Source of the DNA: Paralimibaculum aggregatum
GTDB taxonomy: Bacteria; Pseudomonadota; Alphaproteobacteria; Rhodobacterales; Rhodobacteraceae
Assembly: GCF_030270585.1 (NCBI RefSeq)
Contig: NZ_BSYI01000055.1
Coordinates: 1-32,601, forward strand
Direction: 5' to 3'
Length of the DNA stretch: 32,601 bases
The translations under genes and the position numbers were made by a program. The notes beneath the pieces are model-generated. The model ran no database searches, was not told the DNA's origin, and saw only the letters and a program-made list of their open reading frames with translations. The stretch's first letter is position 1. Each line of letters starts with the position of its first letter. Positions 1 through 32,601 of this stretch are shown piece after piece.

Positions 1-24
1 CACCCGCACCGGCACCCGCACCGG
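1..24. repeat. Two tandem copies of a 12-base unit (Pro-Ala coding)
   Basis: The first 24 bases are two perfect copies of CACCCGCACCGG. In the frame of the following hexosaminidase gene they encode alternating proline and alanine, so they are probably the end of a Pro-Ala linker. More copies may lie upstream of the window. Confidence 0.7.
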
Positions 25-1127
25 GCTCCGCGGTGGTGCTGCCGCCGGCCTCGGGCGGGCCGGTGGCGCTGCTGCCGGCGCCGACGGCCGGGCCGGTGGA
101 TGTCGACGGACCGGCGCTGCGCCAGATGGTCGGGCAGATGCTGGTGCTCGGCTTCCAGGGCCGGGCGCCGGGCGATCCCGGGGTCGAGCGCGTCGCCGGC
201 TATCTCGGCCAGGGCCTGCTCGGCGGCGTGCTGATCATGGGCCACAACGTCACCGGCAAGGCGCAGGTCCGCCGCCTCGTGCAGCATCTGCGGGCGAGCG
301 CGGCGCCGCGCCTGCCGCTGATCACGGTGGACCAGGAGGGCGGCCGGGTGCAGCGGCTCGGGCGCAAGGCCGGGTTCCGCCCGGTGCCCTCGGCGCGGCG
401 GCTCGGGCAGGCCGGCACCGCCGAGGCGCGGGCGAGCTATGCCGCGATGGCGGCGGAGCTGGCCGAGGTCGGGGTCAATTTCAACCTCGGCCCGGTGGTG
501 GATCTCGCGGTCAACCCGCAGAACCCGGTGATCGCGCGGGCCGGGCGCAGCTATGGCGCCGATCCGCTGCAGGTGGAGAGCTTCGCGGCGGCCTTCGTCG
601 AGGCGCACCGGGCCGAGGGCATCGCCACCTCGGCCAAGCATTTCCCCGGCCATGGCAGCAGTCGCGAGGACACCCATCACGACTTTGCCGATGTCACCGC
701 CTCCTGGGCGCCGGCGGAGCTTGCGCCCTATCGCGCGCTGCGCGCCATGGGCCGGCTCGACGCGGTGATGGTGGCCCATGTCGCCCATGCGCAGATCACC
801 GGCAGCCGCGACCGCCCGGCGAGCCTTTCGGAGACCGCCATCGAGGGCCATCTGCGCGCCGAGCTCGGCGCCGGCACCCTGGTGATCACCGACGATCTGG
901 AGATGGCCGCGGTGCGCAAGCGCTTCGCCCCGGAGGCGGCGGCGGTGGCGGCGGTGAAGGCCGGCAACGACCTGCTGATCTTCTCCAACACCTGGCAATA
1001 CGACCCGGCGCGGGCGGAGAAGCTGACCGAGGCGATCCTCGCCGCCATGGACCGGGGCGAGATCTCGCCGGAGCGCATCCGGCGCTCCCATGCCCGGCTG
1101 ATGCGCCTGCGCGAGAGGATCCGCTGA
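3..1127 (+). CDS. nagZ: Beta-N-acetylhexosaminidase, glycoside hydrolase family 3 (NagZ-like), 5' end outside window
   Basis: This is a family 3 glycoside hydrolase that removes N-acetylglucosamine from muropeptides in cell-wall recycling. Family motifs are clear: VDQEGGRVQRL near the start of the barrel, KHFPGHGSSREDTHHD carrying the His/Asp acid-base pair, and ITDDLEMAAV, whose aspartate fits the nucleophile position. The frame stays open to the left edge, where it encodes alternating Pro-Ala followed by another Pro/Ala-rich stretch before the catalytic domain begins at LRQMVGQMLVLGF. An in-frame GTG at 33 could serve as a start, but there is no Shine-Dalgarno sequence before it. I therefore treat the gene as partial, probably with an N-terminal signal or anchor plus linker upstream. 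A linker of that kind would be unusual for cytoplasmic NagZ and would suggest an exported or tethered enzyme. The stop codon overlaps the next gene's start (ATGA), so the two are translationally coupled. Confidence 0.88.
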   Translation, partial: PAPAPAPGSAVVLPPASGGPVALLPAPTAGPVDVDGPALRQMVGQMLVLGFQGRAPGDPGVERVAGYLGQGLLGGVLIMGHNVTGKAQVRRLVQHLRASAAPRLPLITVDQEGGRVQRLGRKAGFRPVPSARRLGQAGTAEARASYAAMAAELAEVGVNFNLGPVVDLAVNPQNPVIARAGRSYGADPLQVESFAAAFVEAHRAEGIATSAKHFPGHGSSREDTHHDFADVTASWAPAELAPYRALRAMGRLDAVMVAHVAHAQITGSRDRPASLSETAIEGHLRAELGAGTLVITDDLEMAAVRKRFAPEAAAVAAVKAGNDLLIFSNTWQYDPARAEKLTEAILAAMDRGEISPERIRRSHARLMRLRERIR

Positions 1128-1666
1128 TGACCCGCCCGATGCTTGCCCTGGCCCTGCTGGCGCTCGCCGCCGCCGCCGCCGCCGCCGCCCCCGCCGCTGC
1201 CGCCGAGCCCGTGGCCATAGCCGGGGCCGACAGCGGCGCCTGGCGCGCCTTCGTCGCCGAGTCGGTGGGCGGGCCGGTCTGCTATGCCGCGAGCCTGCCG
1301 ACCGCCGAGACCGGGGACTACGAGCGCCGCGGCACCAGCTGGCTCGCGGTCGGCTTCTGGCCCGGCGAGGGGCGCATGGGCGAGGTCAGCCTGGTCGCCG
1401 GCTACCCCTATGCCGAGGGCTCCACCGTCTCGCTCGAGGTCGATCTCGGCAGCCGCGGCATCCGGGCCTTCACGCTGCTGACCGCCGGCGGGCGGGCCTG
1501 GACAGCGGATGCGCAGGCCGATGTGGCGCTGGTGCAGGCGCTGCGCAACGGCGCGCGGATGACGGTGCGCGGCACCTCGGCCCGCGGCACGCTGACCACC
1601 GACACCTACACCCTCGAGGGCTCGGCCCAGGCGATCGACGCCGCCGCGAAGCGCTGCGCGCCCTGA
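1127..1666 (+). CDS. Secreted invasion-associated locus B (IalB)-family protein
   Basis: A 179-residue exported protein. Residues 1 to about 26 form a signal peptide: MTRPM, then a Leu/Ala-rich core containing a run of alanines, with likely cleavage after AAAA before EPVA. The mature part shows the IalB-family pattern: a tryptophan (W39), a VCYAAS segment with Cys52, a basic RRGTSWLAV strand, AGYPYAEGS, a RAWT segment, then TVRGTSARGTLTTDTYTLEG, and a final Cys near residue 177 that could pair with Cys52. IalB was named for its role in red-cell invasion by Bartonella, but the family is widespread in free-living alphaproteobacteria, where its function is not known. The start codon overlaps the stop of the upstream hexosaminidase, so the two are probably co-expressed in the envelope. 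The family call is by motif memory. Confidence 0.75.
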   Translation: MTRPMLALALLALAAAAAAAAPAAAAEPVAIAGADSGAWRAFVAESVGGPVCYAASLPTAETGDYERRGTSWLAVGFWPGEGRMGEVSLVAGYPYAEGSTVSLEVDLGSRGIRAFTLLTAGGRAWTADAQADVALVQALRNGARMTVRGTSARGTLTTDTYTLEGSAQAIDAAAKRCAP

Positions 1667-1697
1667 CCCCGGCGGGGCCGGACGGCCGGACATGAAA

Positions 1698-1725
1698 CGG
1701 GGCCCGGCGCTGCCGCCGGACCCCG
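1698..1725 (-). terminator. Hairpin between convergent IalB-like gene and gabD
   Basis: An inverted repeat of CGGGG plus CCGGCG, a four-base loop and the matching arms, with one C/A mismatch in the stem. On the minus strand it is followed by GTTTC, so it best suits termination of gabD, which stops 30 bases earlier. On the plus strand there is no T tract. It could act weakly in both directions. Confidence 0.5.
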
Positions 1726-1755
1726 CTCCTGCTCCTGATCGCCGCGGCTGCGGGA

Positions 1756-3231
1756 TCAGATGCTCATGCAGAGATACTTCATCTCGAGGAAGTCCTCGGT
1801 GCCGTATTTCGAGCCCTCGCGGCCGAGGCCGGACTGCTTGACGCCGCCGAACGGGGCGACCTCGGTGGAGATCAGGCCGGTGTTGATGCCCACCATGCCG
1901 TATTCCAGCGCCTCGGCGACGCGCCAGACCCGGCCGAGATCCCGGGCATAGAAATAGCTCGCGAGGCCGAAGATGGTGTCGTTGGCCTGGGCCACCACGT
2001 CCGCCTCGTCGGTGAAGCGGAAGAGCGGCGCCACCGGGCCGAAGGTCTCGTCGCGGGTGACCATCATCTCCGGCGTCACGCCGGTCAGCACGGTCGGCTC
2101 GAAGAAGGTGCCGCCGAGCTCGTGGCGCTTGCCGCCGGTGACCACGGTCGCGCCCTTGGCGGTGGCGTCGGCGATGTGCTCCTCGACCTTGGCAACCGCC
2201 GCCTCGTCGATCAGCGGGCCGGTGGTCACGCCCTCCTCGAAGCCGTCGCCGATCTTCATCCTGGCGACCGCCGCGGCGAGCTTCTCGGCAAAGGCGTCAT
2301 AGACGGCGTCCTGCACGTAGATCCGGTTGGCGCAGACGCAGGTCTGGCCGTTGTTGCGGTATTTCGAGATCATCGCGCCCTCGACCGCGGCGTCGAGATC
2401 GGCATCGTCGAACACGATGAAGGGCGCGTTGCCGCCGAGCTCGAGGCTGACCTTCTTGATCTGGTCGGAGCACTGGCGCATCAGGATGCGGCCCACCTCG
2501 GTCGAGCCGGTGAAGGTCAGCTTGCGCACCTTCTCGTTCTCGCACATCTCCTTGCCGATCGCCGAGGAGGAGGACGAGGTCACCACGCTGAAGAGGCCCG
2601 CCGGCACGCCGGCCCGCTCGGCCAGCACCGCCATGGCGAGCGCCGAGAACGGGGTTTGCTTGGCCGGCTTGGCGACGAAGGCGCAGCCCACCGCCAGCGC
2701 CGGGGCGACCTTGCGGGCGATCATCGCATTGGGGAAGTTCCATGGCGTGATCGAGGCCACCACGCCCACCGGCTGCTTGATCACGAGGATCCGCTTGTCG
2801 CCCTGGTGGCCGGGGATGGTGTCGCCATAGACGCGCTTGGCCTCCTCGGCGAACCATTCGATGAAGCTGGCGCCATAGATGATCTCGCCGCGCGCCTCGG
2901 CGAAGGGCTTGCCCATCTCGGCGGTCAGGATGGCGGCGAGGTCGTCGGCATTGGCGACCATCAGCTCGTACCACTTGCGCAGCACGGCGCCGCGCTCCTT
3001 GCCGGTCTTGGCGGCCCAGGCCTTCTGCGCCTCGTAGGCGGCGTCGATCGCCCGGCGGGTCTCGGCGATGCCCATGTCCGGCAGGCTGGCGATGACGCCG
3101 CCGCGGGCGGGGTTGGTGACATCGAACCGGCCGCCCTCGTCGGCATCCACCCAGGCGCCCGCGACAAAGGCGCGCTCGGCGAGCAGCTCGGGGTCGGTCA
3201 GGCTGGTCTTAAGATCGGCACGGTCGAGCAT
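1756..3231 (-). CDS. gabD: NAD(P)-dependent succinate-semialdehyde dehydrogenase
   Basis: A 491-residue aldehyde dehydrogenase that oxidises succinate semialdehyde to succinate, the last step of GABA degradation feeding the TCA cycle. Visible family features are TPWNFP (164-167), the catalytic-base segment SLELGGNAPF (Glu264), the nucleophile segment NNGQTCVCANR (Cys298 followed by Cys300, the GabD-like double cysteine), ETFGPVAPLFRF, and the C-terminal PFGGVKQSGLGREGSKYG typical of GabD. The frame is open further upstream, but the ATG at 3231 is preceded by an excellent GGAGGAGACACCG ribosome site and gives the normal family length. One small oddity is that the cofactor-site loop reads VVTSSSSSAIG, where the family usually has a glycine after VVT. 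The gene stands alone, divergent from rhlE. No gabT or gabR is in the window, and related aldehyde substrates cannot be excluded. Confidence 0.93.
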   Translation of the reverse strand: MLDRADLKTSLTDPELLAERAFVAGAWVDADEGGRFDVTNPARGGVIASLPDMGIAETRRAIDAAYEAQKAWAAKTGKERGAVLRKWYELMVANADDLAAILTAEMGKPFAEARGEIIYGASFIEWFAEEAKRVYGDTIPGHQGDKRILVIKQPVGVVASITPWNFPNAMIARKVAPALAVGCAFVAKPAKQTPFSALAMAVLAERAGVPAGLFSVVTSSSSSAIGKEMCENEKVRKLTFTGSTEVGRILMRQCSDQIKKVSLELGGNAPFIVFDDADLDAAVEGAMISKYRNNGQTCVCANRIYVQDAVYDAFAEKLAAAVARMKIGDGFEEGVTTGPLIDEAAVAKVEEHIADATAKGATVVTGGKRHELGGTFFEPTVLTGVTPEMMVTRDETFGPVAPLFRFTDEADVVAQANDTIFGLASYFYARDLGRVWRVAEALEYGMVGINTGLISTEVAPFGGVKQSGLGREGSKYGTEDFLEMKYLCMSI

Positions 3232-3503
3232 CGGTGTCTCCTCCGGAGTTTGGATTCGCCTATACCTATGCCGGCGGCTCCTGCGGTGAAAGCCCGTCCG
3301 GCGGGTTTGCTGTGGCCAGAGCCGGCCAATCGGCGCGTCCAGACGCCCGGTTTCCGCCCCGTCGATTGACATTTCCGGGCATCTGTGGCAGGCCAGCCGC
3401 GTCAGGAGGCCGCTACGGGCCTCACAGGGGCCGCGCGACGCACTGCGGCCATCACGTCTGCCCGCCGCAGCAGCAGCATACGCAGCGAACCCGAAGGAAG
3501 CCA
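3232..3503. promoter_or_regulatory. Divergent gabD/rhlE intergenic region with candidate promoters and leader hairpin
   Basis: This 272-base region serves two divergent genes. For gabD, a minus-strand TTTCAC (3286-3291) lies 17 bases from TAGGTA (3263-3268) within an AT-richer patch; the match is weak. For rhlE, a perfect TTGACA (3366-3371) is present, but the sequence 17 bases on (CAGGCC) is a poor -10. If it is used, rhlE has a leader of about 100 bases, containing a 6-bp hairpin at 3429-3450 (GGCCGC, ten-base loop, GCGGCC). The rhlE start is preceded by GAAGGAAG. No coding sequence is supported here. Confidence 0.4.
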
Positions 3504-5051
3504 ATGCCGTTCAATGATCTCGGCCTCGACGCCGACCTCCTCAAGGCCATCGACGAGTCCGGTTACACCGAGCCGACGCCGATCCAGGCCGCTGCCATCC
3601 CCCATGCGCTGAAGGGCAAGGACGTGCTCGGCATCGCCCAGACCGGCACGGGCAAGACCGCCTCCTTCGTGCTGCCGATGATCAACATCCTCGCCAAGGG
3701 CCGCGCCCGCGCGCGGATGCCGCGCAGCCTGATCCTCTGCCCGACGCGCGAGCTGGCCGCGCAGGTCTCGGAGAACTTCGAGAAATACGGCAAGTACCAC
3801 AAGCTCACGATGGCGCTCCTGATCGGCGGCGTGAACTTCAACCAGCAGGACAAGCTGATCGACCGCGGCGTCGACGTGCTGATCGCCACCCCCGGCCGGC
3901 TGCTCGACCATTTCGAGCGCGGCAAGCTGATGCTCACCGGCATCCAGATCATGGTGGTGGACGAGGCCGACCGGATGCTCGACATGGGCTTCATCCCGGA
4001 TATCGAGCGGATCTTCGGGCTCACCCCCTTCACCCGGCAGACGCTGTTCTTCTCCGCCACCATGGCGCCGGAGATCACCCGCATCACCGAGACCTTCCTG
4101 CACGCGCCGGAGCGCGTCGAGGTGGCGCGCCAGGCGACCGCGGTGGAGACCATCGCCCAGCGCCTCGTGGCGTTCCGCCCGAGCCGCCGCGACGTCGCCG
4201 ACCGCGAGAAGCGCGACTGCCTGCGCCGGCTGATCCGGGCCGAGGGCGACAAGTTCTCCAACGCCATCATCTTCTGCAACCGCAAGCGCGATGTCGGGGT
4301 GCTGCACAAGTCGCTGGTCAAGCACGGCTTCAATGCCGGCGCGATCCATGGCGATCTCGACCAGTCGGTGCGGATGGCGACGCTGAACGGCTTCCGCGAC
4401 GGCGAGATCGCGCTGCTGGTGGCCTCCGACGTCGCCGCGCGCGGGCTCGACATCCCCAATGTCAGCCATGTCTTCAACTTCGACGTGCCGACCCATCCGG
4501 AGGATTATGTCCACCGCATCGGCCGCACCGGCCGGGCCGGTCGTTCGGGCACCGCGATCACCCTCTGCGCGCCTTCCGACACCAAGTATCTCGAGAAGAT
4601 CGAGGAGCTGATCGGCAAGCAGATCCCGCGCGACGAGAGCGCGCCGGCGGCGGAGCCGGCGCCGGAGGCCGCCGAGGCGGCGCCGGCCCGCGAGGAGACC
4701 GAGACGCGCGGCCGCAGCCGCGGCGGGCGCGGCGGCCGCGACCGGGATCGTGGCGGGGATCGTGGCGGCGACCGCGAGGCCGAGCGCGAGCAGCGCGCGC
4801 CCCGCGAGCGCGAGCGCGATCGCGGCGAGCAGGGCCAGCGCGGCAACCAGTCCGGCGGCGGCCGGGGCGGGCGCGGCCGCGGCGGCCGCGAGGCCGACCG
4901 GCCGGTGGTGGGGCTCGGCGACCATGTGCCGGCCTTCCTGCTGCGCGAGGTGAAGCTGAAGAAGCCGGCGCCGCGCAAGTCCGCCAAGGCCGCGGCGGCT
5001 GCCGATGCGGGTGAGACCGTCGCCGATGGCGGGGAGACCAAGGCGGCCTGA
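3504..5051 (+). CDS. rhlE: DEAD-box ATP-dependent RNA helicase, RhlE type
   Basis: A 515-residue RNA helicase that unwinds short RNA duplexes in ribosome assembly, RNA decay or cold adaptation. All core motifs are present in order: Q motif GYTEPTPIQ (20-28), motif I AQTGTGKT (45-52), PTRELA (80-85), TPGR (129-132), DEAD (153-156), SAT (184-186), IIFCNRK, ARGLDIPN (312-319) and HRIGRTGRAGR (337-347). After about residue 375 the chain becomes a low-complexity tail: a Glu/Ala stretch, then Arg/Gly/Asp-rich RGG-like repeats (402-465), typical of RhlE proteins and likely to bind RNA. The final Lys/Ala segment follows a short conserved-looking patch, DHVPAFLLREVKL. The ATG at 3504 is chosen because the Q-motif spacing is normal and GAAGGAAG precedes it; in-frame codons upstream have no family similarity. 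The gene is monocistronic with a terminator 41 bases downstream. Both it and RNase J, encoded convergently, act on RNA. Confidence 0.93.
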   Translation: MPFNDLGLDADLLKAIDESGYTEPTPIQAAAIPHALKGKDVLGIAQTGTGKTASFVLPMINILAKGRARARMPRSLILCPTRELAAQVSENFEKYGKYHKLTMALLIGGVNFNQQDKLIDRGVDVLIATPGRLLDHFERGKLMLTGIQIMVVDEADRMLDMGFIPDIERIFGLTPFTRQTLFFSATMAPEITRITETFLHAPERVEVARQATAVETIAQRLVAFRPSRRDVADREKRDCLRRLIRAEGDKFSNAIIFCNRKRDVGVLHKSLVKHGFNAGAIHGDLDQSVRMATLNGFRDGEIALLVASDVAARGLDIPNVSHVFNFDVPTHPEDYVHRIGRTGRAGRSGTAITLCAPSDTKYLEKIEELIGKQIPRDESAPAAEPAPEAAEAAPAREETETRGRSRGGRGGRDRDRGGDRGGDREAEREQRAPRERERDRGEQGQRGNQSGGGRGGRGRGGREADRPVVGLGDHVPAFLLREVKLKKPAPRKSAKAAAAADAGETVADGGETKAA

Positions 5052-5091
5052 GGCGGCCGCTTCCGCCCGAGAGACCCGACCGTGATGCTAG

Positions 5092-5120
5092 GGGGCGCGT
5101 GCGTGCAGCGCGCCCCTTTT
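5092..5120 (+). terminator. Rho-independent terminator of rhlE
   Basis: An 8-bp perfect stem (GGGGCGCG / CGCGCCCC), a nine-base loop and an immediate TTTT tract ending at 5120. It lies 41 bases after the rhlE stop and in its orientation. Confidence 0.8.
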
Positions 5121-5356
5121 CCTTGCCGCCCGCGCCGGCGCGTGGCCGTGCCCCGCCCACCCCCGAACCGCTGCGCCGGCGGCACCGCTCCGCCCCCCAT
5201 CCGCGCGGCCACGCGCCGGCGCGGGCTCCCGCAGGCTGGGGGGCCGCGAAACGGTGCCGCCTGGTGGCCGGTCGACGGGGTGGGTGGGGCCTGCGGGAGC
5301 CCGCGGCGGGGGGAAGCGGGCGCGGCGCCGGCCCCCGTGCGCAGCTCCCCCGGGGG
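5121..5356. other. Gene-free, GC-extreme spacer between rhlE and rnj
   Basis: No convincing gene lies between the rhlE terminator and the rnj stop. Open frames crossing it on either strand have only proline, arginine and glycine-rich shadow composition. It holds a large inverted repeat (5221-5304) and a ten-base palindrome, CCCCC-GGGGG (5347-5356), directly after the rnj stop. This may serve 3' end formation of the nuo-rnj transcript, although no T tract is seen on the minus strand. Confidence 0.6.
5221..5304. repeat. Perfect 16-base inverted repeat with 52-base loop
   Basis: The left arm GCGGGCTCCCGCAGGC (5221-5236) is the exact reverse complement of the right arm at 5289-5304. Each arm also contains its own small palindrome (GCGGG-CT-CCCGC), so either one long stem or two small hairpins can form. 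It lies downstream of rnj on the minus strand, 53 bases past the stop, and downstream of the rhlE terminator on the plus strand. Confidence 0.8.
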
Positions 5357-7045
5357 TCAGTCCTCGTCTTCGAGGCGGGTGACCATCACCGTCATCACCG
5401 GTTTCTTGCCCCAGTAGCGGGTGCAGACCCGGCGCGCCGCCTTGCCGGCGAGGTCCTCGACCGCGGCATCGGTGCGCTTGGCCTTCGGCGCGGCGCCCTC
5501 GATCGCCTCGTCCACCGCCTCGGCGATCATCCCGGCCAGCGTGTCGGGCCAGCTCTCGTGCTGCTGCGGGCCGCCGATCACCTTGGCGTCCGGATCGGCG
5601 ATCAGCGTGCCGTCCTCGTCGATCACCAGCGAGAGCACCACATGCCCCTGCCGCGCCAGCTTCAGCCGGTCGCGGATCACGCCGTCCATGGCACCGATCA
5701 TCGCGTGCCCGTCGAGATAGATCCGGCCGGTCTCGACCTCGTCCACCACCCCCGGGCTGTTGCCGTCGAGCCGCGCCACCGAGCCGTTCGGCACCACGAG
5801 GGCATGGGAGGCGCCCCATTCGCGGGCCCATTTCGCATGCTCGACGAGGTGGCGGTGCTCGCCGTGGATCGGCACCGAGACCTTCGGCTTCAGCACCTCG
5901 TAGATCTTCTCGAGATCGTCGCGGCGGGCATGGCCGGAGACGTGGATGCGCTCCATCTCGCTGTCGATCACCCGGATGCCCTGCTCGGAGAGCTTGTTGT
6001 AGAGCCGGTAGATGCCGGCCTCGTTGCCCGGGATGGTCTTGGAGGAGAACAGCACCGTGTCGCCGTCGCGCAGCTTCACCGAGGGGTGGCTGCCGCCGGC
6101 GATGCGCGCGAGTGCGGCGCGCGCCTCGCCCTGGCTGCCGGTGACGAGGAAGAACAGGTTCTCGCGCGGGATCTGGCTCGCCTGGTCGTCCGGCACCACG
6201 GGGGGAAAGTCCTTGAGCTGGCCGGTCTCCACCGCCACCTCGATCATCCGGCGCATGGCGCGGCCCGCCACCACGATCGAGCGGCCGACGTCATGGGCGG
6301 CGGTGGCCAGCGTCTTCAGCCGCGCCACGTTGGAGGCGAAGGAGGTCGCGGCCACCGCCCCGGGGGCGGCGCGGATGATGCGGCGGAGATTGGCGGTGAT
6401 CTCGGATTCCGACCCGGCCTGGCCGGCGAGGAAGACATTGGTCGAATCGCAGGCCAGCGCCAGCACGCCCTCGCGCCCGAGTTCCTCGTAGGGCGAGAGA
6501 TCATAGGGGTCGCCGAGCTGCGGATCGGGGTCGAGCTTGAAGTCGCCGGAATGCACCACCGTGCCCTGCGGCGCGGCGATGGCCAGCATCGAGGCCTCGG
6601 GGATCGAATGGGTGATCGGCAGGAAGCGCACCGAGAAGCGCCCGGCATCGACCGCCTGGCCCGGGCTCACCTCGCGGACGATGCGGGTGTCCTGCCCCGC
6701 CTCCTCGAGCTTGCGCCGCACCAGCTCGGCGGTGAAGGGCCGGGCATAGATCGGCGCGCCGATGCTGGCCCAGAGATGCGGGATCGCGCCGATATGGTCC
6801 TCGTGCGCATGGGTCACGAACAGCCCCTTCACGCGCTTGGAGATCTGGCGCAGGAAGCCGATATCCGGCAGCACCAGCTCGACTCCCGGGGAGGTCTCCA
6901 TGTCGCCGAAGCCGATGCCGAGATCGACGACGATCCAGTCGGCGCCGGAGCCGCGGCCGAGGCCGTAGAGATAGCAGTTCATTCCGATCTCGCCGGCGCC
7001 GCCGAGGGCGGTGTAGACGAGTTCGGCCTTGTCCTTATCGGTCAT
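5357..7045 (-). CDS. rnj: Ribonuclease J
   Basis: A 562-residue metallo-beta-lactamase/beta-CASP nuclease with 5'-3' exo- and endonuclease activity in mRNA turnover and rRNA maturation. The zinc site HAHEDHIG is at 79-86. Further metal ligands lie in LPITHSIPEAS and TVVHSGDFKLDP, and the beta-CASP and C-terminal zinc histidines in IHVSGHARRDD and PIHGEHRHL. Length and motif order match the alphaproteobacterial single RNase J. The ATG at 7045 overlaps the coaX stop by 11 bases, so it is the last gene of the long operon and is probably translated by coupling. The TGA is followed at once by a CCCCCGGGGG palindrome. The organism presumably lacks paired J1/J2 enzymes, but that cannot be seen here. 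Confidence 0.95.
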   Translation of the reverse strand: MTDKDKAELVYTALGGAGEIGMNCYLYGLGRGSGADWIVVDLGIGFGDMETSPGVELVLPDIGFLRQISKRVKGLFVTHAHEDHIGAIPHLWASIGAPIYARPFTAELVRRKLEEAGQDTRIVREVSPGQAVDAGRFSVRFLPITHSIPEASMLAIAAPQGTVVHSGDFKLDPDPQLGDPYDLSPYEELGREGVLALACDSTNVFLAGQAGSESEITANLRRIIRAAPGAVAATSFASNVARLKTLATAAHDVGRSIVVAGRAMRRMIEVAVETGQLKDFPPVVPDDQASQIPRENLFFLVTGSQGEARAALARIAGGSHPSVKLRDGDTVLFSSKTIPGNEAGIYRLYNKLSEQGIRVIDSEMERIHVSGHARRDDLEKIYEVLKPKVSVPIHGEHRHLVEHAKWAREWGASHALVVPNGSVARLDGNSPGVVDEVETGRIYLDGHAMIGAMDGVIRDRLKLARQGHVVLSLVIDEDGTLIADPDAKVIGGPQQHESWPDTLAGMIAEAVDEAIEGAAPKAKRTDAAVEDLAGKAARRVCTRYWGKKPVMTVMVTRLEDED

Positions 7046-7820
7046 GGGAGTCCATCAGGTTGTGCCGATGGATGAGGACGAGCCCGCGCATCGTGAGCTC
7101 TCCGTCGACATGCTTGATCAGGTTCGAGCCGCGCGCGAAGAGCGGCGCGAGCCCGCCGGTCGCCAGCACCGTCATCTCGCGCTCCTTCTCGGCGGAGATG
7201 CGGGTGCAGATGCCCTCGATGAGGCCGATATAGCCCCAGTAGACACCCGACTGCATGCATTCGACGGTGTTGGTCCCCACCACCTTCTGCGGCATTGTTA
7301 CGTCGATATGCGGAAGATGGGCGGCGGCGGCGTGCAGCGCCGAGAGCGAGAGGTTGATGCCCGGCGCGATCACCCCGCCGACATAGGCGCCGTCCCTGCC
7401 CACCACGTCGAAGGTGGTGGCGGTGCCGAAATCCACCACGATCAGGTTCGGTCCATAGGTCTCGTAGGCCGCCACGGTGTTGACCAGCCGATCCGCGCCG
7501 ACCTCGCGCGGGTTGTCGACCCGCACATCCACCGGCAGCCGGCAGCCATCCTTGCCGACGACGAGGGGCCGGGTGTCGAAGTAGCGGTCGCAGAGCAGCC
7601 GCAGGTTGAACAGCACCGCCGGCGCGACGTTGGAGATCACCACCGACTCGATGTCCGCCGGGTCGTGCCCGGAATGGCGCATCAGCTGGTTGAGCCAGAC
7701 GAAATACTGGTCGGCGGTGCGCACGCTCTCGGTGTTGCAGCGCCAGGAGGCCACGAAATCCCGGCCGTCATGCAGCGCAAAGACGGTGTTGGTGTTGCCG
7801 ACATCTATGGCAAGCAGCAT
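7035..7820 (-). CDS. coaX: Type III pantothenate kinase
   Basis: A 261-residue ASKHA-fold kinase that phosphorylates pantothenate in the first step of coenzyme A synthesis. It is the CoaX form, which is not inhibited by CoA and needs a monovalent cation. Visible motifs are MLLAIDVGNTNTVFAL (phosphate-1, Asp6), PREVGADRLVN (pantothenate and active-site region) and IVVDFGTATTFD (phosphate-2). GGVIAPGINLSLSAL and VLATGGLA follow. The ATG at 7820 begins the family-typical MLLAIDVGNTN; longer readings run into the birA coding region in another frame. It lies 11 bases after birA and its TAA overlaps rnj. The nuoN-birA-coaX-rnj order is familiar from other alphaproteobacteria. Confidence 0.95.
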   Translation of the reverse strand: MLLAIDVGNTNTVFALHDGRDFVASWRCNTESVRTADQYFVWLNQLMRHSGHDPADIESVVISNVAPAVLFNLRLLCDRYFDTRPLVVGKDGCRLPVDVRVDNPREVGADRLVNTVAAYETYGPNLIVVDFGTATTFDVVGRDGAYVGGVIAPGINLSLSALHAAAAHLPHIDVTMPQKVVGTNTVECMQSGVYWGYIGLIEGICTRISAEKEREMTVLATGGLAPLFARGSNLIKHVDGELTMRGLVLIHRHNLMDSHDR

Positions 7821-7831
7821 GAAGCGCGCAC

Positions 7832-8584
7832 CTATCCCGGGAAATAGAGCTCTGCCGCGGAGATGCGTGCGAGCCCACTGGCCTCTCTTAGAACAAGCCG
7901 GCCCGTCTCGTCCATATCCTCGTAGATCCCGCTCCGGGTGCCGGAGGGCAGCCGTGCCTCGATCTGCCGGCCGAGCCCCTCGGCGCGGGCCAGCCAGGCG
8001 GCGCGGATCGGCGCGAAGCCCTGGGCGGCATGGCGCGCCTGCCAGGCGGCGAAGGCGGGGGCCAGGATGTCGAGCGCGGCGTCCGGCGTCGCCACCCGGC
8101 CGCCCTCGGCAGCGACCGCGGTGGGCGGATGGGCGCCGGGGCGGAGCGCCTCCGGCGGCGGCGGCGCGGCGAGGTTGACGCCGATGCCGATCGCCAGCCA
8201 GTCGAGCCCGCCCGCGGCGCCGGCGCTCTCCAGCAGCACGCCGGCCGCCTTGCGACCGTTGAGCAGCGGATCGTTCGGCCATTTCAGGCTGACCCGGGCC
8301 TGCGGCGCGAGGCGGCCGAGCAGGTCGGCCACCGCGAGGCAGGCGACGAAGGAGAGCTGCGCCGCCTCGGCGGGCGCAAGGGCGGGGCGGAGCAGGAGGG
8401 TTGCGGCGAGATTGCCCGGAGGCATCGCCCAGGCCCGGCCGTGGCGGCCGCGGCCGGCGTTCTGCCGGGCGGCCGTGATCCAGAGCGGCCCCGGCTCGCC
8501 CGCCTGTGCGCGGCGGGCGGCCTCGGCATTCGTGCTGTCGACCTCGTCGAGGATCAGGCGGCGGGGCAGGGGCTCCGCCGTCAT
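7832..8584 (-). CDS. birA: Biotin-[acetyl-CoA-carboxylase] ligase, no DNA-binding domain
   Basis: A 250-residue biotin protein ligase that activates biotin with ATP and attaches it to biotin carboxyl carrier proteins. Key segments are DEVDSTNAEA, the biotinyl-AMP loop GRGRHGRAW, LKWPNDPLLNGRKAAGVLLES and GIGVNL. There is no N-terminal helix-turn-helix, so it is a group I enzyme and not a biotin-operon repressor. The preferred start is the ATG at 8584, which overlaps the nuoN stop as TGATG; a GTG at 8587 would add one residue. Ala/Pro-rich insertions in the C-terminal half fit the base composition. It lies between nuoN and coaX in one transcription unit. The linkage has no obvious metabolic reason beyond shared housekeeping demand. 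Confidence 0.93.
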   Translation of the reverse strand: MTAEPLPRRLILDEVDSTNAEAARRAQAGEPGPLWITAARQNAGRGRHGRAWAMPPGNLAATLLLRPALAPAEAAQLSFVACLAVADLLGRLAPQARVSLKWPNDPLLNGRKAAGVLLESAGAAGGLDWLAIGIGVNLAAPPPPEALRPGAHPPTAVAAEGGRVATPDAALDILAPAFAAWQARHAAQGFAPIRAAWLARAEGLGRQIEARLPSGTRSGIYEDMDETGRLVLREASGLARISAAELYFPG

Positions 8585-10032
8585 CACCCGCCGAGGGCCC
8601 TGGCCGCCGCGAGCGTCGCGTCGGTCAGGCCGATTGCGCTGGAGACGAAGGGCAGCCAGCCCGCCGCCATGGCCAGCGCCGCGCCGCCCACCATCACCTT
8701 GCCGAATACGCCGGAGACGATGTCGAGCGGGCGCTCCTGGTCGGAGAGGTACATCACGCGCACGATGTTGAGATAGTAGTAGGCGCCGATCACCGAGGCG
8801 ATGGCACCGGCCAGCGCCAGCGGCGCCAGCCCGGCATCCACCGCCGCCTTGAAGACGAAGAACTTCGCGAAGAAGCCCACCAGCGGCGGCAGCCCGGCCA
8901 GCGAGAACATCAGCACCGCCACCGCCAGCGCATGGGCCGGCTGGACCCGGGCGAGGCCCGCCAGATCGGCGATCTGCACCACCGGCTGGCCGTCGCGCTC
9001 CATCGACAGGATGAAGGCGAAGACGCCGATGTTCATCACCACGTAGATCGCGAGGTAGAACAGCAGCGACTGCGCCCCCGCCTCGGTGCCGGCGGCGAGG
9101 CCGACCAGGGCGAAGCCCATGTGGCCGATCGAGGAATAGGCCATCAGGCGCTTCAGGTTCTTCTGCCCGATCGCCGCGATCGCGCCGAGGAACATCGAGG
9201 CCACCGAGACGAAGACCAGGATCTGCTGCCAGTCATGCACCGCATCGCCGAAGCCGCCATAGAGCACCCGGGCGAAGAGCGCGCCGGCCGCCACCTTGGG
9301 CGCGGTGGCGAAGAACGCGGTCACCGGGGTCGGCGAGCCCTCGTAGACATCCGGCGTCCACATGTGGAAGGGCGCCGCCGAGATCTTGAAGGCCAGCGCC
9401 GCGCAGACGAAGACCAGCCCGAAGGTGAGGCCGAGCGAGACCCCCTCCGACTTGATGATGCCGGCGATGATCGTGAAGTTGGTCGAGCCGGTATAGCCGT
9501 AGATCAGCGAGGCGCCATAGAGCAGCAGCCCCGAGGACAGTGCGCCGAGCACGAAGTATTTCAGCCCCGCCTCGGTCGAGCGCTGGCTGTCGCGGTTGAA
9601 CGACGCCACGACATAGAGCGCCAGCGACTGCAGCTCGAGCCCGACATAGAGCGAGATCAGGTCGCCCGAGCTGACCATCATCATCATGCCGAGCGTCGCC
9701 AGCAGGATCAGCACCGGATACTCGAAGCGCATCAGCTTGCGCCGCTCGAGATAGCCGTTGCCGATCACCAGCATCGCCGCCGAGGAGAACAGGATCAGCA
9801 CCTTGGCAAACTGTGCGAAGCGGTCGTTCAGGAAGGCGCCGGAGAAGGCCGGCTGCCCGGTGGGCGCGGTGGTCGCCACCCAGATGCCGAGCACCGCCAT
9901 CAGCCCGGCCGCGCACCACAGGATGACCCCGCGCCGCGCGTCGCCGCCGCCATAGGCGCCGACCATCAGCAGGGCCATGGCGCTCCCGGCCATGATCAGC
10001 TCGGGGATCGCACTCGCATAATCGCCGCTCAT
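8584..10032 (-). CDS. nuoN: NADH-quinone oxidoreductase subunit N
   Basis: A 482-residue membrane subunit of complex I and one of the three antiporter-like proton-translocating modules. It has about 14 hydrophobic segments. Proton-channel segments are visible: LYVGLELQSLALYVVASF with the key TM5 glutamate, and KISAAPFHMWTPDVYEGSPT with the TM7 lysine and broken-helix region, followed by AYSSIGHMGFALVGL. The ATG at 10032 begins one base after the nuoM stop. The gene's TGA overlaps the birA start. Length is normal for the family. Confidence 0.96.
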   Translation of the reverse strand: MSGDYASAIPELIMAGSAMALLMVGAYGGGDARRGVILWCAAGLMAVLGIWVATTAPTGQPAFSGAFLNDRFAQFAKVLILFSSAAMLVIGNGYLERRKLMRFEYPVLILLATLGMMMMVSSGDLISLYVGLELQSLALYVVASFNRDSQRSTEAGLKYFVLGALSSGLLLYGASLIYGYTGSTNFTIIAGIIKSEGVSLGLTFGLVFVCAALAFKISAAPFHMWTPDVYEGSPTPVTAFFATAPKVAAGALFARVLYGGFGDAVHDWQQILVFVSVASMFLGAIAAIGQKNLKRLMAYSSIGHMGFALVGLAAGTEAGAQSLLFYLAIYVVMNIGVFAFILSMERDGQPVVQIADLAGLARVQPAHALAVAVLMFSLAGLPPLVGFFAKFFVFKAAVDAGLAPLALAGAIASVIGAYYYLNIVRVMYLSDQERPLDIVSGVFGKVMVGGAALAMAAGWLPFVSSAIGLTDATLAAARALGG

Positions 10033-10033
10033 C

Positions 10034-11605
10034 TCAGTGCTCCTTTGCCGCGTGCGCCGCGAGTTCGGTCAGCCCGGAGGCCGCAGCGGCCTGGCGGGCG
10101 TCGTCCACCGCCTCGACGAGGTTCTCGACCGAGGCGGCGAACATGTCGAGCACGAGGCTCGGATAGACGCCGAGGATCAGCGTGGCCGCGACCAGCGGGC
10201 CGATCACGATGATCTCGCGCCGGTCCATGTCCTGGATCTTGGCGAGGCTCTGCTTGATCAGGTCGCCGAACACCACCCGGCGATAGAGCCAGAGCGCATA
10301 GGCCGCCGAGAGGATCACGCCGGTGGCCGCCGCGAACACCGCCAGCGAGTTGACCTGGAAGGCGCCGGCCATGGTCAGGAACTCGCCGACGAAGCCGCTG
10401 GTGCCGGGCAGGCCGACATTGGCCAGCGTGAACAGCATCATCACCGTGGCATAGATCGGCATCCGGTTGGCCAGCCCGCCATAGGCGGCGATCTCGCGCG
10501 TGTGCATCCGGTCGTAGATCACCCCGACGCAGAGGAAGAGCGCGCCGGAGACGAAGCCGTGCGAGATCATCTGGAACATCGCGCCGTCGACCCCCTGCCG
10601 GTTGGCGGCGAAGATCCCGAGCGTGACGAAGCCCATATGCGCCACCGAGGAATAGGCGATGAGCTTCTTGATGTCCTCCTGCATCAGCGCCACCAGCGAG
10701 GTGTAGATGATCGCCACCACCGAGAGGAAGAACACGAAGTCGGTCATGATCTCGGAGGCGACCGGGAACATCGGCAGCGAGAAGCGCAGGAAGCCGTAGC
10801 CGCCCATCTTCAGCAGGATCGCCGCCAGGATCACCGAGCCCGCGGTGGGCGCCTGCACATGCGCGTCCGGCAGCCAGGTGTGCACCGGCCACATCGGCAT
10901 CTTCACCGCGAAGGAGGCGAAGAAGGCCAGCCACAGCAGGGTCTGCACGCCGCCGGGAATGTGCCAGCCGGCGAGCACCATCTCCGAGGCGTCGAAGCTG
11001 TGCTTGAGCAGCGCCGCCATGTCGGTCGTGCCGGCGTCGAAATACATGTAGATCATCGCCACCAGCATCAGCAGCGAGCCGAGCAGCGTGTAGAGGAAGA
11101 ACTTGAAGGCCGCGTAGATCCGCTCCTTGCCGCCCCAGATGCCGATGATCAGGAACATCGGGATCAGCCCGGCCTCGAAGAACAGGTAGAACAGCACCAT
11201 GTCGAGCGAGGTGAAGACGCCGAGGATCAGGGTCTCGAGCAGCAGGAAGCAGGCCATGTACTCCTTCACCCGCACGGTGACGTTCCACGAGGCGTAGATC
11301 GTCAGCGGGAAGAAGAAGGTGGTCAGCATCACGAAGGGCATCGAGAGCCCGTCGACGCCCATGCGGTAGCTCAGCCCGGCGATCCACTCGCGCTTCTCGA
11401 CGAACTGGAAGCCCGGGTTCGAGGTGTCGAAGCTCGAGAGGATCCCCAGCGAGAGCAGGAAGGTGGCGCCGGTGATGATCAGCGCCAGCCGCTTGGCGTT
11501 GAGGTTGGAAGCCTCGTCATCGCCCGAGCGGAAGATGATGAGCGCCACGGCCCCCAGCGCCGGCAGGAAGGTGAGGACCGTCAGCAGGCTTTGAAAATTC
11601 GACAT
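10034..11605 (-). CDS. nuoM: NADH-quinone oxidoreductase subunit M
   Basis: A 523-residue complex I antiporter-like subunit. The TM5 glutamate lies in [18 protein letters not shown]. The channel lysine and the TM7 break lie in [20 protein letters not shown], followed by the half-channel segment [19 protein letters not shown]. The start is the ATG at 11605, whose A overlaps the nuoL TAA (TAATG). Frames extending further upstream run inside nuoL and are shadows. The C-terminal 40 residues are Ala/Glu-rich and face the solvent. It works with NuoL and NuoN in proton translocation. Confidence 0.96.
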
Positions 11606-13593
11606 TACTCGGCCCCTCCAGCGCCGCCCGAGATCGCGAACCAGGTGATCAGCAGCGAGATGCCGATCAGCATGACGAAGGCATAGTGGAACAGGTAGCC
11701 GGACTGCATCCGGCCGGCGAAGCGCGTCAGCCGCGGCACCAGGCCCATGGCCAGCCCGTTGATGATGCCGTCGATGGTCCGCCCGTCGCCGCCCTTCCAC
11801 AGCATGCGGCCGATCCACATCGCCGGGCGCACGAAGATGAAGGTGTAGACCTCGTCGAAGTACCACTTGTTGAGCAGGAACTTGTAGAGCCCCTCGTGGC
11901 GCGTCGCCATCTTCGACGGCAGCGTCGGATAGCGGACATAGAAGATCCAGCTCAGGAAGGCGCCGAGCATCATGCAGGAGAACGGGAAGAACTTCGCCAG
12001 CTCGTGGATCGCCTTGCCCGAGAGCAGCATGCTGTCGCCCTGCTCGCGCGGCAGGTTGAGGATCGAGCTGCCCCAGAACTCGTGCTCGTGGTGGCCGATG
12101 AAGTCGGAGTAGAAGTCCATCCCCGCGATCACCGCGCCGATCGCCAGCAGGAACAGCGGGATCAGCATGACGAGGCCGGGCTCGTGCGCGTGGTCATAGG
12201 TATGCTTGTCGGCACGGGTCTGGCCATGGAAGGTCAGGAAGATCAGGCGCCAGGAGTAGAAGGCGGTCATGACCGCGCCGAACGAGAGCAGGAAGTAGGC
12301 ATACATCCCGGCATTGCCGCCCGCGGCGAAGGTCGTCCAGATCACCACCTCCTTGGAGACGAAGCCGGCGAAGCCCACGGGCACCTCGAACGAGGTGAGA
12401 TAGAGGAAGGGGATGCCGACGCCGGTGATCGCCAGCGTGCCGATCACCATGGTCAGATAGGTCCAGGGCAGCTTGTCCTTGAGCCCGCCCATCTTGAACA
12501 TGTTCTGCTCGTGATGCATCGCGTGGATCACCGAGCCCGCCCCGAGGAACAGCAGCGCCTTGAAGAAGGCATGGGTGAAGAGGTGGAACATCGCCGCCTC
12601 GTAGGCCCCGGCGCCCGCCGCGGCGAACATGTAGCCGAGCTGCGAGCAGGTCGAATAGGCGATCACCCGCTTGATGTCCTGCTGCACGAGGCCGACCGAT
12701 CCGGCGAACAGCGCGGTCGAGGCGCCGACCACCATGACGATGGTGAGCGCCGTCGGGGCATATTCGAAGATCGGCGACATGCGGCAGACCAGGAAGACGC
12801 CGGCGGTCACCATGGTCGCGGCATGGATCAGCGCCGAGACCGGGGTCGGGCCTTCCATCGCGTCCGGCAGCCAGGTGTGCAGGAAGAGCTGCGCCGACTT
12901 GCCCATGGCGCCGATGAAGAGGAGGATCGCGACGAGCTCGGCCGCGTTCGCCTCCATGCCGAGGAAGTGGATGCTGCGCTCGGCCAGCTCGGGGCCGGCG
13001 GCGAAGACGTCGTCGAGCATGATCGAGCCGGTCAGCGCGAACAGCGCGAACATGCCGAGCAGGAAGCCGAAATCGCCGACACGGTTGACGATGAAGGCCT
13101 TCATCGCCGCCTCGTTGGCGGAGTTCTTCTTGTACCAGAAGCCGATCAGCAGGTAGCTCGCGACGCCGACGCCCTCCCAGCCGAAGAAGATCTGCAGCAG
13201 GTTGTCGCCGGTGACCAGCGCGAGCATGGCGAAGGTGAAGAAGGAGAGATAGGCGAAGAAGCGCGGCTTGGCGTCGTCCTCCTCCATGTAGCCGATGGAG
13301 TAGAGGTGCACGAGCGCCGAGACCGAGGTCACCACGATCAGCATCACCGTGGTCAGCCGGTCGGCCCGGATCGACCAGGCCGCCTGCAGATCGCCGGAGA
13401 CGATCCAGTCGAACAGCACGATGGAGCTGGTCGCCGCGGGATCCAGCGTGAAGAAGGCGATCCAGGAGAGCAGACCGCAGAAGATCAGGATGCCGGTGGT
13501 GAGCACCATCGACGCCCATTCGCCGATGATCCGGTGGAAGAAGCCGGCGATGACCGCGCCGAGCAGCGGCAGCAGCAGGATTGCGGTATACAT
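11605..13593 (-). CDS. nuoL: NADH-quinone oxidoreductase subunit L
   Basis: A 662-residue distal membrane subunit of complex I, the longest antiporter-like module. Visible segments are the TM5 glutamate in [19 protein letters not shown] and [20 protein letters not shown] (TM7 lysine and break). [12 protein letters not shown] and the [20 protein letters not shown] segment, with channel lysine and histidines, come next. The C-terminal part contains the region that forms the lateral helix and the last anchoring transmembrane helix ([20 protein letters not shown]). The ATG at 13593 lies five bases after the nuoK stop. Confidence 0.96.
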
Positions 13594-13598
13594 GCCCC

Positions 13599-13925
13599 TC
13601 AGCCCTTCATCATGTTGATGTCGTCGACGTCGATCGAGCCGCGGTTGCGGAAGAAGCAGACCAGGATCGCGAGGCCGATCGCCGCCTCCGCCGCCGCCAC
13701 GGTCAGCACGAAGAGCGCGAAGACCTGCCCGACGAGATCGCCGAGATGCGCCGAGAAGGCCACCAGGTTGATGTTGACCGCCAGCAGCATCAGCTCGATC
13801 GACATCAGGATGACGATCACGTTCTTGCGGTTCAGGAAGATCCCGAAGATGCCCGTGACGAACAGGATCGCCGCCACGGTGAGATATGCCTCGAGGCCGA
13901 CGCCTCCGATTGCAGCCTGCTCCAT
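13599..13925 (-). CDS. nuoK: NADH-quinone oxidoreductase subunit K
   Basis: A 108-residue three-helix complex I subunit. Both buried glutamates of the proton path are visible, in [17 protein letters not shown] and [18 protein letters not shown]. The conserved tail [13 protein letters not shown] is complete. The protein carries about seven extra N-terminal residues (MEQAAIG) compared with the usual MIGLEHYL-type start. The ATG at 13925 is supported by GGGGGAG seven bases upstream, and no later start is available. A 27-base gap separates it from nuoJ. Confidence 0.95.
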
Positions 13926-13952
13926 GCTAACTCCCCCTCGCGCGACGGCGCG

Positions 13953-14567
13953 TCAAATGCCCTGGCCCGGCTTCACGTCCTTGAGCTCGACGGACGCGGC
14001 ACGGGTGCGGTGGATCTGCGCCAGCACGTTCTGGCGCTTGACATGCGCGCGGTGGCGCAGCGTGAGCACGATGGCGCCGATCATCGCGGTGAGCAGGATC
14101 AGCCCCGACGCCTGGAAGGCGTAGATGTAGCGGTCGTAGATGATCTGCCCGAGCGCCGGGGCATTGGCCAGATCGCCCGGCACCGGCATCGCCGCGGCGC
14201 GCGCCCCGGGCGCGGCATCGGCCAGCACCCAGTGCCCGAGCACCAGGCCGAGCTCCATCAGCAGCGCCAGCCCGATCAGCGCGCCCACCGGCAGGTATTC
14301 CGCCAGCCCGCTCTTCAGCTCGGTGAAGTCGACATCGAGCATCATCACCACGAAGAGGAAGAGCACCATCACCGCGCCGACATAGACGATGATCAGCAGC
14401 ATCGCGACGAACTCCGCCCCCACCAGCACCATCATGCCGGCGGCGGAAAAGAAGGTGAGGATCAGCCAGAGCACCGAGTGCACCGGGTTGCGCGCCAGGA
14501 TCACCATGAGCCCGGCGGCCACCGCCACGCTGGCAAAGACGTAGAAGGCGAAGGCGGTGAGCGTCAT
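13953..14567 (-). CDS. nuoJ: NADH-quinone oxidoreductase subunit J
   Basis: A 204-residue membrane subunit of complex I with five predicted helices. The family core [19 protein letters not shown] and the TM3 segment [19 protein letters not shown], with the pi-bulge region linked to coupling, are present. The C-terminal hydrophilic tail ([14 protein letters not shown]) resembles alphaproteobacterial NuoJ. The ATG at 14567 overlaps the stop of the carboxymuconolactone-decarboxylase-like gene by four bases (ATGA). Confidence 0.95.
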
Positions 14568-14956
14568 GCTTTCTCTTCCTCTTTCGCGAAGACTTCCAGC
14601 GCCGCGTTCAGCGCATTGATCATCGCCGGGAACCCTCCGTAGAGGCCCATCTGCATGATGGCCTCGGCGATCTCGCGCTGGCTCGCGCCGGCCTTGCGGG
14701 CACTGGCGATGTTGACCTCGAGCTGCGGCCGGGTTTGCCCGCCGAGCGCGCTGAGCGCCCCCACGGTGACCAGGAGCCGCGTCCTGATGTCCAGCCCGTC
14801 GCGCGCATAGACCCGGCCATAGGCCATGTCCACGACGCTTTCGGCGAAGCCGGGCAGGAGCGCGTCGTAGCGCCCGGCGAGCGCCTGCTCCATGCCCGGG
14901 TTCAGCGTCTCCGCCGCCGCGCGGCCGCGCTCGAGGATGGCGTTCGCATCGGTCAT
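14564..14956 (-). CDS. Carboxymuconolactone-decarboxylase-like protein inserted in nuo operon
   Basis: A 130-residue helical protein resembling the carboxymuconolactone decarboxylase/AhpD-like fold. The family pattern is visible in the second half: [17 protein letters not shown], then a helix [13 protein letters not shown], then [26 protein letters not shown]. The helix position usually holding a histidine (LxxHxxxA) reads VNIASA, and there is no cysteine anywhere, so neither the AhpD CxxC redox pair nor the PcaC-type histidine is present. It could be a catalytically altered or structural protein. Both ends overlap nuo genes by four bases (nuoI stop, nuoJ start), so it is made together with complex I. 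No aromatic-degradation gene is nearby, so a role in the protocatechuate pathway is not supported. Confidence 0.8.
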
Positions 14957-15444
14957 CGGTAGGGCGCGTCCAGCTCGAGGTTGCGGGCGATCTCGCGCTC
15001 CCAGCGGTCGCCGTTCTCGAGCAGCCGCTCCTTGTTGAAGTAGAGCTCCTCGCGGGTCTCGGTGGCGAACTCGAAGTTCGGCCCCTCGACGATGGCATCC
15101 ACCGGGCAGGCCTCCTGGCAGAAGCCGCAATAGATGCACTTGGTCATGTCGATGTCGTAGCGCGTGGTGCGCCGCGAGCCGTCCTCGCGGGGCTCGGCCT
15201 CGATGGTGATCGCCTGCGCCGGGCAGATCGCCTCGCAGAGCTTGCAGGCGATGCAGCGCTCCTCGCCGTTGGGATAGCGCCGCAGCGCGTGCTCGCCGCG
15301 GAAGCGGGGCGAGAGCGGGCCCTTCTCGTGCGGGTAGTTCAGCGTCGCCTTGGGCTTGAAGAAATACCGCATGCCGATCCGGAAACCGGCGATGATGTCC
15401 TTCATCAGGAAGTAGCCGAGGGCGCGGTCGTAGGCGATGGCCAT
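14953..15444 (-). CDS. nuoI: NADH-quinone oxidoreductase subunit I
   Basis: A 163-residue peripheral-arm subunit with two [4Fe-4S] clusters (N6a and N6b), bound by [12 protein letters not shown] and [12 protein letters not shown]. The N-terminal amphipathic part ([18 protein letters not shown]) attaches it to the membrane arm. The ATG at 15444 ([12 protein letters not shown]) is chosen because GGAGGCTGACCCC precedes it; an in-frame start ten residues earlier would overlap nuoH. The gene's TGA overlaps the next start by four bases. Confidence 0.96.
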
Positions 15445-15448
15445 GGGG

Positions 15449-16477
15449 TCAGCCTCCGGTTGCGAAGCGGGCATAGCCCACCACGTCGTATTTCGCGAGA
15501 ATGGCGGCGATCACGACCCAGCCGAGCGACATCGGCAGGAACACCTTCCAGCCGAGGCGCATGAGCTGGTCGTAGCGGTAGCGCGGCACGATCGCCTTCA
15601 CCATCGCGAAGATGAAGAAGAAGAAGACGATCTTGAGCACCATCCAGAGCACGCCGTCCGGCAGCCCGGGGATCGGCGAGAGCCAGCCGCCGAAGAACAG
15701 CAGCGTGGTCATCGCGCACATCAGCACGATGTTCATGTACTCGCCGATCATGAAGAGCAGGTAGGGGGTCGAGGAATACTCCACCTGATAGCCCGCGACG
15801 AGCTCCGATTCCGCCTCCGGCAGGTCGAAGGGCGGCCGGTTGGTCTCCGCCAGCGCCGAGATGAAGAAGATGATCATCATCGGGAAATGCGGCAGCCAGT
15901 ACCACGAGAGCAGGCCGTAGTCGCCGTCCTGCGCGCGCACGATGTCCGAGAGGTTGAGCGAGCCGGTGGAGATCAGCACGCCGATGATGATGAGGCCGAT
16001 CGAGACCTCGTAGGACACCATCTGCGCCGCCGAGCGCAGGCCGCCGAGGAAGGGATATTTCGAGTTGGAGGCCCAGCCGCCCATGATCACGCCATAGACG
16101 CCCAGCGAGCTGATCGCGAAGATGTAGAGCACGCCGACATTGAGATCCGAGATCACCCAGCCATCGGCGAAGGGGATCACCGCCCAGGAGATCGCCGCCA
16201 GCACGAAGGTGAGCAGCGGCGCCACCAGGAACACGATCCGGTCGGCGCCGGCGGGGATCACGATCTCCTTCAGCACGAACTTGCCGAAATCCGCGAAGCT
16301 CTGAAGCAGGCCGAAGGGGCCGACCACGTTGGGCCCCCGCCGCAGCTGCACCGCCGCCCAGACCTTGCGGTCCATCAGCAGCAGGAAGGCGAGGCTCACC
16401 AGGATGCAGACCGTCACCACCAGGCATTGCGCCAGGATGATGATGAAGGTGCCGAGATCGGTGTCGAAGAAGTCCAT
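15449..16477 (-). CDS. nuoH: NADH-quinone oxidoreductase subunit H
   Basis: A 342-residue membrane subunit with eight predicted helices that forms the quinone-chamber entrance at the junction of the two arms. Characteristic segments are the loop [20 protein letters not shown] and the acidic quinone-site loop [20 protein letters not shown]. The C-terminal [17 protein letters not shown] segment is also present. The ATG at 16477 is preceded by AAGGAG at a suitable distance and lies 12 bases after nuoG. Confidence 0.96.
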
Positions 16478-16489
16478 GGCGGGCGCTCC

Positions 16490-18514
16490 TTATTCTGCGG
16501 CCAGCGGCCGGGCGGCCCGCTCCGCCGCGAGGCGGGAGAGCTCGGCCATCAGCGGGCTGGCGCGCAGCACCGGGTTCACGAGGTAGTGGTCGGCCACCGT
16601 CGAGGCGAGGGCGCCCGCGCCGAGCTCGCCGGCCGGCAGCGGCTGCCATTCGGCCTCGGCGATGGTGTCGAGCTCCGCCAGATGCGGATGCGCCTCGAAG
16701 AGCTGGCTGCGGAGCTGATCGAGGCTGTCGAAGGGCAGGGCGCTGCCGAGCCGGCCCGAAAGCGCGCGCAGGATCGCCCAGTCCTCCTTCGCCTCGCCCG
16801 GCGGGAAGCCCGCGCGCATCGCCATCTGCACGCGCCCCTCGGTGTTGACGTAGAGGCCGGACTGCTCGGTATAGGCCGCGCCGGGCAGGATCACGTCGGC
16901 CCGATGGGCGCCGCGATCGCCGTGATGGCCCTGGTAGATCACGAACGGGCCGGCGGCGATCTCGGTCTCGTCGGCGCCGAGATTGAGCACCACCTCGGCA
17001 CCGTCCAGCGCGCCGGCGATGCCGCCCTCGTGGACGAAGCCGAGATCCATCGCGCCGACCCGCGCCGCCGCGGTGTGCAGCACCAGGAACTTCGAGTTGC
17101 TGCGCTCGGCGAAGGCCATGGCGCGCGCCAGAACCGCGGCGCCGTCGGCCCCGGTCAGCGCGCCCTGGCCGACGATCACCACCGTGGGCTTGTCGAGCAC
17201 GTCCTCGACCTTGGCGCTCTCGAGGCTGGCCAGCGCGGCGCGGTCGTCGCCGTAGTGGTGATAGTCGTAGGTGAGGTCGACCGCCGGGCCGACCAGGCCG
17301 ACCTTGGCGCCGGCGAGCCAGGCCTTGCGGATGCGCGCGTTGAGCACCGGCGCCTCGATCCGCGGATTGGTGCCGATCAGCATGAAATGCGTCGCGCCGT
17401 CGAGATCCTCGATCCGCGCGGTGCCGACATAGGCCGAGCGGTTGCCGGCCGGGAGCTGCGCGCCGTCCTGCCGGCACTCGTGCCGCGCCGAGCCGAGGCC
17501 CGCGAGCAGGGATTTCAGCGCATGGACCGCCTCGACCGAGACCAGATCGCCGGCCAGCCCGGCGACCTTGTCGCCGGCCGCCCCGATCCTCTCCGCCGCC
17601 AGCTCCAGCGCCTCCGCCCAGCTTGCCGGGCGCAGCTTGCCGTTCTCGCGGATATAGGGCTTGTCCAGCCGCTGGCGCGCCAGCCCGTCCGCGACGTGGC
17701 GGGTGCGGTCGGCGATCCACTCCTCGTTGACCCCGTCATGGTTGCGCGGCAGCACCCGCATCACCGCGCGCCCGCGGGTGTCGACGCGGATGTTGGCGCC
17801 GAGCGCGTCCATCGCGTCGATGGTCTGGGTCTTGGTCAGCTCCCAGGGCCGGGCCGAGAAGGAATAGGGCTTGTTGGTCAGCGCCCCCACCGGGCAGAGA
17901 TCGACGATGTTGCCCTGCATCTCGGATTTCAGGATCTCGCCGAGATAGTTGGTGATCTCGGCATCCTCGCCGCGGCCGATCTGGCCGAGCTCGGAGACGC
18001 CGGCGACCTCGGTGATGAAGCGCACGCAGCGGGTGCAGGAGATGCAGCGGGTCATGTGGGTCTCGACCAGCGGGCCGAGATGCAGGTCCTCCACCGCGCG
18101 CTTGGGCTCGCGGTAGCGGGAGAAATCCACGCCGTAGGCCATGGCCTGGTCCTGCAGGTCGCACTCGCCGCCCTGGTCGCAGATCGGGCAGTCGAGCGGG
18201 TGGTTGATGAGCAGGAACTCCATCACCCCCTCGCGGGCCTTCTTGACCATCGGCGAGTTGGTGCGCACCTCCGGCGGCTCGCCGTTGCGCCCGCCGCGCA
18301 GGTCCCGCACCATCAGGTGGCAGGAGGCGGCCGGCTTCGGCGCGCCGACCGGCTCGACGAGGCACATCCGGCAGTTGCCCGCGATCGACAGCCGCTCGTG
18401 ATAGCAGAAGCGCGGGATCTCGATCCCGGCCTGCTCGCAGGCCTGGATCACCGTGAGGTTGGGATCGGCCTCGATCTCGCGGCCGTCGATGATGATGGTG
18501 CGCAGATCGCTCAT
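16490..18514 (-). CDS. nuoG: NADH-quinone oxidoreductase subunit G
   Basis: A 674-residue iron-sulfur subunit of the peripheral arm. The ferredoxin-like N-terminus binds N1b through [15 protein letters not shown] and the later cysteine in AASCHLM. The His/Cys ligand set of N5 is in [16 protein letters not shown], and the N4-type set is [10 protein letters not shown] with the distal cysteine in [10 protein letters not shown]. From about residue 240 a degenerate molybdopterin-oxidoreductase-like domain without cofactor follows, as in mitochondrial-type complex I. There is no extra N7 cysteine set like that of E. coli. The ATG at 18514 begins the family-typical [18 protein letters not shown]; the longer in-frame reading overlaps the DUF3291 gene. 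Four bases separate it from that gene. Confidence 0.95.
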
Positions 18515-18518
18515 TCTG

Positions 18519-19004
18519 TCACTCCGCTGCGATTGGCGTGCAGGCCCGTTCGCGGTACAGGCGCGCCGCGGGAAGGTGCGACCAGCCGAAGGCGTGGTCG
18601 CTGTCGCCATGGGTCTTCAGATGCTCGAGCCGGGCGAGCCCTTCCTCGAGGCTCGGACGGTGGCCCGCCGGCACATGCCACATCACGAGATGCCGCTCGC
18701 CGAGCAGCTCGAACCACTCGGCCCGGCGCTCGTAGAACTGGCGGTGGACGGTGCCCCAGACGAAGCGCTCGAGCGCCTCGACGCTCTCCCAGACCGTGAG
18801 ATTGCTCACGAGGCGCGGGTCGCCGCCGATCTTCGTCTCGGTGTTGCCGGTGCCGGGCGCGCCCGAGCCCTGCATCATCCAGACGAAGCCGGGCATGCGC
18901 ATGCCGAGGCCGTTCACCCGGTCGAGCGCGCCGATGAACTCGGCGACCCGCGGATCGTCGGCCTTCGCCACCAGGCGGCCGATGTTGAGCTCGGCGAGAT
19001 GCAT
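18519..19004 (-). CDS. DUF3291-family protein inserted in nuo operon
   Basis: A 161-residue soluble protein matching the DUF3291 pattern: an N-terminal [20 protein letters not shown], then [35 protein letters not shown], and a C-terminal [24 protein letters not shown]. The family is thought to have a ferredoxin-like alpha/beta fold related to antibiotic-biosynthesis-monooxygenase dimers. No activity is known to me, and no cofactor motif is visible. The ATG at 19004 is preferred because GGAG sits six bases upstream and the product then begins MHLAELNIG, as I recall for relatives; an ATG at 19016 would add four residues. It sits between the methyltransferase gene and nuoG with gaps of 15 and 4 bases, so it is co-transcribed with complex I. 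The two inserted genes may form a functional pair. Confidence 0.8.
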
Positions 19005-19019
19005 CCCGGTCTCCATCGC

Positions 19020-19823
19020 TCAGTCCGCCCCCGCCGTGCCGACCTTCGGGCGCCGGGTCATCACCGGCTCCGGCACGCGGCGCTTCTCGAGGATGGCGAT
19101 CGAATCGTAGACATGGATGGCGTGCAGATGGCCCGCCGTCGCCGCGATCCGCTCGCCGCGGCCGTGATACCAGTGATGCATGTCGTCGATCATCACCTTC
19201 AGCCGGTTGTAGAACGCGCCCGGCCAGGCATAGCCGCCGCTGTAGCGCGGCCAGTAGGAGCAGTGCAGGTCCTCGACGAGATAGATGCCGCCCTCGGCGA
19301 GCAGCGGGAACAGCACGTCGAGGCTCGCCTGGATGTGGCGGTTGTCATGGCTGCCGTCGTCGATCACCAGGTCGATGCCGCCCATCTCCTCGACCACCGA
19401 GCGCAGGAACGCCGCATCGGTCTGCGAGCCGATCCGCACCGAGCCCGCCTTGCCGTCATGCACGGCGCAGCTCGGGTCGATGTCGATGCCGTAGATGATC
19501 GCCTCGCTGCCGAAGAAGCGCCGCCAGATCTCCAGGGAGCCGCCATAGGCGACGCCGATCTCGAGGATCCGGATCGGCTTGCCCCGGAGCGGGCCGAAAT
19601 GGCGCTCGTAGATCTCGGGATAATGCAGCCACTTGAGCGCGCGGGCGCCGTCATGGCTGTCATAGATCCGGCCGAACTCGGTGGCCTCGAGCGCCTCGGC
19701 GGGCGCATCGTCGTCGATATAGGTGTTGATATGCCTCGGGCGCGGCAGCAGCTTGCCCCGCACGCGGTGCATCACCTCGACCGGTGTCAGCCTCTCGCCC
19801 TTCCATCGCAGCGTGAACGCCAT
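19020..19823 (-). CDS. Class I SAM-dependent methyltransferase, MycE/TylF-like, inserted in nuo operon
   Basis: A 267-residue protein with a Rossmann-type methyltransferase core. The SAM motif ILEIGVAYGGSLEIW is at 86-100, the acidic ribose-binding residue is in YGIDIDPSCAV (about 111-121), and DLVIDDGSHDNRH (151-163) resembles the metal- and acceptor-binding segment of macrolide sugar O-methyltransferases of the MycE/TylF/CmcI type. GGIYLVEDLHCSYWPRYSGG (178-197) is the characteristic VED-xx-SYW segment. About 80 N-terminal residues have no recognised domain. The natural substrate is unknown: relatives act on sugar or small-molecule hydroxyls, and nothing in the window makes such a molecule. 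It starts 24 bases after nuoF and stops 15 bases before DUF3291. A link to quinone or complex I maturation is only a guess. Confidence 0.82.
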   Translation of the reverse strand: MAFTLRWKGERLTPVEVMHRVRGKLLPRPRHINTYIDDDAPAEALEATEFGRIYDSHDGARALKWLHYPEIYERHFGPLRGKPIRILEIGVAYGGSLEIWRRFFGSEAIIYGIDIDPSCAVHDGKAGSVRIGSQTDAAFLRSVVEEMGGIDLVIDDGSHDNRHIQASLDVLFPLLAEGGIYLVEDLHCSYWPRYSGGYAWPGAFYNRLKVMIDDMHHWYHGRGERIAATAGHLHAIHVYDSIAILEKRRVPEPVMTRRPKVGTAGAD

Positions 19824-19847
19824 CTCGTCGCAGTCCCCCGCCTCGGC

Positions 19848-21143
19848 CTATTCCGCCGCGACCGCGCTCGCGCGGCCTTTCTGCTTCGCCTTGATCCGGT
19901 CCTCGATCTCGTCGCGGAAATGCCGGATGAGGCCCTGGATCGGCCAGGCCGCGGCATCGCCGAGGGCGCAGATCGTGTGGCCCTCCACCTGCTTGGTGAC
20001 GTCGTGCAGCATGTCGATCTCCTCGATCGCCGCGTCGCCGGTCACCAGGCGCTCCATCACCCGCATCATCCAGCCGGTGCCCTCGCGGCAGGGCGTGCAC
20101 TGGCCGCAGCTCTCGTGCTTGTAGAACTTGGCCAGCCGCCAGATCGCCTTGATGACATCGGTCGACTGGTCCATCACGATCACCGCGGCGGTGCCGAGGC
20201 CGGATTTCTGATCCCGCAGCCAGTCGAAATCCATGATCGCGTCGTCCATCGCCGCGGCCGGCAGCAGCGGCACCGAGGAGCCGCCCGGGATCACCGCCTT
20301 GAGGTTCTGCCAGCCGCCGCGGATGCCGCCGCAATGGCGGTCGATCAGCTCGCGGAAGGTGATCGACATCGCCTCCTCGACGACGCAGGGCGCGTTCACA
20401 TGGCCGGAGATCGCGAAGATCTTGGTGCCGGTGTTGTTGGCCCGGCCGATGCCGGCGAACCAGTCCGCCCCGCGGCGCAGGATGGTCGGCACCACGGCGA
20501 TGCTCTCGACGTTGTTCACCGTGGTCGGGCAGCCATAGAGGCCGACGCCGGCGGGGAAGGGGGGCTTCAGCCGCGGCATGCCCTTCTTGCCCTCGAGGCT
20601 CTCGATCAGCGCCGTTTCCTCGCCGCAGATATAGGCGCCGGCGCCATGCGCGAGATAGAGGTCGAAATCCCAGCCCGAGCCGGCGGCGTCCCTGCCGAGC
20701 AGGCCGGCATCGTAGCACTCGTCGATCGCCGCCTGCAGGCATTCGCGCTCGCGGATGTACTCGCCGCGGATGTAGATGTAGCAGGCATTGGCCCCCATCG
20801 CGAAGGAGGCGATCAGGCAGCCCTCGATCAGCGTGTGCGGATCGTGGCGCATGATCTCCCGGTCCTTGCAGGTGCCGGGCTCGGATTCGTCGGCGTTGAC
20901 CACGAGGTAATGCGGCCGGCCGTCGTTGCCCTTGGGCATGAACGACCATTTCAGCCCGGTCGGGAAGCCGGCGCCGCCGCGCCCGCGCAGGCCCGACTTC
21001 TTCATCTCCTCGATGATCGCGTCGCGGCCGCGGGCGATCAGGTCCGCGGTGCCGTCCCAGTGGCCGCGGGCGCGCGCGCCCTTCAGGCTCCGGTCGGCCA
21101 TGCCGTAGAGATTGGTGAAGATCCGGTCCTTGTCAGCGAGCAT
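19848..21143 (-). CDS. nuoF: NADH-quinone oxidoreductase subunit F (NADH/FMN-binding)
   Basis: A 431-residue subunit that binds NADH, FMN and the N3 [4Fe-4S] cluster, and is the electron entry point of complex I. Signatures are the NADH/FMN segment [30 protein letters not shown], the FMN loop [19 protein letters not shown], and the cluster ligands [12 protein letters not shown] with the distal cysteine in HTICALGD. The ATG at 21143 overlaps the nuoE stop as TGATG and lies six bases after a GGGGGA ribosome site; the GTG three bases upstream is less well spaced. The C-terminus ([14 protein letters not shown]) is variable. Confidence 0.96.
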
Positions 21144-22345
21144 CACGAATCCCCCTTGTCGGCGGTCAGCGCCTTGGCCTGCGCCACCCAGTCATCGCGC
21201 AGGATGCGGCCGTTGAACCCTTCGAGATGATAGTCGACCCAGGCGATCTCCCGGTCGCTCCAGGAGGCGATCTGGTCGAAATGGTAGACGCCGAGCCGGT
21301 GCAGCAGCGATTCGAGCTTGGGCCCGATGCCCTTGATCTTCTGCAGATCGTCCGGCCCGCCGTCGCGCGCATCCGCGAGCAGTTCGGGCTTGTCCTCGTC
21401 CGAGGGCGCGACCGGTTCCGCCGGCTCTGCGGCGGCGGGGGCAGGGGCGGCGTCGCCGGTCTCGACCGGCTCGGCGCCGGCCTCCTCGGCCAGGTCGGTG
21501 CCCTCGGGGCGGCCGATGGTCTCGGCCTCGGTGGCCGGGGTCTCCGGGCGGTCGGGCTCGCCATCGGCGGCGACCGGCGCCGGCTCCTCGCCGGGGGCCG
21601 GGCCCTCGGGTTGCGGCGCCGCCTCGGCCGCACCGGCGCTCCGGCCGAGGGCGAGGTCGCTCGCGGTCGGCTCGGTGCCGTCGATGCGCTTCACGGTGTC
21701 GCCGATCTCGGTGGCCAGGGTCACCGAGCCGTTGCTCTCATGCACCTTCGGCACGTCGAGCGAGGTCAGCCCGCTGACCGGCTCGGAGGCGAAGCGGCCC
21801 TTGGCCGAGCCCGGCCGGGGCACCTCGCCGCGGGCGAAGGCATCGAGCAGCTTGCCGAAGCTCGCGGCGTCGAGATCCTCGTAATAGTCCTTGCCGATCT
21901 GCGCCATCGGCGCGTTGGAGCAGGCGCCGAGGCATTCGACCTCCTCCCAGGAGAACTTGCCGTCGGCCGAGAGCGTGTGGGGCTTGGCCGCGATCCGCGA
22001 CTTGCAGACCTCGACCAGCGCCTCCGAGCCGCAGAGCATGCAGGGCGTGGTGCCGCAGATCTGCACATGCGCCACCGAGCCCACCGGCCTGAGCTGGAAC
22101 ATGAAGTAGAAGGTCGCGACCTCGAGCACGCGGATCTCGGCCATGCCGAGCATCCTCGCCACGGTCTCGACGATCGGGCGGCTGATCCAGCCTTCCTGCT
22201 CCTGCGCGCGCCAGAGCAGCGGGATCACGGCGGAGGCCTGCCGGCCCTCGGGATATTTCGCGATCTGGCGCTCGGCCCATTCCGCATTGGCCGGGGTGAA
22301 GGCAAAGCTCTCGGGCTGCTCGTGATGCAGTCTGCGCAGGCTCAT
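21143..22345 (-). CDS. nuoE: NADH-quinone oxidoreductase subunit E with long acidic linker and helix-hairpin-helix-like tail
   Basis: A 400-residue protein. Residues 1-175 are the thioredoxin-like NuoE domain with the N1a [2Fe-2S] ligands Cys97, Cys102, Cys138 and Cys142 ([11 protein letters not shown] and [10 protein letters not shown]). The ordinary subunit ends soon after. Here residues 176-325 form a low-complexity linker rich in Pro, Ala and Glu. Residues 330-395 then form a helix-hairpin-helix-like unit with [20 protein letters not shown] followed by [19 protein letters not shown]. Similar extensions are known to me from Rhodobacterales NuoE. Their role is unclear: the motif type usually binds nucleic acid, but here it may be a protein-contact module. 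The ATG at 22345 is preceded by GAGAGGA. Confidence 0.94.
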
Positions 22346-22373
22346 GGCGTCCTCTCGGTGTCGCGCCGCGGGG

Positions 22374-22715
22374 TCAGTCGATCCGCGCGCAGATATTGGT
22401 CATGATCAGCGGGAACTGGACCGTGTCCTCCTGGCCCGAGCCCACCATCAGGCGGCAGACATAGAGCGGATGGTCCGCACCGTCCGGATGCTCCATCACG
22501 AAGCCGAAGCGGTTCACCGCCGCATCGGTCGCCGGCGCGGTGGTGATCGGCCCGACCACATAGCCCGCCGCGTGCAGCGTGCCGATGGTGGTCTCGGCCG
22601 GGAGCACGTCGCCCTGCGCCGCCGCCGGCAGCGCCGCCTCGGGCTCCGGCGCGGCGGTCTCCTGCGCCAGCGCGGGCGCGGCGAGCAGCGCGAGGGCAAG
22701 GGCCGTGCGGATCAT
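22374..22715 (-). CDS. Small secreted protein of unknown function between nuoD and nuoE
   Basis: A 113-residue protein that I do not recognise. Residues 1-17 form a typical signal peptide ([17 protein letters not shown], then QE). A Pro/Ala/Glu-rich stretch follows to about residue 35, then a compact region with [14 protein letters not shown], a [18 protein letters not shown] segment and a C-terminal TNICARID. Cys87 and Cys109 could form a disulfide in the periplasm. Its ATG overlaps the nuoD stop by four bases and it lies 28 bases before nuoE, so it is made along with complex I although it is exported. Extra frames at this place are known in Rhodobacter-type nuo operons. Those I recall are also small and of unknown function, and I cannot tell whether this one is homologous. 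Confidence 0.8.
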
Positions 22716-23926
22716 CGGTCGATCTCCCCGAACACGATGTCGAGGCTGCCCAGGATCGCCGAGACATCGGCGAGCTGGTGGCCGCGGCAGATATGGTCCA
22801 TCGCCGCGAGGTGCGGATAGCCCGGGGCGCGGATCTTGCACTTGTAGGGCTTGTTGCTGCCGTCGGAGACCAGATAGACGCCGAACTCGCCCTTCGGCGC
22901 CTCGACCGCGGCATAGACCTCGCCCTCCGGCACCCGGAAGCCCTCGGTATAGAGCTTGAAGTGGTGGATGAGCGCCTCCATCGAGGACTTCATCTCGCCG
23001 CGCCGGGGCGGCGCCATCTTGCCGTCGGTGGTGATCACCGGCGCGCCCTTGCAGTTCGCCAGCCGCTCGAGGCACTGCTTCATGATCTTCACGCTCTCGC
23101 GCATCTCGTCCATGCGGCAGAGATAGCGGTCGTAGCAGTCCCCGTTCTTGCCGACGGGGATCTGGAACTCCATCTCGTTGTAGCACTCGTAGGGCTGCGC
23201 GCGGCGCAGGTCCCAGGCCCAGCCGGAGCCGCGCACCATCACGCCGGAGAAGCCGTAGGCCTGCGCCTCCTCGACGGTGATCACCGCGATGTCGACGTTG
23301 CGCTGCTTGAAGATGCGGTTCTCGGTGAGCAGCTCCTCGAGGTCGTCGCAGACCTGCAGGAACGGGTCGCACCAGTCCGCGATGTCCTCGAGCAGCTCGT
23401 CGGGCAGGTCCTGGTGCACGCCGCCGGGGCGGAAATAGGCGGCGTGCAGCCGCGCCCCGCAGGCCCGCTCGTAGAACACCATGAGCTTCTCGCGCTCCTC
23501 GAAGCCCCAGAGCGGCGGGGTCAGCGCGCCGACATCCATCGCCTGCGTGGTGACGTTGAGGAGGTGGTTGAGGATCCGCCCGATCTCGCAGAACAGCACC
23601 CGGATCAGCTGCCCGCGATAGGGCACCTCGGCGCCGACCAGCTTCTCGATGGCGAGGCACCAGGCATGCTCCTGGTTCATCGGCGCCACATAGTCGAGCC
23701 GGTCGAAATAGGGCAGGTTCTGCAGGTAGGTGCGGCTCTCCATCAGCTTCTCGGTGCCGCGATGCAGGAGCCCGATATGCGGATCGACCCGGTCGACGAT
23801 CTCGCCGTCGAGCTCGAGCACCATGCGCAGCACGCCGTGCGCCGCCGGGTGCTGCGGCCCGAAATTGATGTTGAAGTTGCGGATCCGCTGTTCGCCGGTG
23901 AGGGGGTCCGCCTTGCTGCCGTCCAT
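22712..23926 (-). CDS. nuoD: NADH-quinone oxidoreductase subunit D
   Basis: A 404-residue 49-kDa-type subunit that forms the quinone-binding site with NuoB. Visible segments are [21 protein letters not shown] near the N-terminus (containing the conserved HPAAHG), [18 protein letters not shown], and the C-terminal [18 protein letters not shown] with [14 protein letters not shown]. NuoC and NuoD are separate genes, unlike the E. coli fusion. The ATG at 23926 follows CGGAGAG. The stop overlaps the small secreted ORF by four bases, and an 88-base gap precedes the gene. Confidence 0.96.
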
Positions 23927-23964
23927 GCGTTCTCTCCGTGCTCCGCTCAGCCTGCCGACCGCCC

Positions 23965-23984
23965 GCGCCGGCCGTGGCCGGTGC
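23965..23984 (-). promoter_or_regulatory. Strong hairpin in the nuoC-nuoD gap
   Basis: The 88-base gap between nuoC and nuoD contains nine-base arms (GCGCCGGCC / GGCCGGTGC on the plus strand) around a two-base centre. On the transcribed minus strand there is one A/C mismatch. No T tract follows, so it is more likely an RNA-processing or stability element than a terminator. Confidence 0.5.
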
Positions 23985-24014
23985 CCGGGGCCGCGTGCCG
24001 AGACGCGCGATCCA

Positions 24015-24620
24015 TCACGACGTGCCCTGCTTCTCGTCGCCGGGCAGGATGTAGTCGGCCCCCTCCCAGGGGCTCATGAAGTCGAAGGTCCGGTATTCCT
24101 GCACCAGGCTCACCGGCTCGTAGACCACCCGCTTGGCGGTCTCGTCATAGCGGACCTCGGTGTAGCCCGTGGTCGGGAAGTCCTTGCGCAGCGGATAGCC
24201 GCGGAAGCCGTAGTCGGTCAGGATCCGGCGCAGGTCCGGATGGCCCGAGAACAGGATCCCGTACATGTCGAAGACCTCCCGCTCGAACCAGTTGGCCGAG
24301 GGGTGGATGTCGTTGATCGAGGGGATCACGTCGTCCTCGCCGCAGGACAGCTTGACCCGCACCCGGTGGTTCTGCCGCATCGAGAGGAAATGGTAGACCA
24401 CCTCGAAGCGGGTCTCGCGCTGCGGGAAGTCCACCGCGGTGATGTCGATCAGCGTGGTGAAGGCGCAGGCCGGGTTCTCCTGCAGATACTGCACGAGCGC
24501 GTGCAGCCCGGAGCCCGTGGTGAAGACGGTCAGCTCGCCATTGGCGACGCCGTGGCCGTCGACCTCGTCGCTGCGGTTGCTCGCGATCATCTCGCCGAGT
24601 TCGATCAGGGCGTCGGACAT
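24015..24620 (-). CDS. nuoC: NADH-quinone oxidoreductase subunit C
   Basis: A 201-residue 30-kDa-type subunit of the peripheral arm. The family signature is complete: [20 protein letters not shown], then [20 protein letters not shown]. The C-terminal part ([21 protein letters not shown]) is the extension seen in alphaproteobacterial and mitochondrial forms. It carries no cofactor and supports NuoB and NuoD. The ATG at 24620 follows GGAG and lies 12 bases after the nuoB stop. Confidence 0.96.
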
Positions 24621-24632
24621 GGGGCTCCTCCC

Positions 24633-25166
24633 TCAGCGCACGATGGTGCCGGTGCGGCGGATCTTCCGCTGCAACTGCAGGAGGCCGTAGACCAGCGCCT
24701 CCGCCGTCGGCGGGCAGCCGGGCACGTAGATGTCGACCGGCACCACCCGGTCGCAGCCGCGCACCACCGAATAGCTGTAGTGGTAGTAGCCGCCGCCATT
24801 GGCGCAGGAGCCCATCGAGATCACGTAGCGCGGCTCGGGCATCTGGTCGTAGACCTTGCGCAGCGCCGGCGCCATCTTGTTGGTCAGCGTGCCGGCGACG
24901 ATCATCACGTCGGACTGGCGCGGGCTGGCCCGCGGCGCGATGCCGAAGCGCTCGATGTCGTAGCGCGGCATCGAGGCCTGCATCATCTCGACCGCGCAGC
25001 AGGCGAGCCCGAAGGTCATCCACATCAGCGAGCCGGTGCGCGCCCAGTTGATCAGGTCGTCCGTGGAGGTGAGCAGGAAGCCCTTGTCGGCCAGCTCGTC
25101 GGACAGGTTGCGGGCGAGGACGTCCTTGTCCGCACCGGCGATCGCGCCTGCGGTCGTCACTCCCAT
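24633..25166 (-). CDS. nuoB: NADH-quinone oxidoreductase subunit B
   Basis: A 177-residue subunit carrying cluster N2, the last iron-sulfur centre before quinone. Ligands are the tandem cysteines in [10 protein letters not shown], the cysteine in [17 protein letters not shown] and the one in [12 protein letters not shown]. The start is the ATG at 25166 (MGVTTAGAI); it overlaps the nuoA stop by ten bases. The in-frame start seven codons earlier would overlap more and lacks family similarity. Confidence 0.96.
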
Positions 25167-25522
25167 TCGAGCGCTCCCTTCTTCCACTCATAGGCGAAGC
25201 CGATGGTCAGCACGCCGAGAAACACCATCATCGACCAGAACGCCGTGTCGGACAGGTCGCCGAAGGCGGCCGCCCAGGGAAACAGCATCGCGATCTCGAG
25301 ATCGAAGATGATGAACAGGATCGAGACGAGATAGAAGCGCACGTCGAACTTCATGCGCGCGTCGTCGAAGGCGTTGAAGCCGCATTCGTAGGCGGAGGTC
25401 TTCTCGCTGTCCGGATTCCGGACCGCGAGGATCCAGGCGGCCACGATCAGGAAGAGCCCGAGCCCGATCGCGAGGCCGAGGAAGATCAGGATCGGGAGGT
25501 ATTCGCGGAGCAGTTCGTCCAT
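25157..25522 (-). CDS. nuoA: NADH-quinone oxidoreductase subunit A
   Basis: A 121-residue three-helix membrane subunit and the first gene of the nuo operon. The conserved loop [20 protein letters not shown] contains the quinone-site cysteine, and [15 protein letters not shown] holds the TM2 acidic pair. The ATG at 25522 (MDELLREYL) is chosen because GGGGA lies eight bases upstream; an ATG nine bases earlier would sit directly on that GGGG. The promoter is about 40 bases upstream. Confidence 0.95.
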
Positions 25523-25561
25523 GGCGCGCATCCCCGAGGCTGGCTTAAGGCACTGCTGAGA

Positions 25562-25590
25562 GGTCTAATCTCGTGCCCCTTCCACGTCAA
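25562..25590 (-). promoter_or_regulatory. Candidate promoter of the nuo-birA-coaX-rnj operon
   Basis: On the minus strand a TTGACG box (25585-25590) is followed after 17 bases by TAGACC (25562-25567), or TTAGAC at 16. Transcription would begin near 25555, giving a leader of about 33 bases before nuoA. It lies in the only gap upstream of nuoA. No operator is evident. Confidence 0.6.
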
Positions 25591-25657
25591 ACGCTCCGGG
25601 TGCGACACACTCCGCGCCGGACCGCCCGCGCGGCCGCCATTTCGTCGTGAATCGGGG

Positions 25658-26095
25658 TCAGGCCGCCCGGCGCGAGGGCCAGAGCACGGTGCCGAGCGCC
25701 AGCAGCGCCGCGAGCCCGGCAAAGGCCGGCCCGGCGCTGCCGCCGAACAGCAGGAACGGCAGGGCGGCGAAGGCGACCGGCCAGCCCGGCAGCCCGGCAT
25801 CGCGCATGCGCGCCGCGATCATGAAGAGCGCGGCGACGAGATAGAGCGCGAGGAGCAGGGTGGCGGCGACGATGCGGGCATCGGACAGGCCGTGGGCCAG
25901 CATGATGCCGGGCCCGTCGAGCAGGTTGCCGCTCTGATGGATCGCGGCGATCGCGGCGGCGCCGGCGGGGCCGCCGGTGATCGCGAAGAGCCAGGCGACG
26001 GCCATCGCGAAGCCGGCCGTGAGACCGGAGATCATCACGAAGAAGCCGAGCCGGTCGAGGCGGCCGAAATAGACGGAATCCAGAATGCTAGCCAT
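25658..26095 (-). CDS. DUF805-like small membrane protein
   Basis: A 145-residue inner-membrane protein with four hydrophobic segments. The DUF805-like marks are FGRLDRLGFF near the N-terminus and AARMRDAGLPGW between the third and fourth helices, where the family has an ARR-hD-xG-GW pattern. Function is unknown. The ATG at 26095 places the FGR motif about ten residues from the start, as usual. An in-frame ATG at 26206 would add 37 residues, including three cysteines, with no family similarity. Only a weak GAGAG precedes 26095. Both candidate start codons lie in the arms of a 16-base inverted repeat. The gene lies downstream of the tRNA-Asp gene on the same strand. About 67 bases separate its stop from the nuo promoter. 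Confidence 0.8.
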   Translation of the reverse strand: MASILDSVYFGRLDRLGFFVMISGLTAGFAMAVAWLFAITGGPAGAAAIAAIHQSGNLLDGPGIMLAHGLSDARIVAATLLLALYLVAALFMIAARMRDAGLPGWPVAFAALPFLLFGGSAGPAFAGLAALLALGTVLWPSRRAA

Positions 26096-26212
26096 GGCGC
26101 AGCGCTCTCGGTTCTGATCCTGCTTGCTCAAGTCGGCTGCGGGACCGCAGCCGCAGAACGCCAACTTCCGTAAAGGCCACTCAACTGGTGCGCGAGTGGC
26201 TAGCATCCTGGA
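26079..26212. repeat. Inverted repeat (15 of 16 matching) spanning both start codons of the DUF805-like gene
   Basis: TCCAGAATGCTAGCCA (26079-26094) and TGGCTAGCATCCTGGA (26197-26212) are reverse complements except for one base. In the minus-strand transcript the first arm contains the upstream ATG (26206) and the second lies on the annotated start (26095). Pairing would hide the start region; the intervening loop is about 102 bases. Confidence 0.7.
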
Positions 26213-26227
26213 CCGGATTTGGACAAT

Positions 26228-26245
26228 CGCAAATTAACCTTTGCG
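26228..26245. promoter_or_regulatory. AT-rich dyad between tRNA-Asp and the DUF805-like gene
   Basis: A perfect six-base dyad, CGCAAA-ttaacc-TTTGCG, lies in the AT-richer spacer 26213-26349. That spacer holds no gene. The dyad could be an operator or part of the 3' end of the tRNA transcript. No clear -35/-10 pair was found near it. Confidence 0.35.
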
Positions 26246-26349
26246 CGATCCGCAACGGTCTTGTTCTCGGGATTGTTGTATGCAGGACACAGACAGCCGG
26301 CGCTGGATGCGCTGACTGTTGCTCTGTCGTGCTTGGCAGATCCGGGCAG

Positions 26350-26426
26350 TGGCGCGGTTGACGGGGCTCGAACCCGCGACCTCCGGCGTGACAGGCCGGC
26401 ACTCTAACCAACTGAGCTACAACCGC
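26350..26426 (-). tRNA. tRNA-Asp (anticodon GTC)
   Basis: The minus strand reads a full cloverleaf: acceptor stem GCGGTTG/CAACCGC, D arm GCTC-AGTTGGTTA-GAGT, anticodon stem CCGGC/GCCGG around CTGTCAC, and T arm GCGGGTTCGAGCCCCGT. The anticodon GTC is at 26390-26392. The discriminator base is G, as expected for Asp, and CCA is encoded in the DNA (26350-26352). It is transcribed from its own promoter. Confidence 0.97.
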
Positions 26427-26460
26427 AGAGAACTGCGAGCCGCCTCAGCCCGGTAGCGCC

Positions 26461-26489
26461 CAATTAAAGACGCCGGCCGGTGCCGTCAA
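26461..26489 (-). promoter_or_regulatory. Promoter of tRNA-Asp
   Basis: The minus strand has TTGACG (26484-26489), a 17-base spacer and TAATTG (26461-26466). Transcription would start near 26454, leaving a 5' leader of about 28 bases for RNase P to remove. The fit to the sigma-70 consensus is among the best in the window. Confidence 0.7.
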
Positions 26490-26543
26490 GCGGGTCATGG
26501 GCGAAAGATTGCATTTTTGTGGAGCGCCCGATGCCGGCGCCGC

Positions 26544-29441
26544 TCAGCGCGCGGCGGTCCCGAAGGCGAGGGCCACGCTGTTCGAGCCGCGATGCTCGAT
26601 CGGCAGGGTGAACCAGAACAGCGAGCCGGTGCCGAGGCTGCTCTCGACGCCGATCTGCCCGCCGAGGGCCTCGACCAGCTGCTTGGAGATCGCGAGGCCG
26701 AGGCCGGTGCCGCCATAGCGCCGGCCGATGGTGCCGTCGGCCTGGGCAAAGCGGGTGAAGAGGGTCTTCTGCCCCTCCGACGAGATGCCGATGCCGGTGT
26801 CGCGCACCTCGAGGCGGATGAAGCCGTCGTTGCGCGGGTCGAGCCCGGCGCGGACGCAGACCTCGCCGCTCTCGGTGAACTTGATCGCGTTGCCGGCGAG
26901 GTTGACCAGCACCTGCCGCACCCGCGCCGGGTCGCCGAGCATGCGCTTCGGCACCTCCTCGTCGATCTCGATGCGCAGCGCCAGGCGCTTCTCCTTGGCG
27001 CGCAGCTCGAGCATGGCGAAGACCTCGTCGACGACATCGCGCAGGTCGTAGGGGGCGCTGTCGATCTGCACCTCGTTGGCCTCGAGCTTGGAATAGTCGA
27101 GAATGTCGTTGAGGATCTGCATCAGCCCCGAGGCCGAGGCATGCGCCGTCTGCGCCTGCACCCGCTGCGGCTCGGTGAGATCGGAGCGCAGCAGCAGCGC
27201 CAGCATGCCGGTGACGCCGTTCATCGGCGTGCGGATCTCGTGGGACATGTTGGCCAGGAACTGCGACTTGGCGATGTTGGCCTTCTCGGCGGCGAGCCAG
27301 CTTTCCTCGAGCGAGCGCTCATGCGCCTTCTGCGCGGTGATGTCCTGCAATGCGCCCATCAGCCGCTTCAGCCGGCCGTTCTCCACCAGCGGCTGCCCGG
27401 TGGCGCGGACCCAGATGCTGCGCCCGGTGGCGGTGACGAGCTCGAGCTCGCGGTCGAAGGGCAGGCGGCGCTCGATGCAGGTGGTCACCGCCTCGGTGAT
27501 CGTGCGCCGCGAATCGGGGGTGTAGAAGGCCATGGCGGCATCGAGGGTCGGCTCGTACCAGCGCGGCACCTCGTGGATCGACTTGGTGATCGAATCCCAG
27601 AACAGCGTGTCGCTCTCGACATCGAGCTCCCAGCCGCCGATGCCGGTGATCTCGACCACCTGGGCGAGCTTGCGGGTCTGCTCGCGGAGCTGGCCGGCGG
27701 CCGCCTCGGCGCGCTTGCGGGCGCTGTCGAGGGCGCGGGCCTGGCGCTTGGCCTCGGTGATGTCGAAGCGGAAGCCGACGCTGCCGCCGCTCGCTGTCCG
27801 GCGCTCGACGACGCGCACCCAGCGGTCGTCCGGCAGCCGGATCTCGAAGCTCGAATCGGCGGTGCGGTGCCGCTCGAGGCATTCGGCGACCCAGGCCTCC
27901 TCCTGGCCCTCGGCATCGAGGAACTGGCCGTTCCGCACGCCGTAGCGCAGGAACGCCTCGTAGCTCACGCCCTCCTCGATGATCTCGGCGCTGCGCGCGA
28001 AGATCTCGCGGAACTTGTCGTTGCACATCACCAGCCGGTCGTCGCTGTCGAACAGCACGAAGCCGTCGGGCAGGATGTTGATGGCGTCGAGCAGCCGCTG
28101 CTCGACCTCGATGGCGCGCTCGCGGGCGAGGGTCTGCTCGGTGACATCGGCGACCACGGCGCCGACGCCGGAGATCTCCCCCGCGGCATCGAAGACCGGG
28201 AACTTCACCGTGTGCAGGATCCGGTCGCCGAGCTCGGTGGTGGCGTATTCCTCGCGCGCCAGGGTCTGGCCGGTCTCGATCACGTGCAGGTCGTGCGCGC
28301 GGGTGCGGTCGGCCAGGCTGGAATAGTGCACGTCCTGCGGCAGCTTGCCGACGATGTCCTCGGCCTGCACGTTGAACAGCATCTCGAACTGCTTGTTGAT
28401 CTCGATATAGCGCCCGTCACAGTCCTTCAGGTAGATCTCGACCGGGGCGTTGTCGAAGATCGCCTTCAGCCGGTTCTGGCTCTCGCGCAGGGCCGAGGTC
28501 TTCTCGGCCACCGCCTTGCGCAGATAGGCGTTGACCCCGAGGCTGGCGAGCAGGAGCGCGGCGGTCAGCCCGGTGACGATCGGCACCCAGTCCGGCAGCG
28601 CGAAGCTGCTCTTGCGCACCAGCCAGCGGTCGAGCAGCGCGTAGTATTCCGATTTCGGGTCGGCCTTCATCAGCGCGACGGTGGCGTCCACGACCTCCAC
28701 CATGCTCTGCGGCACGCCGGGGGAATAGACGAAGTAGAGCGACAGCGGGCGGAACACGATGCTCGAACGCTCGAGCGCGAACTTGTCCTCGTGGGCGAGG
28801 CCGAAATGGTGGTTCACCACGCCGATATCGGCATCCCCGCGGGAGACCGCGCGCATCACCTCGATCAGCGAGGGCAGCGCGATGATCTCGACCTCGAAGC
28901 CGGTGCGCGCGGCGGCCTCGCGCAGCTCGCGCTCCTGCGGGCCGTCCTGCATCACGGCGACGCGGCGGCCGTCGAGATCGGCCAGGTCGCGCAGCGGCCG
29001 CGACGAGCCCTGCCGGGTGTAGAGCGCCGACCAGGTCTGCAGCACCGGCTCGCGGCCGAACCGCATGCGGCGCACGCCCTCTTCGGTATAGGCGACGTCG
29101 GGCAGGATATCGATCTCGCCGCGCCGGACCATCTGCACGCAGCGCTCGAGCTCGCAGGGGACATAGACCACCCGCATGCCGTGGCGCTCGGCGATCGCGT
29201 CGATCAGGCCGGGGAAGAAGCCCTGGGCATCGCCCTTGTCGTCGCGGAAGATCTTGGGCGCATTGTCGAACAGCCCGACATTGATCTGCCGGGTCAGCGT
29301 GTCGGCGCTCGCCGCCGCGGTGCCCGGCCGGAACCCGGCGCACAGCACCAGCAGCACCGCGCAGAGGATGCCTGCGTGGATCAAGACTCTCGGTGGGCGG
29401 CGATCTCGATGCCCGGCCCGATCCGATTTCGCGTGCGGCAC
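26544..29441 (-). CDS. Membrane sensor histidine kinase with periplasmic solute-binding-like domain and three PAS-like domains
   Basis: A 965-residue two-component sensor kinase. An Arg-rich N-terminus and hydrophobic segment (about 20-42) form a signal or anchor. Residues about 50-275 resemble a family 3 solute-binding protein ([49 protein letters not shown]). One transmembrane helix follows at about 286-305. Three PAS-like domains follow, at about 320-438, 448-565 and 590-705, each ending in a DIT/DVTE-type motif. The HisKA box [10 protein letters not shown] carries phospho-accepting His734. The ATPase domain has [16 protein letters not shown] and [11 protein letters not shown]. There is no receiver or HPt domain. 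The GTG at 29441 is chosen because GGGGAG lies five bases upstream and a TATATT -10 lies just before it; a TTG at 29495 is upstream of that promoter. No response regulator is in the window. The ligand is unknown, and cytoplasmic signals through PAS are also possible. Confidence 0.88.
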
Positions 29442-29464
29442 CTCGTCTCCCCGGTGACGTTTGC

Positions 29465-29495
29465 AATATACTGGCCGCCAGATTAGCAAGAGCAA
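29465..29495 (-). promoter_or_regulatory. Candidate promoter of the sensor kinase gene
   Basis: On the minus strand TATATT (29465-29470) is a good -10 in an AT-rich patch. TTGCTC (29490-29495) lies 19 bases upstream, a long spacing, so the -35 is weak. The leader to the GTG start would be about 17 bases. Confidence 0.45.
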
Positions 29496-29610
29496 GCGAA
29501 GATTTGGGAATTTTTCTTCGTGTGGCCAGGCGTGGTCTCGGATCGGTTGGACCCGGAGCCGGTCGATGGCAGATTCGGGAGGAAAAGGTCCAGCGGCAGC
29601 CGACGGCTAT

Positions 29611-29632
29611 CGGCGGCGTGATTCGGCCGCCG
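29611..29632 (+). promoter_or_regulatory. Leader hairpin upstream of the P-type ATPase-like gene
   Basis: A seven-base perfect stem (CGGCGGC / GCCGCCG) with an eight-base loop ends 48 bases before the GTG start. Together with the kinase promoter it lies in the 239-base divergent intergenic region (29442-29680). No good plus-strand -35/-10 pair was found there. No T tract follows, so attenuation is not supported. Confidence 0.35.
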
Positions 29633-29680
29633 GCCCGGCGGAGTCGGTCGCCACGACGCCGGCAAGGGGACTAGATCAAG

Positions 29681-32347
29681 GTGACTATCGGCAATGATAC
29701 CGGCGCGGCCCGGCTGGGGCTGAGTGCCGAGGATGCGCGCGGCAGGCTGCGCGAGCATGGCCCGAATCGTCAGCCCGGCCTGCTGCGCTCGCGCGCCCGG
29801 TTCCGGCTGGTCTCGGTCCTGGCCGATGCGCCGCTCCTGCTGGTCGCGGTGATCGCCGCCGCGCTGCTCGCCTTCGGCCAGGAGACGCAGGCGCTGCTGG
29901 TCAGCGGCGCGGCGCTGCTGCTGCTCGCGGTCTCGGCGCTCAAGGAGCGCTCCTCGGTGGCCGCGATCCGCGCCGCCGCGCGCAGCATCCGGCGCAAGGC
30001 GCTGGTGATCCGCGACGGGGTCGAGACCGTGGTGCCGGCGCGCGCGCTGGTGCCGGGCGATGCGGTGGTGCTGATGCCCGGCTGCCGGGTTCCCGCCGAT
30101 CTCGCGCTGATCGCCGACAACGGGCTGCGGATCGCCGGGCGCGACGGCACCGTCGATGCGGCGCCGCGCGATCCCGCCGGCGCGCCCCGGGCCGAGCTGG
30201 CCGCCGGCGCCTGGGTGCTGGCCGGGCAGGGCGTCGGGCTGGTCCGGCCGCGCGGCAAGGGCGCCGGCGGCGGCAGGGGCTGGCCGGCGCTGCCGGACGA
30301 GGCGGCGGCGCCGGAGCCGGAGCGGCCGGAGCGGCCGGAGCACGAACCGGAGACCGAGGCCGCCGTGCTCGGCGGCGTTTCGCGGCTGATGATCGGCGCC
30401 GTGCTGGTCGCGATGATCCCGGTGGGCGGCATCGTGGGCTTCCTGCTGCTGAAGCGGGCGCTCTCGGTCTCCGATGCGGCGGTGCTGGCGACCGCGCTGG
30501 TCGTGCTCACGGTGCCGCCCGGGCGGGCGACCGCCGCGGCGCTGCTGCTCGGCCGCACCGTGCGCCGGCTAGCCGCCGACGGGGCGGTGGCGCTGCACGG
30601 GCGGGCGCTCGAGGCGCTCAGCCTCACCGGCTTCATCTGCATCGACAGCGCCGACAGCCTGCGCGAGCGCGATCCGCAGGCCCGCGCCGCGCTGCTGCCG
30701 GACGGCACGCGGTTCGATTTCGCCGGCGACCCGGGCGACGATCCGCGCCTCACCGGGCCGGAGCAGCGCGCCGCGGAGCTGGAGCGCCTGCTGCGGGCCG
30801 CCATCGTGGCCGGCGGCGCCCGGCTCGAGCCGACCGACCCGGCCTACCGCCCCGAGGGCGATCCCGACGGGGTCGCGCTGGCCGCCATCGGCCTCGCCAT
30901 GGGCGTGCCGGCGGAGGCCTGGCGCGCCGTTCCGGTGGAGACCGGGCTCGGCCCCGCGCTTGCCGCCGGGGCGCTGCTCGAGGATGGCCGGCCGCGCCTC
31001 TGCCTGCGCGGCGGGGTCGCCGAGGTGCTCGATCTCTGCGCCGGCGCCGAGGGCGGCGCGGCGCCCGGCGCGCCCGGCGCGCCCGACCGGGAGGCGGTGC
31101 TGGCGGCGGCGGCGGCGCTCGAGGAGCAGGGCCTGCGCCCGCTCGCCGTGGCGCTGGGGCCGCCGCAGCAGGCGGAGGCCGAGCGCAACACCGATCTCGC
31201 CTTCCTCGGCCTCGTCGCCTTCGAGGACAGGCTGGCCCCCGATGCCCCCGCGGCGGCCCAGCGCGCCCGTGCCTCGCGGGTCCGCATCGCGGTGATGGAC
31301 GACCGCGCGACGGCGCTGGCCCGCTCCGACGGTGTCCGGCTCGGCCTCGTGGAGCCCTTCGAGCGCGGCGTCACCGGGGCGGATTTCCGGCGGGCCCGGC
31401 ATCTCGGCGTCGGCGGGGTGGACAACCTCGTGCGCCCGGCGCGGGTGTTCTCCGAGACCTCGCGGGCCGAGAAGGCGCTGGTCGCCGACAGCCTGCACCG
31501 CGACGGCTTCGTGGTCGCCGCCTTCGGCTCGCGGCACGCCGATCTGGCCGCGCTGCAGGCCGCCGATCTCGGCGCCGCGATCTACCGGCCGGGGGCCGAC
31601 AGCCTCGCCGAGACCGCGGATCTCGTGGTGAACGACGGCCGCATCACCGCGATCCTCGGGATGATCGCCACCGCCCGTGCCGGCTTCGAGCGGCTGCGGC
31701 GGATGCTGGCCTGCAGCCTCGGCACCGGCTTCGGCATCGCGCTGCTGTTCGCCGCGGTGCTCGTCCTCGGCGGGACGTTCCCGGTGCTGCCGGCGCCGCT
31801 GCTGGTGTTCGCGGTGGCGCTGTCGATCGGGACCGATCTCGTCTTCGCGCTGGACGATGGCGGCGCCGCGGCGCTCGACCGGCGGCGCCGGCGCAGCGCC
31901 GAGCCGCTGCTCACCCGCCCGGCGCTGTTCCTGCTGCCGCTGGCGGCACTCGGCTTCGCCGCGGTGGCCTACGGGGCGCTTGTCGGGCTGCAGCGGCTGG
32001 CCCTGCCGGTGGACGAGATCCGCGGCGCCATGGCGGTGACGCTCGCCGCGCTCGCCGCGGTGCGGCTGCTCGCGGGGCGGCGCGAGGATGCCTCGCTGCT
32101 CGCCGCCGAGACCTGGCGCAACCCGGCCGCGCCGGCCGTCGCGGTCGGCCTCGTGGCGCTGGCCGTGGCCGCCGGGATGGTGCCCGCGCTGGCATCGGCC
32201 GCCGGGCTGGCGGCGGCGCCGCCGGAGGCCTATCCGGTGATCGGCGCGGCGGTGCTGGCGCTGGCCGCGGTGGAGGACGTGCTGCGGCGGATGCGGGTCG
32301 CGATGCGCGACCGGGTGCTCAAGGTCACCCGTCGCGGGCGGGGATGA
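29681..32347 (+). CDS. P-type ATPase-like membrane protein lacking the catalytic motifs (apparent pseudoenzyme)
   Basis: An intact 888-residue protein with the layout of a P2-type cation ATPase: N-terminal LSAEDARGRLREHGPN, two helices (about 50-88), an A-like domain (RDGVETVVPARALVPGDAVV, then GCRVPADLALI), two helices (about 235-290), P/N-like domains, and about six C-terminal helices (680-865). Motifs that should be near-invariant are changed. There is no TGES. PEGL is VPPG (278-281). DKTGT is D322-SADS (in ICIDSADSL). KGAPE is RGGVAE (443-448). The TGD position reads VMDD (538-541). GDGVNDAP reads GSRHADLA (616-623). Surrounding residues still align (RRLAADGAVALHGRALEALS; AADLGAA; AETADLVVNDG). 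Ion pumping by phosphorylation therefore looks impossible. GTG at 29681 follows GGGGA about ten bases upstream. It is divergent from the sensor kinase. It may be a regulatory or scaffold relative of a pump. Confidence 0.8.
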   Translation: MTIGNDTGAARLGLSAEDARGRLREHGPNRQPGLLRSRARFRLVSVLADAPLLLVAVIAAALLAFGQETQALLVSGAALLLLAVSALKERSSVAAIRAAARSIRRKALVIRDGVETVVPARALVPGDAVVLMPGCRVPADLALIADNGLRIAGRDGTVDAAPRDPAGAPRAELAAGAWVLAGQGVGLVRPRGKGAGGGRGWPALPDEAAAPEPERPERPEHEPETEAAVLGGVSRLMIGAVLVAMIPVGGIVGFLLLKRALSVSDAAVLATALVVLTVPPGRATAAALLLGRTVRRLAADGAVALHGRALEALSLTGFICIDSADSLRERDPQARAALLPDGTRFDFAGDPGDDPRLTGPEQRAAELERLLRAAIVAGGARLEPTDPAYRPEGDPDGVALAAIGLAMGVPAEAWRAVPVETGLGPALAAGALLEDGRPRLCLRGGVAEVLDLCAGAEGGAAPGAPGAPDREAVLAAAAALEEQGLRPLAVALGPPQQAEAERNTDLAFLGLVAFEDRLAPDAPAAAQRARASRVRIAVMDDRATALARSDGVRLGLVEPFERGVTGADFRRARHLGVGGVDNLVRPARVFSETSRAEKALVADSLHRDGFVVAAFGSRHADLAALQAADLGAAIYRPGADSLAETADLVVNDGRITAILGMIATARAGFERLRRMLACSLGTGFGIALLFAAVLVLGGTFPVLPAPLLVFAVALSIGTDLVFALDDGGAAALDRRRRRSAEPLLTRPALFLLPLAALGFAAVAYGALVGLQRLALPVDEIRGAMAVTLAALAAVRLLAGRREDASLLAAETWRNPAAPAVAVGLVALAVAAGMVPALASAAGLAAAPPEAYPVIGAAVLALAAVEDVLRRMRVAMRDRVLKVTRRGRG

Positions 32348-32601
32348 AGGCGCTGCTCAGCCGCGCCCGGTGCGCCTCGGCGAGGGCGGCGCTGCGCGTG
32401 CCGCTGTAGCGGCGGAGCTGCGCGATCAGCTCCTCGTTGCGCTTGCCGAGACGCTCCATCAGCGCCTTGCGCATCGGCTCGCGGCCCTGCGCCTCGGCGA
32501 TCTCGACCGCCAGCAGGTCGACCGCCACCCAGGAGATCACCCCGGCGCCGATGCCGCAGGCGATGGCGAGCGGCCCGCCCGGGGCGCAGACCGCGGCGGC
32601 C
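32325..32601 (-). CDS. Unidentified membrane protein, C-terminal part (gene continues past right edge)
   Basis: The minus-strand frame is open to the window end and encodes at least 91 residues. Near the edge is a hydrophobic, glycine-rich segment (PLAIACGIGAGVISWVAVDL) that looks like a transmembrane helix. A charged, probably helical or coiled tail follows (REPMRKALMERLGKRNEELI, then SAALAEAHRARLSSAF). I do not recognise the family. The GTG at 32540 inside it is unlikely to be the true start because it would cut the helix. Its TGA end overlaps the convergent P-type ATPase-like gene by 23 bases. Confidence 0.6.
   Translation of the reverse strand, partial: AAAVCAPGGPLAIACGIGAGVISWVAVDLLAVEIAEAQGREPMRKALMERLGKRNEELIAQLRRYSGTRSAALAEAHRARLSSAFIPARDG

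Follow-up and report, generated by a model that had tools for sequence, protein, structure and literature searches.

A bacterial gene close to the end of a contig encodes a protein that is built like a P2A-type cation ATPase and in which all six signature motifs of such pumps are replaced. Judging from its sequence, this protein, hereafter the pseudo-pump, is probably catalytically dead, and we favor, with somewhat less assurance, the view that it is a dead protein that has been maintained. Most likely it is restricted to one species, perhaps as a scaffold or regulator. The stretch of DNA analyzed here (the window; 32,601 nt) is the entire contig C55 of a 5.5-Mb genome that is 98.7% complete and 0.23% contaminated. 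Besides a nuo cluster, it carries genes whose products contain domains of type III pantothenate kinase, RNase J, aldehyde dehydrogenase, and glycosyl hydrolase 3, and it ends 254 bases past the pseudo-pump gene.

29681..32347, plus strand: probable pseudo P2A-type ATPase gene of 888 codons with a GTG start, assigned by homology and structural model

The sequence-only reading had described an uninterrupted frame with the domain and helix order of a P2-type pump, and this is borne out by the frame itself, by sequence comparison (homology to P2A-type cation ATPases over the full length), by ten hydrophobic peaks in the hydropathy profile, as in P2A pumps, and by a predicted structure. An AAGGGGA stretch lies immediately 5' of the GTG start. 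A promoter scan of the region found no sigma-70-like site, and the single terminator-like site in the region is on the opposite strand and near chance. The reading had also taken the openness of the frame as a sign of selection; the absence of stops does count when set against simulated drift (see below), but at 70% GC an open frame of 888 codons is weak evidence alone, and the strand antisense to the neighboring kinase gene has an open frame of 989 codons. The pseudo-pump frame is fixed by end-to-end homology rather than by openness. The antisense frame (26517-29486, plus strand) is probably a by-product of codon usage in GC-rich DNA and a caution against calling long open frames genes in this genome. 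Directly after the pseudo-pump gene, a frame at 32230-32601 (minus strand) without a Pfam match runs off the contig end.

The signature residues drive the phosphorylation-dephosphorylation cycle of P-type ATPases and form their cation site, and the motifs are among the most constant of transport proteins. Alignment with 41 pumps confirmed that TGES, PEGL, DKTGT, KGAPE, TGD, and GDGVND are all replaced. The relevant features, all on the plus strand, are as follows.

Residues 157-160, 30149..30160: TVDA replacing TGES, the dephosphorylation motif (alignment; low model confidence)
Residues 205-226, 30293..30358: Pro/Glu-rich linker between the remodeled A domain and M3 (alignment; low model confidence)
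Residues 279-282, 30515..30526: PPGR replacing PEGL in M4, cation-site Glu gone and Arg gained (alignment)
Residues 322-326, 30644..30658: DSADS replacing DKTGT, phosphoacceptor-position Asp322 retained (alignment)
Residues 443-448, 31007..31024: RGGVAE replacing KGAPE in the N domain (alignment)
Residues 540-542, 31298..31306: DDR replacing TGD, HAD motif II (alignment)
Residue 598, 31472..31474: K598, retained conserved P-domain Lys (column invariant in one alignment and at least 90% conserved in another)
Residues 616-621, 31526..31543: GSRHAD replacing GDGVND, first Asp and Asn gone, Gly and second Asp retained (alignment)

The canonical Asn-containing stretch of M6 is also replaced. Of the marks of a functional P2A-type Ca2+ ATPase (DKTGT, TGES/GDGVND, the PEGL Glu, and a score above the TIGR01522 cut-off), the pseudo-pump has none. 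The earlier statement that only the DKTGT aspartate remains was nevertheless too strong: besides D322, the catalytic remnants are T157, P279, L327, G444, D516, A547, G616, and D621, plus K598. K598, G616, and D621 correspond to Lys684, Gly702, and Asp707 of SERCA. Among columns conserved in at least 90% of the 41 pumps, 50 of 102 are kept, whereas in a control that left out each of 42 pumps in turn, 41 kept at least 87% of such columns; the 42 pumps were picked for carrying DKTG, GDGxNDA, and TGE motifs, so that conservation of the catalytic columns among them follows from the choice itself. One pump (L017, genome G040) keeps just 75 of the 102 columns and perhaps belongs to another P-type subfamily.

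Two of the four Pfam families named in the sequence-only reading were recovered above cut-off, E1-E2_ATPase (PF00122; 35.3 bits, cut-off 28.1) and Cation_ATPase_C (PF00689; 35.2 bits, cut-off 27.3), whereas Hydrolase (15 vs 26.4 bits) and Cation_ATPase_N (11.8 vs 20.4 bits) fell below it. The E1-E2_ATPase match covers only profile positions 3-48 of 181, so the remainder of the A domain is remodeled. The best NCBIfam model was the PMR1-type Ca2+ ATPase TIGR01522 (E 1.8e-32), at 112.1 bits against a cut-off of 798.3, and the cut-off of TIGR01494 (HAD-IC P-type ATPase) was missed as well (43.1 vs 62.3). Among the PDB sequence matches listed were SPCA1 (E 1.2e-28) and LMCA1 (E 1e-26). Structure prediction, which the earlier reading had proposed, gave an E1-like P-type fold (mean pLDDT 74.2, pTM 0.70), with fold matches, although the model was built from an alignment of intact pumps, whose fold it may inherit; pLDDT is below 50 at residues 153-162 and 192-225. 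Sequence and model together indicate that the pseudo-pump is a member of the P-type ATPase superfamily by descent, with predicted A, P, and N domains and ten membrane helices.

We compared the pseudo-pump with full-length homologues, defined as open frames of at least 780 residues with a phmmer E-value of at most 1e-8. The 69 rows represent 68 loci (L100 repeats L002), and certain rows from viral contigs seem to be near-duplicates. DKTG[TS] and GDGxxD were each present in 69 of 69 rows. The pseudo-pump protein served as the query for the genome rows, except L100 (PF00122), and the viral rows were retrieved by two patterns, one of them TGDGVND, so that they are biased for that motif. TGE[ST] was found in 51 of the 69 rows (38/39 genome rows, 13/30 viral-contig rows); because this motif is less constant, loss of TGES alone would be unremarkable across the wider superfamily. 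Individual rows also deviate: L029 (genome G028) has GDGVNDGP where GDGVNDAP is expected, and L014 (G055) lacks the TGE[ST] pattern. The same genome as the pseudo-pump encodes an intact P2A pump (L002, contig C26) with 31% identity to it, and two more E1-E2 ATPases on contigs C4 and C19.

Searches of 61 relatives (E 1e-3, at most 15 candidates scored per genome) and of the four other genomes of the genus (E 1e-3; five genomes including its own, one of them 85% complete) returned no orthologue that shares the replacements. The same result was obtained for 394 genomes of the family (E 1e-45) and for 390 of the order, 385 of the class, and 398 of the phylum (E 1e-50); the samples overlap, and in these last four only the two best candidates were scored per genome, so that a weaker orthologue could be missed. 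Every match frame inspected was either a DKTG pump or a short frame or fragment from another P-type ATPase; none lacked all motifs. A scan of genome contigs returned a single pump with all motifs present, and a plasmid search returned one weak partial match. Thus, the recurrence of the replacements that the sequence-only reading had proposed to trace among orthologues did not appear in samples from genus to phylum. A single sequence without orthologues is a lead rather than an established family.

The pseudo-pump gene is divergent to a sensor histidine kinase gene at a spacing of 185 bases, and a tRNA gene follows on the far side of the kinase.

26544..29495, minus strand: sensor histidine kinase (SBP_bac_3, PAS_4, PAS_7, PAS_3, HisKA, HATPase_c; Pfam), divergent to the pseudo-pump gene, functional link putative
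26350..26426, minus strand: tRNA-Asp(GTC), last feature in common with relatives before the kinase/pseudo-pump segment

The kinase had no match in the four other genus genomes (E 1e-100) or in 197 other family genomes (E 1e-120, four candidates scored per genome). In three genus relatives, the order upstream of nuoA is tRNA-Asp, tRNA-Val, lon, clpX, and clpP, the protein genes being identified by eye from how their products begin. In two of them the tRNAs are less than 0.5 kb apart, with lon within 0.5-1 kb or so, whereas the third has some 5.6 kb with other open frames between the tRNAs (L089, 3393-8993), which indicates that the tRNA-Asp site varies within the genus. In the genome studied here, the kinase and pseudo-pump genes come next after tRNA-Asp and extend up to the end of the contig, and tRNA-Val and lon are instead located within contig C6. 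The two genes thus occupy a species-specific segment, and the site that holds it is a variable one. An island at the tRNA 3' end was ruled out, because the segment is on the 5' side of tRNA-Asp. Between nuoA and tRNA-Asp, a small protein gene (25658-26206, minus strand) matches DUF805 weakly (18.2 bits against a cut-off of 25.7) and has no match beside nuoA in the three genus relatives.

To weigh selection against drift, we simulated neutral substitution without indels from the intact paralogue L002 to 31% identity, with 20 runs per setting. The pseudo-pump has GC values of 0.84, 0.56, and 0.95 at codon positions 1, 2, and 3, with GC3 of 0.91-0.97 across all sliding blocks, and the three adjoining intergenic stretches have a GC of 0.62-0.68. 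Its GC3-GC2 contrast is 0.39, compared with 0.16-0.18 for the drifted paralogue. Simulated drift introduced on average 13.3, 10.1, 6.8, 3.1, and 1.6 stops at equilibrium GC of 0.65, 0.70, 0.80, 0.90, and 0.95, respectively; the pseudo-pump has zero, as did at least one of 20 runs at GC 0.95. In the ten segments aligned to the hydropathy peaks of the paralogue (eight of them membrane helices by reading; averages taken from per-segment values), mean hydropathy is about 1.7 with 1.0 charge each, compared with 0.13-0.40 and 3.1-3.2 charges in the simulations. Against a third pump, L037, the pseudo-pump scores 190 bits and the best simulated sequence 118. Codon-position contrast, hydropathy, and profile score thus each reject neutral drift as a full account of the gene at all GC settings, and the number of stops rejects it at all settings but the extreme GC of 0.95.

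The losses are concentrated at catalytic positions: 9 of 32 catalytic conserved columns are kept, compared with 41 of 70 others (Fisher p 0.0055; p = 0.016 with stratification by either residue class or residue), the p-values being indicative because the motif columns were chosen after the alignment had been inspected and the pumps were selected by motifs. Constraint is also clearly relaxed, since the protein has lost half of the conserved columns, including 29 non-motif ones, and sits on an end branch of 9.22 changes per column against a median of 0.64. Composition is shifted to GC-rich residues, with 21% Ala. The smallest supported tree set that holds the pseudo-pump has seven rows (SH-aLRT 98), read as L002, L032, L033, L037, L038, L040, and the pseudo-pump, and its placement is unsure because of the long branch. 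The codon contrast, the lack of stops, and the few membrane charges indicate that most of the divergence arose while the fold was still selected. These results support selection on the fold, and not on catalysis, through most of the divergence, a statement that covers past history and not the present day. Of the sequence-only claim of a selected pseudoenzyme, constraint on the fold is therefore supported for most of the divergence by codon positions, the lack of stops, charge-poor membrane segments, catalytic-column loss, and the model; the check for recurrence in orthologues yielded no second sequence in the samples searched.

The main competitor to a maintained dead protein is a gene that is now decaying, having drifted under relaxed selection after loss of pump function, with stops or frameshifts yet to come, or with selection ended only recently. 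This is the less likely of the two, roughly a one-in-four proposition in our judgment; the very long branch, the many conserved columns lost, the shift to GC-rich residues, and the lack of orthologues for a gene in a species-specific segment all speak for it, but drift the whole way from an L002-like pump is contradicted by the simulations. Decay may have set in during the last part of its history. A sequencing or assembly artefact is very improbable: the contig does end shortly past the gene, but the replacements are many, separate, and in frame, GC3 is high throughout the gene, and the genome is nearly complete with little contamination.

It is also improbable, though less so, that the pseudo-pump is a non-canonical yet active transporter, in which Asp322, Lys598, and Asp621 might support a modified phosphoryl-transfer cycle. 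Three P-domain core positions are indeed kept, and ERMA, a protein with DKQGI, GSSANL, and no TGES, reportedly needs D427 for Mg2+ uptake (PMC13322241). Against this, the motif II Thr, the first motif IV Asp, the DKTGT Lys and Thr, the TGES Glu, and the PEGL Glu are all gone, and pumping by ERMA is disputed, as neither ATPase activity nor Post-Albers states were seen in detergent (PMC12134183).

In the preferred reading of a maintained dead protein, a P2A-type cation ATPase paralogue would have lost ATP-driven transport and kept its membrane topology and domain fold. Without the TGES Glu, the first GDGVND Asp, the DKTGT Lys and Thr, and the TGD Thr, it would have no phosphorylation-dephosphorylation cycle, and loss of the PEGL Glu together with the usual M6 residues would keep it from binding cations at the canonical site; both expectations come from established P-type ATPase chemistry applied to the lost residues. 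A membrane scaffold or regulator role is a guess, albeit the most natural one. The pseudo-pump could pair with the intact P2A pump of the genome or serve the divergently encoded sensor kinase, whose shared intergenic region is the only hint of a sensing, scaffolding, or regulating role; any particular partner is unlikely. Among the papers listed in a search of titles and abstract openings, with large superfamily surveys outside its scope, there was no bacterial P-type pseudo-pump. A bacterial case, being genetically tractable, would make non-pumping uses of the P-type fold testable.

With the P2A Ca2+ ATPases (SPCA1/PMR1, LMCA1, SERCA) and L002, the pseudo-pump shares domain order, ten hydrophobic segments, a predicted E1-like fold, and the P-domain residues D322, K598, G616, and D621. 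It differs from them in its six replaced motifs, in the shortened A domain with an added Pro/Glu-rich linker, and in the M4 and M6 cation-site signature residues. By analogy of similarly degenerate motifs, its nearest known analogue is human TMEM94/ERMA, the only other P-type-fold protein with comparable motif loss among the papers listed in the search of titles and abstract openings. Both proteins keep the motif-I Asp inside a degenerate motif and lack TGES, and SPCA is named as the pump whose structure most resembles that of TMEM94/ERMA (PMC12134183, PMC13322241). In both, Ser takes the place of the first GDGVND Asp and the Gly is retained (GSSANL and GSRHAD in TMEM94/ERMA and the pseudo-pump, respectively). 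In contrast to the bacterial pseudo-pump, TMEM94/ERMA is eukaryotic, keeps the DKTGT Lys (DKQGI; Ser in the pseudo-pump), has lost the second Asp of motif IV (kept in the pseudo-pump), and carries at M10 a GMN motif that occurs nowhere in the pseudo-pump sequence. The likeness, drawn from published descriptions, may be convergent; TMEM94 was absent from the best 60 of 76 PDB sequence matches and from the 50 fold matches listed.

In one study, TMEM94 had no nucleotide at its phosphorylation site and adopted nearly a single conformation in six conditions; it bound AMPPCP with micromolar affinity, and the authors allow for autoinhibition in detergent (PMC12134183). On the other side, Mg2+ uptake by ERMA that D427N abolishes is reported (PMC13322241). 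We entertain, as a speculative reading, that the pseudo-pump is a convergent bacterial counterpart of TMEM94/ERMA, a pump body without a Post-Albers cycle that would serve in the membrane for sensing or scaffolding, possibly on behalf of the divergent SBP-PAS histidine kinase, or would form an uncoupled conduit. If true, the pseudo-pump would be a natural experiment on the uses left to the pump fold after loss of ATP coupling.
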